DNA from: Halorubellus sp. JP-L1
GTDB taxonomy: Archaea > Halobacteriota > Halobacteria > Halobacteriales > Natrialbaceae
Direction: 5' to 3'
Length of the DNA: 64,000 bases
NCBI RefSeq assembly: GCF_011440375.1
Contig: NZ_JAAOIR010000004.1
Location: forward strand, 186,001-250,000
Of the stretch, positions 1-64,000 are shown piece after piece; positions within the stretch are counted from its first letter, which is position 1; each line of letters opens with the position of its first letter. The notes under the pieces are model-generated. The model was not told where the DNA came from. It ran no database searches and saw only the letters and a list, made by a program, of their open reading frames with translations. A program made the translations under genes and the position numbers.

Positions 1-291
1 CACTGCGTTGACCACGTTGTCGTGCCGGTCGACGTGCCGGACCTCCTGCTGGGCCGGCCCCTCCTGTGGGTCCTGGTCGTCGGGTACCTCCGTCGAGGGA
101 GGTGACCCGTTCACGTTCTCCGCGGGCCCCGGCGAGGGGTCGTCCGACCGCGCCGAATCGGTCGCGTACTGGCCGACGCCGTATCCGAGGGCACCGACGC
201 CGCCGACGACGCCGACTCGCTTCAGGAGCTGTCGGCGGTCCATCTCGAGCGTCGAGCCGTCGGTTCCCGCGTCGGGGTCGTCGTTACGCAT
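1..291 (-). CDS. Tat-exported protein, N-terminal part only
   Basis: The reading frame starts with ATG at 291 and runs off the left edge of the window, so only 97 residues are visible. A twin-arginine motif (MDRRQLLKRVGVVGG, about residues 17-31) followed by a short hydrophobic stretch is a typical haloarchaeal Tat signal. After it comes an acidic, Pro/Ser/Gly-rich linker. The visible end (about residues 84-97) is too short to assign a fold. The next gene on the same strand encodes an exported beta-helix protein, so a surface or polysaccharide-related role is possible, but that is inference from context. Translation could also begin at the internal Met17, which keeps the whole Tat signal. Confidence 0.7.
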   Translation of the reverse strand, partial: MRNDDPDAGTDGSTLEMDRRQLLKRVGVVGGVGALGYGVGQYATDSARSDDPSPGPAENVNGSPPSTEVPDDQDPQEGPAQQEVRHVDRHDNVVNAV

Positions 292-749
292 CCGGGAAGC
301 GTCCCGGCCCTCTCCCCGGGTGACGGGCGCGTTCGAGTGAGTATTCGACGAGCGAGCCCGTGAGGTCGGCGACGAGCGAGCCCGTGGTCCCGGTCTCGCC
401 GGTCGACGGCCAACTGTCCCGCGACGCTGCACCCGCTTGCGTCGCTGCACGTTCGGGAGTCGCTGCCCGTTCGAATGTCGCGGGCCGTGTCCCGGTCGCT
501 GGAACGAGACCGGGTTGGCGAGTCGAATCGAGGAGGAGGCTGTCGAGAGCGGTCACGAGAGGAACACTCTCCAGCGGCCGCTTTGTTATGCCATCCCTAT
601 CCCCGTACCGGAGGGCACAAACACTGGCATCCCCCGTGGCTGCGAGAGGGCGACTCGGCCCCCGTTACGCGTTCGCGAGTTCGATGCGAGCCGAGTCGGA
701 ATCCAGTCGTTGCGTCAGCAGGGAACTGAGTCGCGACCGGACTGGGGCG
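292..749. other. Intergenic region, 458 bp
   Basis: No reading frame here looks coding; the open frames are shadows with low-complexity composition. The one recognisable element is a TAACAAA box on the minus strand (582-588), pointing at the gene that starts at 291. If it is a promoter element, that gene has a leader of roughly 260 bases. Confidence 0.5.
580..593 (-). promoter_or_regulatory. TAACAAA element, copy 1
   Basis: On the minus strand the sequence is GGCATAACAAAGCG. It is one of six TAACAAA copies in the window, each lying upstream of a gene on the same strand. This copy is about 291-297 bases before the ATG at 291. Function is inferred only from recurrence. Confidence 0.4.
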
Positions 750-3101
750 TCAGTTCGACCGCCAGCCGTCGTACCCCGGGATGACGTCCGAGAACGAGAC
801 GTTCGCGTCCTCGCCGTACGCGTTCGAGGAGAACGACATGTTCGTCCAGTCGGAGACGTTCTCCTGAACGATCGTCTGCCCGCCCTGGTCGGTCGGGCCG
901 TCCGGGTCGGGCGCGTTCGGGTTCCAGAACCAGTTGTCAGTGATGACGGCCTGGTCCGGGACGTCCCGGATGTCGATCGCGTGGTTCAGGTTCCCGTCGT
1001 ACTCGCGGTGGACGGTCTCTACGACGTTGTTGTGGATGTCGTAGACGCCGCCAGCAGGCGGGTGCACGTCGATGTTGTGCTGGACTTCGGTCGGCCCGAA
1101 GTGATTGTACCGGCACGTGTAGCTCCCGGTCCCCTGACTCATCGCGACCGAGTGGCGGTTGTAGTTGAAGTAGTTGTACTCGATGATCGGGTCGCCGTCC
1201 TCGACGCAGACGCCGTACCCGAGTCCGGACTTGTTGTTCTCGACGATGACGTTGTGGTGGACGTGCACGCGCGACCCGTCCTCCACGCCGATGCCGTCGT
1301 ACGTGAACCCGGAGATGCGGTTGTTGTCCACCTCGCCGTCGCCAGTGGCCTTGATGCCGGTGCCGTCGGACGACCCGCTTTGGTCGTCACCGGGGTGTGC
1401 GCCGCGAAGGCGGATGCCCGTGAAGCGGCCGCTGCCGCGCAGGAAGAACGATTCGTCGAGGTCGTCCGAGGAGAGGAGACCGCCCGGGGAGTCGTCCACG
1501 CCACGGTTCGACGCGAGCGTGACGCCGGAGGGGACGTCGATGTCGCCCGAGGTGATGTCGATGCGCTCGTCGCCGGGCACGAACACGATCTCGCCCGAGC
1601 TCGCCGCGTTCAGGCCGTCCACGAGTTCGGACTCGTTGTGGACGACGATGTTCGCGTCCGAGCGCGTGACCGTCCGGTCGTAGCCGCTGCCACCGCCGAG
1701 GGGGCCGTTGTCCGCCGTCGAGTCGCTCCCGCCGTCGCTGCCGCCATCGCTCCCGCCGTCGCTGCTCCCGTCGTCGGTCGGCGGTTCCTCGCCGAGCATC
1801 TCGTACGTCGTCGTCTGCTGGCCGTTCAGGTAGACCGAGAACGTGCCTTCCATCGGACTGAAGTCCCGGGGTTCGCCCTCGAACTCGAAGGAGTCGCCGT
1901 AGCCGTTCCCGGTGAGGCCCGTGACCGTCCACGTGCCGTCGGCGTTCTGCGTGATCTTGTCGTTGCGCTTCTCGGCGGAGTTCTTCCCGTTGTCGAGATT
2001 CTTCGTGATCTCGCCGGAGGCGGTGAACTCGTACTCGACGCTCCCGTCGGCGGGCGTCGTGATCGTCAGCGTGTTCGAGGGAACCTCCTGGCCGGTGAGT
2101 TCCGTGACGGTCGTCTCGTTACCGTCGAGGTAGACGGTGTAAGAACCCGTTACCGGCGTGAACTCGAGCGGTTCGCCCTCGAACTCGAGGGTGTCACCGT
2201 AGCCGTTGCCGGTGAGGCCCGTGACCGTCCACGTGCCGTCGTCGTTCTGCGTCACGACGTCGTTGTCCTCGGCGGAGTTGTCGCCGTTGTCGAGGACCTT
2301 CGAGATCTCGCCAGACGCCGTGAACTCGTACTCGACGCTCCCGTCGGCGGGCGTCGTGATCTCGAGCATGTGCGTGGTCGTCGCCGTCGTCGTATCTTCG
2401 CTGTCGTCGCCGGTCGTGAGCTCGTCGACCGTCACCTGCTCGCCGTTGAGGACGAGCGTGAACGTGCCGCTGGTGGGGGAGAACGACCGTACGTCGCCCT
2501 GGAGGTCGAACGTGTCGCCGTAGCCGTTGCCGGTGAGGCCCGTGACCGTCCACGTGCCGTCGTCGTTCTGCGTGATTTCGTCGTTACCCTCCTCGGCGGA
2601 GCGCTTGCCGGCGTCGAGGACTCTCGACGGTTCCTCCGTGGTAACGAACTCGTACTCGACGCTCCCGTCTTCGGGCGTGAGGATCTCGAGGCGGTCGCCA
2701 GCTGTCGCGTCGTCGGTCTGGTCGTTGTAACTGATGCTTACCTGGACGTTGCCGTCGACCTGGAGGTTCGTTATCGTCCCCGCGAAGTCGTACGAGTCGG
2801 TGTCGCCCGCGACCGTCCCGGACGCTGCGGCGTCGGAGACGCCGTCGTCGCTCTCGAGGCTTCCGTCGCCCGCGGCCTGGATGGCCTCGCTGACACCGAC
2901 CTTGTAGGACGCCTCGGTGCTGGCGTCGGTGCCGGTGAACGAGATCCGGTTCGGGTAGGACGCCGCGGCGCTCGCACCGGCCGCCGCCACCGTCGTCCCG
3001 ACCGCCGTGACGCCCGCCAGCTGCATGAGTCGCCGCCTGCCGAGTCGCCGCGAGTGATTGTCCGAGTCGGTGCCGTTAACCTCTCCATTAGGGTCCGACA
3101 T
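750..3101 (-). CDS. Tat-exported beta-helix protein with three N-terminal repeats
   Basis: 783 residues. A Tat signal (RRLGRRRLMQLAG, about residues 18-30, then a hydrophobic Ala-rich stretch) indicates export of the folded protein. Three tandem repeats of about 95-108 residues follow (about 138-245, 246-344, 345-438), each with TPxDGSVEYEF and DGTWTVTGLTGNGYGD. A Ser/Gly/Asp linker (about 440-470) leads into a C-terminal region of about 310 residues rich in short Asn/Asp/His/Gly turns (for example VHVHHNVIVENNKSG), as in right-handed parallel beta-helix proteins of the pectate-lyase type. The family suggests polysaccharide binding or cleavage at the cell surface; I see no diagnostic catalytic triad, so activity is unproven. 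The ATG at 3101 has a TATA-like box 24-30 bases upstream. The carbohydrate genes to the right fit such a role. Confidence 0.85.
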   Translation of the reverse strand: MSDPNGEVNGTDSDNHSRRLGRRRLMQLAGVTAVGTTVAAAGASAAASYPNRISFTGTDASTEASYKVGVSEAIQAAGDGSLESDDGVSDAAASGTVAGDTDSYDFAGTITNLQVDGNVQVSISYNDQTDDATAGDRLEILTPEDGSVEYEFVTTEEPSRVLDAGKRSAEEGNDEITQNDDGTWTVTGLTGNGYGDTFDLQGDVRSFSPTSGTFTLVLNGEQVTVDELTTGDDSEDTTTATTTHMLEITTPADGSVEYEFTASGEISKVLDNGDNSAEDNDVVTQNDDGTWTVTGLTGNGYGDTLEFEGEPLEFTPVTGSYTVYLDGNETTVTELTGQEVPSNTLTITTPADGSVEYEFTASGEITKNLDNGKNSAEKRNDKITQNADGTWTVTGLTGNGYGDSFEFEGEPRDFSPMEGTFSVYLNGQQTTTYEMLGEEPPTDDGSSDGGSDGGSDGGSDSTADNGPLGGGSGYDRTVTRSDANIVVHNESELVDGLNAASSGEIVFVPGDERIDITSGDIDVPSGVTLASNRGVDDSPGGLLSSDDLDESFFLRGSGRFTGIRLRGAHPGDDQSGSSDGTGIKATGDGEVDNNRISGFTYDGIGVEDGSRVHVHHNVIVENNKSGLGYGVCVEDGDPIIEYNYFNYNRHSVAMSQGTGSYTCRYNHFGPTEVQHNIDVHPPAGGVYDIHNNVVETVHREYDGNLNHAIDIRDVPDQAVITDNWFWNPNAPDPDGPTDQGGQTIVQENVSDWTNMSFSSNAYGEDANVSFSDVIPGYDGWRSN

Positions 3102-3124
3102 ACCTGGGTATCCACGACTTACCC

Positions 3125-3131
3125 GATAAAG
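3125..3131 (-). promoter_or_regulatory. TATA-like box of the beta-helix gene
   Basis: CTTTATC on the minus strand lies 24-30 bases before the ATG at 3101, the spacing expected for an archaeal leaderless transcript. Confidence 0.5.
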
Positions 3132-3564
3132 CGATTTTTACGGGTATGCCACCGTTAGGGGACCGGTGCTGACCGGTTCGGCTATATTTAGTTACCAGCT
3201 ACCCGCAGCTATTCTCGCGGGGGTAACAGCCTCTTACCGGCGCTAATGCTCCGTTTACGGCCGAGTAACGGGTTCATACCGGCCGTCCGAGCCCCGTGTG
3301 GGTCTTTCGCATGGAGAGCTCGCGATCGGCTGGCCCGCACCGTTCGGTGGGGTGACACGAACTCGCTCGAGGGTAGGACGGTGTTATCACGATGGTATCG
3401 GCCGGATACCGAGGGAAACAGCGCACTCCGAGCCGGAACGCGCGTCCGACGACAGCGCGCCTGCACCGACGATGCGCACCGATCGGCGCAGCGACGCCGA
3501 CGAACGCATAGCGGCGGCTGGGCCATCACCCGTCGATCGCCGCCGCGGCGTGCGGTACGCGCTC

Positions 3565-3574
3565 AATTACTTAG
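3565..3574 (+). promoter_or_regulatory. TATA-like box of the aminotransferase gene
   Basis: AATTACTTAG lies 26-35 bases before the ATG at 3600 in otherwise GC-rich DNA. This spacing supports the start chosen at 3600 and a leaderless transcript. Confidence 0.45.
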
Positions 3575-3599
3575 GCCGCGCCACTCGCTGTCGGTCACA

Positions 3600-4883
3600 A
3601 TGGCGATGGACGAAGACGCGACGCGCACCACGACGACGGGCCGGAGCCATCCCGCTCGCGACCCGCCCGACTCGCCGGCCGTCCGCGAGCTGGCGACCGC
3701 ACTCACGCCCGTCACCGCGGGAGATCTCCTTGCCGGCATCGTCGGGCAGGCGGGCGGGCGGGGACGGGACGCGTTCGTCGACGCGGTCAAGAGTCACCTC
3801 GGCGCGTCGTCCGCCGCGACGTACTGCTCGTACCGGCGCGCGCTCGGTGCCGCGTTCAGTCGCCTCCGCGAGCACGGCGGCGCGGACCGGTCGGTGCTCC
3901 TCCTCCCGGCGTTCTGCAGTTCGGACTTCGCGGACGCCGCCGACGGCGTCGGCCTCGACGTCCGCCGGTACGACGTCGACCCGCGGACGCTCGCCGCCGA
4001 CCTCGAGTCGCTCCGGGCCGCCCTCGGCGAGGACGTCCTCGCCGTCGTCGCGGTGAACGTCCTCGGGTTCGGGTCCGACATGACCGCACTCGAATCGATC
4101 TGTACGGAATCCGACGCCGCGCTCGTCGAGGCGCTCGGGTACGCGCTCGGCGCCAGCTACGACGGGCGTCCGCTCGGGACGTTCGGTGACCTGTCGGTCG
4201 TTAACTTCCAGCAGGGCAAACCCATCCCGGTCGGCGGCGGGATGGTCCTCAGCCAGCGTTCGGACTGCTCGTTCTCGGACGCCGGCCGCGAGCAGAGTGC
4301 GCCGAACGTCGCCGCGCTCACCGGGTACGCCCTCTGCTCTCGTCCTCGACCGTACTACGCGTACTCGCGGATCGCTCCCGCACTCGCTCGCGTCCTCGGC
4401 GGGACCGACGAACTCACCACCCACCCCGGGTCGAAGTTCGACGTCGCCTACGGCGAGCACTCCCCGACGATGTCGGACTTCCAGGGCGCGATCGCGGGCC
4501 GGGTCTTCGACAGGCTCCCGGAGACCCGACGCGATCGCGCCGCGACCGCTCGCGCGTACGCCGACGCCTTCGAGGGGTACGAGCACGTCCGCGGCATCCA
4601 GCCCATCGATGGACTCGAAGGGCACCAATGGGTGCGGTATCCGCTGGTCGTCTCCTCGAACGAGCTCCGCGCGGAGATCAAGCGGACGCTCGCGAAGCAC
4701 GGCGTCCAGGCGCCGCTGCTGTACAACTGGCCGAAAGTCCGCGGGCGCGAGTTCCCTGGCGCGCGAGCACTCCAGCGCCGCATCCTCCCACTGCCGACGC
4801 ATCCGTTCGTCGACGACGACGACGTCCATCGGATCGTCGCAATCGTTCATCACGTCGCGCACGAGTACGAGAACCGCATTTGA
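3600..4883 (+). CDS. DegT/DnrJ/EryC1/StrS-type PLP aminotransferase
   Basis: 427 residues from the ATG at 3600; the frame is open further upstream but the TATA-like box favours this start. The body fits the DegT sugar-aminotransferase family: an N-terminal PLP-binding half with LLLPAFCSSDFADA and AVVAVNVLGFGSDM, then GTFGDLSVVNFQQGKP with the probable PLP lysine at residue 207, and GGGMVL just after it. Such enzymes convert nucleotide-linked keto-sugars to amino-sugars using glutamate. The motif around the lysine (NFQQGKPIPVGGG) differs from the common FY..K..GEGG form, so it belongs to a divergent branch and may act on another substrate. The next gene, 92 bp downstream on the same strand, is an ATP-grasp ligase, suggesting joint work on a surface-glycan precursor. 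Confidence 0.82.
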   Translation: MAMDEDATRTTTTGRSHPARDPPDSPAVRELATALTPVTAGDLLAGIVGQAGGRGRDAFVDAVKSHLGASSAATYCSYRRALGAAFSRLREHGGADRSVLLLPAFCSSDFADAADGVGLDVRRYDVDPRTLAADLESLRAALGEDVLAVVAVNVLGFGSDMTALESICTESDAALVEALGYALGASYDGRPLGTFGDLSVVNFQQGKPIPVGGGMVLSQRSDCSFSDAGREQSAPNVAALTGYALCSRPRPYYAYSRIAPALARVLGGTDELTTHPGSKFDVAYGEHSPTMSDFQGAIAGRVFDRLPETRRDRAATARAYADAFEGYEHVRGIQPIDGLEGHQWVRYPLVVSSNELRAEIKRTLAKHGVQAPLLYNWPKVRGREFPGARALQRRILPLPTHPFVDDDDVHRIVAIVHHVAHEYENRI

Positions 4884-4943
4884 GATCGCAGGAGCACCCG
4901 GTAGCGACAATCTGCATGTGGCACCACTGCCGTAGGTGACGCG

Positions 4944-4952
4944 TTACTATTG
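4944..4952 (+). promoter_or_regulatory. TATA-like box of the ATP-grasp gene
   Basis: TTACTATTG is 24-32 bases before the ATG at 4976, consistent with a leaderless promoter separate from that of the upstream aminotransferase gene. Confidence 0.45.
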
Positions 4953-4975
4953 AGTCGGTTCGTCTTCGTCGAACC

Positions 4976-6217
4976 ATGCAAGACGGAGACGCTACAGTGG
5001 GGTCCGCGGTCGTCCCGGCCGTGAACGCCGCGCACGCGGCGGTGGTGCTTCGATCGCTCGGTCGTCGTGGCGTGCACACGATTGCAGCGGCCGAGAACGA
5101 GCACTCGCCCGCGCTCTGGTCGCGGTTCTGCGACGAACGCGTGGCCGTCCCGCACCCAGGGACCGACGCGACCGGATACGCCGCCGCGCTCCTTTCGCTC
5201 GCCCGCCGGGACGACGTCGAGACCATCGTCCCGCTCCGGGAGGAGGACGTGTACGCGCTCTCGCATCGGGCCTCCGCGTTCGACGAGCACGTCGAGGTTC
5301 TGTGGCCGTCCTCGGAGTCCCTGACGGCCGTCCACGACCGCGTGCAGCTGTTCGACGCGGCCGAACGCGCCGGCGTCACCGTGCCGGACGCGTGCCTCCT
5401 GACGGACGTGGATAGCTGGGACGAGGAACGCATCGTGAAGGGCCGGTACGCGCTCCTCGGGAACGAGTACGACGACGACTTCCCCGAGCGTCGCGTGCAG
5501 ACGCCGGCGAAGACGATGTTCCTACAGCCGGGCGAGCAACCTGACGTCCAGCGCATCGTCGACCAGATGGGGCACGTCCCGATCACGCAGACGTTCGTCG
5601 ACGGAACCGAGTACTGCCTGCGGGCGCTCTATCACGACGGCGAACCGGTCGCCACCTCCCAGAAGCGCCTCCTTCGTGGCTACAAGTACTCTCGGGGGCC
5701 GAGCGTCTACCACGAGGCCGTCGACATCCCCGAGTTGGAGCGCGACGGTCTCGCGCTCCTCGACGAACTGGACTGGCATGGGATGGCGTCGGTCGGCTTC
5801 ATCCGCGACGCCGACGGCGAGTTCAACCTCCTCGAAATCAACCCGCGGTACCCCGCGAGCCTGCCGATGGACCTCCACGCGGGCGTCGACTACCCGTGGT
5901 ACCACTGGAACCTCGCGACGAACGAAGAGATACCCGGCGAGCCCGCGTACCGACCGGGCGAGTCCACGCACCTGGTCCGCGGGGAACTCGTACACCTCCA
6001 CAGCGTCCTTCGCGAGGACAACCCGATAGTCGAGCGTCCGTCCGCGCTCGGGACCGTCGCCAGCATGGCGGCGTCGTTCGTCCAACACCCGACGTTCGAC
6101 CAGCTCTCTCTCACCGACCCCGGTCCGTTCGTCCGTGATACCCTGAACGTCGCCAGCAATCTCCTCCACGCAAACAGGCCCCAGTTTCCGGCGTTCGGTC
6201 GGGGACACGAGGAGTAG
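4976..6217 (+). CDS. ATP-grasp carboxylate-amine ligase-like protein
   Basis: 413 residues. The order is that of ATP-grasp ligases: an N-terminal pre-ATP domain (about 1-125), a central nucleotide-binding part with ERIVKGRYALLG near residue 150, and a C-terminal catalytic part ending in FNLLEINPRYPASLPMD, where Glu287 and Asn289 occupy the usual Mg/ATP-binding positions. These enzymes activate a carboxylate as an acyl-phosphate and join it to an amine or thiol. Neither substrate can be read from sequence. Sitting between a sugar aminotransferase and an exported protein in a glycan region, it may modify an amino-sugar or peptide decoration. Family assignment is firm, function is not. Confidence 0.8.
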   Translation: MQDGDATVGSAVVPAVNAAHAAVVLRSLGRRGVHTIAAAENEHSPALWSRFCDERVAVPHPGTDATGYAAALLSLARRDDVETIVPLREEDVYALSHRASAFDEHVEVLWPSSESLTAVHDRVQLFDAAERAGVTVPDACLLTDVDSWDEERIVKGRYALLGNEYDDDFPERRVQTPAKTMFLQPGEQPDVQRIVDQMGHVPITQTFVDGTEYCLRALYHDGEPVATSQKRLLRGYKYSRGPSVYHEAVDIPELERDGLALLDELDWHGMASVGFIRDADGEFNLLEINPRYPASLPMDLHAGVDYPWYHWNLATNEEIPGEPAYRPGESTHLVRGELVHLHSVLREDNPIVERPSALGTVASMAASFVQHPTFDQLSLTDPGPFVRDTLNVASNLLHANRPQFPAFGRGHEE

Positions 6218-6284
6218 AGTTCGTCTCGGCGCGAACCGGCAACGCGCAGCGACTACGCCGCCGCCGACCCGCCCGCTCAGGCCG

Positions 6285-7166
6285 TCACGCCCCCCGTCCC
6301 CTCCCTCGGTCGCCACGGTCCGATCCGTCTCTCCCTTCGCCCTTACCCGGTCCATCCTTACCCGGTCCACCCATACCCCTGCCTTTCTCGCCACCACCCT
6401 TCTTGCCACTACCCTTCCCTGGTCCGTCTTCCGGACCGCCAGTCCCGGGGCCACCGGGTCCGCCGTCGTCGGTTCCGTGTCCGCCGGACCCTGGTCCGCC
6501 GTTCCCGGAGACGTCCGGGCACTCGTACATCCCGACGTACCCGTCGGGGATGCAGCTCGCCGACTCGAACGCGGGCGTGCCCGGCGTGTTCGCGCACCGG
6601 TGCTCGTTGATAACGTAGCAAGACGGACTCTCGAGGCGGTCGGCCCACGGACTGTCCGTCCGGTTGTACGTGACGATGCCGAGGATCTTCTCGCCGTCGT
6701 CGACGGCGTACTTGAGGACAGGGCTGTCGCCGTACTGGCCGGGGACGCGCGTCGCGGCGTCGTGGGTCGCGTACTGCTCGCGGCACTCGGTCCCGCCACC
6801 CGGAAGGGCGACGACGACCTGCCAGACTGGTGGTTTCGAGCGCGACAGCGCCGCGCCGTCCGCCAGATCCCCCGGTGACGCGACGAGCCAGACCTCGCTA
6901 CAGCCCTTGAACTCGACGATGCGTTGCTTCCAGGCGCGTGCAGAACTGGCGAGGCCGCCGACAGCAGTCGCCGCCGCTGCGGACCCGGCGGCCAGCGAGA
7001 GCAGTCGACGGCGCGTCGTCGACCCTGGCGAGCCCGGAGTCGAGTCCGCGATATCGGGGTCCGAGTCGGTCCCGTTCGTTCGCGAGTCGGTCTCGTCGGT
7101 CCGCGAGTCGTTCTCGTCCGACCCTTCGTCGGTCCCGTCGGTGTTCGAGTTGGTCATGTTGTTCAC
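6285..7166 (-). CDS. Tat-exported hypothetical protein with Gly-rich tail
   Basis: 293 residues. An acidic, Asp/Thr/Ser-rich leader (about 1-48) precedes a Tat signal (TRRRLLSLAAGSAAAATAVG, about 50-70). The mature part (about 80-210) has several cysteines (CSEVW, CREQY, SCYVINEHRC, SCIPDGYVGMYEC) that could form disulfides outside the cell. From about residue 215 to the end it is a low-complexity Gly/Pro/Lys/Asp tail (GKGSGKKGGGEKG). I do not recognise the core domain. The gene converges with the ATP-grasp gene (67 bp between them). Its ATG at 7166 is preceded at about 26-33 bases by CCATAACC, a weak promoter box. Confidence 0.7.
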   Translation of the reverse strand: MNNMTNSNTDGTDEGSDENDSRTDETDSRTNGTDSDPDIADSTPGSPGSTTRRRLLSLAAGSAAAATAVGGLASSARAWKQRIVEFKGCSEVWLVASPGDLADGAALSRSKPPVWQVVVALPGGGTECREQYATHDAATRVPGQYGDSPVLKYAVDDGEKILGIVTYNRTDSPWADRLESPSCYVINEHRCANTPGTPAFESASCIPDGYVGMYECPDVSGNGGPGSGGHGTDDGGPGGPGTGGPEDGPGKGSGKKGGGEKGRGMGGPGKDGPGKGEGRDGSDRGDRGRGRGA

Positions 7167-7300
7167 AGTTGGTGCCGGTCTCGGTACGAATGGTTATGGA
7201 CTCCATATCGGACGGTTCTTCTGCTCACGTCCAGGATTTCGAACGCTTCCCGATCACCGTTGGAGGGCCGAAGGAAGGTAGCTGCAGCGACGGGGACGTT

Positions 7301-8230
7301 TCACGGGGCGTGCGTCGCGTCGTCCTCGAGGACGCGGTCGGCGACGTCGCCCATCGTTTCGACGTCGACGAGGCCCTGGTCGCGGCGGCGGCCGACGTGC
7401 TCGACGATCGCCCGGAGTCGGTCGCGCGCCGCGTCGTCGACGACGTTGTTCGGGTGCAGCCAAAGGTGACAGACGCCATCCTCGGTCGCGGCGCGGTCGA
7501 CGAGCCAGTGCGCCTGGCGGACCACGGGGTCCGTCCAGACCGTCGAGAGGACGTCGCGCGCGACGCCCTCGAACCCGAACAGGTACAGCGACGGGGGAAC
7601 GGCGACGAGTCCGTGCTCGTCGACGGTCGGCTCGACGAGCGGCAGGCGGTCCGGGTCCATCACGCCGCGGAGCTTGCCGGTGACGCGAGCCAGCCGCGAT
7701 CGCGTGCCAGCGCCGGCTGCGCGGTACGTGCGGAAGCCGTGGTCCGCGAGGACGTCCCGGTGCCCGACGACGTTCCGCGGGAAGACGAACGCGTCGAGGT
7801 CGATGCCGTGGTCGGCGGCGACCGCGACCGCGCGCTCGACGTCGGCGTCGGCGGCAGTCCGGGACAGGTCGTCGTCGTCGAACAGGAGGTGCGCGAACGA
7901 GTGCGACCCGATCTCGTGGTCGGCGCGAGCGGCCGCGATCGCGTCGACGAGGTCGGGGCCGAATCGGAGGTCGGGCCGCTTCGCGTACGTCGTGCGTTCG
8001 AACGCGAACCAGTCATCGGGAGCGGACTGCGTCGCGTGCCGGCCATCGCAGTCCTCGAGGAAGAGGTGGCCGACGACCGCCCACGTCGCCGGGACCGAGT
8101 GCTCGTCGAACAGGTCGAGCAGCCACGTCCAGGCGTCGCGGGCGGCCTCGACGCGCTCGACGGGTGGGTCGTCGCGGTCGGCGAACCCCCACGCCAGTTC
8201 GGCATCGAGGGAGAACACGACCGAGCCCAC
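7301..8230 (-). CDS. NodB-type polysaccharide deacetylase
   Basis: 309 residues. The NodB-fold motifs are present: an N-terminal SLDAELAWGF with Asp9 (motif 1, metal/catalytic base region) and GSHSFAH with His110 and His114 (motif 2 metal ligands). Later WLHPNNVVDD resembles the C-terminal motif region. Family members hydrolyse N-acetyl groups from polymeric or lipid-linked sugars with a divalent metal. No signal peptide is visible, so the substrate is probably a cytoplasmic or membrane-face glycan precursor. The location between ATP-grasp and Gfo/Idh genes supports a role in surface polysaccharide synthesis. Confidence 0.85.
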   Translation of the reverse strand: MGSVVFSLDAELAWGFADRDDPPVERVEAARDAWTWLLDLFDEHSVPATWAVVGHLFLEDCDGRHATQSAPDDWFAFERTTYAKRPDLRFGPDLVDAIAAARADHEIGSHSFAHLLFDDDDLSRTAADADVERAVAVAADHGIDLDAFVFPRNVVGHRDVLADHGFRTYRAAGAGTRSRLARVTGKLRGVMDPDRLPLVEPTVDEHGLVAVPPSLYLFGFEGVARDVLSTVWTDPVVRQAHWLVDRAATEDGVCHLWLHPNNVVDDAARDRLRAIVEHVGRRRDQGLVDVETMGDVADRVLEDDATHAP

Positions 8231-8639
8231 GCTACCGACCTCCTCCCCGGAGCGAGTTCCGGCGGCGGCGAGTCACGACAGCGAGCCGTTCCTGATGGAC
8301 GGACGACGGCATTCGGTGGGGAATCGACCGGGAGTGGGTTAGTTACGGACGTCATTCCGTTCGGCTGGGGCCGTCATCGCCACGGCTGCGTTCCAAGTGC
8401 GGAATCGCACGCAAGCGCGGGGTACAGACGGCATCTACTCCGACCAAGCGGAATATAACAATACGTCCACCAGCGAGATTTCGGGGTGTGATACATCGAC
8501 GAAGACGAACGGATCGGAGCGAGCAACCGACGAGAGCGTACGTGCAGACGAAGGTAACACCCAGTTACCGGCAGTGTTCGCGACTCCTTACCGACGGAAG
8601 GCGACGGGCGTCGCGGACGCCCGGCCTCCGGGGGAAACG
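8231..8639. other. Divergent intergenic region, 409 bp
   Basis: No gene is supported. The plus-strand frame of the next gene is open back to GTG 8397, but the extra residues have no family character. An AT-rich stretch GGAATATAACAATACG at 8451-8466 resembles the TAACAAA elements elsewhere (TAACAAT here) and lies about 180 bases before the ATG at 8640. Confidence 0.45.
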
Positions 8640-9626
8640 ATGACGTCACGTCGCCGCGGCAAGGAGCCGATGGCGGCGGCCGTCGTCGGTGTCGGATCGA
8701 TGGGTCGACAGCACGCTCGCGTCTACAGCGAACTGCCGGGCATCGACCTCGTTGGCGTCCACGACGCCGACGCCGAGAGCGCCGAGGACGTCGCTGACGC
8801 CTACGAGACCGAGTCGCTCTCGATGGCCGAGGTGCTCGACGCTGCGACGGTCGTCTCCGTCGCCGTGCCGACAGAACACCACTACGACGTGGTGAAGACG
8901 TGCCTGGAGAACGACGTGAACGTACTCGTTGAGAAGCCGTTCGTCACCGACCGCGAACAGGGAGAGGAGCTCGCGACGCTCGCGCGACAGCGCGGCCTCG
9001 TCCTCCAGGTCGGGCACATTGAGCGGTTCAATCCGGCGACGCGCGTCCTCAAGGACGTCGTCCCGGACCTCGACCTCGTGGCGTTCGACGTGCAGCGGCT
9101 CGGACCGCCGATCGACCGCGACATCGAGGACAGCGTCGTCCTGGACCTCATGGTACACGACCTCGACATCCTCCTGGCGCTCGTCGACTCGCCCGTCGAG
9201 GAGGTGACTGCGGCGGCGAACGGCCGCCAGTACGCCCTCGCGAACCTCGTGTTCGAGGACGGGACGGTCGCGTCGCTGACGGCGAGCCGGCGGACGCGAC
9301 AGAAGATCCGCCAGCTGTCGGTGACCGCGGAGTCCTGTCGCGTGAACGTGGACTTCATCGATCAGGCGGTCGACATCCACCGGGAGTCGTTCCCGGAGTA
9401 CGTCGAGTCGAACGGCGACATCCGGTACCGTCACGAGAGCGTCGTCGAGCAGCCGATGGTGGAAAACGGCGAGCCGCTGAAGGCCGAACTGGAGTCGTTC
9501 GTGACCGCGGTCCGCGAGGGGACGCCGGCGGAGGTGACGCCGGAGGACGCGCTGCGCGTCCAGGAGCTCGCCGAACGCATCGAGGCGATCGCGCTCGAGG
9601 AACGGCGGGAGGTGCGGGCGCGATGA
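8640..9626 (+). CDS. Gfo/Idh/MocA-family sugar dehydrogenase
   Basis: 328 residues from ATG 8640 (ATG 8670 is an alternative). The N-terminal Rossmann fold has GVGSMGRQHARVYS (GxGxxG, about 17-22), and VLVEKPFVTD carries the EKP signature (about 98-100). The C-terminal half has VVLDLMVHDLDILL, with the His/Asp pair typical of the family's substrate pocket. Members oxidise or reduce sugar hydroxyls or ketones with NAD(P). The gene overlaps the next one (a UDP-sugar 6-dehydrogenase type) by ATGA, so both are translationally coupled. The pair recalls WbpB/WbpA of 2,3-diacetamido-uronic-acid synthesis, where the Gfo/Idh enzyme oxidises the 3-position; the match of substrate is inference. Confidence 0.85.
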   Translation: MTSRRRGKEPMAAAVVGVGSMGRQHARVYSELPGIDLVGVHDADAESAEDVADAYETESLSMAEVLDAATVVSVAVPTEHHYDVVKTCLENDVNVLVEKPFVTDREQGEELATLARQRGLVLQVGHIERFNPATRVLKDVVPDLDLVAFDVQRLGPPIDRDIEDSVVLDLMVHDLDILLALVDSPVEEVTAAANGRQYALANLVFEDGTVASLTASRRTRQKIRQLSVTAESCRVNVDFIDQAVDIHRESFPEYVESNGDIRYRHESVVEQPMVENGEPLKAELESFVTAVREGTPAEVTPEDALRVQELAERIEAIALEERREVRAR

Positions 9627-11008
9627 CGCCGGGAGGGGAGAGCTCGGTGCAGTCTGTCGGTGAACGCGGCCGGCCGGCGTACGATCCGTCGGCCTCGGAC
9701 GAAGACCTCCGAGAGGCGTTCCTCGCCGGCGACGTCCCGGTCGCGGTGTACGGCCTCGGGAAGATGGGACTGCCGCTCGCGGCCGTGTACGCGGACGTCT
9801 GCGGTGCGGTGACGGGCGTGGACGTCGACGAGTCCGTCGTCGACACGGTCGGCGCAGGCGACTGTCACGTCGACCGGGAGCCGGGACTGGACGACCTCGT
9901 CGCGAACGTCGTCGACCGCGGTGCGTTGACGGCGTCGAGCGACCCGGTCGCGGCGGCGCGCGCGGCGAGCGTGCACGTCCTGATGGTGCCGACGCTCCTC
10001 GACGGCCACGAGCCGGACCTGTCGACGGTCGAGCAGGCCGTCGAGAGCATCGGCGCGGGCCTGTCGCCGGGCGACCTCGTCGTCGTCGAGTGCACGGTGC
10101 CGCCGCGGACGACTCGCGAGGTCGTGGTGCCGGCGCTCTCGAACGCGAGCGGGCTGGTGCCCGGCGAGTTCGGCGCGGCTGCGTGCCCGGAACGGACGTC
10201 GAGCGGGCGTGCGCTCGCGGACGTCAGGGGCACGCACCCGAAGGTCGTCGGTGGCGTGGACGCCGAGAGTACGCGCGCCGCTCGCGTCATCTACGGCGAG
10301 ATCACGTCGAACGACGTGCTGACGACGTCGGACGCTGCGACCGCTGAAGCGGTGAAGGTCTTCGAGGGCGTGTACCGGGACGTGAACATCGCGGTCGCCA
10401 ACCAGCTCGCGCGGTTCTCGCGAGCGATGGACCTCGACGTGAACGAGGCGATCGAGGTCGCGAACACGCAGCCGTACTGCGACATCCACACGCCCGGCCC
10501 GGGCGTCGGCGGGCACTGCATCCCCGTGTACCCGTACTTCCTCGCGGGCGCGTTCGACGTCGACGCGCCCCTCCTGCACGCCGCTCGCGGCGTGAACGAC
10601 GAGATGCCCGCGCACGCGGTCGCGCTCCTCGAAGCGATGCTCGACGCGCATCCCCCCGAAAGCGAGCCGGGAACGGTTCTGGTGCTCGGGCTCGCGTACC
10701 GCGGGAACGTCGCCGAGCTCCGATACTCGCCAGGGCCGGTCGTGGCGAGCGAGCTCGCCGACGCCGGCCATCGCGTCCTCGCCGCGGACCCGCTCGTCGA
10801 CGACTGGACGGCGTTCGAGGACGTCGAACGCGTGCCGACGGACGCCATCGCGTCGGAATCGGTGGACGCGGTCGCGGTGCTCGCCGGCCACGACGAGTTC
10901 CGCGACCTGGACTGGGCGGCGTTCGACGCGCCGATACTGGACGGGCGGTTCGTCGTCCCCGACGGCGTCGACGCGCCGGTCTACACCATCGGCGGGAGGT
11001 GGCCGTAG
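9623..11008 (+). CDS. UDP-sugar (UDP-ManNAc/GlcNAc-type) 6-dehydrogenase
   Basis: 461 residues. The N-terminal NAD domain shows VYGLGKMGLPLAAVYAD, the central domain FEGVYRDVNIAVANQLARF, and the catalytic cysteine is Cys299 in GPGVGGHCIPVYPYFL. The C-terminal domain holds VLGLAYRGNVAELRYSP, which binds the nucleotide-sugar. The family oxidises C6 of a UDP-hexose twice to give a UDP-uronic acid; the GGHCIPV form is typical of the UDP-N-acetylaminosugar branch. It begins inside the stop of the Gfo/Idh gene and is followed with no gap (TAG then ATG) by the DUF354 gene, so the three form one operon. Confidence 0.9.
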   Translation: MTPGGESSVQSVGERGRPAYDPSASDEDLREAFLAGDVPVAVYGLGKMGLPLAAVYADVCGAVTGVDVDESVVDTVGAGDCHVDREPGLDDLVANVVDRGALTASSDPVAAARAASVHVLMVPTLLDGHEPDLSTVEQAVESIGAGLSPGDLVVVECTVPPRTTREVVVPALSNASGLVPGEFGAAACPERTSSGRALADVRGTHPKVVGGVDAESTRAARVIYGEITSNDVLTTSDAATAEAVKVFEGVYRDVNIAVANQLARFSRAMDLDVNEAIEVANTQPYCDIHTPGPGVGGHCIPVYPYFLAGAFDVDAPLLHAARGVNDEMPAHAVALLEAMLDAHPPESEPGTVLVLGLAYRGNVAELRYSPGPVVASELADAGHRVLAADPLVDDWTAFEDVERVPTDAIASESVDAVAVLAGHDEFRDLDWAAFDAPILDGRFVVPDGVDAPVYTIGGRWP

Positions 11009-12259
11009 ATGGCCCGAGCCGACCGCGGGACGACGACTGCCACCGACGACGCGACCGGCGAGGACGTGCCGATGGACGGCGACGCGAAGACGAGCGGCCC
11101 CCCGACCGGCGACGGCGCGACCGGCATCGACGCCGAAACCGGCGACGTCGCGCCGTCGGGGAGCGACGCGACGAGAACGGGCGGCGGAAAGCGAATCCTG
11201 TTCAACGTCGGACATCCGGCGCAAGTGCACCTGTTCCGGAACGCGATCGCGGAACTCCAGGCGCGCGGGCACGAGACGCTCGTCGCGTCCCGCCACAAGG
11301 AGGTGACCGTCGACCTGCTGGACGCGTACGACATCGAGCACGTACCGATGACCGAGCAAGCGGACTCCTTCGGCGGCCTGATGGTCGAGATGCTCCGGAA
11401 CGAGCGACGGCTCCTCGGGCTCGCTCGCGAGTTCGAACCGGACGTCATCGTGAGCCGACTCGCCCCGCCGCCCGTGCACGTCTCGAAGCTCGTCGGGTGC
11501 AAGAACGTCATCGTCTGCGACACCCTGAAGGGATCGACGGCGATGCGCCGGATCAATCACGCGCTCACGCTCCGCTGGGTCGACCGCATCCTCGTTCCCG
11601 ATCAGTTCGAGCTCGACGTCGACCCCCTGAAGCGTCGGCACCTCGCCATCCAGGAGCTCGCGTACCTCGACCCGGAGCACTTCGAGCCCGACCCGAGCGT
11701 GCTCGCGGACCACGGCATCGACCCGGAGGAGCCGTACTTCTTCCTTCGACTCGCCGGCTGGGACGCGTACCACGACGCCGGCCAGCAGGGGCTCTCGGTC
11801 GAGGGCATCCGGGAGCTCGTCGCCTTCCTCGAGGACCACGGGACCGTCTATCTGTCCGCCGAGAACGGGGTGCCCGATGACCTCGCGCACCTCACGCTCT
11901 CGACGCCTCCCGAGGACGTCCACCACGTCATGTACTACGCGGACCTCTACCTCGGCGACTCCGGGACGATGAGCGCCGAAGCAGCGATCCTCGGGACGCC
12001 CGCGATCCGGACGAACTCCTACGTCGGGAACACCGGCGAGATGGTGTACCGGACGCTCGGGGACTACGGCCTCCTGCACTCGATCGCGACGGAACGGGAG
12101 GCGATCGAGACCGCGAAAGCGCTCGCGGTCGACCCGCCGTCGGCCGACGAGATCGAACGCCGCCGAGAGCGCCTGTTCCGCGAGCAACTCGACGTCACGG
12201 GGACGATGGTCGACGAGATACTGGCAGTCGCCGGCGCGGAGGTGACCGACGATGCCTGA
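11009..12259 (+). CDS. DUF354 glycosyltransferase-like protein
   Basis: 416 residues, with an Asp/Thr/Gly-rich leader (about 1-58) before KRILFNVGHPAQVHLFRN, the start of the DUF354 domain. Further landmarks are PDVIVSRLAPPPVHVSKL and YYADLYLGDSGTMSAEAAILGTP (read in parts), a layout like GT-B glycosyltransferases and UDP-GlcNAc 2-epimerases, to which DUF354 is thought related. It is fused transcriptionally to the nucleotide-sugar genes upstream, so transfer or epimerisation of the uronic acid they make is a reasonable guess. A true start closer to the domain cannot be excluded, because the leader is low-complexity. Confidence 0.82.
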   Translation: MARADRGTTTATDDATGEDVPMDGDAKTSGPPTGDGATGIDAETGDVAPSGSDATRTGGGKRILFNVGHPAQVHLFRNAIAELQARGHETLVASRHKEVTVDLLDAYDIEHVPMTEQADSFGGLMVEMLRNERRLLGLAREFEPDVIVSRLAPPPVHVSKLVGCKNVIVCDTLKGSTAMRRINHALTLRWVDRILVPDQFELDVDPLKRRHLAIQELAYLDPEHFEPDPSVLADHGIDPEEPYFFLRLAGWDAYHDAGQQGLSVEGIRELVAFLEDHGTVYLSAENGVPDDLAHLTLSTPPEDVHHVMYYADLYLGDSGTMSAEAAILGTPAIRTNSYVGNTGEMVYRTLGDYGLLHSIATEREAIETAKALAVDPPSADEIERRRERLFREQLDVTGTMVDEILAVAGAEVTDDA

Positions 12260-12491
12260 GGACGCCGACGGGACCGCGTGCGTTGAGCTGCCCGCGCACC
12301 TCGTCGAGCGCGTCGAGCGACGCCTCCAGTACACCCAGTACGACAGCGTCGACGAGTACGTCGCCGTCGCGCTGGACGGGCTGCTCCGCGAACTCGACGA
12401 CGCGTCGGCGACGGTTCCGTCCGAAGAGGAGGTCGAGGACGTCGACTCCGGGGCGGTCGAGGACCGCCTCGAGAACCTCGGCTACCTCTAG
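12252..12491 (+). CDS. Small ribbon-helix-helix-like protein
   Basis: 79 residues. The start overlaps the DUF354 stop by 8 bases, placing it last in this operon. CVELPAHLVERVERRLQYTQ followed by YDSVDEYVAVALDGLLREL fits a ribbon-helix-helix strand and two helices, as in CopG-like haloarchaeal proteins. The tail is acidic. Such proteins dimerise and bind DNA operators, or serve as small partner proteins; which is true here is unknown. Confidence 0.6.
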   Translation: MPEDADGTACVELPAHLVERVERRLQYTQYDSVDEYVAVALDGLLRELDDASATVPSEEEVEDVDSGAVEDRLENLGYL

Positions 12492-12512
12492 TCTTCGGGC
12501 CGGGAACCTCGG

Positions 12513-12719
12513 CTATTTCTCGTCGTCGGGGCGTGTCTCCGTCGACGCGGGTTCGACGGCGTCGTTGCCGCAGTCTGGACAGAAGTCGTGTGCGGTCGCG
12601 TGCCGGGTTCCGCAATCGCGGCAGACGTACTCGACGCCGTCGTCGCGGTCCTCGCCGTCGTCGGCCATCGATTGCTTGACCTTCTCGACTTTCCGGCCGA
12701 CCTCGTTGAAGAAACCCAT
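12513..12719 (-). CDS. Small zinc-ribbon protein
   Basis: 68 residues. An amphipathic N-terminus (FFNEVGRKVEKVKQSM) is followed by a zinc ribbon with Cys33-x2-Cys36 and Cys47-x2-Cys50 (YVCRDCGTRH and FCPDCGND). Small ribbons of this type are frequent in haloarchaea, and their functions are mostly unknown. The gene converges with the RHH gene, with 21 bp between the stops. Confidence 0.7.
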   Translation of the reverse strand: MGFFNEVGRKVEKVKQSMADDGEDRDDGVEYVCRDCGTRHATAHDFCPDCGNDAVEPASTETRPDDEK

Positions 12720-12865
12720 TCGTTCTCCACGTAGACGGACGCGAGACCCAAAAACCTCGTGGCGCGAGCGCGGCGCGACCGAGGCGGCAGACGGCCTTCT
12801 CGGAACTGGCCTGCGGTGGTGTCAGCGGTCACCGGCGGTGGCGTCAGCGATCGGCGGCAGTGGTG

Positions 12866-14170
12866 TCAGAGGTCGGCGGCGGTGGCGACGGTGCGGGTCG
12901 CGCGGTCGAGGCGCGCGAGTTCGTCGAGGTGGTCGTCGTGCGTGCGGAGGGTTCGGGCCAGGCGGCGGCGCGTGGCGCCGTTGCCGGCGGACGCGTCCTC
13001 GGTCTCGCGCGGGTCGTTCAGGAGGTCGTAGAGGACCTCGTCGCCGTCGTCGTCGACGAACTTGAAGCGCTCGCCGCGGGCGGCCCGGTGCCTGCCGCCC
13101 TCGCTCGAGGCGACCGCGACGTCGCTGCTCGCCGCCATCGGGTCGAACGTCCCGGTGTCCGCAACGTCGTCGATGATGTCAGGGAGTGCAGCGAGCGAGG
13201 TCGGGCGGTCGACCGACGCGCGGACGTCAGCGCCGTGGACGACGAACGGGACGTGGACGTTCTCCTCGTACACGCACCGGTGGTGGTGGCCGTAGTTGCC
13301 GTGATCGCCGAACGACTCGCCGTGATCCGAATGGACGACCGTCACCGGGTCGTCGGCGGCGAGGTCCGTCGTGATGGCGTCGAGGAAGTCGTCCGCGGCG
13401 CGGACCGTGTCGCGGTAGCTGGCTCGCGTCGAGCGCGCGACCGCCTTCGGCATCGAGTCCTCGGTGCCGCGCATCGCACCCTGAGAGCGGGCGGTGTTGT
13501 AGTACATCCCGAGTGCGGAGCGTTCGACGCGATGCTTGCGCGTCGTCACGAACGGGAAGTGCGTGTCCATCAGGAACACCCAGAGGAAGTACGGTTCCTC
13601 GAGGTCGGCGACGCACTCGCGGACGTCGTCGTAGAACGAGTCCCACTGCGCGAAGAACGACGACCCGGTGACGAGGTGCTTTGCGAGCTCGAGCGCCTTC
13701 CGGTCGGGGCTCGGGCCGAACAGTCGCTCCGCGATGCGGTCGCGGAGTCGGGTGTCGTCGCCGTCGGAGATGTCGACGAAGTGATCGAATCCGCGGTCGA
13801 ATCCCGATATGGTTGACGTCCACGGGTTCGGACTGAAGCCGGCGGTGTCGTAGCCGCGCCGGGAGAGGCGCTCGGGGATGGTCTCGTACCGCGAGACGTG
13901 CCGGTCGATGGCCGCCATCCGGCGCGTCCAGTGGTCGTCGGCGACGGTGGCGTCGAGCGAGTTCGGCGGGCGGTACTCGCCCGTGAACGCCACCGGCATC
14001 GAGGAGAACGTCTGCGGGCCGGGCGCGACGGCGTTGCGGAACGCGACGCCGTCGGCGGCGAGCGCGTCGAGCGTCGGCGTGAGGTCGTCGTCGTCGCCGA
14101 GGTGGCCGCAGTGGTCGGCTCGGAGGCTGTCGATCGACACGAGGACGACGTTCGGTCGTTGGTCACTCAT
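12866..14170 (-). CDS. Sulfatase / alkaline-phosphatase superfamily hydrolase
   Basis: 434 residues. The N-terminal NVVLVSIDSLRADH gives the metal-binding Asp14. GPQTFSSMPVAFTGEY is the active-site region where sulfatases carry the modified Cys/Ser, here Ser-Ser. VVHSDHGESFGDHG supplies the second metal site. Family members cleave sulfate or phosphate esters, or act as phosphoglycosyl-lipid transferases. There is no signal peptide, so it probably acts inside the cell or on the inner membrane face, possibly editing sulfated glycan intermediates. A TAACAAA element lies 60-66 bases upstream of the ATG, with a 20-bp tandem repeat further up. Confidence 0.85.
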   Translation of the reverse strand: MSDQRPNVVLVSIDSLRADHCGHLGDDDDLTPTLDALAADGVAFRNAVAPGPQTFSSMPVAFTGEYRPPNSLDATVADDHWTRRMAAIDRHVSRYETIPERLSRRGYDTAGFSPNPWTSTISGFDRGFDHFVDISDGDDTRLRDRIAERLFGPSPDRKALELAKHLVTGSSFFAQWDSFYDDVRECVADLEEPYFLWVFLMDTHFPFVTTRKHRVERSALGMYYNTARSQGAMRGTEDSMPKAVARSTRASYRDTVRAADDFLDAITTDLAADDPVTVVHSDHGESFGDHGNYGHHHRCVYEENVHVPFVVHGADVRASVDRPTSLAALPDIIDDVADTGTFDPMAASSDVAVASSEGGRHRAARGERFKFVDDDGDEVLYDLLNDPRETEDASAGNGATRRRLARTLRTHDDHLDELARLDRATRTVATAADL

Positions 14171-14224
14171 GGGTGTGTGGCGCGAACCGTCGCCGGTCGC
14201 TGATACGTTCGTCCAGGCGCCAAC

Positions 14225-14240
14225 GGGGCTTTGTTAGGCG
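14225..14240 (-). promoter_or_regulatory. TAACAAA element, copy 2
   Basis: CGCCTAACAAAGCCCC on the minus strand, 60-66 bases before the sulfatase ATG at 14170. Confidence 0.45.
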
Positions 14241-14290
14241 GGGCCAACCCGACAGCGGTGAGTGCGATCCAGCGTCGTCGGTCGCCGTCG

Positions 14291-14370
14291 AGGAGGCGTT
14301 CGGCCGCCTGGGGAGGCGTTCGGCCGCCTGGGGAGGCGTTCGGCGACCTGGGGAGGCCCTCCGACGAACT
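14291..14370. repeat. 20-bp tandem repeat, four units
   Basis: Units begin at 14291, 14311, 14331 and 14351. The first two match AGGAGGCGTTCGGCCGCCTG / GGGAGGCGTTCGGCCGCCTG, the third differs in two bases and the fourth is degenerate. The unit length is not a multiple of three, so this is not a protein repeat. It lies between the two divergent promoters. Confidence 0.75.
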
Positions 14371-14513
14371 GGAGAGGTGGTAGCGAGGACGCCACGCGGA
14401 CGACGGTAGGACGAGGAGTGCAGCGGGCGGCCGGCCCGCCAGTTTCGAAGCAGTCTCGTCGCAGGACCGAGATGGCGGGATTCCTCCGCGAACGGCCGCC
14501 GAACCGGTAGGAC

Positions 14514-14528
14514 GGGAATAACAAACAG
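14514..14528 (+). promoter_or_regulatory. TAACAAA element, copy 3
   Basis: GGAATAACAAACAGC on the plus strand, with TAACAAA at 14519-14525, 39-45 bases before the GT4 start at 14564. Confidence 0.45.
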
Positions 14529-14563
14529 CGCGCGAAGGCACCCCTCAGGAAACGGAGTCATCA

Positions 14564-15598
14564 ATGAATCAGGGACCGGAGTCTGCAGCGAAACGGGGAA
14601 CGGAATCGTCGATGCGCGTCCTCAAACTCGTCACGAACGACGAGGCGGAGTTCTTCAGGACTCAGGTCGAGTCCATCCGCCGACAGGGGGTCGACGTCGA
14701 CGTGCTGCCCGTCCCAGGGCAGCGGGTCGCGACCGACGACCGGACGGAGTCCCGGTCGATCGCGAACTACCTCCGGTACTATCCGCAGGTCCTCAGGGCG
14801 TCGTTCGGCGACTACGACGTCCTCCACGCACATTACGGACTGACGGCGCCGGCGGCGATCGCGCAACCGAACCTGCCGGTGGTGGTGTCGTACTGGGGGT
14901 CCGACGTGATGGGGTCGATGCGGCCGGTCAGTCGATTCTGTTCGCGGTTCGCGGACGAGACGATCGTCGTGAGCGCGGAGATGGCAGAGATCGTCGGCGG
15001 CGACCCCCACGTCGTCCCACACGGCATCGACATGGACGTGTTCCGGCCGTTCGACGGGTCGGTCGCGCGCGACGTCGTCGGCTGGCGCCAGGATGCGAAG
15101 CACGTGCTGTTCCCGTACGCGAAGCAGCGACCGGTGAAGGACTACCCGCGCGCGGAGCGCGTCGTCGAGGCAGTTCGGGAGCGCTTCGCGCGCACGCCGT
15201 TGACAGTCGACGCCGGCCCGGGGGCGGCGTCGACGGGAGCAGGCATGGAGGTGGAGCTGCACTCGCTGCACGACGTCGCGCACCACCGGATGCCGCTGTA
15301 CCTGAACGCCGCCGACGCCGTCCTGATGACCTCGAAGACGGAGGGGTCGCCAAACGCCGTGAAGGAGGCGCTGTCCTGTAACGTCCCGGTCGTGTCGACC
15401 GACGTCGGAGACGTCGCCGAACTCGTCGACGGCGTCGAGAACGCGAACGTCGCCGACACCGACGAGGGACTCGCCGACGCGCTCGCTGACGTGCTCGAAC
15501 GCGGCGAACCGTCCACGGGGCGGACCGCCATCGAGCCGCTGTCCGTCGACCGGATCGCCGAACGCATCTGTGGGATCTACGACGAGGTGGTCGCTTGA
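14564..15598 (+). CDS. GT4-family glycosyltransferase
   Basis: 344 residues from ATG 14564; an internal ATG at 14612 (MRVLKLVTNDEAEF) would remove a 16-residue polar leader. The GT-B fold is evident: DYDVLHAHYGLTAPAAIAQ in the acceptor domain, VVPHGIDMDVFRPF at the domain hinge, and the donor-site EX7E motif in TEGSPNAVKEAL (Glu260 and Glu268). GT4 enzymes transfer sugars from nucleotide donors with retention of configuration. Nearby nucleotide-sugar and membrane glycosylation genes suggest that it extends a lipid-linked surface glycan. A TAACAAA box lies 39-45 bases upstream. Confidence 0.87.
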   Translation: MNQGPESAAKRGTESSMRVLKLVTNDEAEFFRTQVESIRRQGVDVDVLPVPGQRVATDDRTESRSIANYLRYYPQVLRASFGDYDVLHAHYGLTAPAAIAQPNLPVVVSYWGSDVMGSMRPVSRFCSRFADETIVVSAEMAEIVGGDPHVVPHGIDMDVFRPFDGSVARDVVGWRQDAKHVLFPYAKQRPVKDYPRAERVVEAVRERFARTPLTVDAGPGAASTGAGMEVELHSLHDVAHHRMPLYLNAADAVLMTSKTEGSPNAVKEALSCNVPVVSTDVGDVAELVDGVENANVADTDEGLADALADVLERGEPSTGRTAIEPLSVDRIAERICGIYDEVVA

Positions 15599-15668
15599 AC
15601 GCCCGCGGGAACCGCGGTCTCCGACCGCGTCCCCGTGGACGTATCGCCGATTACGCCGGGAGTATGCC

Positions 15669-15684
15669 GGACATAACAAACCAC
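15669..15684 (+). promoter_or_regulatory. TAACAAA element, copy 4
   Basis: GGACATAACAAACCAC on the plus strand (TAACAAA at 15674-15680), 112-118 bases before the GTG at 15792. It lies in the short gap after the GT4 gene, so the membrane-protein pair downstream may have its own promoter. Confidence 0.45.
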
Positions 15685-15791
15685 GTGTTGGCTGTAGTCG
15701 GCGCGAGAACAGTGCCGATGTCACTCGTTTCGTCAAACCGTCGAACCGACGCTGTGGCTGCGGATCGTCAGTTCACGGGGGTGAGAGCCCC

Positions 15792-17771
15792 GTGAGTCAC
15801 CCGAACCAGCTCGGTGAGCGCCTCCTCGGAGCGGACGTCGACGTCCGCCTCGCGAAGGTCGGGGTCGTCGCGTCCGTCTTCCTCCTCGGCCTCCGGTTGC
15901 TCGCCGAACAAGTTTTCCTCGTCGTCATCCCCGTCGCCGTCGGCGTCGCGTGCACGACGTACCTCGCGACGCACGACCGCGTGATGCAGGAGGTCGCGCT
16001 CCCGCGACTGTCCCGGTCGATCGCCGGCTACCTGCCGGCGCTCGTCGTCGCCAGCACCGCACTCCTCGTTGCCGCGGTCAGACTCACGGGCGGCCGGTCG
16101 CTCCCCGTCCTACTGTTGACCGGCGGGATCGGTGCCATCCTCCTCGTCCAGATCCTCCTCGTCGAGGACGACGCCCTCCACCCGCCGGTCGTCCTGTTCG
16201 AGATCCTCGCCGTCGCGCTCGCCGTGCGCCTCGGCGCGCTGTTCGCGGTCCCCGGGTTCGTAGGCCAGGACATCTGGGTGCACGGCCCCATCTGGGTCGA
16301 GGGCGTCGCCGCGAGCGGGAGCCTCCAGCCGCTCGCCGAGAGCAAGTACCTGCTCGCGCCGCTGTACCACGCACTCGGGGCTCTCGGCGCACTGGTCACG
16401 GGGTCGGCACGAACCGGGATCTACCTCACCGTCGGCCTGGTCGTCCCGCTGTCCGCGCTGTTCGTGTACGGCATCGGGGCGCTGTTCGTGCCCGCGCGGT
16501 GGGCGCTCGCCGCGACCGCGCTGTACGCGTTCGCCGACCAGTTCGTCCGCTGGGGCATCCACCTCATCCCGACGAGCCTCGGTCTCGCGTTCTTCCTCGG
16601 CGTCCTGTACTGCACGCTCAAGGTCGTGTACACGGACGCAGACCGCTGGGCGTCCGCGCTCCTGGTCGCGTTCAGTCTCGCGGTGGTGTTCACGCACCAG
16701 GTATCGACCGCGATCATGCTCATCGTGCTCGCCGTCGCGGTCGCCGTCGGCGTCGCACTCGACGTCCTCTCGAGCGACGGGTGGCGGCAGAGCACGGTCG
16801 GGCTCGCGGTCGCGTTCGCGGTGTCGACCGTCGCAACCCTCACGTCGTGGTCGATGGCACCCTGGACGGGCGGGGGCGCCGAAGTCGGCGAGGGTGGATT
16901 CCTCGTGAAGATGCTGCGCGTGCTTCAGATCACGGTCCTCGAAGACGCCGGGTTCCTGAACCTCGAGAGCACGTCCGAACCGGCAGCTGGACCGACGGCC
17001 GCACCCCCGCCGACGTTCCTCGACACGCTCGTCCCGTACCTCGAGCTGACGGGTTTCATGCTCCTGCTTTCGGCCGCGGTCGTCGGCGGACTCGTGATGC
17101 TGCGCTGGCAGCGTCGCCGGGACGCGACCTTGATCCTCCTCCTCGCCGGCGCCGTCATGTTCGTGTTCACGTTCGGATTCAACGTCTTCGGGATCACCGT
17201 CTTCCTCCCCGGGCGTTGGATCGGGTTCCTCTACATCCCGCTCGCGCTCGTCGCCGCCGTCGGCCTGTTCCACGTGGCGTCGCACGCGCCACGGGGGGTG
17301 CTGGTCGCGGTCGTGCTCGTGTTCGCGTTCGCGTACCCGACGACGATGGCGGTCGCTGAGAAGGCAACGCTCGACGATCCCGCGTTCGAGGACCGGCACG
17401 CACGAGCGGCGTACACGGAGTCGGAGATCGCGGGGGCCGAGACCATACAGTCGGTGCTCCCGCCGGCGTCCGCCGACCGCGTCCGCACGGACTACCCGTA
17501 CTGGCGGCTGTATCATCCGGAGTCGACGCCGCCAGCCGCCGTGCTGCAGGTGGATCGGACCGGGCCGGTGACGGACGACCCGATCGTGTATCGCACGTAT
17601 CAGGGGACGGGTGCGGCGTCGTTCCACTACGGTGACGACCCCCCGTTCGCGTCGACGCAGGTACCGTACGACAAGTCGACGGTGTGTCCGGACGGCCGGA
17701 ACTACGTGTACGCGAACGACGACGTCCTGCTGTGTACGACGCCGGCCGACGAGGAGGTGAGCGACGGATGA
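15792..17771 (+). CDS. Large polytopic membrane protein, GT-C-like
   Basis: 659 residues from GTG 15792, chosen because the transmembrane part starts soon after and the upstream open frame is Arg/Cys-rich non-protein sequence. At least a dozen hydrophobic segments cover residues about 20-540 (for example VVASVFLLGLRLLAEQVFLV). The loop GFVGQDIWVHGPIWVEG carries an Asp in the position where GT-C lipid-linked-sugar transferases have a catalytic acidic residue. The C-terminal ~150 residues are soluble (PYWRLYHPEST, VCPDGRNYVYANDDVLLCT) and probably external. The stop overlaps the DUF1616 gene by ATGA. I infer a membrane glycosyltransferase or glycan-processing role from topology and neighbours, not from a recognised signature. 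Confidence 0.7.
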   Translation: MSHPNQLGERLLGADVDVRLAKVGVVASVFLLGLRLLAEQVFLVVIPVAVGVACTTYLATHDRVMQEVALPRLSRSIAGYLPALVVASTALLVAAVRLTGGRSLPVLLLTGGIGAILLVQILLVEDDALHPPVVLFEILAVALAVRLGALFAVPGFVGQDIWVHGPIWVEGVAASGSLQPLAESKYLLAPLYHALGALGALVTGSARTGIYLTVGLVVPLSALFVYGIGALFVPARWALAATALYAFADQFVRWGIHLIPTSLGLAFFLGVLYCTLKVVYTDADRWASALLVAFSLAVVFTHQVSTAIMLIVLAVAVAVGVALDVLSSDGWRQSTVGLAVAFAVSTVATLTSWSMAPWTGGGAEVGEGGFLVKMLRVLQITVLEDAGFLNLESTSEPAAGPTAAPPPTFLDTLVPYLELTGFMLLLSAAVVGGLVMLRWQRRRDATLILLLAGAVMFVFTFGFNVFGITVFLPGRWIGFLYIPLALVAAVGLFHVASHAPRGVLVAVVLVFAFAYPTTMAVAEKATLDDPAFEDRHARAAYTESEIAGAETIQSVLPPASADRVRTDYPYWRLYHPESTPPAAVLQVDRTGPVTDDPIVYRTYQGTGAASFHYGDDPPFASTQVPYDKSTVCPDGRNYVYANDDVLLCTTPADEEVSDG

Positions 17772-18814
17772 GCGACTGGCGCTGGACAGCCGACCTCGTA
17801 CTCGCGCTCGGCCTCGCGGTGCTCGCGGTGGCGACGTTCGCGGTTGGCGCGGTCCCGTGGCCGATCCGGTGGGCCGTCGGCATCCCCTTGCTCGTGTTCG
17901 TTCCGGGGTACGCGCTCGTCGCTGCGACGTTCCCGGAGCGGGCGGTGGACGAGGGGACGTCGGACGGCGTGGAGTCGGGGACGCCGGGCTGGGCGGTACT
18001 GCTCGGCATCGCGGTGCTCGCGAGTGCGGTCGCGAGCGCGGTCGTCGCGACGGCGTTCGCGGCGGTCGGCGCGCTCTCGCTCCTGCCGGTCGCGGCGGTG
18101 CTCGTCGGCGTCACCGCGGTCGGCGCCGGCGTCGCCGCGCTCCGCCGGTCGCTGGTCGACCCGCAGTATCGCCGCGCGCCGCTGCGTACAGGTGTCTCGT
18201 CGACGGCGACGGCGTCGCTCCCGGGAACGAGACGGCAGAACCTCGCGCTCGCGGGCGCGGTCGTCGTGCTCGTCGCCGCGGCGGGACTGACCGCGGCGTT
18301 CCCGGCGACCGGCGAGGCGTACTCGGAGTTCTACGTCCTCCAGGAGGACGACTCCGGCGACCTCGTCGCGGAGGGCTACCCGAGCGAGGTCGTCGCCGGC
18401 GAGGGCCACACGTTCCACCTGGCCGTCGAGAACCGCGAGCAGCGGTCCGTGGACTACACGGTCGTCGTGGTCGCGCAGAACGTCTCGGACGGCGAGGTGA
18501 TCGAGCAGCGACGCCTGGATACGGCGTCGGTGTCGCTCGAACACGGCCAGCGGCGCGTGCTCGCTCGGGACGTGGTCCCGGAGACGACCGGTGAGGACGT
18601 CCGCATCCGGTTCTTCCTCTACAAGGGCGACGTGCCGTCGACCGCGAGCGAGGCGTCCGCGGACACGACGCTCCAGGTCTGGACGGACGTCGTCGCGGGG
18701 AACTCGACCACTGCCGACGAGGATACGACCGCACGGACCGGAACCACGGCGAACGCGATCGCGCCTGCGACCCCCTCGGCCGCGACCGCGCTAGCGGCCC
18801 ACCGACCGCGCTAG
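17768..18814 (+). CDS. DUF1616 membrane protein, probably frameshifted at its end
   Basis: 348 residues from ATG 17768, overlapping the previous gene by four bases. There are two pairs of transmembrane segments (about 6-60 and 75-125), a fifth near 160-180, then an external domain (about 185-330) with VVAGEGHTFHLAVENREQRSVDYTV in the beta-rich style of DUF1616 proteins. DUF1616 genes often accompany archaeal glycosylation genes. The frame ends at a TAG right after a Thr/Ala-rich tail. One extra C in the run at 18808-18810 region's upstream copy (GGCCC at 18796-18800) would restore a tail that repeats and continues to a TAG near 18867. See the separate finding. Confidence 0.75.
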   Translation: MSDWRWTADLVLALGLAVLAVATFAVGAVPWPIRWAVGIPLLVFVPGYALVAATFPERAVDEGTSDGVESGTPGWAVLLGIAVLASAVASAVVATAFAAVGALSLLPVAAVLVGVTAVGAGVAALRRSLVDPQYRRAPLRTGVSSTATASLPGTRRQNLALAGAVVVLVAAAGLTAAFPATGEAYSEFYVLQEDDSGDLVAEGYPSEVVAGEGHTFHLAVENREQRSVDYTVVVVAQNVSDGEVIEQRRLDTASVSLEHGQRRVLARDVVPETTGEDVRIRFFLYKGDVPSTASEASADTTLQVWTDVVAGNSTTADEDTTARTGTTANAIAPATPSAATALAAHRPR

Positions 18815-19083
18815 CGGCCCCACCGACCGCGACCGCGACCGTCGCCTCACCGACTGCGACGGAGTAGCGATCCACGGTTACGACCGTCGCGACGTGCGGA
18901 CGAGGGAGACGTTCGCATTCAGGGGGGAATGTTTATCCGTCTAATACTCGTCATTACGTCATGAGTCGAGGAAACGCCCCTGAGAGCCGTTTCGAGGTTT
19001 GAAACCAGTATGTGCAATTCAGCGACGTCGAGTGCTGACGCCCTCAGCGGCATCGAACGCAGAGAACGTATAGGGTATAATAC

Positions 19084-19413
19084 ATGACAGGCGGATTCGG
19101 AGACGGAGACGAAGAGACGTTGGACGACGCGTTGATCGCACTCCACGACCCGGCGCGACGGGCGCTCCTGTACTCGCTCGCCGACGATAGCACCGTCCCA
19201 GTCGACCCGGACGCCGTCCTCGACGACGGAGAGGGACCACCGTCGTTCGACGAGATATCGCTCCGACACCGACACCTCCCGAAGCTCGAAGCGGCCGGGC
19301 TCGCCTCGTACGTCGAGGACGACGAGGTCGTCGAGCGAACCGAGCGATTCGAGGAACTCCGACCGCTCGTCGAGTCGCTCCGCGAGTACGAGTGCGGGGA
19401 CGACGGTCGCTGA
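19084..19413 (+). CDS. DUF7344-like small winged-helix protein
   Basis: 109 residues, acidic. The order LIALHDPARRALLYSL, FDEISLRHRHLPKLEAAGLASYVEDDEVVER (read in parts) matches the winged-helix architecture of small haloarchaeal regulators: helix bundle, recognition helix with HRHLPKL, beta-wing. Many haloarchaeal genomes carry such one-domain proteins of unknown target. It converges with glmS (57 bp between stops). An AT-rich stretch near 18945-18965 may be its promoter; the sequence TATAAT directly before the ATG (19075-19080) is too close to serve this start. Confidence 0.65.
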   Translation: MTGGFGDGDEETLDDALIALHDPARRALLYSLADDSTVPVDPDAVLDDGEGPPSFDEISLRHRHLPKLEAAGLASYVEDDEVVERTERFEELRPLVESLREYECGDDGR

Positions 19414-19470
19414 GCCGCAGTCGCTATCTGGCAGCCCTCGGAGAGTCGCTACCCGACGACTGGGGTCGAT

Positions 19471-21282
19471 TCACTCGACGGTGACGCTCTTCGCGAGGTT
19501 CCGCGGTTTGTCGATGGGGCGGCCGAGGTCGTTCGCGGCGTGGTACGCGACGAGCTGGAGCTGGACGTTCGCGAGGATGGCGACCAGGTCCGGGTGCGTC
19601 GCGGGCACGGTCAGGACCTCGTCGGCGGCGTCCGCGAGCGCGTCGCTGGTGCGCGGACAGACGCCGACGACGGGGCCGCCGCGCGTCTGGACCTCGCGGA
19701 CGTTGCTCGCGAGTTTCGCCTCGTTGTTCCCGTTACAGATCGCGAACACGGGCGTGTCGGCGGTGACGAGCGCGAGCGGGCCGTGCTTGAGTTCGCCCGC
19801 CGCGAACCCCTCGGCGTGCTCGTACGTGATCTCCTTGAACTTCAGCGCCGCCTCGAGCGCGACCGCGTACGCGCTCCCGCGACCGATGAAGAAGTGTCCG
19901 GACTCGTGCGCGTGCCGGGCGGCGACGTCCGCGGCCGTCGAGGACTCGAGGACCGCCTCGACGTGCTCGGGGAGGTCCGCGAGCGCGTCCAGTCGCGCGG
20001 CGTGGTCGGGCGTCGGCGACCCCGTGACGTCCCGCGCGATGCGTTCGCCGAGGCAGACGAGCGTCGCGACCTGCGAGGAGAACGTCTTCGTCGCCGCGAC
20101 CCCGATCTCCGGGCCGGCCCGGATGAACAGCGCGTCGTCGCACTCGCGGGCCGCGGTCGACCCGACGACGTTCGTGAGGGCGAGCGTTCGAGCGCCCGCG
20201 TCCGCGGCCGCCTCCAGCGCTGCGAGCGTGTCCGCTGTTTCGCCGCTCTGCGTGATGCCGACGACGAGCGTGTCCTCGGGGACCGCGGGCGGGTGGGCGG
20301 CGTACTCGCTCGCGAGGAACGTCTGCGCGTCCACGTCCCAGTCCGCGAACAGGCTCTCGCCGTACAGGCCCGCGTGATAGGACGTCCCGCACGCGACGAA
20401 GTGCACGCGCGAAACTTCCGAGAACGACCCCGCGGGGAACTCCGAGAGGACGACGTCGTCGCCGTCGAGCCGTCCCTGGATGGTCTGCCGGAGCGACGTC
20501 GGCTGTTCGTGGATCTCCTTCAGCATGTAGTGGTCGTACTCGCCCTTCCCGGCGTCCTCGGCCGCCCAGTCGACGGCCTCGACGGGTCGAGAGACCTCGA
20601 AGCCGTCGGCGTCCGTGATGCGGTAGTCGTCCGCCGAGAGGACGGCGACGTCGCCGTCCTCCAGGTAGACGACGCGGCTCGTGAACTCGAGGAACGCGGG
20701 CACGTCGCTCGCGAGGTAGTTCGCGTCCTCGCCGATGCCGAGGACGAGCGGCGACCCGGTCCGCGTCGCGAACACGGTGTCGGCGTCCTCGTGGAGCATC
20801 GCGAGCGCGTAACTCCCCTCGAGTTCGTCGATCGCGGCGCGGAACGCGGTCTCGGAGTCGTCGCCGGCGTCGAGTCGCTCCTCGACGAGGTGCGGGACGA
20901 CCTCGGTGTCGGTGTCGCTCCGGAACGTGTGCCCGCGCGCCTCGAGGTCGCGACGCAGCTCGGCGTGGTTCTCGACGATGCCGTTGTGGACGACCGCGAC
21001 TCGCCCGGAGCAGTCGACGTGCGGGTGCGCGTTCTCGTTCGTCGGCGGGCCGTGCGTGCTCCAGCGCGTGTGCCCGATACCGACGTCGCCGACGATGCCG
21101 CTCCCGGCCATCGCGGCCTTGAGTTCCGAGACTTCGCCCTCGCGCTTCTGTATCTTCAGGCCGGTGCCGTTCTTGACGGCGATGCCGGCCGAGTCGTACC
21201 CGCGGTACTCGAGGTTCTCGAGACTACAGACGAGCGATTCCGAGGCGTCCTCGGTCCCGACTCTGGCGGTGATTCCACACAT
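19471..21282 (-). CDS. glmS: Glutamine-fructose-6-phosphate aminotransferase (isomerizing)
   Basis: 603 residues, full length for GlmS. After Met removal the N-terminal nucleophile is Cys2 (MCGITARVG). LENLEYRGYDSAGIAV and GHTRWSTHGPPTNENAHPH are the glutaminase landmarks. Two SIS sugar-isomerase domains follow, with HFVACGTSYHAGLYGES, GITQSGETADTLAAL and the C-terminal active-site loop KPRNLAKSVTVE. It makes glucosamine-6-phosphate from fructose-6-phosphate and glutamine, the first step to UDP-GlcNAc and hence the amino-sugars used by the surrounding glycan genes. A TAACAAA element lies about 195-201 bases upstream, implying a long leader if it is the promoter. Confidence 0.96.
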   Translation of the reverse strand: MCGITARVGTEDASESLVCSLENLEYRGYDSAGIAVKNGTGLKIQKREGEVSELKAAMAGSGIVGDVGIGHTRWSTHGPPTNENAHPHVDCSGRVAVVHNGIVENHAELRRDLEARGHTFRSDTDTEVVPHLVEERLDAGDDSETAFRAAIDELEGSYALAMLHEDADTVFATRTGSPLVLGIGEDANYLASDVPAFLEFTSRVVYLEDGDVAVLSADDYRITDADGFEVSRPVEAVDWAAEDAGKGEYDHYMLKEIHEQPTSLRQTIQGRLDGDDVVLSEFPAGSFSEVSRVHFVACGTSYHAGLYGESLFADWDVDAQTFLASEYAAHPPAVPEDTLVVGITQSGETADTLAALEAAADAGARTLALTNVVGSTAARECDDALFIRAGPEIGVAATKTFSSQVATLVCLGERIARDVTGSPTPDHAARLDALADLPEHVEAVLESSTAADVAARHAHESGHFFIGRGSAYAVALEAALKFKEITYEHAEGFAAGELKHGPLALVTADTPVFAICNGNNEAKLASNVREVQTRGGPVVGVCPRTSDALADAADEVLTVPATHPDLVAILANVQLQLVAYHAANDLGRPIDKPRNLAKSVTVE

Positions 21283-21800
21283 GAGCGATCAGCGTCCCCG
21301 CTCGTCGGCCCGCGAGCGGTGGCGCGATTCGGGCGCGTGGCGATCGTTGTGGGTCGGAGGGACGGGTGCGTGGCGGTCCTGGAGGGCCGTACGCGGGGTC
21401 TCGGTCGGATGGAAAGGTGAGCTTTGCATTCGTTGTCACAACCTTACTGGATACCGGGAGAATGGTTGAGACGGGCTTTGTTATGCATCAGTTGGATGCC
21501 GGAACCGACTCTCCGTCTCGGAGTAGCCGTCGTGTACTCGAAGACGGTCACGGTGGGAGATTCGCGACGCTATACGTCGACTGTTACCGTTTACCATTAC
21601 CGCGTCCGGGGGCGGTCGGTGCCACGAGTTCGCTGCGTGGAGGGTAGCGGTGAGCGTCAGGAACTAGCGCTGATAGAACACGTCAACTGACGAAGTGGTC
21701 GCGGCCTGCCGTCCGTCGGTTGCGTCGACGATCGCGATCGGTCGGCCGCGTCATCGCGAACGCCGTCGCTCGCGGTTCGCGAGAACACGTCAGGGACGCG
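21283..21800. other. Intergenic region, 518 bp
   Basis: No gene is supported. It carries the minus-strand TAACAAA element at 21477-21483 facing glmS. It also has a cluster of TTACC repeats near 21585-21602 (GTTACCGTTTACCATTACC), whose meaning I cannot say. Confidence 0.45.
21472..21487 (-). promoter_or_regulatory. TAACAAA element, copy 5
   Basis: On the minus strand GCATAACAAAGCCCG, nearly identical to copy 1 over 11 bases. It is 195-201 bases before the glmS ATG. Confidence 0.45.
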
Positions 21801-22010
21801 TCACCGCCAGTCGTCCAGGTCGACGACGACCCCTTCGTCCGCGACGACGAACGAGTCCTCCTCCATCATCGCGTCGTCGCTCGGCAAGAAGAGCAGCTGC
21901 CCGTACTGTTCGGCGAGGACGACCTCGACGTCGAACGGGCGGTAGCCCAGGTCCCGTTCGAGGTCGGGGTCGTCGTCGACGGCCTCCCACGTCCGCTCCA
22001 GGTCGGTCAT
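21801..22010 (-). CDS. Small conserved-looking acidic hypothetical protein
   Basis: 69 residues from ATG 22010. The frame is open to 22136 but the added residues are Arg/Gly/Pro-rich. The sequence (MTDLERTWEAVDDDPDLERD ... PFDVEVVLAEQYGQLLFLP) is acidic with a beta-rich middle and looks like a genuine haloarchaeal small protein. I do not recognise the family. It stands alone between two noncoding stretches. Confidence 0.55.
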   Translation of the reverse strand: MTDLERTWEAVDDDPDLERDLGYRPFDVEVVLAEQYGQLLFLPSDDAMMEEDSFVVADEGVVVDLDDWR

Positions 22011-22418
22011 CTCGACCACACCCCCGGAACCCACGAGTCGGTCATCGTCGACCGGGCCTCCGCCAGTGCGTCGAGGCAGTGCCTCGGGTCGTTCGTCCCG
22101 GTAACAGTACCTTACTTGATCGATCGGGCCACCCACAGGGGTCCGGGGCGGTACGAGATGTTTCGGCTGACACCATGGGTGAGTAGCGATGGACTAGGTG
22201 AATAGACCTTTCCACCAGTTCCCTGTCCGAAAGTACCGCTCGGTTACCATTCGGTTACGGATTGGCGTCGTCTGATGGCTAGTAGTCGACGTGTTCGCCA
22301 CGAACCGTTTACCGAGCGCTGGCCGCACGCAGCGCGGTAATTCGACGTTATATCGATCCTCTCGACAGCCAGTCCGTCGGCACGCGACACCATTCGCAGG
22401 TTTCGGTCGGTCGAGATA
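22011..22418. other. Intergenic region, 408 bp
   Basis: I see no gene. A short direct repeat CGGTTAC occurs at 22241 and 22252, 11 bp apart, in a moderately AT-rich stretch. Nothing else stands out. Confidence 0.4.
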
Positions 22419-22829
22419 TCAGAGTGGAACGGTCGCGTGCGACGCGAGTAAAGCGAAGTTGTTCGTCGCGACGACGAGCGACACGACGGACGGCGTCCCG
22501 TAGCCGACGGCGCGCAGGGCCGCGACGCGACGCACCGTCGCACGGAACTGCGACCGAGACCGCACGATACGGACGGCACCCTCGGTGGTTGCGACCACGA
22601 TCCCGACGGCGAGCGCCGAGACGAGGACGACCGTCGCGACCACGCCGATCCGTTCGAACAGCGCCCGAGCGACCGGATTCCGTTCCACGAGGACCGGCGC
22701 GAGCGAGAGTCCGACGACGGTCGACACCGCGTCGAGCGTCGACGTCGCCGCGACCGCCGCGATGCCCTGCCGGGCAGTAGGCCGAACCGCTCGATCCCCG
22801 CCGGGCTCCGTAGTATCGACGAGACTCAC
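22419..22829 (-). CDS. Small membrane protein, DUF5658-like
   Basis: 136 residues from GTG 22829. A first hydrophobic helix region (about 20-45, STLDAVSTVVGLSLAPVLVE) is followed by RNPVARALFERIGVVATVVL, then two further hydrophobic segments. The pattern of a helix containing LDxxxT followed by ExNP-type sequence recalls DUF5658 membrane proteins; here it is VERNP. The role is unknown. A TAACAAA element sits 26-32 bases before the GTG, exactly where a promoter box is expected, which supports this start. Confidence 0.6.
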   Translation of the reverse strand: MSLVDTTEPGGDRAVRPTARQGIAAVAATSTLDAVSTVVGLSLAPVLVERNPVARALFERIGVVATVVLVSALAVGIVVATTEGAVRIVRSRSQFRATVRRVAALRAVGYGTPSVVSLVVATNNFALLASHATVPL

Positions 22830-22850
22830 GTCCAGACAGTCGACACGACC

Positions 22851-22865
22851 CGGCTTTGTTACCGG
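22851..22865 (-). promoter_or_regulatory. TAACAAA element, copy 6
   Basis: CCGGTAACAAAGCCG on the minus strand, with TAACAAA at 22861-22855, i.e. 26-32 bases before the GTG at 22829. Of the six copies this has the most canonical promoter spacing. Confidence 0.5.
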
Positions 22866-23061
22866 AACAGTACTTCGGGTACGAACCGCGTACTCCCCCG
22901 TGCACGCCCTGACGGAACCGAGTCACGCCGCCACCGTGGCCGGGTGCGGTCGGTCCGGTGCGTCGCTCTCGGAACGGCACGATTAACTCGTGCCCGACCC
23001 AGGACCCGGTCGTGACCACGAGCCCGCACCCGACGACCGCGCACGCCTCCTGGGGTCGGCG

Positions 23062-24627
23062 ATGACGGAGACGATACTCGTCGCGGGGACCGCGAGTCAC
23101 GTCGGGAAGAGCACGGTCGTCGCCGGTCTCTGCCGGCGGCTCGCGAACCGCGGCGTCGACGTCGCGCCGTTCAAGGCCCAGAACATGAGCAACAACGCCC
23201 ACGTCGCAGTGACGCCGGCGGGCGTCTGGGGCGAGATCGGCGTCAGCCAGCACGCGCAGGCACGTGCCGCCCGCGTCCCGCCGTCGACCGACCACAACCC
23301 GGTCCTCCTGAAGCCGCGCGGCGACGGCGAGAGCCAGGTCGTCGTCGACGGCGACCCAATCGGGCACTTCGCTGCCGGCGAGTACTACGACGAGCACTGG
23401 ACGACCGCCCGGGAGGCCGCCCAGCGCGCACACGACCGCCTCGCTGACGCCCACGACGTCGTCGTCGCAGAGGGCGCGGGGAGCATCGCGGAGATCAACC
23501 TCCACGACCGCGACCTCGCGAACGTCGAGACCGCGCGCTTCGCTGACGCCTCGGTCGTCGTCGTCGGCGACGTCGAACGCGGCGGCGTGTTCGCGAGTCT
23601 CTACGGCACGCTCGAACTGATGCCCGAGGACGTCCGCGACCGCGTCGTCGGCCTCGTCGTCTCGAAGTTCCGCGGCGACCGGTCGATCCTCGACCCCGGC
23701 ATCGAGGAACTGGAGGCGCGGACGGGCGTCCCCGTCCTCGGCGTCCTCCCCCACGACGACCCGGGACTCCCCGAGGAGGACAGCCTCGGCATCCCCGACG
23801 ACGACGGCGACGAACCGTTCCCGGTCGACGGGGAACACGACGGCGTCCAGGCGTCCCAGACCGTGACCGTCGGCGTCGTCCGACTCCCACGGGTCTCGAA
23901 CGTCACCGACTTCGAGCCGCTCGCGGCGACGCCCGGCGTCCGCGTCGCGTACCTCGATCCCGAGACCGCCGCCGACGGTGGCCTCGACGCCGTCGACGCG
24001 CTCGCCCTCCCCGGGACGAAGAACACCGTCGACGACCTCGCCGCGCTCCGCGACGCCGGATTCGAGGACGCACTCGCCGCGTTCGACGGCCCCGTCCTCG
24101 GCGTCTGCGGCGGCTACCAGATGCTCGGCGAACGCATCGCGAACGCCACCGTCGAGGGCACCGACGCGCCGAACGAACTCCCCGGGTTCGGGAGGCTCCC
24201 CGTCGAGACGCGGTTCTCCACGAGCAAGCGCGTCGACTCCGTCACGGTTCCCTTCGACGGCGGCGGCTTCCTCCACCCCGACTCCCGATCCAGGACGGAC
24301 GCCCACCCTACCGCGTCCGGCTACGAGATACACATGGGTACCACGACCGTCGAAGACGACGTCCCACGACCGCTCGGGCCGGCGAGCGCCGCGACCGACT
24401 CCACGGTCGGCACCTACCTCCACGGACTCTTCGAGAACGACGCCGTCCGCGAAGCCTTCGTCACCGCAGTCTACGACCACGCCGGCCGGCCTCGACCCGA
24501 GCAGGATGACCGCCGCCACCACGACCCGTTCGACGACGCCGCCGACCTCGTCGCCCCACTCGATCCGCTCGCAGCCGACGCCGACTGGCTCCCCGATATC
24601 ACCGAGTCGCCCAGGGGTCCCCGGTGA
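23062..24627 (+). CDS. cobQ: Cobyric acid synthase
   Basis: 521 residues from ATG 23062. The N-terminal half is a P-loop synthetase domain ([11 protein letters not shown], Lys16) with [13 protein letters not shown], the signature of CobQ/CbiP. The C-terminal half is a class I glutamine amidotransferase with nucleophile Cys349 in [10 protein letters not shown] and His454 in [10 protein letters not shown]. It amidates four side-chain carboxylates of adenosylcobyrinic acid a,c-diamide in cobalamin synthesis. No other cobalamin gene is in the window. The region from about residue 232 to 270 carries an acidic insertion typical of halophiles. Confidence 0.95.
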
Positions 24628-24684
24628 GACTGACTCGCTGCTCGTAATCGGACCGTACCGGCCTCGGCAACCAGTAACCGGCTC

Positions 24685-25221
24685 TTACTTCAGGTACTCG
24701 TACCCCCACTCGCGGAGGACGTCCGCGATCGCTTCGGGCTCGGCGGCCGCGACCATCGCCTCGCGAACGTCCAGCTTCTGGAGGTCCTTCTGTCGCATGT
24801 CGAGTTCGCCGGCGACTGCCTCGAGGATCTCGTCTTCCCGCGTGCTGTACTCTTCGCGGAGGAAGAACTGGTGGACGTTCTCGCGGTCCTCCTTCACGCG
24901 CGAGCGTCGGAGCACCCACGGGATGCCGTCGGCCTCGGCCTTCGACTGTTCGACGCCACTCGACGAACCCCCGGTATCGGCGCCGCTCGACGAACCCCCG
25001 GTATCGACGCCGCTCGCGGCCGCGTTTGAAGGACCCTCGTCACCGCTCGCCCCGGACAAATCCGTATAGCGCTCAGTGGTTGATGAACCCGATTCCTCGC
25101 TAGAATCCGCTTCGGACCCGTCTTCGACGCTCGACTCCGGGGGTTCGACCGTCGAATCGTCCGCGTCGCTCTCGTCCTCGTCCAGATCCGCGAACGGGTC
25201 GTCGCCACTTCCCTTCTTCAT
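24685..25221 (-). CDS. ParA-coupled acidic protein, candidate partition adaptor
   Basis: 178 residues. It starts inside the parA stop (ATGA overlap at 25218-25221), so it is translationally coupled to parA. The N-terminal ~95 residues are Asp/Glu/Ser/Gly-rich and disordered-looking, and include a duplicated 27-bp DNA segment (24959-24985 and 24986-25012) encoding SSSGADTGG-type repeats. The C-terminal ~80 residues (from GIPWVLRRSRVKEDRENVHQ to REWGYEYLK) are charged and helical and look folded. I know no functional assignment for this family. By analogy with parAB operons it could be the DNA-binding or ParA-activating partner. That is inference from position. Confidence 0.65.
   Translation of the reverse strand: MKKGSGDDPFADLDEDESDADDSTVEPPESSVEDGSEADSSEESGSSTTERYTDLSGASGDEGPSNAAASGVDTGGSSSGADTGGSSSGVEQSKAEADGIPWVLRRSRVKEDRENVHQFFLREEYSTREDEILEAVAGELDMRQKDLQKLDVREAMVAAAEPEAIADVLREWGYEYLK
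24959..25012. repeat. 27-bp direct repeat inside the ParA-partner gene
   Basis: Two adjacent copies starting CTCGACGAACCCCCGGTATC (24959 and 24986), nearly identical over 27 bp. Being a multiple of three, it duplicates nine residues of the acidic Ser/Gly linker without breaking the frame. Confidence 0.8.
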
Positions 25222-26090
25222 TGGAACTCGGCCTCCACGTGGCGCGCCAGGTCACGATACTGGTCGAGCGTGTCCTGCTCGCGGTCGTACCCGCGACGCC
25301 GACCCTTCTCTCCCTCCTTCCATCCCTCGTCGAGGACGCGGAACGCGGTCGCCTGGGACTCCCACATCTCCTGCATCAGACTCGACCGCTCGCCGAACAC
25401 TGCCGGGACGTCGAACGGCGACGCCTCCAGCTCCGCGAGGTGCTCCTTCTGCGTGTTCGTCGCCTTGTACGCCACCGGGACGATGCCGAGCACGCCGACG
25501 TCGATCCCGACTTCGGCCTCCAGCCCCTCGGCGAGGTCCGTGAGCCCGTCGATCGAGAGTGCGCCCTTCCCGGAGAGCTCCACGGGCAGGAGGACGCTCC
25601 GCGTCGCGAAGATAGCGTTGTACAGGGCGTCGCCCTCGGTCGCCTGCGGGTCGCAGATGACGACGTCGTACTCTTCGGGCACGTCGTTCTCCTTCAGCAA
25701 TCGGAGGAGCTGCTCGTTCCGCGGCCACTCGTAGTCGTCCTCGACGTGCATGTCCTCCTCGATCTCCGCGGCCTTCATCATGTTCTGCGTGAGGTTCGCG
25801 AGCATGTTGTGCGCGGGAAGGACGTCCACGCCCGCCTCGCCCGTATCGGTCCGAATGAGGTCCGTGAACTCGCCCTTTGGTCGTCCGATGAGGTGTCGGA
25901 CGATGTTGTCCGCGCTCCCGTCCGAGCGGTCGTCGGCCACGTCGAACACGTAACTCAGCGATCCCTCCTGGGGGTCGAGGTCCACCACGAGCACGCGCTG
26001 CCCGCGTTCGGCGTGCGCAGCCGCCAAATTCGCCGCCGTCGTCGTCTTCCCCACCCCACCGGCCTCGCTGTACGTCGTGTACGTAATCAT
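25218..26090 (-). CDS. parA: ParA/Soj-type partition ATPase
   Basis: 290 residues from ATG 26090. The deviant Walker A motif is SEAGGVGKTTTAANLA, with signature residues in AGGVGKTT (Lys15) near the N-terminus. VLVVDLDPQEGSLSYVF is the Walker A' region and YDVVICDPQATEGDALYN the Walker B region. The family uses ATP-dependent dimerisation and nonspecific DNA binding to move DNA or protein cargo. Absence of an N-terminal HTH makes it the short type, which normally relies on a partner to bind the centromere and repress the promoter. The coupled 178-residue gene and the 13-bp array directly upstream fit that scheme. The frame continues upstream to 26138, but the promoter box and conserved start favour 26090. 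Confidence 0.9.
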   Translation of the reverse strand: MITYTTYSEAGGVGKTTTAANLAAAHAERGQRVLVVDLDPQEGSLSYVFDVADDRSDGSADNIVRHLIGRPKGEFTDLIRTDTGEAGVDVLPAHNMLANLTQNMMKAAEIEEDMHVEDDYEWPRNEQLLRLLKENDVPEEYDVVICDPQATEGDALYNAIFATRSVLLPVELSGKGALSIDGLTDLAEGLEAEVGIDVGVLGIVPVAYKATNTQKEHLAELEASPFDVPAVFGERSSLMQEMWESQATAFRVLDEGWKEGEKGRRRGYDREQDTLDQYRDLARHVEAEFQ

Positions 26091-26113
26091 CTGGACTGTA
26101 CGTACTGACCCAT

Positions 26114-26124
26114 CCGTAATAAAA
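26114..26124 (-). promoter_or_regulatory. TATA box of parA
   Basis: On the minus strand TTTTATTACGG lies 24-34 bases before the parA ATG, indicating a leaderless transcript. The 13-bp array begins 3 bp further upstream, so any protein filling the array would touch the transcription factor B site. Confidence 0.6.
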
Positions 26125-26126
26125 CA

Positions 26127-26282
26127 CAGTCCATGCACACAGACGATCCAACCAGCAACAATACCCAGTCAACACCCCCAGTGTAGTTGCCCAGACACAC
26201 CACACAGCAACAACACGCAGTCAATATGGCCAGTAACACTGATCAGTGACACTGGACAGTAATACTCGGCAGTATTACTGAG
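26127..26282. repeat. Array of twelve 13-bp CAG-headed units upstream of parA
   Basis: Reading the plus strand in steps of 13 from 26127, every unit begins with CAG: starts at 26127, 26140, 26153, 26166, 26179, 26192, 26205, 26218, 26231, 26244, 26257 and 26270. Eight of the twelve begin CAGT. The last four are closest to one another (consensus CAGTAAYACTG plus two bases). Units 2-5 and 6-9 are two copies of a 52-bp block. Weak in-phase continuation is seen to the right (CAA 26283, CAG 26296, CAA 26309, CAG 26361). The period is not a multiple of three and no reading frame makes sense, so this is a DNA-level signal. Iterated sites beside a parA promoter are known as centromere/operator arrays in plasmid partition systems; that role here is inferred. 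Confidence 0.9.
26257..26280. repeat. Perfect palindrome inside the parA array
   Basis: Arms CAGTAATACT (26257-26266) and AGTATTACTG (26271-26280) are exact reverse complements around CGGC. The palindrome spans array units 11 and 12. Confidence 0.9.
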
Positions 26283-26887
26283 CAAGAATGTTGAGCAGGC
26301 AGCCTGTGCAACCCATTTGATTGGACGAACTGGCCGGAGAGTGTACGTGGTGCGACTGGGCAGTCCGAGTGGCCACGATAGCTGCGTGGTGAAGATGTCG
26401 AGGAGAACAGTGCGGGCAGTGTTCGACAGCAGAGTGAACAATCTGAATGAAGGGTGCCGCTGGTCGGTCGGATCGAAGAGGTGTACGGACGCGCACTCCT
26501 GACAAGTGCAGCTGGTCGCTCTGTCTGGACGACATGGCTGGCCGGGGTGCCGGCCAAGTACGACTGGGGAGGGTCACGTTCCCGTGGACCCGAGTAGCGA
26601 GACCGACCGCACGCAAATGGGGCTCGGCAGCAAGCGTTCGACGTCTTATGGTCCGGCACGATGCAGGCCGGTGGGCGGGTTGGATGCTTGGAACACGAAC
26701 GATCGCGACGAGTGACGGCCTGTCGGAAGATCGTTGACGCGTCCAGTGTCGAGGTCACGAGGCAAGGGGAGATACCAACGACCGTCGGTTCGAAGACACA
26801 CACTCATCGACTGATGGAGTAAACGGCATTCCGATATACAATTCGTCTGGGGAGCGGGTCGCTGGGAGCGGCGAATCGATCGATCGG
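26283..26887. other. Noncoding region upstream of the parA array, 605 bp
   Basis: Open frames here (for example the minus-strand one across 26243-26803) are rich in Cys, Ser, Arg and His and are not protein-like for a halophile. Base composition is less GC-rich than the surroundings near the array. I do not see origin-recognition boxes or a Cdc6/Orc1 gene. Apart from decaying in-phase 13-bp units up to about 26374 I see no structure. Confidence 0.5.
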
Positions 26888-27421
26888 TCAGGAACCGTCG
26901 GCGTCGTCGAGGAGGCGGCCGTGGACGTCGATCTCGCCGTTGCGGACGCGCGTGCTCGAGATGCGGGTGCCGTCCTCGGCGACGATGAACGGCGGCGTGT
27001 GGATCTCGAGCGGTCGTTTCCCCTCGGCGGTGCGTTGCTGGTTGATCTCGTACGCGCGACGTTGGGACTTCGCTTCGGGCGAGGCGACGAGCGCGTCGAC
27101 GTCGTCGCGGGTCGCGGCCGGACCTGCGGTGTCCTCGAGTCGAAGGATCTCGTAGGAGGCGGTGTAGGCGGCGGCGATCCGATCGAGTTCGGTGTCGAGT
27201 GCGTCCCGTCTGGCGTCGTAGGGACCGAGAAGTTCGACGTGCGATGGGTCGCTTCGCGTGCGTTCGGCGAGGTCGGTCGAGGTGAGGCCGACGACGACGT
27301 GGCCGTCGCCGTCGCCGACGTGGCTGGCGGTCTGGAACGCCTCGTGGAGGAGTGCGCGGTGGCCGTTGTGGATGGGCGTGAATGTGCCGCCGAGGACCGC
27401 GATGCGTTCGTCGTCGTCCAT
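26888..27421 (-). CDS. coaD: Phosphopantetheine adenylyltransferase (archaeal type)
   Basis: 177 residues. GGTFTPIHNGHRALLHEA near the N-terminus has the nucleotidyltransferase T/HxGH motif (HNGH), and GTRISSTRVRNGEI near residue 155 is the ISSTxxR motif. These belong to the cytidylyltransferase-like fold that adenylates 4'-phosphopantetheine in coenzyme A synthesis; the length and halophile-type acidic insertions fit the archaeal enzyme. It is 58 bp downstream of a phosphoribosyltransferase gene on the same strand. Confidence 0.88.
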   Translation of the reverse strand: MDDDERIAVLGGTFTPIHNGHRALLHEAFQTASHVGDGDGHVVVGLTSTDLAERTRSDPSHVELLGPYDARRDALDTELDRIAAAYTASYEILRLEDTAGPAATRDDVDALVASPEAKSQRRAYEINQQRTAEGKRPLEIHTPPFIVAEDGTRISSTRVRNGEIDVHGRLLDDADGS

Positions 27422-27479
27422 ACCGGACGAACGCGGTCGACTGCCGTATGCGTAGGGGTCGCCTCGAAGGATCCAATCG

Positions 27480-28121
27480 TCAGTGACCGGCGTCGAGATA
27501 CGTCAGTGCTTCCTCGTCGGTGACTTGCGCGAAGCGGTCGTAGAACTGGCCGACGGCCTGGAACCGTCGTGGGCGTTCGAGGCAGACGACGTCGTCGGCG
27601 TGCTCGGCGAGCGCGTCGACGGTGTCGGGCGGCCCAACCGGGATGGCGAGGACGACGCGCGTAGCGCCGCCGTTCGCGAGTTGCCGGAGGCAGGCGCGAA
27701 CCGTCGACCCGGTTGCGACGCCGTCGTCGACGAGGACGACGCGCTTGCCCGCGACGTCCGGTTCAACGTCGCCGTCCCGGTAACGTGAGGCCTTCTCGCG
27801 GGCCTGTTCTGCCACGCGGTCTCGTTCGCGTTCGAAGTACGTTTCGTCCACGGTCCCGGAGCCGAGTGCGTGCTCGTTCCGCCAGACGCTCCCGTCGCTG
27901 GCGACCGCGCCGATGGCGTACTCGGGGTTGCCCGGTGCGCCGATCTTCTTCGCGACGACGACGTCGAGCGGCGCGTCGAGCGCGTCCGCGACGGCGCGAC
28001 CGAGGGGGAGGCCGCCGCGGGGGATGGCGAGGACGACGTCTGCCTCGACGCCTCGGGCGAGGAGATCGGCGGCGAGTCGGTCGCCGGCGTCGGTTCGATC
28101 GCGGAATGGAGGGCCGTCCAT
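27480..28121 (-). CDS. Phosphoribosyltransferase-family protein (COG1926-like)
   Basis: 213 residues. The PRPP-binding motif is VVLVDDGVATGSTVRACL in the middle of the protein. Earlier DVVLAIPRGGLPLGRAVADAL and KKIGAPGNPEYAIGAV match the COG1926 type of predicted phosphoribosyltransferase rather than a named purine or pyrimidine salvage enzyme. The substrate is unknown. The same-strand coaD gene follows, so co-transcription is possible. Confidence 0.8.
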   Translation of the reverse strand: MDGPPFRDRTDAGDRLAADLLARGVEADVVLAIPRGGLPLGRAVADALDAPLDVVVAKKIGAPGNPEYAIGAVASDGSVWRNEHALGSGTVDETYFERERDRVAEQAREKASRYRDGDVEPDVAGKRVVLVDDGVATGSTVRACLRQLANGGATRVVLAIPVGPPDTVDALAEHADDVVCLERPRRFQAVGQFYDRFAQVTDEEALTYLDAGH

Positions 28122-28253
28122 GTGTCGTCCAATGGGATGTGACGACTTGGAACGTTCGTGCGAAAGCTCGCGTTTGAGCCGAGCACGGGAAGCATAGAAA
28201 GACGACAGAACGACTGGTCTCGACTCGCTCTGTCTCGACTCGCGCTGGGGTCG

Positions 28254-29225
28254 CTACGCGCCCGTGACGTTCGGGACGTCGACGCTCGCGAGTGCGGCGT
28301 CGACGACGTCTTCCTTCGTCGCACCCTGGATGTTGGCTTCGGGCGTGAGGACGATGCGGTGGCGCATGACGGGGTCGGCGACGAACTTGACGTCGTCCGG
28401 GGTGACGTAGTCGCGGCCGGCGATGACGGCGCGGGCGCGTGCGGCCTCGAAGAACCGCTGGATGCCGCGCGGGGAGACGCCGATCTCGGCGCGGTCGTCG
28501 TCGCGGGTTGCGCGCGCGACGTCGACGAGGTACTCGCGGACGTCGCCGTCGACGTGGACGCGCTCTGGGACGGCCTGGAGCGAGCGGACCTGTGCCTCGT
28601 CGACGGCGGCTTCGATCGTCGGCATCTGCGAGAAGCGGTTCGCGCGTCGGTCCACGAGTTCCAGTTCGCCGGCGCGGTCGGGGTACCCCATGGAGGTCTT
28701 GACGACGAACCGGTCGCGCTGGGCTTCCGGGAGCTCGAACGTCCCCTCCTGCTCAACGGGGTTCTGCGTCGCGATGACGAAGAACGGGTCGGGGAGCTCT
28801 CGGGTCTCGCCGTCGACGCTCACCTGCTTCTCGTCCATCGCCTCGAGGAGCGCGGCCTGGGTCTTCGGCGGGGCGCGGTTGATCTCGTCCGCGAGGACGA
28901 CGTTCGCGAAGATCGGGCCTTCGTTGAACTGGAACTCCTGGGTGTGTTCGTTGTAGACGTGCGACCCCGTGATGTCGCTCGGGAGGAGGTCTGGCGTGAA
29001 CTGGACGCGGTTGAAGGAGAGCCCGAGGGCGTGCGCGGCCCCCTGCGCGGTGAGGGTCTTGCCGGTCCCGGGGACGTCCTCGAGGAGGACGTGGCCGCGT
29101 GCGAGGACGCCCGTGAGGACGGTTTCGAGGAACGCGCGGTCGGTGATGACGGCCGCGGCGATGCGGTCGATGACGTCTCCGGCGTACTCGGCGGCTTCGG
29201 GGACCGACATGTCGTCCGATGGCAT
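28254..29225 (-). CDS. MoxR-family AAA+ ATPase
   Basis: 323 residues. Walker A is LEDVPGTGKTLTAQ with Lys56, Walker B VVLADEINRAPPKTQAAL, and sensor-1 region FFVIATQNPVEQEGTFELPEA. The C-terminal lid contains SPRGIQRFFEAARARA, typical of MoxR. These ATPases remodel or activate partner proteins, usually a DUF58/VWA-type protein encoded next door. Here the nearest DUF58 gene is about 13.6 kb away (42800-44170), so the pair is split if they work together. Confidence 0.9.
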   Translation of the reverse strand: MPSDDMSVPEAAEYAGDVIDRIAAAVITDRAFLETVLTGVLARGHVLLEDVPGTGKTLTAQGAAHALGLSFNRVQFTPDLLPSDITGSHVYNEHTQEFQFNEGPIFANVVLADEINRAPPKTQAALLEAMDEKQVSVDGETRELPDPFFVIATQNPVEQEGTFELPEAQRDRFVVKTSMGYPDRAGELELVDRRANRFSQMPTIEAAVDEAQVRSLQAVPERVHVDGDVREYLVDVARATRDDDRAEIGVSPRGIQRFFEAARARAVIAGRDYVTPDDVKFVADPVMRHRIVLTPEANIQGATKEDVVDAALASVDVPNVTGA

Positions 29226-29310
29226 CGTGTCCCTATCGGTGGTAGGGTGGGTAAAGCGCTTTGGCGCCGTCGCGGGGGTGGCCGAGGATATCGCTGGAAG
29301 TCGCTCCGGG

Positions 29311-30183
29311 TCACTCGGAGCGCTGGCGGACCGTGAGGACGGGGACGGGGGCGGTCCGGACGGTCTTCTCGGCGACGCTCCCGAGGAGGACGCGGTCGGC
29401 GCCGCGACGGCCGGTCGTCCCCATCACGATCGCGTGCACGTCGTGGTCGTCGACGTGGGACGCGATCGCCGTCGCGGGCCGGCCGTCGGTGACGTGCGTG
29501 ACGACGTCCGCGACGCCCAGGTCGGTGATGGTCGACGCGACGTCGTCGACGAGGGCTTCTGCGTGTTCGCGCGTTCGGTTCGAAGCGAGCACCGACCGCA
29601 CGTCCGGACCGAGGCCTCCCGTGTCGACGACGGAGAGGACGTGCACGGTCGCGTCGACCGTGGCGGCGAGCGCAGCGGCGTGCTCGGCGGCGTGTTCTGC
29701 GCTCTCGCTCCCGTCGACGGGCACCAGTAGGTCCTCGTAGGGGAACGTGAGTTCCTCGTCGGCGCGAGCTCGCGCCGTGAGGACGGGGACCGGCGACAGT
29801 CGGACGACCTTCTCGGTGACGCTCCCGAGGAGGTACCGCTCGAGACCCGATCGGCCGTGGGTCGGCATCCCGACGAGGTCGTAGTCGTAGCGGTCGGCGT
29901 AGTCGACGATCGTCGCCGCGGGCGTCCCCTGGACGACGTCCGTCCGTGGGTCGAGGCCGAGCGACTGGAGGACGTCGACGGCGACGTCGACGGCTTCGCG
30001 GGCTTCCGCCTCGAGCGCGTCCACGACGGCGCCGTCGACGAGCGTGACGCTGTCGCGGCGAGTGTCGGCGACGGAGAGCACGGTGACGTCCGCGCCGAGC
30101 GCCGTCGCCAGTTCTCCAACGTGGTAGCAGACGGCGGTCTCGCTCGTGTCCGTCGTGACGGGGAGGAGTATCGAGTCGTACAT
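29311..30183 (-). CDS. Two-domain universal stress protein
   Basis: 290 residues made of two UspA domains (about 1-145 and 150-290), each starting with a beta-strand of the type YDSILLPVTTD / DLLVPVDGSESAEH. The second has the complete nucleotide-binding motif MGTTGRRGADRVLLGS; the first has MPTHGRSGLERYLLGS, where the first glycine of the G-x2-G element is replaced by Pro. Such proteins bind ATP or AMP and act in stress responses. Confidence 0.88.
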   Translation of the reverse strand: MYDSILLPVTTDTSETAVCYHVGELATALGADVTVLSVADTRRDSVTLVDGAVVDALEAEAREAVDVAVDVLQSLGLDPRTDVVQGTPAATIVDYADRYDYDLVGMPTHGRSGLERYLLGSVTEKVVRLSPVPVLTARARADEELTFPYEDLLVPVDGSESAEHAAEHAAALAATVDATVHVLSVVDTGGLGPDVRSVLASNRTREHAEALVDDVASTITDLGVADVVTHVTDGRPATAIASHVDDHDVHAIVMGTTGRRGADRVLLGSVAEKTVRTAPVPVLTVRQRSE

Positions 30184-30288
30184 GCCTGACAGTTCGGTGG
30201 GCCACCCAATAGGGCTTGCTCCGGTCGAGGTGGCCAGTCGTCTCCGACCCGGGCCGTCCGCCGGGGTGAGGGGGACGGGTGGACTCCC

Positions 30289-31128
30289 TCACTTCGGCGG
30301 CCGGAGCCGATAGTACCGCCGGTTCAGGTCGTACATGTATCCCTCCTGCATCGATCGGAGGACGGCGTAGGCGATGGTGCCGACGATGGGCGGGAGGAGG
30401 AACGTCACGTCGAAGAGGAAACTCGGATCGAGCAGGCCACTGATGAGGTTCTTGATGGAGTATACGCTCATCGTGAACGCGAACGTCACGCCGGCCATCC
30501 CGACTGCGGCCCAGAACGGCTGCTCGACGGGCCGTCGCGCACTCCCCTTGTTCAGGAATGGGACGATCGCGATGATGCCGACGACGACGATGTTCGCGAC
30601 GACGCCGTACGTTCGATCGGCCAACAGTTTCGACCCGCCCAGCAGCGACAGCTCGGGGTTCAGCGGCCCGAGCTTCAGCAGGCCAAACGACCAGTAGAGG
30701 TACCAGTCCGGGAGTATGACCGCGGGCGTGTCGTTCCCGTTCGCCGGCGGCCCGATGTGCGGCGGGAGCGTCGCAGCGAGGAAGAGGATCGTCCCGGCGA
30801 AGAACGCGGCCAGCGAGAGGTTTCGGATCATCTCGTGGGGCCACGCCGGGAACGCGAGCACGTCCCGTTCGACGTAGTCGGACTCCTGACGGAGGTCCTG
30901 ATCCTCGCGCCTCGAGCGCTCGAAGTACTCGTACGTCAACCGAGAGAGGCCCTGCGTCCGAGTCTTGCGCTCTCGCCACGTCGGCGTCTCGTCGTCGGGC
31001 GCGACGACGCCGGTACCGTCAGCCCGGAGATCGCCACCGTCGATACTGTCTGTGCCCGTTCCGTCGGCGGCGTGTTCGGCACTTTCGGAGCTAGCTGCGC
31101 TCTCGGTACTGTCTGCATCTGCTGTCAT
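30289..31128 (-). CDS. Cytochrome b C-terminal-type subunit (subunit IV-like)
   Basis: 279 residues from ATG 31128; an earlier start at 31167 is possible. An acidic, disordered N-terminus (about 1-55) leads to transmembrane segments at about 103-121, 141-153, 185-205, 217-240 and 252-272. PDWY at residues 140-143 is the Qo-site PEWY-type motif of cytochrome b, so this is the C-terminal half that in haloarchaea and in cytochrome b6f is a separate subunit. It would oxidise quinol together with a haem-bearing N-terminal subunit and a Rieske protein. Neither partner gene is in this window, so they must lie elsewhere or this is a stand-alone paralogue. It is divergent from a 12-TM protein gene. 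Confidence 0.82.
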   Translation of the reverse strand: MTADADSTESAASSESAEHAADGTGTDSIDGGDLRADGTGVVAPDDETPTWRERKTRTQGLSRLTYEYFERSRREDQDLRQESDYVERDVLAFPAWPHEMIRNLSLAAFFAGTILFLAATLPPHIGPPANGNDTPAVILPDWYLYWSFGLLKLGPLNPELSLLGGSKLLADRTYGVVANIVVVGIIAIVPFLNKGSARRPVEQPFWAAVGMAGVTFAFTMSVYSIKNLISGLLDPSFLFDVTFLLPPIVGTIAYAVLRSMQEGYMYDLNRRYYRLRPPK

Positions 31129-31315
31129 GTGGGGACCAACCGGTCTGGACTGCTCGCGGGATTTCAAAAGGTATGTGGCGCGATTCCCGAGACCGACCCA
31201 ATCGAGGCAATATTTTATGTATCTCCGCTAACGTCTGGGGGGTGGTTCGCGAGCGGGGGCCAGGGCGAACGCGTCCGGCACCAGTCCTTTGTGGGTGCTG
31301 CGAGAATCCCTATCG

Positions 31316-32515
31316 ATGGCAGTCGCGCTGGAGTCTCGGTGGGCGAGGCGGTACGTCGCGATAGCGGTCGCCGCGCTGGTCGCGGCGCACGCCGCGGCGC
31401 TCTTCGAGTTCCCGGACCGGACGGTCGTCGTCCTGGTCCTGTACGGGTTCGTCCTGCACGTCGTGTTTGGGAAGGCGTACTCGCTGGTCCCGACGTACTT
31501 CGACCGCGAGCTCGCGGTGCCGCGGGCGATGGTCGTCCAGTTACCCCTGACCGCGGGGGGCGTCCTGGGACTCGCGCTCGAGTCGCTTCCCGGCGTTCCG
31601 TCGATAGTCGAGCGCGCCGGTGCGGTGGCGTGGGCGCTGGGCGTCCTCGCGTTCGTCGGCGCGCTGGCGTGGACGGTCCGCGGGAATCCGACGGGCGCGG
31701 AGACGGCGACGGGCGAGGGGAAGTCCCACCTCGCAGGGCTGGACCGCGTCGCGAACGCGTTCGTCCCCGTCGTCGGCGTCTACCTCCTCGCCGGGACGTA
31801 CGCGACCCTCGTCGTCGCTGGCGTCGCGCCCGCGGTCGCGGTCGACGTCCTGCCGGTCTTCGACCGGTATCCACCGCGGGCGACGCACCTGCTCGCGGCG
31901 GGGACGGCGACGCTCCTCGTGTTCGCACTCGGCGCCAGGTTGTTCCCGCGATTCCTCGTCGTCGACCCGCCGCGGCGAGCGCTCGCGCTCGCGCTCGGGA
32001 CGGGCGCGCTCGCCCCGGTCGTGCTCGCCGCCGGCGTTCCGGCGGACGACCTCCTCCCGGTCGGGGCAGTCCTGCAAACCACGGCCGTCGGGACGTACGC
32101 GGTCGCGTTCGCGGCGATGTACTGGCGCTCGGAGCGATCCCGCGTCGCGTTCGACGGCGTCCTCGTTGGCGCGCTCGCGGGCGTGGCGGTCGTCGCCATC
32201 GGCGCGCACTTCGCGTTCGTCGACGTCACCGGCGGCCTCGTCCGCGCGCACCAGCGGCTCGCGCTCCTGGGGTTCCTCGGCCTGACCGTCGTCGGCGTCA
32301 CCCTCCAGTTCTACCCGCCGACCGTCGGCCGCTGGCCGTACTGCTCGAACCGGACCGCGCGCGTCGCCATCGGCGCGCTCGCCGTCGGCGTCGCCCTGCA
32401 GGCGATCGGGGCGATCGAATCGACGCCAGCGCTCGCGACCGCCGGCGCCGGCCTCGGCCTCGCGGGCAGCCTCGTATACGCCTACGTGCTCGCGGGTGCA
32501 TTCGCGACGCGGTAG
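31316..32515 (+). CDS. Twelve-TM membrane protein, possibly NnrS / haem-copper-like
   Basis: About 399 residues from ATG 31316 (a TTG nine codons earlier is also in frame). I count about twelve hydrophobic segments. Conserved-looking histidines fall inside or at the edge of helices: LYGFVLHVVFGKAYSLVP, ATHLLAAGTATLL, IGAHFAFVD and AHQRLALLGFLGLTVVG. A 12-TM protein with several intramembrane histidines recalls subunit I-type haem proteins and the NnrS family. No binuclear-centre signature is clear, so this is a structural resemblance only. It is transcribed away from the cytochrome b-type gene and may share its control region. Confidence 0.6.
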   Translation: MAVALESRWARRYVAIAVAALVAAHAAALFEFPDRTVVVLVLYGFVLHVVFGKAYSLVPTYFDRELAVPRAMVVQLPLTAGGVLGLALESLPGVPSIVERAGAVAWALGVLAFVGALAWTVRGNPTGAETATGEGKSHLAGLDRVANAFVPVVGVYLLAGTYATLVVAGVAPAVAVDVLPVFDRYPPRATHLLAAGTATLLVFALGARLFPRFLVVDPPRRALALALGTGALAPVVLAAGVPADDLLPVGAVLQTTAVGTYAVAFAAMYWRSERSRVAFDGVLVGALAGVAVVAIGAHFAFVDVTGGLVRAHQRLALLGFLGLTVVGVTLQFYPPTVGRWPYCSNRTARVAIGALAVGVALQAIGAIESTPALATAGAGLGLAGSLVYAYVLAGAFATR

Positions 32516-32529
32516 CCCCATCCCCGCGC

Positions 32530-32661
32530 GCAGTCGATTCAGTCCACGGTGACGGTTTCGAATCGCGACACAGTGAGCAGTCGATTCAGTCCACGGTGAC
32601 GGTTTCGAATCGCGACACAGTGAGCAGTCGGTTCAGTCCACGGTGACGGTATCGAATCGAC
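32530..32661. repeat. 47-bp tandem repeat copying a gene's 3' end
   Basis: Copies start at 32530, 32577 and 32624 (exact 47-bp spacing). The first two are identical; the third is the true end of the ABC permease gene (stop at 32633) and is partial. Each copy contains TCAGTCCACGGTGACGGT, i.e. the stop codon and last residues (TVTVD) read on the minus strand. The block lies between two convergent genes, so it could also influence termination or antisense transcription. Confidence 0.9.
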
Positions 32662-34432
32662 GAATCGCGTACCGGACCGAGGCGAAGGGCGCGAGTGCGA
32701 GGACGGGGAGTGCGCCGGTGGCGAGAAGGCCGAGGGTGTTGGCGGAGACGCCGTACCCGAAGGGGAGCAGCCAGGAAAGGATGCCGGCGACGACCGCCTC
32801 GACGGCGGGCTCGTAGAGGATGGCGGCAGTGGCGGCGACGAGCAGGAGGTACAGCGAGTACGCGAGGAACCCGACGAGGCTCGGGACGACTGCCTTCGTG
32901 GAGCGCGTGACGTTCACGGCCTCGTAGCGGGGGAACGCCATGCCGATGCCGACCGCGAACAGGCTGCCGACGAGGACGGCGATGGGCGTGGCGGCGACGA
33001 CGGCGACGACGCGCTCGGCCGCGAGCGGGGAGAGGACGGCGAGTGCGGCGACGAGCCCGGTCCCGAGCGGGACGGTGACGAGGACGCCGGCGACGACGTG
33101 CGCGGCGACGAACTGGCGGCCGCTGACGTGCGAGAGGACGGTCGCGGGGAGCGCCGAGCCCTGGTCGCCGAGCGGGTTGAGCGTGAAGACGACCGCGCCC
33201 GCCCAGGCGACGAACACGAGCGCGCCGACGGGGGCGAACGCGGGGACCTCGCCGGTCTGGACGATCTCGGCGAGGAACCCGACGACGAACAGGAGCGGGT
33301 ACGCGACGTAGAGGAGTTTGAGCGGGGCGCGTGCGGCGCGCTTCCACGCGAGCGCTGTGATCGCGGCGGTCGGGCGGCCGACGACGCTTCCGAGGGCGTC
33401 CTCGACGCGGAGCAGGAGGCCGTCGTCGTGGCGGTCGGTGGCGGGGTCGACGTCGGCGTCGTCGTCCTCGGTGCCGGCGAGGACGGGGTCGGCGAACCAG
33501 TGGCGGTCCGCGACGTGCGTCGAGACGACGACGCTCGCGGCCCCGAGGAGGGGGACGAGCGCGAGGACGGTGGCGGCCTCGACGAGGCTCGAGTCGGCGG
33601 GCGTGCCGAGGAGGAGGACGTCCGCGAACCACGCCGGTGGACTCGCCTGCATCGGCTCGAAGATGGTGAGGACGACGTTCCCGAGTACGTCCGAGAGGAC
33701 GAGCGCCATGTACGCGGCGAACGCGAGGACGACGAGCGCGCCCTTGTGGCGGGCGACGAACTCGATGCGCGTGACGACGTGCCGTACGGCGATTCCGAGC
33801 GGGTACGCGACGGCGACCGCGGACGCAGTCGCGGCGACGGCGACGAGCGGCGCGGTCGCGAGGAGCGCGACCGTTCCGGACCCGACGCTGTAGCCGGTGG
33901 CGACGGCGACGAGGAGCGGGAGGGTGTACGAGAGCGCGAGCACGAACTCGGAGAGCAACATGCCGAGGACGGCGTCGCGCGTCGGGACGACGGAGAGGAG
34001 GCCGACGTCGTTGTCGAGCGACCCGCGCGTGCCGACGGTACGCATGGCGACGATGCCGGCGAGGAATAGCCAGAGGAGCGCGATCCCGCCGCGTGCGATC
34101 GCGAGCATCGAGAAGTCTATGGGGAGCTCCGCGCCGAAGCCGAGCTCGCGCCCGAACAGGTACGCGCCGTAGCCGGCACCGCCGCCGAACGCGACGACGA
34201 CGAAGCAGTACGCGAGGACCTGGGACTTGCGGTCGACGGACGTGCGGAGCACCCGTCGGAGGTCCACGCGCCCAATGGTGAGGCCGTGCCGGAGCGTCCG
34301 GCGGACGACGCCGCGTTCCCCGCCGCGACCGCCCGTCGAGCCCACGCTGGCGGGAGCGGTGCCGCCGTCGGTCGCGGTCGCCACCGCCGGTGACGCGTCG
34401 CCGGGGTCGTCGCCCCCGTCCGCACGCGTCAC
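32633..34432 (-). CDS. ABC-2-type transporter permease
   Basis: 599 residues from GTG 34432, overlapping the ATPase stop (GTGA). After an acidic/Gly linker (about 1-50) there are about twelve hydrophobic segments with two large polar stretches, in the style of long fused ABC-2 permeases (LAIARGGIALLWLFLAGIVAMRTVG; ALAWKRAARAPLKLL at the start of the second half). It forms an exporter with the ATPase encoded just upstream. The substrate is unknown. The 3' end has been duplicated twice downstream (47-bp repeat). Confidence 0.82.
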   Translation of the reverse strand: MTRADGGDDPGDASPAVATATDGGTAPASVGSTGGRGGERGVVRRTLRHGLTIGRVDLRRVLRTSVDRKSQVLAYCFVVVAFGGGAGYGAYLFGRELGFGAELPIDFSMLAIARGGIALLWLFLAGIVAMRTVGTRGSLDNDVGLLSVVPTRDAVLGMLLSEFVLALSYTLPLLVAVATGYSVGSGTVALLATAPLVAVAATASAVAVAYPLGIAVRHVVTRIEFVARHKGALVVLAFAAYMALVLSDVLGNVVLTIFEPMQASPPAWFADVLLLGTPADSSLVEAATVLALVPLLGAASVVVSTHVADRHWFADPVLAGTEDDDADVDPATDRHDDGLLLRVEDALGSVVGRPTAAITALAWKRAARAPLKLLYVAYPLLFVVGFLAEIVQTGEVPAFAPVGALVFVAWAGAVVFTLNPLGDQGSALPATVLSHVSGRQFVAAHVVAGVLVTVPLGTGLVAALAVLSPLAAERVVAVVAATPIAVLVGSLFAVGIGMAFPRYEAVNVTRSTKAVVPSLVGFLAYSLYLLLVAATAAILYEPAVEAVVAGILSWLLPFGYGVSANTLGLLATGALPVLALAPFASVRYAIRRFDTVTVD

Positions 34433-35232
34433 GCCATCACCTCGTCCTCGGCGTCGGTCAGTTCCTCGTCGTGGTCCGCGGTGAGCTGGAGGAACGCGTC
34501 CTCGAGCGTGCTGGATTCGGTGCGTTCGGCGCGCGCCTTCAGTTCGTCTGGCGACCCTTCGGCGACGAGTCCGCCGTCGTGGAGGACGCCGACGCGGTCC
34601 GCGAGTTCGTCGACGACGCTCAGGATGTGCGTCGAGAGGAAGATGGTGACGTCGCGGTCGGCGAGTTCCGCAACGAGGTCCTTGACGGTGCGTGCCGCTC
34701 GGGGGTCGAGCCCGCTCGTGGGTTCGTCGAGGAAGATGACGTCGGGGTCGTGAACGATCGCCTGAACGAGGCCGAGTTTCTGCCGCATGCCCTTCGAGTA
34801 GCCCTCGACGCGGCGGTCGGCGGCGTCGGCGAGCCCGAACCGGTCGAGGTACGACTCGATCTTCTCGTCGGCGTCGCGTCGCGGGATGTCGTGGAGGGCG
34901 GCGACGTACCGGAGGTTCTCGCGAGCGGTAAGTTCCTCGAAGACGGGCGGGCTCTCGGGGAGGTAGCCGACGTGCTCGATGACGGCCTCGCGGTCGGCGA
35001 CCGAGTCACCCGCGACGAACGCTTCGCCCGAGGAGGGACGGGTGAGCGTGGTGAGCATCCGCATCGTCGTAGTCTTCCCGGAGCCGTTCGGGCCGAGGAA
35101 CCCGTAGACGACGCCGCTGGGGATGGCGAGGTCGAGGTCGGTGACGGCGTCGACGTCGCCGTACGTCTTCGCCAGCGATCGCGTCTCGATGGCGAGCGGG
35201 CGGTCGCGGGAATCCTGGGGACCTGTGGACAT
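34429..35232 (-). CDS. ABC transporter ATP-binding protein
   Basis: 267 residues. Walker A LGPNGSGKTTTMRML (Lys53), signature YSKGMRQKLGLVQAI and Walker B PDVIFLDEPTSGLDP, with the switch His in FLSTHILSVVDEL. The C-terminal extension (from about 225) is typical of ABC-2 exporter ATPases. It drives the permease whose gene overlaps by GTGA. Confidence 0.93.
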   Translation of the reverse strand: MSTGPQDSRDRPLAIETRSLAKTYGDVDAVTDLDLAIPSGVVYGFLGPNGSGKTTTMRMLTTLTRPSSGEAFVAGDSVADREAVIEHVGYLPESPPVFEELTARENLRYVAALHDIPRRDADEKIESYLDRFGLADAADRRVEGYSKGMRQKLGLVQAIVHDPDVIFLDEPTSGLDPRAARTVKDLVAELADRDVTIFLSTHILSVVDELADRVGVLHDGGLVAEGSPDELKARAERTESSTLEDAFLQLTADHDEELTDAEDEVMA

Positions 35233-35314
35233 ACCGATATCTACGCGAGACGGGTCCTTAAAGAATGACGGGTGGATTGCACGTCGAGTCGCGCCCGACG
35301 AAGCGTCACCGGGG

Positions 35315-36190
35315 CTACCAGTGCTCGACGACGACGTCCATGCAGCCGCCGTCGGCCTTCAGTTCGGGATAGGAGTAGTGGTCGGGGACGACGTCGGTGA
35401 CGTCGACCTCGGTCATGTTCGCGGGCGGGGTGCCGTCGACGCCGGTCTCGCCGACGGCGGCGTTGAGTTCGCCGAGCGAGTACGCCCACTCGAGGACGCT
35501 GTCGTCGGTCTTGTAGCAATTGAGGACGGTCTCGGCGGCGTCGGCGAGACCGGGGCCATACTCGCCGTCGACGGCGAGGGCCTCGTTGTCGGCTGCGCCG
35601 CCGACGAGCACGAGGCTCTCGACGACGTCACTGTGCCCCCACGCGCTCAGGTTCTTGGCGGCCTCGCAGACGACCTGTGCGCCGAGGGAGTGCGCGACGA
35701 CGCGGACGGGGCGGCCGTCCTCTGCCTGCCAGTCGAGGAGGAAGTTCGCGAGCTTCGGGCCGTTTTCGGCGGCGATCTCCTGGGCCTCGTACCAGCCGTC
35801 GTCGACGCCTCCGCCCTTGTCCGCGTCCCACGTGTAGACGGCACCGGTCGGGTCGTACCCTTGCTCGACGAGCGCCTCCTCGGCGGTGTACGCGCCGTCG
35901 ATGTCGCCGTCGTCGTCGTCCTCGGTCCGCCAACCGTGGACGAACAGCATTAGTTCGTCGCCGTCGTCGTACGTCTCCCAGTCGCCGCGGGAGTCGTAGC
36001 TGTAGGTGCCTTCGACGCGTTCGACGGCGCCGTACCAGTTGATCTCGAAGTGGTCGCGGGTGGAGACGCCGGGGTAGTCCGTTGGGGCGTCCAGTTCGTC
36101 GTTGCCGTCGCCGCCGGCACTGGCGATGCCCGTGCCCGCGACGGCCGTGGTCGTCGCTGCTGCGCCCGTGAGGAAGGTACGTCGACGCAT
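35315..36190 (-). CDS. Tat-exported alpha/beta hydrolase (lipase-like)
   Basis: 291 residues from ATG 36190, placed there because a promoter box (ACTTATCTG at 36215-36223) is 25-33 bases upstream. MRRRTFLTGAAATTTAVAGT is a Tat signal. LMLFVHGWRTE gives the oxyanion-region HG, and VRVVAHSLGAQVV the nucleophile elbow with Ser168; the usual G-x-S-x-G reads A-H-S-L-G. An Asp near VLVGGAADNEA and a His in PDHYSYPE are candidates for the rest of the triad. It should act outside the cell on esters; substrate unknown. Confidence 0.78.
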   Translation of the reverse strand: MRRRTFLTGAAATTTAVAGTGIASAGGDGNDELDAPTDYPGVSTRDHFEINWYGAVERVEGTYSYDSRGDWETYDDGDELMLFVHGWRTEDDDDGDIDGAYTAEEALVEQGYDPTGAVYTWDADKGGGVDDGWYEAQEIAAENGPKLANFLLDWQAEDGRPVRVVAHSLGAQVVCEAAKNLSAWGHSDVVESLVLVGGAADNEALAVDGEYGPGLADAAETVLNCYKTDDSVLEWAYSLGELNAAVGETGVDGTPPANMTEVDVTDVVPDHYSYPELKADGGCMDVVVEHW

Positions 36191-36214
36191 ACCATAGCAG
36201 ACGGTAATCGCCGA

Positions 36215-36223
36215 CAGATAAGT
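36215..36223 (-). promoter_or_regulatory. TATA-like box of the hydrolase gene
   Basis: ACTTATCTG on the minus strand, 25-33 bases before ATG 36190, consistent with a leaderless transcript. Confidence 0.45.
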
Positions 36224-36310
36224 CATTCGGAACCTTTATGAACGACAATTATGTTTAATCGGGCCAAGACGCGAGCAGGCCCCGAGAGAGGGCACGCGAC
36301 CCCGAAGCGG

Positions 36311-36796
36311 CTACAGCGCTCGTTCGACCTGGGCCTTCGTCTCCGCGATGCTCCCGGAGTTGTCGACGACGACGTGGTCGACCTCGAGGGGGTCGAACCG
36401 GTCGCGGTAGTGCTCGTAGATGGAGACGTCGGCGTCGCTGGCATCGTCCTCCCGTTCGCGAATGCGCTCGCGGACGACGTCGTCGGCGGCCTCGACCTTG
36501 AGGACGACGCAGTCGACGCCGTGCTCGCGAGCGAGGTCGTAGGCTGGTTCGCGGAACTCGCGCTCGCGGTACGTGCCGTCGAGGACGACGTGGTCGTCAG
36601 CGGCGAGGGCGGCGTCCGCGCGGTCGCGCACGGCCCGGTAGACGGCGTCGGTCTCGGCATCCGTGTACTCTGGCTCGTCGAAGAGTTCCTTGCGGACGAC
36701 GTCGGTGCGGATGCGGACGGCATCGAGGCGATCGACGACGTCGCCGGCGACGGTCGTCTTGCCGGCGCCGGGGAGGCCACAGACTACGACGAGCAT
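36311..36796 (-). CDS. P-loop kinase-like protein
   Basis: 161 residues. GLPGAGKTTVAGDV (residues 7-20) is a Walker A motif at the very N-terminus, followed by a TDVVRKELF-type segment and HVVLDGTYREREFREPAYDL, the layout of small AAA_33-type kinases that phosphorylate small molecules or nucleic-acid ends. YEHYRDRFDPLE near the C-terminus is typical of the same group. The substrate cannot be told. Confidence 0.8.
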   Translation of the reverse strand: MLVVVCGLPGAGKTTVAGDVVDRLDAVRIRTDVVRKELFDEPEYTDAETDAVYRAVRDRADAALAADDHVVLDGTYREREFREPAYDLAREHGVDCVVLKVEAADDVVRERIREREDDASDADVSIYEHYRDRFDPLEVDHVVVDNSGSIAETKAQVERAL

Positions 36797-37015
36797 CCGT
36801 CGAATGTGGTGGCCGCGTGTTGTCGCCGCACGGTCCGCGGGGCGGCGCGTCGGTGCGCGTGAGGCGCCCGTTCCGAGGTCATCTGATGGCGTATCGTCCC
36901 CGCTTGGTCACCATAAAGCTGTAGAATCGCGGCGAGTGCAGGCGAACGGTGTGCACGTTCGTGGACGACCGAGCGTGGGAGTGCGTCGTCCGAGGCGAGG
37001 ACGGCCGGGTTCCGG

Positions 37016-37687
37016 CTACGCACGGGCGATGGCGACGCCGCGAACGAGCGGCGCGGCGGGCGGGACGCCGCGATGGCGTTCGACCGTGCGGACGTCGAGG
37101 CCGTCGTGGCCGCGGTAGGTCGCTTCGAGGTCGCGGTCGAGGTGACAGCCGGCGGCGAGACGCGTCCACGCGGGGTCGACGAGCGACTGGACGCGACCGA
37201 GCGCGCCGTCGGCCGCGACGTGCTCGAGGAACCGGAACTGTCCGCCGGGGCGGAGGACGCGAGCGACCTCGTCGAGCGCGGCGTCGAGATCCGGGATGGT
37301 GCACCCGACGAGCGCGGAGACCACGGCGTCGAAGTGGTCGTCGGGATAGGGGAGCGATTCGCCACGGCCGCCGACGACGGTCGCATCGAGGCCAGCATCG
37401 CGGGCCGCATCTCGGGCGCGCGCTCGCATGTGGGAGTCCGGGTCGAGAAGGTGGACGTCGAGGTCGCCGCCCCGACGGCGGGCGGCGTCCCTCGCCGCGA
37501 CGAAGTACGGAACGGTCGCGCCCGTTCCCGCACCGAGGTCGAGGACGCGGCCCTCGAGGTCGTTCGTGAGGTAGCGCCGATGCGGGGCGAAGACGGTGGC
37601 CTCGGCGAGTGCGGTCGCGGGGTCGTAGACCGCGGCGAACAGCGGGTGGTCGTGTGCTGCCACGGGACCCGTTTCGAGCGCGCGCAC
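37016..37687 (-). CDS. Class I SAM-dependent methyltransferase
   Basis: 223 residues. Motif I is RVLDLGAGTGATVPYF near residues 50-65, motif II DLDVHLLDPDSHMRARA, then ESLPYPDDHFDAVVSALV and EVARVLRPGGQFRFLEHV. It resembles the UbiE/methyltransferase-11 type, which methylates small molecules or lipids. Substrate unknown. Confidence 0.85.
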   Translation of the reverse strand: MRALETGPVAAHDHPLFAAVYDPATALAEATVFAPHRRYLTNDLEGRVLDLGAGTGATVPYFVAARDAARRRGGDLDVHLLDPDSHMRARARDAARDAGLDATVVGGRGESLPYPDDHFDAVVSALVGCTIPDLDAALDEVARVLRPGGQFRFLEHVAADGALGRVQSLVDPAWTRLAAGCHLDRDLEATYRGHDGLDVRTVERHRGVPPAAPLVRGVAIARA

Positions 37688-37725
37688 CTTGAGTGTCGGC
37701 GTTCGACGAACCGATGGACGGACCG

Positions 37726-37767
37726 GTTGCGGTCCGACACGGGCCAGTCGCAGTCCGACACGGGCCA
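37726..37767. repeat. 21-bp tandem repeat
   Basis: Two copies (37726-37746, 37747-37767) of a unit containing GTCCGACACGGGCCA, with a partial third copy after. It lies just upstream of the methyltransferase gene in a stretch without genes. Confidence 0.7.
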
Positions 37768-37897
37768 GTCGCGATCCGTCGCCGACCGTCGCGGACTCGT
37801 CTCGCCAGTGAGAAAGAGCGTATGGAGGAGAGTCAGCAACGTGGAGAAACGGCGATGCGTGGGGACCTGCCGTCGTCCGGTGCGCGTTGGAGTGCGG

Positions 37898-38200
37898 TCA
37901 GATGGAGGCGGACTCGAACTGTTCGACGTACTGGTTCTCCCAGTCGCGGCGGTCCTCGAGTTCGCGGCGGCCGCGTCGGGTGAGCGTGTAGTAGTTCGTG
38001 CGGCGGTCGAGTTCGCCCTTCTCGACGAGGCCCTTGTCGACGAGGGTGTCGAGGTTCGGGTAGAGGCGGCCGTGGTGAATCTCGGATTCGTAGTACTTCT
38101 CGAGTTCTTCCTTGATTGCGAGGCCGTGCGGGTCGTCGAGGCCCGCTATCGTGTACAGCAGGTCCCGCTGGAAGCCGGTCAGGTCGTGCATGTGGTACAT
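37898..38200 (-). CDS. PadR-family transcriptional regulator
   Basis: 100 residues from ATG 38200. DLTGFQRDLLYTIAGL, GLAIKEELEKYYESEI HHGRLYPNLDTL (read in parts) and LVEKGELDRRTNYYTLTRRG form the winged helix of PadR proteins. The frame is open upstream to 38263, but the added residues are not PadR-like. PadR proteins repress nearby genes in response to small molecules; divergence from the transglutaminase operon makes that operon a candidate target. Confidence 0.88.
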   Translation of the reverse strand: MYHMHDLTGFQRDLLYTIAGLDDPHGLAIKEELEKYYESEIHHGRLYPNLDTLVDKGLVEKGELDRRTNYYTLTRRGRRELEDRRDWENQYVEQFESASI

Positions 38201-38490
38201 TCTGGACCCGTGTTGGTTTGAGTGTTTTGACCTATCGCCGCCGTTCGGAACGGTAATCAGCAATCTCCACCGGATGGCGTCGTTGTATCAAAACCCTGGC
38301 AACGGTTGAGTCGAAGGGAGTTCGACTCGCGTTCGGTGCGCGATTCGTGTTGCCTCGTCGTCAGATGCGGCGGGAGGTGTCGCGGGACGTCCCGACGCGA
38401 ACAGAGTTCAATCTACTGTCACCCAAGGTCTAATGTCGAACCCCGAGATATGAGCCTGCATCTACTGACCCGCACTCGCGGGGTATCACC

Positions 38491-41400
38491 ATGACCACGA
38501 ACACCGAGCCAGGCGACGCCGGCGGGGGCGGTGGGCGACGCGTGGGGCAGGTCGTCGTGGTCGGCGTCTGCGTGCTGTCGCTGGTGCTCGCTGGCGCCAT
38601 CGCGCCCTCGCTCGGGTCGCCGTTCGAGGACGGCCCCGCGGTGAACGCGTCCGACGTCGCGGGCGAGGACGTGGCACGAGCGCTCCAGAACGGATCGGGC
38701 GAAAGCGTGCCGCGGAACGCGAGCCAGGACGCGAGCGAGCGAGCGAAAAGTGCGTCGGAGTCGTCCCCGAGCGCCGTCGGGTCGCCGAACCAGAACGCCG
38801 TCGGTGGGTCCGAACCGCTCTCGAACTTCAGCGAGCAATCCGACGGCATCCAGTTCGTCGTGCAGGCGCCGGAAAATACGTACTATCGCGTGGGCGCGTA
38901 CCAATCCTTCGACGGCTTCGGGTGGTCGCGGTCGGGCGACCGGACGGCGTTCTCGGGCGCCGTTCCGGGGGCGACGCCGCCCGGATCGAAGCTGACGGCG
39001 CGAGTGACGCTGAACACGTCAGCGTACGCAGTCCCGGTCCCATGGAAGCCCAGAGCGGTCGACGGCTCAGTGCCGCTGTCGGTCCGCGAGACCGGCGGGA
39101 TCGTCCCGCACGAGTCGCTGCGGTCGAACGACTCGTTCACGGTGACGGCGGTGCAGCCGACGCGGGACCCGTCGGTCCTCGCGGAGAGCGGGTACGACTA
39201 TCCGCGACGGATCGAGGACGCGTACCTCGACGTGGACGAGAACGTCTCCTCCCGCGTGGAGTCGCTCGCGACCCGGGTCACGGCGGACGAGGCGAATCCC
39301 TACGCGGAGGCGCGCGCCATCGAGTCTTGGCTGGAGGCGAACAAGGAGTACTCGCTGAACGCGACGACGGATCCCTCCGAGCCGGTGACGCACCAGTTCC
39401 TGTTCGAGATGGGCGCGGGGTACTGCCAGTACTTCGCGTCGAGCATGGCCGTGATGTTGCGCTCGCAGGGGATTCCGGCGCGGTACGTCGTCGGGTACGC
39501 GCCGGGGACGCCCGTCGGTGAGGAAACGTACGCGGTGACGGGGTCGAAGGCGCACGCGTGGGTGGAGGCGTACTTCGAGGGCGTTGGCTGGGTGCGGTTC
39601 GACCCGACGCCGGCGTCGAGCCGCGAGGACGCCGACCGCCGGGTCGCGAACGAGACGCAGGTCCAGCAGTCGTTCCAGTCGTCGAACCTCAGCGAGTCGG
39701 TGAACGGGAGCGACTTCGAGCCGACGGGGAGCGTCCCGGGTGAGGACGCGACCGGGGCAACCGGAGAGAACGCCACCGAGACCGGCGGCGACGGTGACGG
39801 CGGCGGTGGAGACGAAAGCGGTGGCAGTGAGGATGGTGACGGTAGCGGTGGAGACGGTGACGGTGGGGACGATAGCGGCGAGGACGACGACGGCGGGGAC
39901 GAGAGTGGGGACGATAGCGACGAGGACGACGACGGTGGGTCCGGGGACGACCCGGCGGAGTCGCCGGAGGCGTCGTCGGTGAACGTCTCGCTGAATCGGA
40001 CGGCCGCACCGGGCGTGGACGTGACGGTGACGGTGACGCGAGGCGGTGAGCCCGTGTCGTTCGCGACGGTGTACTTCGACGACGAGTACGTCGGGCGGAC
40101 GAACCACGACGGGGAGGTGGTGGGGACGATACCGTACACGCGGAACCTGACGGTCCGCGTCGAGGACGTGAACGAATCGACGCGTGCGTCGGTCGCGGTG
40201 TCGGCCCCGCCGGGACGTAAATCGAGTGCTCGCGCGGGCGGGCAGGCGCTGTCGGACGTCCGCTTCGCCGCCGATCCGGTCCCGAGTACGGCGTTCGGCC
40301 CGCCGGACAACGAGACGAACGAGACGACGAAGCGCTTCGAGGTCGCCGCGGAGATGACGTTCGCGCTCGCCGACGAGGCGGTCCCGGGCGAGTCCGCGTG
40401 GCTCCAGGTCAGTATCGAGGGCCGGCCAGTGGCCGACGCGCGAGTGGCGGTCGACGGCGAGTCGATGGGGACGACGAACGCGACGGGATGGGTTCGCGTG
40501 ACGTTCCCGGCGAACGCGACGCGAGCGAACGTCTCCGCGAAGCGTGGCGAGGTGCGCGACGAGACGACCGTCGATCTGCTGACGGAGGCGACGGTGCGGG
40601 CGTCCGGGAGCGCGGTCCCGGGCGCGGACCTGCGGGTGACGGCGACGTTCGACGACGACGCGCTTTCGGACGCGGTCGTGTCCGTGAACGGCGACCGGGT
40701 GACGCGCACGGACGAAGCGGGGATGGCGACCGTGACGGTGCCGACGGACGCGAGCGACGACGTGACCGTAGCCGTCGAGCGGGGCGTCGTCTCGGGGTCA
40801 ACGACGAAGTCGCTGGTGACGGACGCGACGATCGAGTTCGACGACCCGCCGTCGCCGGGGGCGTCGGTCGAGGTGCTCGTGACGGCGGCGAACGAGTCCG
40901 TCGAGGGCGCGACCGTGCGCGTCGCGGGCGAGCGAGCGGGCGAGACGGACCGGTCGGGGCTCGCGAAGGCGTCGATCCCGGGGGACGCGACGGGGACGCT
41001 GAACGTCTCGGCGACGCTCGGCGCGCTGTCGGCGACGCGCGAGGTCGACCTCTACGAGCCGAACGTGACGGTGACGCCAGCGTACCTCGTCGCGCTCCCG
41101 GGGGCGCCGGCGACGGTGAACGTCTCCGACGCCGGCCGGCCGGTCGCGGGCGCGAGCGTCGCGGTGGGCGAATCCCGGAACTGGACGGACGCGAACGGGA
41201 CGGTCGAGGTCGGGGTGCCGATGCGGAACGCGGTGACGGTCGAGGCGTCGACGCTCGGTGCGACGGCGTCGACGCGACTGGACTGGTTGTTCGCGAACCT
41301 CCTGGCGGTGGTCCTCGTCGGGGCGGCGGTGGTCGTGGTCGGCCTCGGGTCGGTGTTCAGTGGGGGTCGACTGGGTCGAGTCGCACGGGGCGCGCGACGG

Positions 41401-42057
41401 CTGCTGCGTCGCGTCGGGCACGCGGCGATGAACGCGCTGTTCGTGCTCGCCGGGCGCGTCGACGACTTCGTGTCGTGGCTCCCGACGGTCCCGGGACTGC
41501 TCCGGGAGTTCCTCGAAGAACTGATCGGGACGCCGGTGCGGACGGCGCGCGCCCTCGCCGCGCGACTCCGGGCGTGGCTGTACGCGGTCGCGACGGGACT
41601 CGTCGCGTGGCTCGCCGGCCTCCCGGCGTGGGTCCGTGGGCTCTTCGCGGACGACGCCGTCGAGGACGAGGATGGGGGAGACGCGGCTCCGGGTTCGACG
41701 GCGGCGAGGGGGGGTCCAGAGGAGGAGTCGGCGCTGCTGTCGCTGACGGAGGCGTGGCGCGTGCTCGTCTCGATCGTCTCTCCGTCGCGAGTGTCGAAGC
41801 GCACGCCCGCGGAGATCGGCCGGATGGCCGTGCAGATGGGGCTCCCGGACGGGCCGGTGGAGACGCTGACGGCGACGTACCAGCGGGCGGTGTACGGCGC
41901 GAGCAAACCGGGCGACGACGAGGTGGCGGCGGCGAGCGACGCCGCGCGGTCGCTCGAGTCGACGGCGGGCGAGGGCGGTGCGGCGGCCGCCTCGAAGGAC
42001 GATGCGACGGCGGCTTCGAGGGACGACGCGGCGGCCGCGGGGGGTGATGGCGCGTGA
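38491..42057 (+). CDS. Membrane transglutaminase-like protein with Ig-like repeats and DUF4129
   Basis: 1188 residues. A signal anchor (about 18-42) is followed by an external transglutaminase-like domain with GAGYCQYFASSMAV (Cys312), SKAHAWVEAYF (His355) and WVRFDPTPAS (Asp371), the papain-like triad. Then come an acidic Gly/Asp/Ser linker (about 430-495), several repeated beta-sandwich domains (about 500-920, each with TRTDEAGMATVTVP-type turns), a transmembrane helix (about 932-955), an amphipathic stretch, and a C-terminal DUF4129-like region (TPAEIGRMAVQMGLPDGPVE). Proteins of this plan accompany DUF58 and MoxR genes. It probably cross-links or cleaves surface peptides or proteins. The stop overlaps the next gene (GTGA). 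Confidence 0.87.
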   Translation: MTTNTEPGDAGGGGGRRVGQVVVVGVCVLSLVLAGAIAPSLGSPFEDGPAVNASDVAGEDVARALQNGSGESVPRNASQDASERAKSASESSPSAVGSPNQNAVGGSEPLSNFSEQSDGIQFVVQAPENTYYRVGAYQSFDGFGWSRSGDRTAFSGAVPGATPPGSKLTARVTLNTSAYAVPVPWKPRAVDGSVPLSVRETGGIVPHESLRSNDSFTVTAVQPTRDPSVLAESGYDYPRRIEDAYLDVDENVSSRVESLATRVTADEANPYAEARAIESWLEANKEYSLNATTDPSEPVTHQFLFEMGAGYCQYFASSMAVMLRSQGIPARYVVGYAPGTPVGEETYAVTGSKAHAWVEAYFEGVGWVRFDPTPASSREDADRRVANETQVQQSFQSSNLSESVNGSDFEPTGSVPGEDATGATGENATETGGDGDGGGGDESGGSEDGDGSGGDGDGGDDSGEDDDGGDESGDDSDEDDDGGSGDDPAESPEASSVNVSLNRTAAPGVDVTVTVTRGGEPVSFATVYFDDEYVGRTNHDGEVVGTIPYTRNLTVRVEDVNESTRASVAVSAPPGRKSSARAGGQALSDVRFAADPVPSTAFGPPDNETNETTKRFEVAAEMTFALADEAVPGESAWLQVSIEGRPVADARVAVDGESMGTTNATGWVRVTFPANATRANVSAKRGEVRDETTVDLLTEATVRASGSAVPGADLRVTATFDDDALSDAVVSVNGDRVTRTDEAGMATVTVPTDASDDVTVAVERGVVSGSTTKSLVTDATIEFDDPPSPGASVEVLVTAANESVEGATVRVAGERAGETDRSGLAKASIPGDATGTLNVSATLGALSATREVDLYEPNVTVTPAYLVALPGAPATVNVSDAGRPVAGASVAVGESRNWTDANGTVEVGVPMRNAVTVEASTLGATASTRLDWLFANLLAVVLVGAAVVVVGLGSVFSGGRLGRVARGARRLLRRVGHAAMNALFVLAGRVDDFVSWLPTVPGLLREFLEELIGTPVRTARALAARLRAWLYAVATGLVAWLAGLPAWVRGLFADDAVEDEDGGDAAPGSTAARGGPEEESALLSLTEAWRVLVSIVSPSRVSKRTPAEIGRMAVQMGLPDGPVETLTATYQRAVYGASKPGDDEVAAASDAARSLESTAGEGGAAAASKDDATAASRDDAAAAGGDGA

Positions 42058-42803
42058 CGCTCCGCTGGCCGACGGTCCGCGAGGTCGTCGGTGGCGCCGG
42101 TGCGTTCGCGCTCGCGCTCGGCGTGCTCGCGTCGTTCGCGCCGGACGTCCTCCCGGTGGCCGTGACGGACGCGGCCGCGACACTGGAGCGAGTGGTCGAG
42201 CCGTGGGTGGTCGTCCTCGCACTCTCCGTGACGGTGTTCCTGTACGCGCTCTACCGGTTCTGGCGCGTCGACGTCGAGTCCGTGGAGCGCCTCGTCGACG
42301 CCGATGACGGCGCGGCGTCGCCCCCGGACGTCGTGGACGGCGTGGACGTCGACGTCGACGCGGACCGCCCCGGGCGCGGGTTCGACTACGCGCTGGCGCG
42401 GACGGTCGCGCAGCTCGAGGCGGACCCGAACGCGGACGCGTGGAAGGCCGACCGGGTCCGAGAGGACCTGGAGTCGGCCGTGGTCGCGGTGCTGACCGGC
42501 GACGGCCTGACCGAGGATGCGGTCTCGGAGGCGGTCGAGGCGGGGACGTGGACCGACGACCGCGTCGCCGCGGCCTTCCTCGGCGGCCGGGACGCCCCCG
42601 GCGTCTCGCTGTGGCGTCGCGTGTACGCGTGGCTCTACCCGGCGCGAGCGTTCCGTCGGCGCGTCGAGCGCGTCGTCGACGAGATCGAGCGACAGGCCGA
42701 CGCGGACCTGGTGGCAGTCGAACGGGAGTCGATGGAGAACGCGCGCCCGGTCGACGACGAGGCGAACGAGGCGCCGGTGGAGTCGCCGGGGGTGGGGTCG
42801 TGA
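42054..42803 (+). CDS. Membrane protein of the transglutaminase/DUF58 operon (DUF7269-like)
   Basis: 249 residues from GTG 42054, overlapping both neighbours by four bases. Two transmembrane helices (about 12-32 and 47-68) are followed by a cytoplasmic helical domain (about 95-235; RPGRGFDYALARTVAQLEAD). Position and topology match the small membrane component found in haloarchaeal operons of this type. The biochemical role is not known. Confidence 0.7.
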   Translation: MTLRWPTVREVVGGAGAFALALGVLASFAPDVLPVAVTDAAATLERVVEPWVVVLALSVTVFLYALYRFWRVDVESVERLVDADDGAASPPDVVDGVDVDVDADRPGRGFDYALARTVAQLEADPNADAWKADRVREDLESAVVAVLTGDGLTEDAVSEAVEAGTWTDDRVAAAFLGGRDAPGVSLWRRVYAWLYPARAFRRRVERVVDEIERQADADLVAVERESMENARPVDDEANEAPVESPGVGS

Positions 42804-44170
42804 GCGAGCCCCGGCACGAGCCGCGGTGGCGGACGGTGGTCGCCCCGGCGGCGTTGCTCGTGGCGGTCGCGCTCTGGACGGGGAGTCGCGTGCTGTTCGT
42901 CGCCGCGGCGCTACCGCTCGGGTACCTCGCGTACGGCGCGCTGTCGTCGGTGCCGGACGTCTCGTCCGCGGTCGCCATCGAGCGGACGCTGTCGACGGAC
43001 GCGCCGTTCCCGGGCGAGCACGTCCACGTCTCGCTGCGGGTGACGAACGAGAGCGCGACGGCGATCCCGGACCTCCGCGTGGTCGACGACGTCCCCGACG
43101 GCGTCGAACCAGTGAACGGCCGCCCGGAGGCCGTGGTCGGGCTGCGGCCCGGGGAGTCCCACGAGGTGACGTACGATCTGCTCGCGCAACGCGGCGCGCA
43201 CGAGTTCGGCGACGTCTCGCTGCGAGCGCGGAGCCTGAGCGCGGCTGCGGTGTCGAGCGCGGACGTGACACCCGCCGGGGCGTCGGGGCTGTTCTGTCGC
43301 GTGCACGTCGAGGACGCGCCGGTGCGCGACCAGACGATGCAGTTCGTCGGCTCGATCCCGACCCGGACCGGCGGGTCCGGGATCGAGTTCCACTCGACGC
43401 GGAACTATCGACGCGGCGACCCGATGAACCGCATCGACTGGCGACGGCTCGCGAAGGCCGGCGAGTTGACGACGATCGACTACCGCGTGCAGGAGGCCGC
43501 TCGCGTGATGGTGGTCGTCGACGCGCGCGAGTCGGTGTCGGCGTCGGCCGGTCCCGGCTATCCGCGTTCGGAGGAGCTGGCGTCGTACGCTGCGGAGCTC
43601 CTCACGGGGACGTTGCTCGACGAGGGCCACGAGGTCGGGATCGCGGTGTTCGGCATGGACCTCCCGGGGACGCGGGGGACGCGGTCGCCGTCGGTCCTGG
43701 AGCCGTCGGGCGGGGAGACGTTCGCGGCGCACGTCTCGGCAGTCTGCTCGGCGGTCGCGGAGGCCGACCCGAGCGTAGCGGACCTCGGCGGGAGAGGCGC
43801 GAACGCGTCGGGTGGCGAGGGAACGAGGGCGGCGGCGACGACGAAAACCGACGGCGGACTCGCTGACGCGGCCGTGGAGACGGCGCGGCTGCGCGCGTTC
43901 CTGGATCGTCACACGCAGGTCCTGTTCGTGACGCCCGCACTCGACGAGTTCCCGGTGACGGTCACGGAGACGCTGGAGGGTCACGGACACGCGGTGACGG
44001 TCGTTTCGCCGGACGTGACAGACGGGGAGTCCCTCGGTGGACGACTCGCCCGCGTGGAGCGCTCGGAGCGCGTCCGTTCGCTCAGGGGACTGGAGGCGAC
44101 GGTGGTGGACTGGGCGCTCGACGACCCGCTGCCGCTCGCGCTCGCACCGGCGTTCAGGGAGGTGCGCTAG
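42800..44170 (+). CDS. DUF58-domain membrane protein
   Basis: 456 residues from GTG 42800, overlapping the previous stop. Two close hydrophobic helices (about 12-48) are followed by a beta-rich domain, then the DUF58 core STRNYRRGDPMNRIDWRRLA and a VWA-like fold with ARVMVVVDARESVS and HTQVLFVTPALDEF. DUF58 proteins are partners of MoxR ATPases and occur with transglutaminase-like membrane proteins. A MoxR gene lies about 13.6 kb upstream in this window. Confidence 0.88.
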   Translation: MSEPRHEPRWRTVVAPAALLVAVALWTGSRVLFVAAALPLGYLAYGALSSVPDVSSAVAIERTLSTDAPFPGEHVHVSLRVTNESATAIPDLRVVDDVPDGVEPVNGRPEAVVGLRPGESHEVTYDLLAQRGAHEFGDVSLRARSLSAAAVSSADVTPAGASGLFCRVHVEDAPVRDQTMQFVGSIPTRTGGSGIEFHSTRNYRRGDPMNRIDWRRLAKAGELTTIDYRVQEAARVMVVVDARESVSASAGPGYPRSEELASYAAELLTGTLLDEGHEVGIAVFGMDLPGTRGTRSPSVLEPSGGETFAAHVSAVCSAVAEADPSVADLGGRGANASGGEGTRAAATTKTDGGLADAAVETARLRAFLDRHTQVLFVTPALDEFPVTVTETLEGHGHAVTVVSPDVTDGESLGGRLARVERSERVRSLRGLEATVVDWALDDPLPLALAPAFREVR

Positions 44171-45730
44171 ATGGCGGACGGAGTCGGAGACCGTCCGTCG
44201 GCGAGAGGTCGCGACCGAACCCTGGTCACGGAGGCAGTGGCGACGACGCCGGTCAGCGGGAGCGTGGTCGTCGGCGCGACCGCGCTGACCGTGCTCGCCG
44301 TCGGGGTCGTGCTCGGCGTGCTGGAGGTGGCGGCGCTCGGCCTGGTCGCGGGTGGCGTACTCGCGGTCGCGGCGACGCTCTGCAACCGCGAGGGACCGCT
44401 GGCGACGGCCGCGGGGAGCGTCGCGGTCGCGGTCGGCGTGCTCGCGACGGCGGTCGCGCTGTCGCGGCCGCTGACCGATCCGACGATCCCCCTGGAGCTC
44501 GGGCCGGCGATCTTCGCGGTCGGCGCGCTCGTCGCCGGACTGGGTGCGGTGGCGACGGTGCCGGGGTCGCTCGGGGACGGACAGTGGCGGCGGACGGTGA
44601 TGCACGCTGGCGCGTCGACGGTGCTCCCCGGCCTCGTCGTCGCGTGGGCGGTCCTGGGTGCCGTCAGGGAGAGCGGGGAGGTGGTCGACGCGGCCGCGTC
44701 GGCTGCCAGGGAGGGCGTCGACGCGCTCGTGTTCCCGCAGGGCCCGAACGCGAACGTCGGCGGGTTCGTCGTCCTCGCCGCGCTGGCGGCGCTCGCGCTC
44801 GCGTTCGCGCTCCGGACGCTCCCAGTGGCGAACCTCGTGGCGAAGACCCGGCGAACCGCGGTCTCGAAGCAGGTCGACGTGGCGCGACGCTGGCTGTTCC
44901 GCGCCGGAGTCGCCGGCGTCGGCCTCGGCGTCCTCCTGACCGCGGTGCCGACGATGGCACTCCACGACGCCCTCCGCGACGCGGGCGTCGAGACGATGCT
45001 CGGCATCGCCGTGGACGCGGGCTGGCTGCGAGCGCTGCTGCTCATGGTCGCGGTCGTCGCCGCGAGTGCGACGGTCGCGACGGTCGCGGTCCGCCGGGTC
45101 GCGCAGCTCGACGGCCGCCGGGTCGTCCGCGTGCTCGCGACCACCGTCCCCGGTGGTCTCCTGCTCCTCGCGGGCGGCGCCGTCAGGCCCGAGTTCGTCC
45201 TGTCGCGGTTGCGGATCGGGCCGGTGTCGAACGTCGTCGACGCCGGCGTGGACGCGCTCGGTGCGGCGCCGCTCGCGCTCGCCGTCCTCGCGTCGCTCGT
45301 CCTCGCCGTCACGGTCGCCCTGTCCGCGCTGACGACCGCGGCGGCGATGGGGTTCGTCCCGAACCGGACGGCCGCGCCGAGCGTCGCCGCCGGGGGCGTG
45401 CTGCTCGTCGCCGTCGCCGCCGGCTTCTGGACGGGCGAGCACGCGCTCGCGACGTTCGCCGCGGTGGTCGCGTCGATGGTCGTCTGGGACGTCGGGAACT
45501 ACGGCGTCGACGTGACCGCGGAACTCGACGGCACGACGTCGCGCGTCGTCGAGGTCCTGCACGCCGCGGGGAGCGCCACGGTCGGCGTCGCGCTCGTCGG
45601 CGTCGGCCTCGGTGCGCTGTGGGCGTCTGACACGCTCGCCGCCGGTGGCGGCATCGACGGCCCGGGATTGCTGGGGCTCGTCCTCCTCGTCGTCGCGGCC
45701 GTCGCCCTCATGAGCACGCTCCGCGGGTGA
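44171..45730 (+). CDS. Polytopic membrane protein of the DUF58 operon (DUF7519-like)
   Basis: 519 residues; the ATG directly follows the DUF58 stop (TAG ATG). About thirteen hydrophobic segments and few polar loops. No catalytic motif is apparent. As last gene of this four-gene operon it probably forms a membrane complex with the DUF58 and transglutaminase proteins. The DUF7519-type label rests on synteny and topology. Confidence 0.65.
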   Translation: MADGVGDRPSARGRDRTLVTEAVATTPVSGSVVVGATALTVLAVGVVLGVLEVAALGLVAGGVLAVAATLCNREGPLATAAGSVAVAVGVLATAVALSRPLTDPTIPLELGPAIFAVGALVAGLGAVATVPGSLGDGQWRRTVMHAGASTVLPGLVVAWAVLGAVRESGEVVDAAASAAREGVDALVFPQGPNANVGGFVVLAALAALALAFALRTLPVANLVAKTRRTAVSKQVDVARRWLFRAGVAGVGLGVLLTAVPTMALHDALRDAGVETMLGIAVDAGWLRALLLMVAVVAASATVATVAVRRVAQLDGRRVVRVLATTVPGGLLLLAGGAVRPEFVLSRLRIGPVSNVVDAGVDALGAAPLALAVLASLVLAVTVALSALTTAAAMGFVPNRTAAPSVAAGGVLLVAVAAGFWTGEHALATFAAVVASMVVWDVGNYGVDVTAELDGTTSRVVEVLHAAGSATVGVALVGVGLGALWASDTLAAGGGIDGPGLLGLVLLVVAAVALMSTLRG

Positions 45731-45837
45731 GAGTCACGGCGACACCGGGAGGGACGGCGTCCGGCGACAACGAAGAAGTCGACCCGGTCGTCGCCCATCA
45801 AGGATAAGGCGACGCCTCGCTACGATTGGGCCATCAG

Positions 45838-46590
45838 ATGGCCGCAATCCGCACGCAGAACCTCCGGAAGACCTACGGCGACGTGACGGCGCTCTCGGAC
45901 CTCTCGCTGTCGATCGAGGCCGGCGAGCTGTTCGGCGCACTCGGGCCGAACGGCGCCGGGAAGACGACGACGATCAAGATACTCACCGGCCAGCTCCAGC
46001 CGGATTCGGGGACGGCGTCCGTGCTCGGCCACGACCCCGTCGGCGACCCGGTGGAGACGCGCCGGCACGTCGGCATCCTCCCCGAGCAGGAGTCCCCGCC
46101 GTCGTTCCTGACGCCGCGCGAGTACTTCGACTTCGTCGGAACGGTCCGGGACGTCCCCGGGGACGTCGTCGACGACCGCGTGGCCGAGTGGACCGACCGG
46201 TTGTCGTTCGCGGAGAAGCTCGACACCGTGTCGACGGACCTCTCGCGCGGCCAGCAGCAGAAGGTGATGATCACGCAGGCGTTCCTCCACGAGCCCGAGG
46301 TCGTGTTCATCGACGAGCCGCTCGCGAACCTCGACCCGATCGTCCAGGAGCGCGTGAAGGAGTTCCTCCGATCGTACCAGGAGGACGGGAACACGATCTT
46401 CATCTCGACGCACCACATCGAGGTCGCCGAGGAGCTCTGTACGCGCGTCGGCATCGTCTCGGGCGGGGAGCTCATCGCCGAACGGCGGCCGCGAGAGATG
46501 GGTGCGAACGAGTCGCTACTGGACGCGTTCGTGGAGAACGTGGGGGGATCGACTGCCAGTGCCGCCCCCGAGGGCCTCGTCGGGCGATGA
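45838..46590 (+). CDS. ABC transporter ATP-binding protein
   Basis: 250 residues from ATG 45838. Walker A LGPNGAGKTTTIKI (Lys42), signature LSRGQQQKVMITQAF, Walker B VVFIDEPLANLDP, switch His in FISTHHIEVAEEL. The stop overlaps the permease start by ATGA. It powers export by the ABC-2-type permease that follows. This is the second such pair in the window (compare 32633-35232); sequence differences suggest separate substrates. Confidence 0.92.
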   Translation: MAAIRTQNLRKTYGDVTALSDLSLSIEAGELFGALGPNGAGKTTTIKILTGQLQPDSGTASVLGHDPVGDPVETRRHVGILPEQESPPSFLTPREYFDFVGTVRDVPGDVVDDRVAEWTDRLSFAEKLDTVSTDLSRGQQQKVMITQAFLHEPEVVFIDEPLANLDPIVQERVKEFLRSYQEDGNTIFISTHHIEVAEELCTRVGIVSGGELIAERRPREMGANESLLDAFVENVGGSTASAAPEGLVGR

Positions 46591-48020
46591 CGGCGTCGCT
46601 GAACCGCCGGTTGTTCGTGGAGATGCTCCGCGAGGAGTGGCGGATGCACGCGGACCTGTTCGGCGGGGTGCGGTTCGCGGCGTTCCCGCTGTTCGTCCTG
46701 GGCCTCGGCGGCGGGGCGGTCTGGCTGTTGACGACGACGTCGGTCGCGACCGTCGACGCACTGATTCTCGGCGTGCACGCGCTCGCGTTCGCGTTCGGGC
46801 TCCAGACGGGGACGACCGCGTTCCTCGGCCGGGACGCGATGCGGAACCTGCTCGGCGACATGACGCTGCTGTTGTTCACCGCGCGGACGCTACCGGTGTC
46901 CCAGCGGCGCCTGCTCGCGGTGTTCCTCGTGAAGGACGCGGTGTACTACTCGGGGCTGTTCATGCTCCCGATGGCGCTGTCGTTCGCGCCGGCGGTCGCC
47001 GCCGGCCTGCTCGCGCCCGTCGAGATCGCCGTCCTCTGGGGGACTGCGACCGCGACGTTCCTGCTCGGGGTCACGGTGACGTTCGCGGGCGTCGCGCTCT
47101 CGACGCGCGGCGTCAGCGGCCGCGTGGTCGCGCTCGCGCTCGCCATTGCAGTCGGCGTCGCGTTCGCCGCAGGCGTCGACCTCGTCCGGTTCACGCCCTA
47201 CGGCGTCTACGCGGGCGCGAGCGTCCTCGAAACGGTCGCGGTGGTGGCCGCCATCCCCGTCCTCGGCGTGCTCGGCGTCGCGACGTACGACGCGAACTAC
47301 AGCGCACCGGCCAGGACCGCAGCCGACGCCTACACGCGCTGGCGCAGTCGACTCCCGTTCGCCGACGACGCCGTCACCGCGAAGACCCTGCTCGACCTCT
47401 CGCGGTCCAGCGGCGGCGTGTTCAAGGTCGCGTTCTCGGGCGCAATCCTGCTCGCCGTCGGCGTGTTCCTCCTCGAACTCGCCGGCGAGATCGCAGGCGT
47501 CGACCCGTCACCGGGCGTCACGCTCGGCGCGATCCTCGGCCTGTCGGCGTTCACGACGTACAACTGGCTGACGCAGTTCGACAGCCTCGACGAGTACCGC
47601 CTCTACCCGCTCGACGTCGCGGACGTCCTCCGAGCGAAGCGTCGCGCGTTCCTCCTCGTCGGCCTCCCGACCGGGCTCGCGTTCTACGCCCTGGCTTTGG
47701 CGTTCCAGTTCGCGTCCGTCGGCGACGCGCTCGCGGGCGTGGTCGTCCACGTCGGCATCCAGACGTACCTCTTCGGCGTCACGGTCTACCTCGCGGGGTT
47801 CTCGCCGAACGAGTTCCTCTTCGACACCGTCCTGTTCGCGGCGTTCACGCTCGCGGTCGCCGCGCCGCTCGTCCCGATCGTCGTTGCCGGGTTCGTCGTC
47901 AGCGCCGGCACGCCCGTCGTGCTCGCGGGCATCGCCGTCAGTGGCGTCGTGCTCGCGTTCGCGGGTGGCGTGCTCGTCCGCCGCGCGACCCCGAAGTGGG
48001 AGCGACTCACGCGGACCTGA
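46587..48020 (+). CDS. ABC-2-type transporter permease
   Basis: 477 residues from ATG 46587. Begins with an amphipathic segment (LNRRLFVEMLREEWRMHADLF read in parts) followed by about eleven to twelve transmembrane helices. The polar stretch NYSAPARTAADAYTRWRSRL divides it into two halves. It is coupled to the ATPase gene upstream by ATGA. No substrate clue. Confidence 0.78.
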   Translation: MTASLNRRLFVEMLREEWRMHADLFGGVRFAAFPLFVLGLGGGAVWLLTTTSVATVDALILGVHALAFAFGLQTGTTAFLGRDAMRNLLGDMTLLLFTARTLPVSQRRLLAVFLVKDAVYYSGLFMLPMALSFAPAVAAGLLAPVEIAVLWGTATATFLLGVTVTFAGVALSTRGVSGRVVALALAIAVGVAFAAGVDLVRFTPYGVYAGASVLETVAVVAAIPVLGVLGVATYDANYSAPARTAADAYTRWRSRLPFADDAVTAKTLLDLSRSSGGVFKVAFSGAILLAVGVFLLELAGEIAGVDPSPGVTLGAILGLSAFTTYNWLTQFDSLDEYRLYPLDVADVLRAKRRAFLLVGLPTGLAFYALALAFQFASVGDALAGVVVHVGIQTYLFGVTVYLAGFSPNEFLFDTVLFAAFTLAVAAPLVPIVVAGFVVSAGTPVVLAGIAVSGVVLAFAGGVLVRRATPKWERLTRT

Positions 48021-48055
48021 CCGGCGCGGCCGCTGTGACGAACTCCGAAAGTGAT

Positions 48056-48079
48056 CCGCGACGGGAGTTCCCGTCGCGG
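48056..48079. terminator. Perfect inverted repeat after the ABC operon
   Basis: Arms CCGCGACGGGA (48056-48066) and TCCCGTCGCGG (48069-48079) are exact reverse complements around a two-base centre, 36 bp after the permease stop. There is no T-run, so an intrinsic archaeal terminator is not proven; it could also be a binding site. Confidence 0.4.
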
Positions 48080-48281
48080 GCGGCAGCATGGTAGCGATGG
48101 AAGTGGTGTTACTTCGCACGCTCTCGCGTGGCGCCATTGCAACCGACGTGGAGGAGTCCCTTGGTGGTACGTCACGGTGCAACGTTTGCCGGTCGATCCG
48201 CGAGGTGGACTCTGACCCGCGCGAGCCGCCCAGCGGTCGCGGTGCCGCTGGAGGGTCGTTCCTCGAAGCCCCGGTTCGGGT

Positions 48282-48458
48282 TCAGGCGCCGCCGAAGTCG
48301 CCCGCGACGTGGAACGTCCAGGCGTCGTGTCCCGACTTGCACTCGGCGCTGGTCTCGATGTGGTCGACGAAGGCGACGCCGGGGTTCTCGAGCGTCGAGT
48401 CGCAGAACGGGCAGTTGTACTCCGACGTCCAGTTGGCGGTTGGGGTTCCTACTGACAT
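48282..48458 (-). CDS. Small zinc-finger-like protein
   Basis: 58 residues from ATG 48458. Cys16-x2-Cys19 (YNCPFCDSTL), His33 (VDHIETS) and Cys40 (AECKSGH) form a probable single zinc site, followed by DAWTFHVAGDFGGA. It resembles the small haloarchaeal CPxC zinc-finger proteins (for example DUF7501); function unknown. An AT-rich region with a 7-bp inverted repeat lies upstream. Confidence 0.65.
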   Translation of the reverse strand: MSVGTPTANWTSEYNCPFCDSTLENPGVAFVDHIETSAECKSGHDAWTFHVAGDFGGA

Positions 48459-48502
48459 GCCGCTACGTTGGCGGTGAACCCTCAAGAAACCCGCCTACAA
48501 AG

Positions 48503-48529
48503 TAATAGGATACCTTAATTGGCCTATTA
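48503..48529. repeat. Inverted repeat in an AT-rich control region
   Basis: TAATAGG (48503-48509) and CCTATTA (48523-48529) with 13 bases between them. It is about 45-70 bases upstream of the zinc-finger gene and may be its operator. Confidence 0.45.
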
Positions 48530-48627
48530 TGCCAACCCAGTATTTCGGTGAGTCGCGTTCGACCGTTCAAACGAGGGTTTGAGGTTACGTGACTGATACA
48601 AATACGGCACGCGACGTCACGACTGCA

Positions 48628-48759
48628 ATGCGAGGAATGCCCTCCACCGCACCGCGAGGTGCGGACCGGTACGTCGACCGACACGCGACCGCGGCGAGCG
48701 GGAGCGGGAGCGGTCGGTGCGGCAGTCGAGTAGCGGCCGAGCGGAGGTGGGCGACGTGA
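48628..48759 (+). CDS. Possible leader ORF, 43 codons
   Basis: ATG 48628 to TGA 48757-48759, ending in a GTGA overlap with the start of the surface-protein gene. An AT-rich box (ATACAAATACG near 48595-48605) lies about 25-32 bases before the ATG, which fits a leaderless promoter. The translation (MRGMPSTAPRGADRYVDRHA...) is Arg/Ser/Gly-rich and not acidic, so a real stable protein is doubtful; a short translated leader is more likely if anything. Confidence 0.25.
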   Translation: MRGMPSTAPRGADRYVDRHATAASGSGSGRCGSRVAAERRWAT

Positions 48760-49826
48760 GTCGCCGCCCCGCTCGCGAGACAATCGCGTTCGCCGTCGCA
48801 CTGGCGGCGCTCGCGACCCTCGGCGGGGTCGCCGCAGCGTCCGTCGCGTCAGCGGCCCCCGCAGCATCGACCGCGGGCGGCGGGGGCGCGACGGACGGCG
48901 TGGCGCCTGCGAACGTCGACGCGAGCGCGCCGAACGGCTCCGTCGACTACGACGGCGAACGCCTCGTCGTCCAGCCGGCGACCGGGCAGTCCATCACCGG
49001 CACGACCACCCTCTCAGAGGGCACGCAGGTGACGGTTCGCGTCCGCTCGAGCGACAGCGCGAACCCGTTCCTCCGGTCGTCGGTCGCCACCGTCGACGGG
49101 GACGGAACGTTCGACGTGACGATGAACTTCGACGAGGTCGAGCGCGGCACCGAGTTCGAGGTCTCCGTCCACTACAACGGCACCAGGTTGGCGACCGCAC
49201 CCGGCGTCGTCGGCGGCTGCGACCCGTCCTGCGACGACGGGTCGGGGTCAGCGAGGTTCGCGGAGCAACTCTACACGGCGACGGCCGGCGAGACGGTGTC
49301 GATCCCCGTGACGCTCAGCGACCGCGAGACGGCGACCGTCGTCTTCGGGAGCGACGCGACGAACGTCGTGATCCCCGTGACCGTCGAGGACGGGAACGGC
49401 GACGGCAGAGTCGTCCTCCAGTTCGAGACGGCGGTGGACGCGCCGAACGAGCACGGGATGTCCGCGAAGGCCGACGCCGACGAGGTCACCGTGCCGCAGG
49501 ACGTCGAGCGGCCGGAGTCGCTCGCACCCGGGAACTACGACCTCGAGATCTACGAGAGCGCCGACTACGAGCGCACCGACTACGAGGGCGAACGGCCCGC
49601 CGACGTCGGCGCGGTCGTCCTGAACGAGCCGACCGACGACCCCGCGACGACGCGCGCGACGGACGACGCGAACGGGACGACGACCGTCGGCACCATCTAC
49701 GGAACCGGGACGTCCGCCGTCGGCGACTCCTCGAACGGCGTCTCGCTCGTGACCGTCGGTGCGCTCGGGCTCGGCGGCTTGCTCGCGGTCATCGGCGTCG
49801 TGGCGCTCGTCGGCAGCTTCGACTAA
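48756..49826 (+). CDS. Exported surface protein with BGTF-like domain
   Basis: 356 residues from GTG 48756 (GTG 48717 is an in-frame alternative). A Sec signal (about 8-30, Ala/Leu-rich, ending near ASAAPAAS) is followed by a beta-rich domain (about 45-150) of the BGTF type (SVDYDGERLVVQPATGQSI, GTTTLSEGTQVTVRV), a second beta-rich domain with CDPSCDDGS between them, a Thr/Asp-rich spacer and a C-terminal transmembrane helix (VTVGALGLGGLLAVIGVVAL) ending in GSFD. The plan is that of a membrane-anchored cell-surface protein. Confidence 0.8.
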   Translation: MSRRPARETIAFAVALAALATLGGVAAASVASAAPAASTAGGGGATDGVAPANVDASAPNGSVDYDGERLVVQPATGQSITGTTTLSEGTQVTVRVRSSDSANPFLRSSVATVDGDGTFDVTMNFDEVERGTEFEVSVHYNGTRLATAPGVVGGCDPSCDDGSGSARFAEQLYTATAGETVSIPVTLSDRETATVVFGSDATNVVIPVTVEDGNGDGRVVLQFETAVDAPNEHGMSAKADADEVTVPQDVERPESLAPGNYDLEIYESADYERTDYEGERPADVGAVVLNEPTDDPATTRATDDANGTTTVGTIYGTGTSAVGDSSNGVSLVTVGALGLGGLLAVIGVVALVGSFD

Positions 49827-49887
49827 CGAACCGAGCGCTCGCGCCTGAAACTATATCAGCGGGGCGCTTCGACGTCGGAATCCAACC

Positions 49888-50640
49888 GTGGTCGACGACA
49901 CCGACGGCGAAGGCGACGGACGCGGCGACGACGGCGACGTGCGGAGCGGGTACGACGCGCTCTCGCGCGCCGCTGACGCGGACGACCTGTCGGCGACGAC
50001 GAGTCCCTGGGGCGACAGTCACTTCCAGCGCGAGTACGCCTGGCCGGGGGTCCGCGAGCGCTTGCCGGCCGTCGATGACGCGGCCGTCTTGCTCGCTGGC
50101 TGTGGCCGCGGGGACCACGTCGGGTACTTTAGGGAGCGTGACGCGACGGTGACGGGCGTGGACGCGAGCCCCGACGCGCTCTCGACGGCGCGCGAGCGCC
50201 ACCCCGGTTGCGAGTTCGCCGCGTGCGACCTCGGGACCGGGCTGCCGTTCGACGACGGCGCGTTCGACGTGGTACTCTCGAACCTCGTCCTGAGTCACCT
50301 CCCGGACCTCGACCGCGCGCTCGCGGCCGTCGAGCGCGTGCTCGCCGACGACGGCGCGTTCGTCGCGGGCGTGATCCATCCAGCGTACCAGCGCTCGCAC
50401 TGGGACCTCGAGGCGTACGCGGAACCGACCGCTCGCGTCGTGGACTGGGGCGCGGCCACGCTCCGCTCGCACTACCGGCCAACGAGCGCGATCGTACAGG
50501 CGTTCGTCGACGCGGGACTGAAGCTGGAGCGCGTCGCCGAACCGACGCCCCTGGCGTCCTACGCGGACGCGAACCCGGAGCGGTACGCGGCCGCGATGGC
50601 GGAACCACAGGTGCTCGTCGTTCGCGCCCGCAAGCAGTAA
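49888..50640 (+). CDS. Class I SAM-dependent methyltransferase
   Basis: 250 residues from GTG 49888 (the frame has no better ATG). Motif I AVLLAGCGRGDHVGYF, motif II TVTGVDASPDALSTAR, then FDDGAFDVVLSNLVLSHLPD and VERVLADDGAFVAGV. This is the methyltransferase-11 type. GHP-type substrate residues are not diagnostic. Converges with the DsbA-like gene (16 bp between stops). Confidence 0.83.
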   Translation: MVDDTDGEGDGRGDDGDVRSGYDALSRAADADDLSATTSPWGDSHFQREYAWPGVRERLPAVDDAAVLLAGCGRGDHVGYFRERDATVTGVDASPDALSTARERHPGCEFAACDLGTGLPFDDGAFDVVLSNLVLSHLPDLDRALAAVERVLADDGAFVAGVIHPAYQRSHWDLEAYAEPTARVVDWGAATLRSHYRPTSAIVQAFVDAGLKLERVAEPTPLASYADANPERYAAAMAEPQVLVVRARKQ

Positions 50641-50656
50641 GAGACGGTCAGGCGGC

Positions 50657-51319
50657 CTACTCGTCGTGCGTGCCCTCGACGAGGCGCTCGAGGTGCTCGG
50701 GCGGGACGGCGCCGCGGGCAGCGTACCCGTCGTACGCGAACGTCGGGACGCCCGTGACGCCGTCCTGCTGGGCGGCCGCGAACTGCTCGTGGAGTTCCTC
50801 GCGGAGGACGTCGTCGTCGAGCGCGCTCCGGATCTCGTCGGCGTCGACGCCCGCGTCGGTCGCGAGCTCCACGAGGACGTCGCGGTCGCCGATGTCGCGG
50901 CCGTCCTGCCAGAGCGCGTCGAACACCGCCTCGTCGAACGCGAGCCACGTCTCGTAGTCGTAGTGCTCGTGGACGTAGTACGAGGCGACCTGCGCGGACA
51001 GCGAGTCGACGTCCGATGCCATCTCGAGGGACATCTCGACGCCGTACTCCTCCTGGAGGCGTCGAACGTTCTCCTTCGCCTGCTCGTAGTACGAGTCGTC
51101 CTTCCCGTCGTCGACCGAGTGGTCGATCTCGCCGTCGGGGCCGCGCTGGCCGCTCCGGAGGTCGAACGGCCGCCAGTCGATCCGGAGCGGCTCCTCGCGC
51201 CGGTCCTGGTAGCGGTCGAGGGACGCCCGACCGAGGTAGCAGAACGGGCAGACGTAGTCCGAGTAGACGGTGACGACGTCCGATCGCGAGTCGACGTCGC
51301 CGGTGGTGGATTCGCTCAC
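50657..51319 (-). CDS. DsbA/FrnE-family thiol oxidoreductase
   Basis: 220 residues. The thioredoxin-fold active site is Cys24-Pro-Phe-Cys27 in YSDYVCPFCYLGRASLD. IDWRPFDLRS, a helical insertion (about 75-180) and GVTGVPTFAYDGYAARGAV, with the cis-Pro loop, complete the FrnE-type plan. No signal peptide, so it acts in the cytoplasm on disulfides or glutathione-like conjugates. Confidence 0.9.
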   Translation of the reverse strand: MSESTTGDVDSRSDVVTVYSDYVCPFCYLGRASLDRYQDRREEPLRIDWRPFDLRSGQRGPDGEIDHSVDDGKDDSYYEQAKENVRRLQEEYGVEMSLEMASDVDSLSAQVASYYVHEHYDYETWLAFDEAVFDALWQDGRDIGDRDVLVELATDAGVDADEIRSALDDDVLREELHEQFAAAQQDGVTGVPTFAYDGYAARGAVPPEHLERLVEGTHDE

Positions 51320-51477
51320 GGCGGTATGTAGGCGACGCGAACGGATAACGGCCCGGCCGGTCTGTTCCCGGGACGCACGAGCGCGAGCGGTACGTCGACG
51401 CGTTCACAGTGCGGAGGGACGCCGTGGGAGTCCCGTTCACAGTAGCTCTATCTGTACGGCGAGCGTATACGTTGACG

Positions 51478-53769
51478 ATGACGAGCGAGGACGACGGGAC
51501 ACCCCATCTCCTCCTGCTCGCGCACGACGGCGAGATGGCAAAGGAAGACGTCGCCGTCCTGGAAGCCGCAGGTGCATCCGCCGAAGTACGCACGGTCGAG
51601 GACGGGCGGGTGCCGGCCGCCGCGGCCACAGCGGCGTCCTGCGTCGTCTGCCCGTACGACCTGGGGGACGCGTCGGGCGTGGAGGTACTCCGGTCGCTCC
51701 GCGAGCACGCGGAGCGAGTGCCGTTCGTGCTGTACGCCCGCGACGGCGACGAGGCAGTCGCGACCGAGGCGTTTCGTGCGGGCGTGACGGACTACGTGCC
51801 GGTCGAGGACGGCGTGACGCCGACGGTCGCCGAACGGGCTGTCGCGGCGGTCGATGCCGAATCAGGCGCCGAACGCCCAGGGCGCGATGGCTCGGTCGCG
51901 GACGATCGCCGGGCGGTCGAGGACCGCGAGCGCGCGCTCCGGCGGGCGTACGAGGTGGTCGCCGACGGCTCGCTGTCGTTCGACGAACGCATCGAGGACC
52001 TCCTGGGGATCGTCCGCGAGGCGGTCGGGACGTCGTACGCGACGCTATCGTACGTCGAGGACGACGACTACACGTTCGAGGTCGTCGACGCGCCCGGACA
52101 GGACGACGTCGCCGCGGGCGACGTGACGTCGCTGTCGACGACGAACTGCGAGCGCGTGGTATCGACCCAGCAGACGCTCGTCCTCGAAGACATTGAGCGC
52201 GACGCGCCCGATCTCGCGGAGCGCGCCGGGAACGCGGACCGGGGGATCTCGTGCTATCTGGGGGCGCCCGTGACGGTGGACGGGGAGCCGTACGGGACGT
52301 TCTGCTTCTACGGCATGGAACCGCGCCGGGAGGCGTTCTCGGAGTGGCAGGTGACGTTCGTCGACCTGTTCAGCGACTGGGTGAGTCGAGAGCTGGAGCG
52401 CGAGCGCTACGTCGACCGGCTGCGGGCGTTGAACGACCTGCATTCGGTGGTGCGGACGTTGACGGACGCGGTCCTGCATCGCGAGGACGGCACGCGACTG
52501 GAGCAGACGGCGGTCGACCGACTGGTGCGCACCGACTCGTACGCGCTCGCGTGGGTGGACGCACCGGTCGACGACGACGCGGACGCGACGTCGACGGTGG
52601 CTGCGGCGGGCGCGGACGCCAGCGAGCTCTCGGACGCGAACGCAGGAACGGGCGCGGACGCTCACGGCGATGCGGACGCACACGTCGATGCGGACGCTCA
52701 CGGCGATGCGGACGCACACGGCGATGCGGACGCTCGCGGCGATGCGGACGCTCACGGCGATGCGGACGCTGACGTGGACGCGGCAGCGCACGTGAGCGAT
52801 CCGAGTCGGCGGGCGTTCCGCGAACGCGAGACTGTCGCGGTGGCCGTCCCGACCGACGGCGGTTCGGGCGGCGGCGGCGCTCGCGGGCGCGACCTCGCTG
52901 CGCGTGGCCTGGAGCGACGGGCGGCGGTCCCGGTCGCGTTCGAGGACGAGTCCTACGGCGTCCTGAACGTCGCGACGGCCCGCCGGGACGCGTTCGGGGA
53001 CCGCGAGCTCGCGGTGCTCGGGCAGGTCGGCGAGATCCTCGGCCTCACGATCGCGACCGTCGAGCGCGAGCGGTCGCTCGAAGCGGAACGCGAGCGACTG
53101 GAGTTCGTGAACCGCTTCGTCCGCCACAACCTCCTGAACGGCCTGAACGTCGTCGACGCTCGCGCGGAGATCCTCGAGTCGCACGTGGACGCGGACGGGC
53201 GCACGCACCTCGACACGGTCCGCGATCGGACGGCGGAGATGGTCGACCTCGTCGAGACGCTCCAGGCGCTCATGGAGGCGTTCGTCGCGAGCGAGTCCCG
53301 GCAGACCGAGCGCGTGGACGTTCGGTCGATCGTCGAGGCGGAGGTCGAGGAGGCGCGGGAGGCGTTCGAGCACGCGTCGTTCGAGCTGTCCGTGGATGCG
53401 GCGGCAGCGGCGGCGCCGGTGCGCGCGGACGCCCTGCTCGGGGAGGTGTTCGGGAACCTGCTCGCGAACGCCGTCCAGCACAATCCCGACCGGGCGCCGT
53501 CGGTGTCGGTCGACGTGGTCGCGAGCGCGACGTCGGTGACGGTGCGCGTGACCGACGACGGCCCGGGCATCCCCGAGGACGTCCTGCCGTCGATCTTCGA
53601 GACGGGCGAGCGCGGGTTCGACAGCCCCGGGACGGGGTTCGGGCTCTACCTCGTCCGCGAGATCGTGGACGCGTACGGCGGGAGCGTTGCGGTGACGAAC
53701 CACGACGACGGCGCGACGTTCGCGGTGACGCTCCCGCGAGCGGACGCCGAAGGGACGGGCAGCGAGTAG
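51478..53769 (+). CDS. GAF-containing sensor histidine kinase
   Basis: 763 residues from ATG 51478. Domains in order: a receiver-like N-terminus lacking clear phospho-acceptor features (about 8-125), a GAF domain (about 160-310; SYVEDDDYTFEVVDAPGQDD), a second GAF-like region (about 325-525) interrupted by a Ala/Asp/His/Gly repeat (about 393-430), an H-box RFVRHNLLNGLNVVDAR with phospho-acceptor His550, an N-box (NLLANAVQHNPDRAP), and ATP-lid DDGPGIPEDVLPSIFETGER / GTGFGLYLVREIVDAYGG. No transmembrane helix, so it senses a cytoplasmic signal. No cognate response regulator is adjacent. Confidence 0.88.
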   Translation: MTSEDDGTPHLLLLAHDGEMAKEDVAVLEAAGASAEVRTVEDGRVPAAAATAASCVVCPYDLGDASGVEVLRSLREHAERVPFVLYARDGDEAVATEAFRAGVTDYVPVEDGVTPTVAERAVAAVDAESGAERPGRDGSVADDRRAVEDRERALRRAYEVVADGSLSFDERIEDLLGIVREAVGTSYATLSYVEDDDYTFEVVDAPGQDDVAAGDVTSLSTTNCERVVSTQQTLVLEDIERDAPDLAERAGNADRGISCYLGAPVTVDGEPYGTFCFYGMEPRREAFSEWQVTFVDLFSDWVSRELERERYVDRLRALNDLHSVVRTLTDAVLHREDGTRLEQTAVDRLVRTDSYALAWVDAPVDDDADATSTVAAAGADASELSDANAGTGADAHGDADAHVDADAHGDADAHGDADARGDADAHGDADADVDAAAHVSDPSRRAFRERETVAVAVPTDGGSGGGGARGRDLAARGLERRAAVPVAFEDESYGVLNVATARRDAFGDRELAVLGQVGEILGLTIATVERERSLEAERERLEFVNRFVRHNLLNGLNVVDARAEILESHVDADGRTHLDTVRDRTAEMVDLVETLQALMEAFVASESRQTERVDVRSIVEAEVEEAREAFEHASFELSVDAAAAAAPVRADALLGEVFGNLLANAVQHNPDRAPSVSVDVVASATSVTVRVTDDGPGIPEDVLPSIFETGERGFDSPGTGFGLYLVREIVDAYGGSVAVTNHDDGATFAVTLPRADAEGTGSE
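52654..52779. repeat. 18-bp tandem repeat in the histidine-kinase gene
   Basis: Six full units starting at 52654, 52672, 52690, 52708, 52726 and 52744, each GCGGACGCTCACGGCGAT or one or two changes from it, plus a partial seventh. They encode ADAHGD hexapeptides in a loop of the second GAF-like region. The in-frame length allows expansion and contraction. Confidence 0.9.
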
Positions 53770-53805
53770 CGCGGTCGTTCGATCCCACGGGAGTGCTCGG
53801 GGCGG

Positions 53806-54414
53806 TCAGCGACGGACGACGGCGAGCGCGGCGACGAGGGCGAGCGTCCCGAGGAAGAACACGAGACCGGGTTCGAGGACGTCGAGGACGAGGTTCGCGA
53901 GCGTGCCGTCGGGTGCGACGCCGTCGACGGCGCTCGCGGGCTGGGCGGCGTCGTCGCTGAGGCGAGCGCCGCGCGCGAGGCGTTCGACGCCGTACTGGAC
54001 GAGCAGGCCGGCGGCCGCGAGCAGGCCGACGCCGCCGACGATGCGCGTCATCGAGCGCTCGACCGCGGGCGCGAACTCCTCGTTCCCGACGAGGACGATC
54101 GGGTCGCTCGCGGGGCCGTAGACGGCCATCTCGTTGCCTTTCTCCGAGTACCGGGCGTCGACGTGCTCGACGAGGCCGGCGTCCTGGAGCGTCGAGAGGT
54201 GGTAGTGGACGGTCTGGACGCTCTCGTCGAGGCGGTCGGCGAGCGCGCTCGCGGTCGCCGGCTGTTCGAAGAGCGCGCGGAAGACGCGACGGCGCGTGTC
54301 GGCAGCGAGCGCGTCGAGGACGACGTCGGACTCGTCGCCGACGACGTCGAGGACGAGCGGTCGCTCCTCGCTCTCGGCAACGTCCCCCTGAACGCGTTCG
54401 ATGAGGCTCCCCAT
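53806..54414 (-). CDS. Membrane-anchored ArsR-like winged-helix regulator
   Basis: 202 residues. The winged helix is at about 30-90 (ALAADTRRRVFRALFEQPAT, ALADRLDESVQTVHYHLSTLQDAGLVEHVDARYSE read in parts). Two transmembrane helices follow (about 122-142 and 178-200), so a DNA-binding domain is tethered to the membrane. The gene is 29 bp downstream of an S8 protease gene on the same strand, with its own TATA-like box over the protease stop codon. Confidence 0.82.
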   Translation of the reverse strand: MGSLIERVQGDVAESEERPLVLDVVGDESDVVLDALAADTRRRVFRALFEQPATASALADRLDESVQTVHYHLSTLQDAGLVEHVDARYSEKGNEMAVYGPASDPIVLVGNEEFAPAVERSMTRIVGGVGLLAAAGLLVQYGVERLARGARLSDDAAQPASAVDGVAPDGTLANLVLDVLEPGLVFFLGTLALVAALAVVRR

Positions 54415-54443
54415 TGCTACTCCCTCGTTCTCGCGTGACGGAT

Positions 54444-54452
54444 TTAATTGTG
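54444..54452 (-). promoter_or_regulatory. TATA-like box of the membrane regulator
   Basis: CAATTAAAT region on the minus strand, about 28-38 bases before the ATG at 54414 and overlapping the stop codon TAA of the protease gene. It would allow the regulator to be made independently of the protease. Confidence 0.4.
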
Positions 54453-55937
54453 GTCGTAACTCAAACCTCGCCTTGAGTGGTCGTAATCCGGGCGTACCGC
54501 GGCCGAACGAGCGGCGAACGGCTCCCTGGCGGCGAACGCGTCGTCGACGACCGAAGGGGCGTCGATGACCGACGGGGCGTCGATGGCTGGCTGGGCGTCG
54601 ATCACCGACTGTGCGACTATCGCCGATGGCCCGTCGGCCCCGGATGCGTCGGTGGTCCCGGTCGCGTTCGTCTCGTTGCGTGCGTCGCGGAGTGCGGCTG
54701 AGACGGCGCGCTCAGGCCTGAGGCGGCCGCCGCCGGTGCGTGCGTCGAGGCCTTCGACGCCGACGTCGCGCGCGGTCGATTCGAGGTAGGATTCGACGGT
54801 CGCGGGCGACGCGTTGGGCCGAACGGCGCGGACGAGTGCCGCGACGCCGCCGGCGCGGGCGGCGGCGACCGAGGACCCGTGGAAGCCGTCCTCGGCGCGT
54901 GCGGTCGCGAGGACGTCGACCCCGCGTCGCCCGTCCGCCGTGGGGCCGCTGGCGCTGTAGGCGGCGAGACGCCCCCGGACGGGATTCCACGCGCCGACTG
55001 CGAGCACGCCCTCGGCGGTCGCCGGGGCGACGAGACTCCCGCGGACGGTGACGTGCTGGAGGTCGTGCGTCACGGACGTGACGCGGACGGACGCGCCAGT
55101 CGGGCGGTTCGGGCCGCGGACGACGAGGAAGTGCGTGTCGTCCTCGACGCGGACGTTCAGTCGCGCGTTCGGTTCCGCGTCGGCGTCGTACGGCACCGAG
55201 CGTGCGACGAGGCGCGGGCCGTCGTCCGTGACGCGGTAGAGTTCGAGCGCGTACGATTCGTCGGCGTGCGCGCGATCCCAGGACACCCAGGCGCGGACGA
55301 CGCGCCCGCCGCCCCGGAGGTAGTTCCGCGCACCGTCCTCGACGACGAGCGCGCCGTCGCGAACCCGGTCGTAGCGGTCCCGGTACGTGCCGCGGGCGGT
55401 GTTGCCAGCCGCGGCGACGACGACGACGCCGCGGGCGACGGCGCGCTCGGTGACGTTCTCGACCGTCGACTCGCCGGACCCGTGCTTGCCGTGGAACGCG
55501 GCGGGGACGACGACGACGTCCGCGCCCTCGCGGACCGCCCACGCCATCGCGCGCCCGTACCCGCGCTCGCCGTCGAACTCGGCGAGGTAGAGGTCGACGT
55601 CGGGCGCGACGTCGACGACCTCGCGCGCCGACCGGGTGCCGTGGCTCGCGCCGGCGTTCGGGCCGACGGCGTCGCCGTCCCCGAACGAGCGCGCGGCGCG
55701 GACGCGGTCGGCGTACGCTGCGTCGGCGGTGTCGAACCCGGTCGGGTCGAGGACGGCGACGGTGACGTTCTCGCCCGTGACGCCGTCGGCGTGCACGCTG
55801 TCGACGTCGTCGTTCGGTGCCGGCGGCGCTTCGGGCGCCGGGGACGAGTCGGGGAGGGCGACGCCGGCGAGGCTGGCGACGAGCGCGAACACGACGAGCG
55901 CGACGACGAGGACCGTTCGGGGCGACTGCGTCGACAT
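54444..55937 (-). CDS. Subtilisin-like (S8) serine protease, membrane-anchored
   Basis: 497 residues. An N-terminal signal anchor (about 8-28) precedes the S8 catalytic domain: Asp64 in VAVLDPTGFD (usually DTG or DSG; here D-P-T-G), His99 in GASHGTRSA, oxyanion Asn179 in AAAGNTARGT and Ser356 in FHGSSVAAARAGGVAAL (usual GTSMAAP, here with Ala for Pro). A beta-rich insertion (about 190-300) splits the domain. The tail (about 430-497) is a repetitive Ala/Ile/Asp stretch (SVIDAPSVIDAPSVVD). All four catalytic positions are filled, so activity is plausible outside the cell. It precedes the membrane-bound regulator gene, hinting at a shared pathway. Confidence 0.8.
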   Translation of the reverse strand: MSTQSPRTVLVVALVVFALVASLAGVALPDSSPAPEAPPAPNDDVDSVHADGVTGENVTVAVLDPTGFDTADAAYADRVRAARSFGDGDAVGPNAGASHGTRSAREVVDVAPDVDLYLAEFDGERGYGRAMAWAVREGADVVVVPAAFHGKHGSGESTVENVTERAVARGVVVVAAAGNTARGTYRDRYDRVRDGALVVEDGARNYLRGGGRVVRAWVSWDRAHADESYALELYRVTDDGPRLVARSVPYDADAEPNARLNVRVEDDTHFLVVRGPNRPTGASVRVTSVTHDLQHVTVRGSLVAPATAEGVLAVGAWNPVRGRLAAYSASGPTADGRRGVDVLATARAEDGFHGSSVAAARAGGVAALVRAVRPNASPATVESYLESTARDVGVEGLDARTGGGRLRPERAVSAALRDARNETNATGTTDASGADGPSAIVAQSVIDAQPAIDAPSVIDAPSVVDDAFAAREPFAARSAAVRPDYDHSRRGLSYDHN

Positions 55938-56004
55938 GTCGGGGTCGTGGCCGGTGGGTCGACCGGTGCCCGAAAAGGTCTATCGATGACGTGCGGGCAC
56001 CCGT

Positions 56005-56046
56005 AATCGGGGGAACGCATAAGCCGCCCCCTGTTCAATCGGGGGA
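56005..56046. repeat. Direct repeat flanking the UspA promoter
   Basis: AATCGGGGGA occurs at 56005-56014 and 56037-56046, exactly 32 bp apart, on either side of a TATA-like CGCATAAGCC (about 56017-56026). The second copy ends one base before the ATG at 56048. Confidence 0.5.
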
Positions 56047-56047
56047 C

Positions 56048-56449
56048 ATGTATCACGTACTCCTGCCGATCGACGACAACGAGGGGCGAGCGACTGCACA
56101 GGCGAACGCGATCGCGGACCTGCCGGCCGCGGACACGGACGTGGAGGTGACGGTGCTGCACATCTTCCAGGACAACCCGTCGGGGGCGTCCGTGCACCAG
56201 GTCGGGTCGGTGCGGCGCGCGACCGAGGTCCTCGAGGCGGCGGGCGTGGAGTACGCGCTCGACGAGGAGTCGGGGAGTCCGGCGTCCGAGATCGTCGAGC
56301 GCGCCGAAGATCTGGACGTGGACGCGATCTGCGTCGCCGGCCGGAAGCGTTCGCCGACGGGGAAGGCGCTGTTCGGGAGCGTCTCGCAGAACGTCATCCT
56401 CGACACGAACCGGACCGTGCTGTTCGCGCACGTCGAATCCGAGGAGTGA
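56048..56449 (+). CDS. Single-domain universal stress protein
   Basis: 133 residues from ATG 56048. MYHVLLPIDDNEGRATAQAN opens the UspA fold and ICVAGRKRSPTGKALFGSVSQNVI is the nucleotide-binding loop (GRKRSPxGKxxFGS, common in haloarchaea). Divergent from the S8 protease gene, with 110 bp between the starts. Confidence 0.88.
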   Translation: MYHVLLPIDDNEGRATAQANAIADLPAADTDVEVTVLHIFQDNPSGASVHQVGSVRRATEVLEAAGVEYALDEESGSPASEIVERAEDLDVDAICVAGRKRSPTGKALFGSVSQNVILDTNRTVLFAHVESEE

Positions 56450-56575
56450 GCGCCTCGCGGAGATCGGCGCGTTCGGTCGCGTAGCGACTTCCATTCGGTG
56501 TCCGGGCGTTTGCGGGGTCGCGAATCGTGGCGTCGTCCGCTGGCTCGGTCAGGTGCCGTCCGCGGATTGACGGGG

Positions 56576-57187
56576 TCAGTCGTCGTCCGTGGGCTTCTCG
56601 AGGTCGCGCTCGGCGGGCGGTCGCTGGACGTGGAGGACGATGCTGGCGTCGGTCGAGACCTCCATCTCGTACTCCATTGGGGTCTCGTCGGTGGGTTCGA
56701 AGCCGAGTTCGCGGTAGACGTGGATGGCGGTCGCGTTGTCGCGGGCGACGTCGAGGGCGACGCCGTCGCAGCCGCTGCTGGCGGCGTGTGCGAGGACGTG
56801 CTTGGTGAGCTCGGTGCCGAGTCCGTGGCCGTGATGGTCGGGGTCGACGTACACGAGCATCTCGGGGACGTCGGCGTCGGCGGGCGCGTACCCGGCGTGG
56901 CCGACGACGGTGCCGTCGAGGGTGGCGACGAAGTTCCGACCTCGCTCGAGGAGGGTGTCCAGCCAGTCGCGGATCACGGGCTCCTGGGCCGGTGGGATGC
57001 CCATCGACCGGTGCTCGGCGGGGTAGTCGCGGTACATGTCGACGACGCCGTCGAGCGAGTCGTCGGCGGTCGGCTGGACGAGGTACGGGCGGCCCTCGGC
57101 GTCGAGGAACCGCGGACACCGTGGGGGGCAGTGCTCGGTGCCCTCGCAGTCGCCGTGCCACCACGAACTGCACGCGTTCGACGCCAT
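56576..57187 (-). CDS. GNAT-family acetyltransferase with N-terminal cysteine cluster
   Basis: 203 residues. The first 27 residues hold Cys6, Cys14, Cys20 and Cys24 (CSSWWHGDCEGTEHCPPRC), a probable zinc site. The GNAT fold follows, with EMLVYVDPDHHGHGLGTELT (the acetyl-CoA R/Q-x-x-G-x-G/A region) and CDGVALDVARDNATAIHVYRELGF. Acceptor unknown. Confidence 0.85.
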   Translation of the reverse strand: MASNACSSWWHGDCEGTEHCPPRCPRFLDAEGRPYLVQPTADDSLDGVVDMYRDYPAEHRSMGIPPAQEPVIRDWLDTLLERGRNFVATLDGTVVGHAGYAPADADVPEMLVYVDPDHHGHGLGTELTKHVLAHAASSGCDGVALDVARDNATAIHVYRELGFEPTDETPMEYEMEVSTDASIVLHVQRPPAERDLEKPTDDD

Positions 57188-57277
57188 TTCGCATGAGATG
57201 ACGTCTCACGGGAACGTGAAGGGGCGGGGGCGTTCTATATATCTGGGAATGGCGTGGGGCGGGGGCCTGGTTCGACG

Positions 57278-58420
57278 TCACGCGGATCCGACGACTGCGA
57301 GGACGTCGGGCGCTTCGTAGACCCGGTAGCGTTCGCCGCCCGAAATCTGTTCGACGATGCCTTCGGCTTCGAGCGCCTCGATGGCGTCGTAGACCGCCTG
57401 CCTGGAGCGGCCCGTCGCCTCGATGGCGCGCGGCGCGGTCAGGTACGGTTCCTCGAACACGTACTCGACGACGTCGCGGACCGCGGGGCGCTTCGGGAAG
57501 CGCTCGAAGTACGACTCCTGGAGGGACTGGAGTTCGACGCCGCAGTCGTACGCGTCGATCGCCTGTTCGGCGATGGCGTTCAGTACGAACTCGATCCACT
57601 GCGTCCACGCGCCTTCCCGACTGACTTCGAGGAGGTAGTCGAGGTACTGCTGGCGGCGGCGATTGAAGTACGCGCTCAGGTAGAGGTACGGCTCGGGGAG
57701 GAGGCCGGCGTCGTACAGCTGGAGCATCATGAGGAGGCGACCGAGGCGGCCGTTCCCGTCCCGGAACGGGTGGATGGTCTCGAACTGGTAGTGCGCGAGC
57801 GCGACGTCGACGAGCGGCGGATAGGAGCCGCGGTCGACGTACGCGAGGAGCTGCTCGAGGAGGATCTCGACGGTGTCCGGGTTCGCGGGCACGAACCGCG
57901 CGTGCTCGATGGAGCCGTCAGGGCTCCCGATGTAGACGGGGACGTCGCGGAGTTCGCCGGGGCGGTCCTCGCCGCCGCGGACGTCGTCCATGAGCGTCTC
58001 GTGGAGGTCGCAGACGAGGTCGACGCTGAGCGATTCGCCGTCGCTGAGACGCGAGAACCCCTGGCGGACAGCGTCGACGTAGTTGTAGGCTTCGCGGACG
58101 TCCTTCGAGTCGGCCGCGGATCGCTCGGGCGAGGAGTCGATGTCGTGGAGGATGATGTCGGAGACGGTGACGTTCGTGCCCTCGATCTGCGAGCTCATCG
58201 CGGCTTCGCGGACGACGAACGGCGCGATGAGGAGGTTCTCGTTGTCGACGTTCCCGTGGAGCGTCGCGAGCCGCCCGAGCGCGTACTGGGCGTCGCCGTA
58301 GACGGCGAGGAGGTCGTTCGTCAACTCGACGTCCGGGGGGAGACTCGGTGGCCTGAAGCAGGGGATGCCGTCGTAGTGGTCTATCGAGCCCGGGCCGTTC
58401 TCGAACTCCGCCGGATCCAT
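57278..58420 (-). CDS. Fic-domain protein with C-terminal HTH
   Basis: 380 residues from ATG 58420 (the frame continues to a TTG at 58447). The Fic motif is HPFRDGNGRLGR at residues 217-228, complete. An inhibitory (S/T)xxxE(G/N) motif occurs upstream (Ser76 to Gly81 in SSQIEGT), so this is a class II, self-inhibited Fic protein, with Glu80 as brake. The C-terminal ~80 residues form a winged helix (TAPRAIEATGRSRQAVYDAI). Fic enzymes transfer AMP to target side chains. Paired dyad sites upstream and the HTH suggest autoregulation. Confidence 0.93.
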   Translation of the reverse strand: MDPAEFENGPGSIDHYDGIPCFRPPSLPPDVELTNDLLAVYGDAQYALGRLATLHGNVDNENLLIAPFVVREAAMSSQIEGTNVTVSDIILHDIDSSPERSAADSKDVREAYNYVDAVRQGFSRLSDGESLSVDLVCDLHETLMDDVRGGEDRPGELRDVPVYIGSPDGSIEHARFVPANPDTVEILLEQLLAYVDRGSYPPLVDVALAHYQFETIHPFRDGNGRLGRLLMMLQLYDAGLLPEPYLYLSAYFNRRRQQYLDYLLEVSREGAWTQWIEFVLNAIAEQAIDAYDCGVELQSLQESYFERFPKRPAVRDVVEYVFEEPYLTAPRAIEATGRSRQAVYDAIEALEAEGIVEQISGGERYRVYEAPDVLAVVGSA

Positions 58421-58448
58421 CTTGACGTAGCCTCCGGCCCACGGCAAC

Positions 58449-58482
58449 CTAAGTCTGCTGGCTATCGATTCAGTTGACTTAG
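58449..58482. promoter_or_regulatory. Dyad operator site 1 before the Fic gene
   Basis: CTAAGTC (58449-58455) and GACTTAG (58476-58482) are perfect reverse complements 20 bases apart. The site spans 29-62 bases before the Fic ATG, overlapping the expected promoter box. Confidence 0.6.
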
Positions 58483-58591
58483 CCCCGGACGTTCGAGCGT
58501 CTGCGTCTGCCGCCCGCTCGAAGGTCGGCGTCTAACGACCGCTGGCGCCGCGTGGCCGTCGTCGTCGAACGCAGCGGCATCGGAAGCACCG

Positions 58592-58624
58592 CTTAGTCTA
58601 CTACACGCCATATAGTTGACTTAG
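58592..58624. promoter_or_regulatory. Dyad operator site 2 before the Fic gene
   Basis: CTTAGTC (58592-58598) and GACTTAG (58618-58624). The right part AGTTGACTTAGC with the following CCGGACG matches site 1 with one difference over 20 bp. It contains the AT-rich CCATATAG. It is about 142 bp farther from the Fic start than site 1. Confidence 0.6.
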
Positions 58625-58656
58625 CGCCGGACGGGGCGCTTTCGCGTCCACGGTCG

Positions 58657-60129
58657 TCACCGGTGCGACGACCCGTCCTCCTCGTCGACCACCTCGGGCG
58701 TCCCGCTCAGGATCCCCCGGAGGTCCGAGAGCGGTTCGCCGACCTTGAGGCCGTGCTCGGTGATCTCGAACCGGCGGAGCGTCCGCTCGTAGTCGCTCGT
58801 CCGCTTCTTCAGGACGCCGATTGCCTTCCGGAGTTCGCCCTGCACCTCGAGGTGGCGGAGGAACACGATGTTGTCCGCGAGGTAACTGATGTTGTCCTGG
58901 GTCACGTGGAACTCGCCGGTCACGTCCGTCGTCTCGTCTATGAGCAGCGTCGTGACGCCCTGGTTCTTGAGGTAGCGACCGAGCGCGTGCAGGCGTTCGG
59001 CGGTATGTTCGGACTCACCCCGGAGCGACATCCGGTATCCCGCGATGCCGTCGATCATCACGATGCTCGCCCCCGCCTCCTCGACCTCGCGCACGACCTT
59101 CGACGAGAACTCCTGGGGCGACACCTCGAGCGCCTCGACCTCCTCGACGTGGAGCGTCCCCCGGTCGAGCATCCGCTTCACGGGGAGGTTCACGCCCTCC
59201 GAACGCTTCAGGAACGTCCGCTTGCTCTCCTCGAACAGGTACACCACGGAGCGTTCGCCGCGTCCCGCCGCCTCCTTCATGAACTGCGTCCCGAGCGTGG
59301 TCTTCCCGACTCCGGTCGGGCCGCTGACGACGCTGACGGTCCCCGTCTCGAGGCCGCCGTTCAGTATCTCGTCGACCTCCGGGACGCCCGAGGAGATCGT
59401 CTCCCAGTCGAACTCTCGACGTCCCTCGCCGGGTCGAAGCTCCGGGTACACCGTGATGCCGTCGTCTCGTATCCGGTACGCGTGCGTGCCGGGGTTCGTC
59501 GACGAACCGCGGAACTTCGGTACCGTGAGCCGGCGACCGACGTCGGTGGTGGCCAGCTGTATCGTGCCGTCGCTGATGTACTGGAGGTCCTCGGTCGGGA
59601 GCCGCCCGGTCTCCTGTGCGGTGAAGAGGACCGTCGCGCCGTGTTCCTTCAGGAAGCGCATCACGCCGATGGCTTGCTTCCGGAACTGGTACTCGCCGGT
59701 CGTGAGGTAGTGCAGTTGCGTGAGCGGGTCGATGACGACGCAGTCCGGTTCGACCGACTCGACCGTGTCGATTATCGACTCCCGGAGCGGTTCTTGTTCG
59801 ACGTCGGCCGGCTCGAAGAGGTCGTAGTCGCCCTCCGAACTGAACACCTCGCTTCCGGGACTGAGGTCGAGGAATTCGATGGCGTCGACGTCGAACCCGA
59901 ACTGTGCCGCGTTCGCCTGGAGTTCCGTTACGTCCTCTTCGAGGTTGATGAAGAGACTCGTCTCGTCGGCCGCGACGCCCGCCTGGAGGAAGTGGAACCC
60001 GAGCATGGTCTTGCCCGCGCCCGCCGGACCGTTCAGCATGTAGCCCCGGCCCGGGATGAGTCCGCCGTGCAATATCGCGTCCAAATTCACAAGACCAGTC
60101 GATATCCTTTCACTTTCGTCCACGACCAT
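58657..60129 (-). CDS. KaiC-like double-RecA ATPase
   Basis: 490 residues in two KaiC/RecA-like halves. Walker A motifs are NGPAGAGKTMLGFHFL (Lys40) and SGPTGVGKTTLGTQFM (Lys276); Walker B-like regions are EPDCVVIDPLTQLHYL and ASIVMIDGIAGYRMSL. KaiC-family proteins in archaea act as ATP-dependent signalling or clock-like proteins; neither autokinase residues nor a KaiB/KaiA gene are seen. It is divergent from a PAS histidine kinase (152 bp between the starts), a common pairing. Confidence 0.88.
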   Translation of the reverse strand: MVVDESERISTGLVNLDAILHGGLIPGRGYMLNGPAGAGKTMLGFHFLQAGVAADETSLFINLEEDVTELQANAAQFGFDVDAIEFLDLSPGSEVFSSEGDYDLFEPADVEQEPLRESIIDTVESVEPDCVVIDPLTQLHYLTTGEYQFRKQAIGVMRFLKEHGATVLFTAQETGRLPTEDLQYISDGTIQLATTDVGRRLTVPKFRGSSTNPGTHAYRIRDDGITVYPELRPGEGRREFDWETISSGVPEVDEILNGGLETGTVSVVSGPTGVGKTTLGTQFMKEAAGRGERSVVYLFEESKRTFLKRSEGVNLPVKRMLDRGTLHVEEVEALEVSPQEFSSKVVREVEEAGASIVMIDGIAGYRMSLRGESEHTAERLHALGRYLKNQGVTTLLIDETTDVTGEFHVTQDNISYLADNIVFLRHLEVQGELRKAIGVLKKRTSDYERTLRRFEITEHGLKVGEPLSDLRGILSGTPEVVDEEDGSSHR

Positions 60130-60154
60130 ACGCCGTCCACCCGTGGAAGCGCAT

Positions 60155-60250
60155 CAAATGTTTCTGTTCGCCTGGATGCGAGAGAACCCGCCGCCCCCTT
60201 CCGGTTTCGGAAGGGGGACCTCGAACTGAAGGGGATAGATTCATTATAGA
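60155..60250. promoter_or_regulatory. Divergent promoter region of kaiC-like and kinase genes
   Basis: AAACATTTGATG (near 60156-60167, minus orientation for the KaiC gene, about 28-35 bases before its ATG) and CATTATAGA (60242-60250, plus, 31-39 bases before ATG 60281) are the two candidate boxes. Both genes also share ACATTTGATG at their starts. Confidence 0.4.
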
Positions 60251-60280
60251 TTGAGAGACGAGTTAGAGCCAGGACATTTG

Positions 60281-61720
60281 ATGGCAGCCGACGAAACAGA
60301 TGACGTATGTATTCTACTTGATCTCGAGAACCGGCGGAACCGAGAGGAGGCAATCCGGCACCTCCCCGCCGAGTCCGAGGTCGCGTCTAGTGCCGATTGG
60401 AACGCGGTCGAGGACGAGGTCGACCTCTGGATAGTCGACGCGGCGACGCTCGAACGACGCGCAGAAGACGTGCGAGCGCTGAAGGAACGAATCGAACCGC
60501 TGTTTCTCCCCGTTCTCCTCGTCTTCCCGGAGGACCGCGTCTCGGCGCTCGACTCGTCCATCTGGGACGTCGTCGACGACGTCGTCACTACCCCGATATC
60601 GCCAGCGGTCTTCGAGGCGAACGTCGAGAGCGCGCTCCGAACGCGACGGTTGTCCAGGGAGGCGTTGCGGTCCCAGCAGCGGTTCGAGTCGCTCGTCCGG
60701 ACGACGTCGAGCGCGATCTTCTTCCTCTCCCCGGACGGCGACGTGAAGTACGCGAACGACGCCGCCGAGTCCCTCTTCGGGTACGACCGTGACGAACTCG
60801 TCGGCGAGGAGATCACGCAGCTGATCCCACCGGAACACCAGGACGCGGCGGCGGCCGGAATCGAAGGGTATGGTCGGCGGATCGCGCCCGACGTTGGGGG
60901 CGGCGTCCTGGAGTCGACCGCCCAGCGCAAGGACGGGGACGAGATCCCGATCCAGCTCTGCTACGGGTGGTTCGAGGTCGACGGCAGGACGTACCTGACG
61001 GGCGTCGTCACCGAGATATCCGAGATCAGGAAGCGCGAGACTCGTCTCCAGGTGTTGAATCGCGTCCTCCGGCACGACGTCCGGAACGACATGAACCTCA
61101 TCCTGGGGCACGCGGAGACGCTCGCCGACGAACTGGACGAACCGTCGCCGCATCTGGAGACGATCCAGTCGGTCGCGGAGGACGTGGTTCGATTGAGCGA
61201 TCAGGCGCGAGAGCTCGACGAACTCGTCCGCAAGGAGGAGGACGCGACTCGTGAAGTCGACGTCTGTACGCTCGTCGAGGCGAAGTGTCGCCAGTACAGC
61301 GAGGGGTGCCCGGTGGCGACGGTCGCGAGCGAGTTCCCGGACGGGACGGCGTTCACGGCCGAGGCGATCGATTTGATCGAGTCCGCGCTCGACAACCTGA
61401 TCGAGAACGCGATCGAGCACAACGACGACCCGGAGCCGACGGTGACGGTGACCGTGCGGTTGGAGGACGCGACCGACGAGGAGTGGGTGGCCGTCGAGGT
61501 CGCGGACGACGGGCCGGGGTTGCCCCCTGGAGACGTCGCCGTGGTCGAGACGAACACCGTGTCTGCGCTCGAGCACGCGAACGGACTCGGGTTGTGGCTC
61601 GTGAGCTGGATCGTGCGGGCGTCGAACGGTCGCATCGACTTCGAGGAACGCGAGCCCCGCGGGAGTCGAATCACGGTCCGGCTTCCGCTGGCGCGGACGG
61701 CTGCTACGACCGGCGGCTAA
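60281..61720 (+). CDS. PAS-domain sensor histidine kinase
   Basis: 479 residues from ATG 60281. A receiver-like N-terminus (about 5-110; DVCILLDLENRRNREEAIRH) without the usual acidic pocket is followed by a PAS domain (about 130-245; SAIFFLSPDGDVKYANDAAE), the H-box VLRHDVRNDMNLILGHAETL with His265, the N-box DNLIENAIEHND and ADDGPGLPPGDVA / HANGLGLWLVSWIV. Soluble. Its signal output is unknown; the neighbouring KaiC-like protein is a likely functional partner. Confidence 0.9.
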   Translation: MAADETDDVCILLDLENRRNREEAIRHLPAESEVASSADWNAVEDEVDLWIVDAATLERRAEDVRALKERIEPLFLPVLLVFPEDRVSALDSSIWDVVDDVVTTPISPAVFEANVESALRTRRLSREALRSQQRFESLVRTTSSAIFFLSPDGDVKYANDAAESLFGYDRDELVGEEITQLIPPEHQDAAAAGIEGYGRRIAPDVGGGVLESTAQRKDGDEIPIQLCYGWFEVDGRTYLTGVVTEISEIRKRETRLQVLNRVLRHDVRNDMNLILGHAETLADELDEPSPHLETIQSVAEDVVRLSDQARELDELVRKEEDATREVDVCTLVEAKCRQYSEGCPVATVASEFPDGTAFTAEAIDLIESALDNLIENAIEHNDDPEPTVTVTVRLEDATDEEWVAVEVADDGPGLPPGDVAVVETNTVSALEHANGLGLWLVSWIVRASNGRIDFEEREPRGSRITVRLPLARTAATTGG

Positions 61721-61799
61721 CCGAACGCGGGAGTTGACGGCCGTGTCCTCGAACTGTAGGGAGTAACGCAAAACCGGCGAGTACCGTAGCTGTGGAGAC

Positions 61800-62177
61800 G
61801 TGACTCCTCGATCGCCCGATACGAGTACGACCGAGTGGCGCAACAGCCGGACGGACGACGACGTCGAGCACGACCCGGAGACGGGGGCGTACCGCGTGCG
61901 ATGCGAAGACACCGCTCGACGCTCGCCAGTTGAAGCCGTCGTCGAACTGGTCGCAACGGTGGTCGGCCGCGACGAGCTCGACGTCGGTCCGCTCTACGAC
62001 GTCGTCGACGTCGACGCGCTCGAGCAGTTGGTCGGATGGGAGGATTCCCGACCGGCCGTCGCGTCGGGGGACTCCCGGCCGGGGGTCAGGTCCGTGTCGT
62101 TCGGGTTCGAGGGGTGCGACGTCACCATCGACGGCGGGTGGGTGATCGTCGCGCCGAACGCGTCGAGCGACCGCTAG
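61800..62177 (+). CDS. HalOD1-like output-domain protein
   Basis: 125 residues from GTG 61800. An acidic leader is followed by SPVEAVVELVATVVGRDELD, PLYDVVDVDALEQLV and VSFGFEGCDVTIDGGWVIV, the order seen in haloarchaeal HalOD1 domains. These small proteins occur next to signalling genes and are presumed to be outputs of two-component pathways. Confidence 0.75.
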   Translation: MTPRSPDTSTTEWRNSRTDDDVEHDPETGAYRVRCEDTARRSPVEAVVELVATVVGRDELDVGPLYDVVDVDALEQLVGWEDSRPAVASGDSRPGVRSVSFGFEGCDVTIDGGWVIVAPNASSDR

Positions 62178-62244
62178 TTCGACCGCGACCGCCGCTCGGG
62201 AGCGACCATCGCACGGGAGGGGGTCCACAGTCGGCGGCGCGACG

Positions 62245-62937
62245 CTAGTCGTCGATGAGGGCGCCGAGGAGTTTTCGTTCTGCGGCGTGGATGTGCTCGG
62301 AGAACGTCGCCGAGGAGATGCCGAGGCGCTCGGCGACCGCCTTCCCGGTCGTCTGGCGCGGCCACTCGTAGTACCCCATCTCGAACGCGGTCCGAAGGAC
62401 CTCTTGCTGGCGGTCCGTGAGGCACTCGTCGAGGAGTTCGTCGAGGACGGAGCGCGTGAAGATCGGCGTCACCGCGTCGGTCTCGCGCTTCGCGGTGAGG
62501 TCCGCGGTCGGGTGCTCGCTCAGGAACCGCTCGACGACGTCCGCGGAATCGTACGCTGGAGGGATCTCGGCGAGGATGTGGCCTATGCCTTCGACGCCGC
62601 GGACGTCCCGCGGGAGGGCGCCGTGTTCGGCGAGCGCCACTGCCGGACAGCCGGCGGAGACGACGAACTCGACGAGGCCGCCGTCGTCGTACTCGCGGAT
62701 GAGCGAGGCATCCACGGAGTCCACGCTCTCGGCGGCGTCGAGGATGCGCTCCGGGTCGGTTCGCGTGACGTTGAAGTACTCCGAGTAGCTGTCGTCGGTA
62801 CGCGGGACCATCTTCCCGAGTTCGAAGCGACAGTCCTCGGACTCGGAGAGCGCGACGAAGGGGTGCGGCGAGTCCCGGAACGCGAACTCGACCTCCGTCA
62901 CCGTCCCGGAAGTTTGTCGTGAAGGGGACCTATCCAT
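62245..62937 (-). CDS. HTH-10 (Bat-type) transcriptional regulator
   Basis: 230 residues. The N-terminal ~165 residues form a ligand- or partner-binding domain (VEFAFRDSPHPFVALSESED). The C-terminal HTH-10 module is LTDRQQEVLRTAFEMGYYEWP followed by GKAVAERLGISSATFSEHIHAAERKLL (read in parts), the hallmark of haloarchaeal Bat-like regulators. Upstream (62938-63000) is AT-rich with several TTAAC/TTTAC steps suitable for a promoter and autoregulation. Confidence 0.88.
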   Translation of the reverse strand: MDRSPSRQTSGTVTEVEFAFRDSPHPFVALSESEDCRFELGKMVPRTDDSYSEYFNVTRTDPERILDAAESVDSVDASLIREYDDGGLVEFVVSAGCPAVALAEHGALPRDVRGVEGIGHILAEIPPAYDSADVVERFLSEHPTADLTAKRETDAVTPIFTRSVLDELLDECLTDRQQEVLRTAFEMGYYEWPRQTTGKAVAERLGISSATFSEHIHAAERKLLGALIDD

Positions 62938-63052
62938 GATCGAGTAAACAATGGTTAAAATGGATATTCAGTCGCTTAAACGTGCGGGGTAACTCGGTTA
63001 ATCACAAATCGCCGCCGCGGTCGACGGGAACCTCGCATGGATGCGGTCGTCG

Positions 63053-63877
63053 TCACCGCCAGGGATTCGTGCCGAGAGCGTGGAGGCCGGCGACGACGGC
63101 GAGGGAGACGCCGAGGAGGACGGCGGCGACGGGGAGCGCGGCGGCGACGCCGTCACCGACGAACGCGCGCCAGATCTGGACGGGGACGGTCCGGGGGTGG
63201 TAGGCGACGAGCATCGTCGCGCCGAACTCGCCCATCGAGCGCGCGAACGTGAGCGTGACGCCGGCGAGGACGCCGGGCCACGCGAGCGGGAGGGTGACGC
63301 GGCGGAACGTCGACGTGCGGTCGTGGCCGAGGCTCCGGGCGGCGTCCTCGAGGTCGGGGTCGACGCGGTCGAACGCGGCGGTGCTGGTGACGACGACGAA
63401 CGGCGAGGCGACGAACGTCTGCGCGGCGACGATGCCGAGGTGCGAGCGCGTGAACGCGACGCCGAACGCGGACTCGACGGGCGCGAGGCCGCTCGGGCCG
63501 AAGACGGCGACGAGGAGGATGCCGGCGACGACCGGCGGGAGGACGAGCGGGAGGACGACGACGCCGGTGAGGGCGGCGGCGACGCGGCCGTCGGTCCGCG
63601 AGAGCCAGTACGCGAGCGGGACGCCGAAGAGGGTGGCGACGACGGTCGCCGCGCTCGCGGTCAGGAGCGAGTTCCCGAGCGCGGCGACGACCTGCGGGTC
63701 GCCCATGCGGTCGAGGAGCGCGCCGGGCGGCATCGAGACGACGAGCGCGAGCACCGGCAGCGTGTAGAGCGCGAGGAGCAGCGTCCCGGCGACGACCGCG
63801 ACGACGCGGACGTCGATGCCGGTGCGCTCAGTATGTTCGGTCGGCGCCGCGGTCGCCTCTGGCCGGTTCGCGGTCAT
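63053..63877 (-). CDS. Molybdate/tungstate-type ABC transporter permease
   Basis: 274 residues, six hydrophobic segments. The EAA motif region is DLEDAARSLGHDRTSTFRRVTLPLAWP (read in parts), followed by GVLAGVTLTFARSMGEFGATMLVAY, which is characteristic of ModB/WtpB permeases. The ATG overlaps the stop of the upstream gene (63874-63877). Confidence 0.87.
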   Translation of the reverse strand: MTANRPEATAAPTEHTERTGIDVRVVAVVAGTLLLALYTLPVLALVVSMPPGALLDRMGDPQVVAALGNSLLTASAATVVATLFGVPLAYWLSRTDGRVAAALTGVVVLPLVLPPVVAGILLVAVFGPSGLAPVESAFGVAFTRSHLGIVAAQTFVASPFVVVTSTAAFDRVDPDLEDAARSLGHDRTSTFRRVTLPLAWPGVLAGVTLTFARSMGEFGATMLVAYHPRTVPVQIWRAFVGDGVAAALPVAAVLLGVSLAVVAGLHALGTNPWR

Positions 63878-64000
63878 CGCTCCGCGAGGCCGGGCACGGC
63901 GCTCGGCCCGTTCGAGTCGACGTTCGACGCGCTCGAGCGATACCGTGGATAGGACTCGGGGACGGCGAACCCGTGCGCGGAGAGGGTTGCGCTGTCGACG
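63874..64000 (-). CDS. ABC transporter substrate-binding protein, C-terminal end only
   Basis: 41 visible codons reading off the right edge, ending at TGA 63874-63876. The segment SAHGFAVPESYPRYRS is the sort of C-terminus seen in molybdate/tungstate-binding lipoproteins (WtpA/ModA). Overlap with the permease start supports this, but the fragment is too short for certainty. Confidence 0.6.
   Translation of the reverse strand, partial: VDSATLSAHGFAVPESYPRYRSSASNVDSNGPSAVPGLAER

Follow-up and report, generated by a model that had tools for sequence, protein, structure and literature searches.

A 13-bp repeat array upstream of parA is the hallmark of a widespread haloarchaeal ParA cassette

Bacterial partition loci of type Ib (parFGH of TP228 and delta-omega of pSM19035) pair a Walker ATPase with a small DNA-binding partner encoded downstream, and both they and the type II locus parMRC of R1 have iterated sites at the operon promoter. 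In all three systems the same DNA serves as operator and centromere. The haloarchaeal cassette described here resembles these loci, its partner's binding being inferred, and meets the type Ib criteria of a small overlapping gene after parA and of repeated sites within or beside the promoter of the operon. It differs from TP228, pSM19035, and R1 in its 13-bp dyads, lysine-less ParA, long acidic linker, and archaeal host, and in a partner without detectable relation to ParG, omega, ParR, or RHH_1.

Among archaea, SegAB of the Sulfolobales (PMC5120986, PMC12284271) likewise combines a ParA-type ATPase, an overlapping downstream partner, and palindromic 13-bp sites (TCTAGASTCTAGA) upstream of the operon. 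SegB sites, however, are single, lie dispersed at ~40 positions on the chromosome, and show good conservation across genera, whereas each haloarchaeal cassette has one tandem array whose motif differs from those of other cassettes; the SegAB criterion of chromosome-dispersed sites is failed. Direct-repeat arrays also lie upstream of the secondary-replicon parAB loci of Deinococcus radiodurans, where they help to maintain the secondary replicons of a multipartite genome (PMC7671480), but that system is bacterial and its partner is ParB-type by name. Halobacterium salinarum sojA, sojB, and sojE are likewise haloarchaeal ParA-family genes, sojA being plasmid encoded, and soj genes change expression upon deletion of the division regulator cdrS (PMC7439475), which might connect plasmid partition with cell division. 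Neither a partner nor repeats are described for the soj genes in the relevant sections of that paper, and the correspondence of the pNRC200 member of the present family (VNG_RS11715) to a particular soj gene is not established.

The cassette lies in a 64,000-nucleotide stretch of Halorubellus sp. JP-L1 DNA, referred to throughout as the window, with the following features.

24685 to 25221, minus strand: partner gene, 178 aa, with an N-terminal MKKGSGDDPFADLD motif, an acidic low-complexity linker, and a C-terminal domain of ~80 aa (IPWVLRRSRVKEDR...LREWGYEYLK)
25218 to 26090, minus strand: parA, 290 aa, ATG at 26090, a Walker-type ATPase of the ParA/Soj superfamily with SEAGGVGKT for KGGVGKT
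26091 to 26126, minus strand: parA core promoter and leader, with TATA-like TTTTATTA at 26117 to 26124 and a leader of <30 nt
26127 to 26282, plus strand: well-preserved array core of 12 units, each the dyad CAGTNNNACTG plus 2 bp
26283 to 26607, plus strand: degenerate continuation of the array, ~25 further units in unbroken 13-bp phase (match of 4.9 and 4.7 of 8 in phase versus at most 2.9 off phase)

From 26127 to 26282, all twelve successive 13-mers start with CAG and eight of the 12 with CAGT, exactly as a preliminary description had stated. The stretch that it listed, 26114 to 26282, needs correction at both ends: positions 26114 to 26126 are the TATA segment and not a unit, and the array continues in phase to ~26607, giving ~37 units over 481 bp in a single phase and without an indel, the first 12 being the best preserved. 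(A stricter extension rule, halting at the first weak block, yields 21 units.) Beyond 26282, the mean in-phase match to CAGTNNNACTG is 4.9/8 (26283 to 26400) and 4.7/8 (26400 to 26580), compared with 1.0 to 2.9/8 in the twelve other phases, and it drops to background past ~26607. In the 300 bp preceding parA, the lag-13 segment score reaches 28, against a maximum of 17 among 20,000 first-order Markov resamples, and none of 1,500 resamples reached 28 at any lag from 6 to 30. The claim that the last four core units (26231 to 26282) share CAGTAAYACTG held in part: it is exact only in the unit at 26231, those at 26244, 26257, and 26270 being CAGTGACACTG, CAGTAATACTC, and CAGTATTACTG, and the form common to all four is the dyad CAGTNNNACT(G). 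The claimed adjacency to the parA TATA box also held, at a measured distance of two bases between the minus-strand TATA-like element and the first unit rather than three, as did the ATGA coupling of parA to a 178-residue acidic partner.

The window and Halorubellus salinus share an identical 36-bp segment between TATA and ATG, while the array has diverged. Within the unit, positions 12 and 13 (T and G) are 92 to 93% kept between these two species, versus 47 to 49% for positions 1 to 10, a retention that would fit selected contact positions, although this possibility is inferred from sequence alone.

The window ParA meets the criterion of the ParA/MinD superfamily, a P-loop NTPase of the AAA_31/CbiA type (Pfam AAA_31, 2e-22; CbiA, 3e-15), and its closest solved relative in the PDB is Thermus Soj (1wcv, E = 4e-15). 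It fails the criterion of a deviant Walker A motif, the signature lysine of KGGVGKT, and is classed as a divergent ParA-like ATPase rather than a canonical ParA because this lysine is replaced by Ala or Ser (E-[A/S]-GG) in 101 of 101 relatives.

The partner family has a conserved N-terminal MKxG..DDPFA motif, a disordered acidic linker (Asp plus Glu ~34% on average), and a C-terminal domain in which Pro, Arg, Arg, Asp, Glu, Ala, and Gly residues are invariant. Within the window gene, a 27-bp tandem repeat (24950 to 25016) corresponds to the repeated GGSSSG of the disordered linker. An automatic call placed this architecture downstream of parA in 96 of the 101 relatives, with ATGA in 76 of the 96, and three of the five missed loci (L130, L131, and L137) carry the partner on inspection; the remaining two are an artefact (L097) and a domain swap (L030). 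The L097 partner open reading frame ends in a SYTHXMCIRDR-like sequence beside an N, which resembles the sequencing-adapter artefacts of draft assemblies.

The partner had zero matches in Pfam, NCBIfam, PHROGs, or PDB sequences, including no Pfam match to the ParG, omega, or RHH families and no ParB or ParBc match under the ParABS criterion of a ParB N-domain/HTH, and a profile search of PDB entries returned nothing significant. Its assignment as a standard RHH protein was considered, the order having looked RHH-like, but gained no support, as hhalign with haloarchaeal RHH_1 scored below shuffled decoys; the fold is unresolved. AlphaFold models were weak, with a pLDDT of 50 for the window protein and 69.5 for a viral relative; they place a strand before helices, the viral one having a strand-like stretch and then helices at 28 to 45, 51 to 64, and 66 to 75, and fold comparison of these weak models gave no usable match to solved folds. 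An attempt to deepen the alignment for structure prediction with viral contigs was abandoned, having supplied merely three distinct relatives.

Relatives of the window ParA occur in 236 of 392 Halobacteriales genomes (E ≤ 1e-30), and in a phylum sample of 295 genomes (E ≤ 1e-35) all matches fell inside the order Halobacteriales. In PLSDB, the cassette ParA is found in 214 places on 184 plasmids, the listed matches being all haloarchaeal. Viral contigs carry the cassette too; an annotated phage collection contained no ParA relatives at E = 1e-10, and a ParA gene is annotated in halovirus ChaoS9 (PMC6471424).

The check proposed beforehand, whether arrays occur at orthologous parA loci, found them order-wide, with drifting motifs and constant 13-bp spacing. 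Identity at lag 13 upstream of parA averages 0.41 in 101 non-identical Halobacteriales relatives, compared with 0.27 at control genes (156 genes of the same regions; mean, 0.271). Over 74 non-identical loci, mean identity is 0.411 at lag 13, 0.401 at lag 26, and 0.361 at lag 39, versus ~0.25 at other lags; the best lag among 6 to 30 is 13 or 26 in 70 of the 74, and the periodicity is individually significant (P < 0.01) in 64. The loci tested are the best ParA matches, not a random sample, and are mutually related. By a conservative count, arrays of ~8 units are typical, and several loci have only 2 to 4 clear units (e.g., L026, L032, and L113). The array adjoins the parA promoter across relatives, since a TATA-like element lies 29 to 36 nt from the ATG in most of them. 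The 13-bp array upstream of parA is a family trait and the hallmark of this widespread haloarchaeal cassette, not a local oddity.

Of 101 cassettes, 59 have a separate GTCTGAC-type element immediately before the TATA box, whatever the array motif, compared with 3 of 101 for the −150 to −75 interval. It lies 42 to 45 nt before the ATG in, for example, L033, L097, L109, and L126, is absent from the window, and might be a shared regulator site or a BRE-like site.

Array units differ by clade (CAGTNNNACTG, TAGTNNNACTA, TGTTCA..., TCTTAGA..., TTGAACCA..., TATAGCTA..., and TTACAGA...), and the expectation of CAG-headed arrays proved too narrow, as CAG heads the units of some clades only. Units tend to be dyad symmetric, their median self reverse-complement similarity being 0.61 versus 0.35 between loci. 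Across 88 loci, motif similarity is associated with identity of the partner C-terminal domain (Spearman, 0.35; partial given ParA, 0.32) and not with ParA once the partner is removed (partial, 0.05), and among pairs with ParA identity below 65% the partial correlations are 0.22 for the partner C-terminal domain and −0.04 for ParA (Mantel P = 0.002). Kinship among the sequences means that such association tests overstate independence. That the motif follows the partner and not ParA is as predicted for a centromere-binding partner, and the partner is the likely reader of a cassette-specific repeat "address," no binding data being available. In the partner, motif type is most strongly associated with the variable residue of V[K/Q/T/N]xxR, which, with few independent changes, is a candidate specificity residue and no more.

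A natural swap occurs at L030, on Halobacterium noricense plasmid NZ_CP089470, where the ParA belongs to the same family and the partner retains MTGMKSGAGEDPW and has an unrelated C-terminal part; the upstream repeats there have a 6/12/18-bp period, and the 13-bp signal is absent. Although a single case, it gives further support to the repeat tracking the partner C-terminal domain and not ParA. This cassette is placed at the start of its record.

Genomes hold up to eight cassettes (G190), and one (G131) has four different units. Cassettes of the same genome have a mean motif similarity of 0.30, compared with 0.385 for ParA-matched pairs across genomes (P = 0.001), and none of 30 same-genome pairs exceeds 0.6, versus 9% expected. 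These differences are as predicted if identical centromeres exclude one another (incompatibility), although distinct autorepressors would give the same pattern.

The window cassette is on a 341-kb contig beside a full-length glmS, with a second glmS match (55% identical) on contig C1 and the closest orc1 ~102 kb away. The contig has core-type genes and may belong to the main chromosome or represent a second large replicon. Contig C3 carries another cassette, whose motif is different (L002). Cassette neighborhoods are not conserved outside Halorubellus, as expected of a mobile cassette, and synteny between the window and H. salinus is retained on the partner side only. Upstream of the array, H. 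salinus has a transposase-like open reading frame (L005, 2321 to 3997) in the place that coaD-like and phosphoribosyltransferase genes occupy in the window. Two generalizations were tried and rejected: a conserved chromosomal locus (synteny is one-sided and confined to Halorubellus, and relatives are in unrelated neighborhoods) and adjacency to orc1, which holds for some replicons only.

A dispersal test for two-unit sites matching at least 13 of 16 positions returned the parA locus only, plus scattered weak matches near control level. One cluster of three units of the array's 13-bp dyad, matching at 20 of 24 positions, is present on the cassette's own contig at a distance of ~120 kb (G000:C4:331656-331692; L178); no such cluster was found on contig C3, and there is no syntenic counterpart in the H. 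salinus stretches compared. It might be a satellite centromere site, again judging from sequence alone. A 22-bp dyad that had appeared confined to the parA contig in two species was rejected as evidence for satellite sites because the pattern was derived from its own hits and because one pair represents the same orthologous place, with an eroded core, spanning the stop codon of a neighboring gene. Other tandem repeats are a separate one of identical copies in 32-bp steps at G000:C4:101045-101132 (CAGTTGCGCGGTGCGGTCATACTG) and two in the window that are unrelated to the cassette, of 47 bp (32530 to 32659; 2.8 copies, 97% alike) and 18 bp (52654 to 52774; 6.7 copies).

The cassette is most likely a plasmid-type, three-part partition system in which the partner would bind the array and the array would act as both centromere and operator. 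The plasmid-partition-like organization proposed earlier (sites, promoter, ParA, and partner) is supported; its function stays inferred, as do DNA binding and dimerization by the partner, ATPase stimulation, segregation or movement, autorepression, and plasmid stabilization. Under this model, partner dimers would bind the 13-bp dyads through their C-terminal domain and line up next to one another along the array, each 13-bp unit adding a step of ~86 degrees of helical rotation. The resulting nucleoprotein complex would be the centromere and, because the array abuts the TATA box, would autorepress the parA-partner operon. The N-terminal MKxG..DDPF segment, borne on the acidic linker, is predicted to contact ParA-ATP on nucleoid DNA and trigger hydrolysis, upon which sister copies would move apart or be spaced by a ParA gradient. 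With its own repeat and partner specificity, each cassette could operate in a multireplicon, polyploid cell without cross-reaction.

The partition reading is favored by the one-to-one coupling of ParA and partner, by the order-wide arrays with their dyad-symmetric units, by the association of motif with partner C-terminal domain and the L030 swap, by the unlike motifs of cassettes in one genome, by carriage on plasmids and viral contigs, and by the retention of unit positions 12 and 13 between the two Halorubellus species. Against it stand the lack of binding, stability, or localization data and the unassigned DNA-binding domain of the partner; moreover, members with 2 to 4 clear units suit the needs of an operator as much as those of a centromere, haloarchaeal polyploidy makes active partition not obviously necessary, and ParA lacks the signature lysine of classical ParA.

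The alternative that survives best, though unlikely, is that the array is an operator only, with the partner a self-repressing transcription factor and ParA moving other cargo or the centromere lying elsewhere. The array does adjoin the TATA box at nearly all loci, and several members have few clear units, but ~37 in-phase units over 481 bp far exceed the needs of repression, ~8 are typical even by the conservative count, and the cassette is carried on 184 plasmids. The two roles are in any case not exclusive, because R1, TP228, and pSM19035 combine both.

There is very little support for ParA and its partner positioning protein or membrane cargo in a MinD- or McdAB-like manner. Haloarchaeal ParA/MinD proteins do act in positioning archaella and other polar structures (PMC11588486), and core-type genes surround the window copy, but an iterated DNA site is tied to the operon order-wide, plasmids and viruses carry the cassette, and no conserved cargo gene adjoins it. 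Also very improbable is that the repeats are replication iterons (origin recognition boxes) lying incidentally before parA. Plasmid origins commonly have iterons, and orc1 is 2 to 3 kb from parA in some replicons (G116, G045, and G022); however, the closest orc1 is ~102 kb off in the window genome and tens of kilobases in most others, the repeats everywhere adjoin the parA promoter and not orc1, and the motif tracks the ParA partner. A functionless low-complexity or chance repeat, for which only the degeneracy of individual units speaks, is virtually ruled out by the score reached in 0 of 20,000 resamples, by the cross-genome test, in which unrelated motifs kept the same spacing throughout the order, and by the selective retention of unit positions 12 and 13 between species.

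A bolder version of the partition reading, which we consider as apt to fail as to hold, is that of a haloarchaea-wide partition class separate from ParABS, ParFG, and SegAB. In such a class, a lysine-less ParA-like ATPase would work with a new modular adaptor family, and diversified 13-bp centromere codes would allow as many as eight segregation lanes that exclude one another (incompatibility groups) in one polyploid cell. Homology of the partner to SegB has not been directly compared. Conceivably, the lysine of the adaptor's invariant MKxG segment replaces in trans the one missing from ParA.

The earlier remark that neither the array motif nor the partner family was recognized as described held as far as open literature and databases show: the open-access literature searched contains no description of the cassette, although many subscription papers were outside its scope and absence is not proof. 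The closest described arrangements are SegAB, the type Ib loci, and the repeat arrays of Deinococcus secondary replicons. Probably new are the adaptor family, the signature of the ParA, and a centromere code particular to each cassette, the way of working being that of known partition loci. The inheritance of a polyploid chromosome and several megaplasmids in haloarchaea is counted among the open questions (PMC5120986), and the relevant sections of a 2024 review on the archaeal cell cycle mention no segregation system for haloarchaea (PMC7617429). The cassette supplies named genes and DNA sites in hosts that are amenable to experiment, namely Haloferax mediterranei (pHME132; partner gene, E6P09_RS18870), Haloarcula hispanica (pHH400), and Halobacterium NRC-1 (pNRC200). 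In all of these the partner carries no annotation beyond hypothetical protein, and through the cassette haloarchaeal DNA inheritance becomes directly testable. It is also likely to offer a typing scheme for haloarchaeal plasmid incompatibility and may provide archaeal genetics with a set of DNA tags that do not cross-react.
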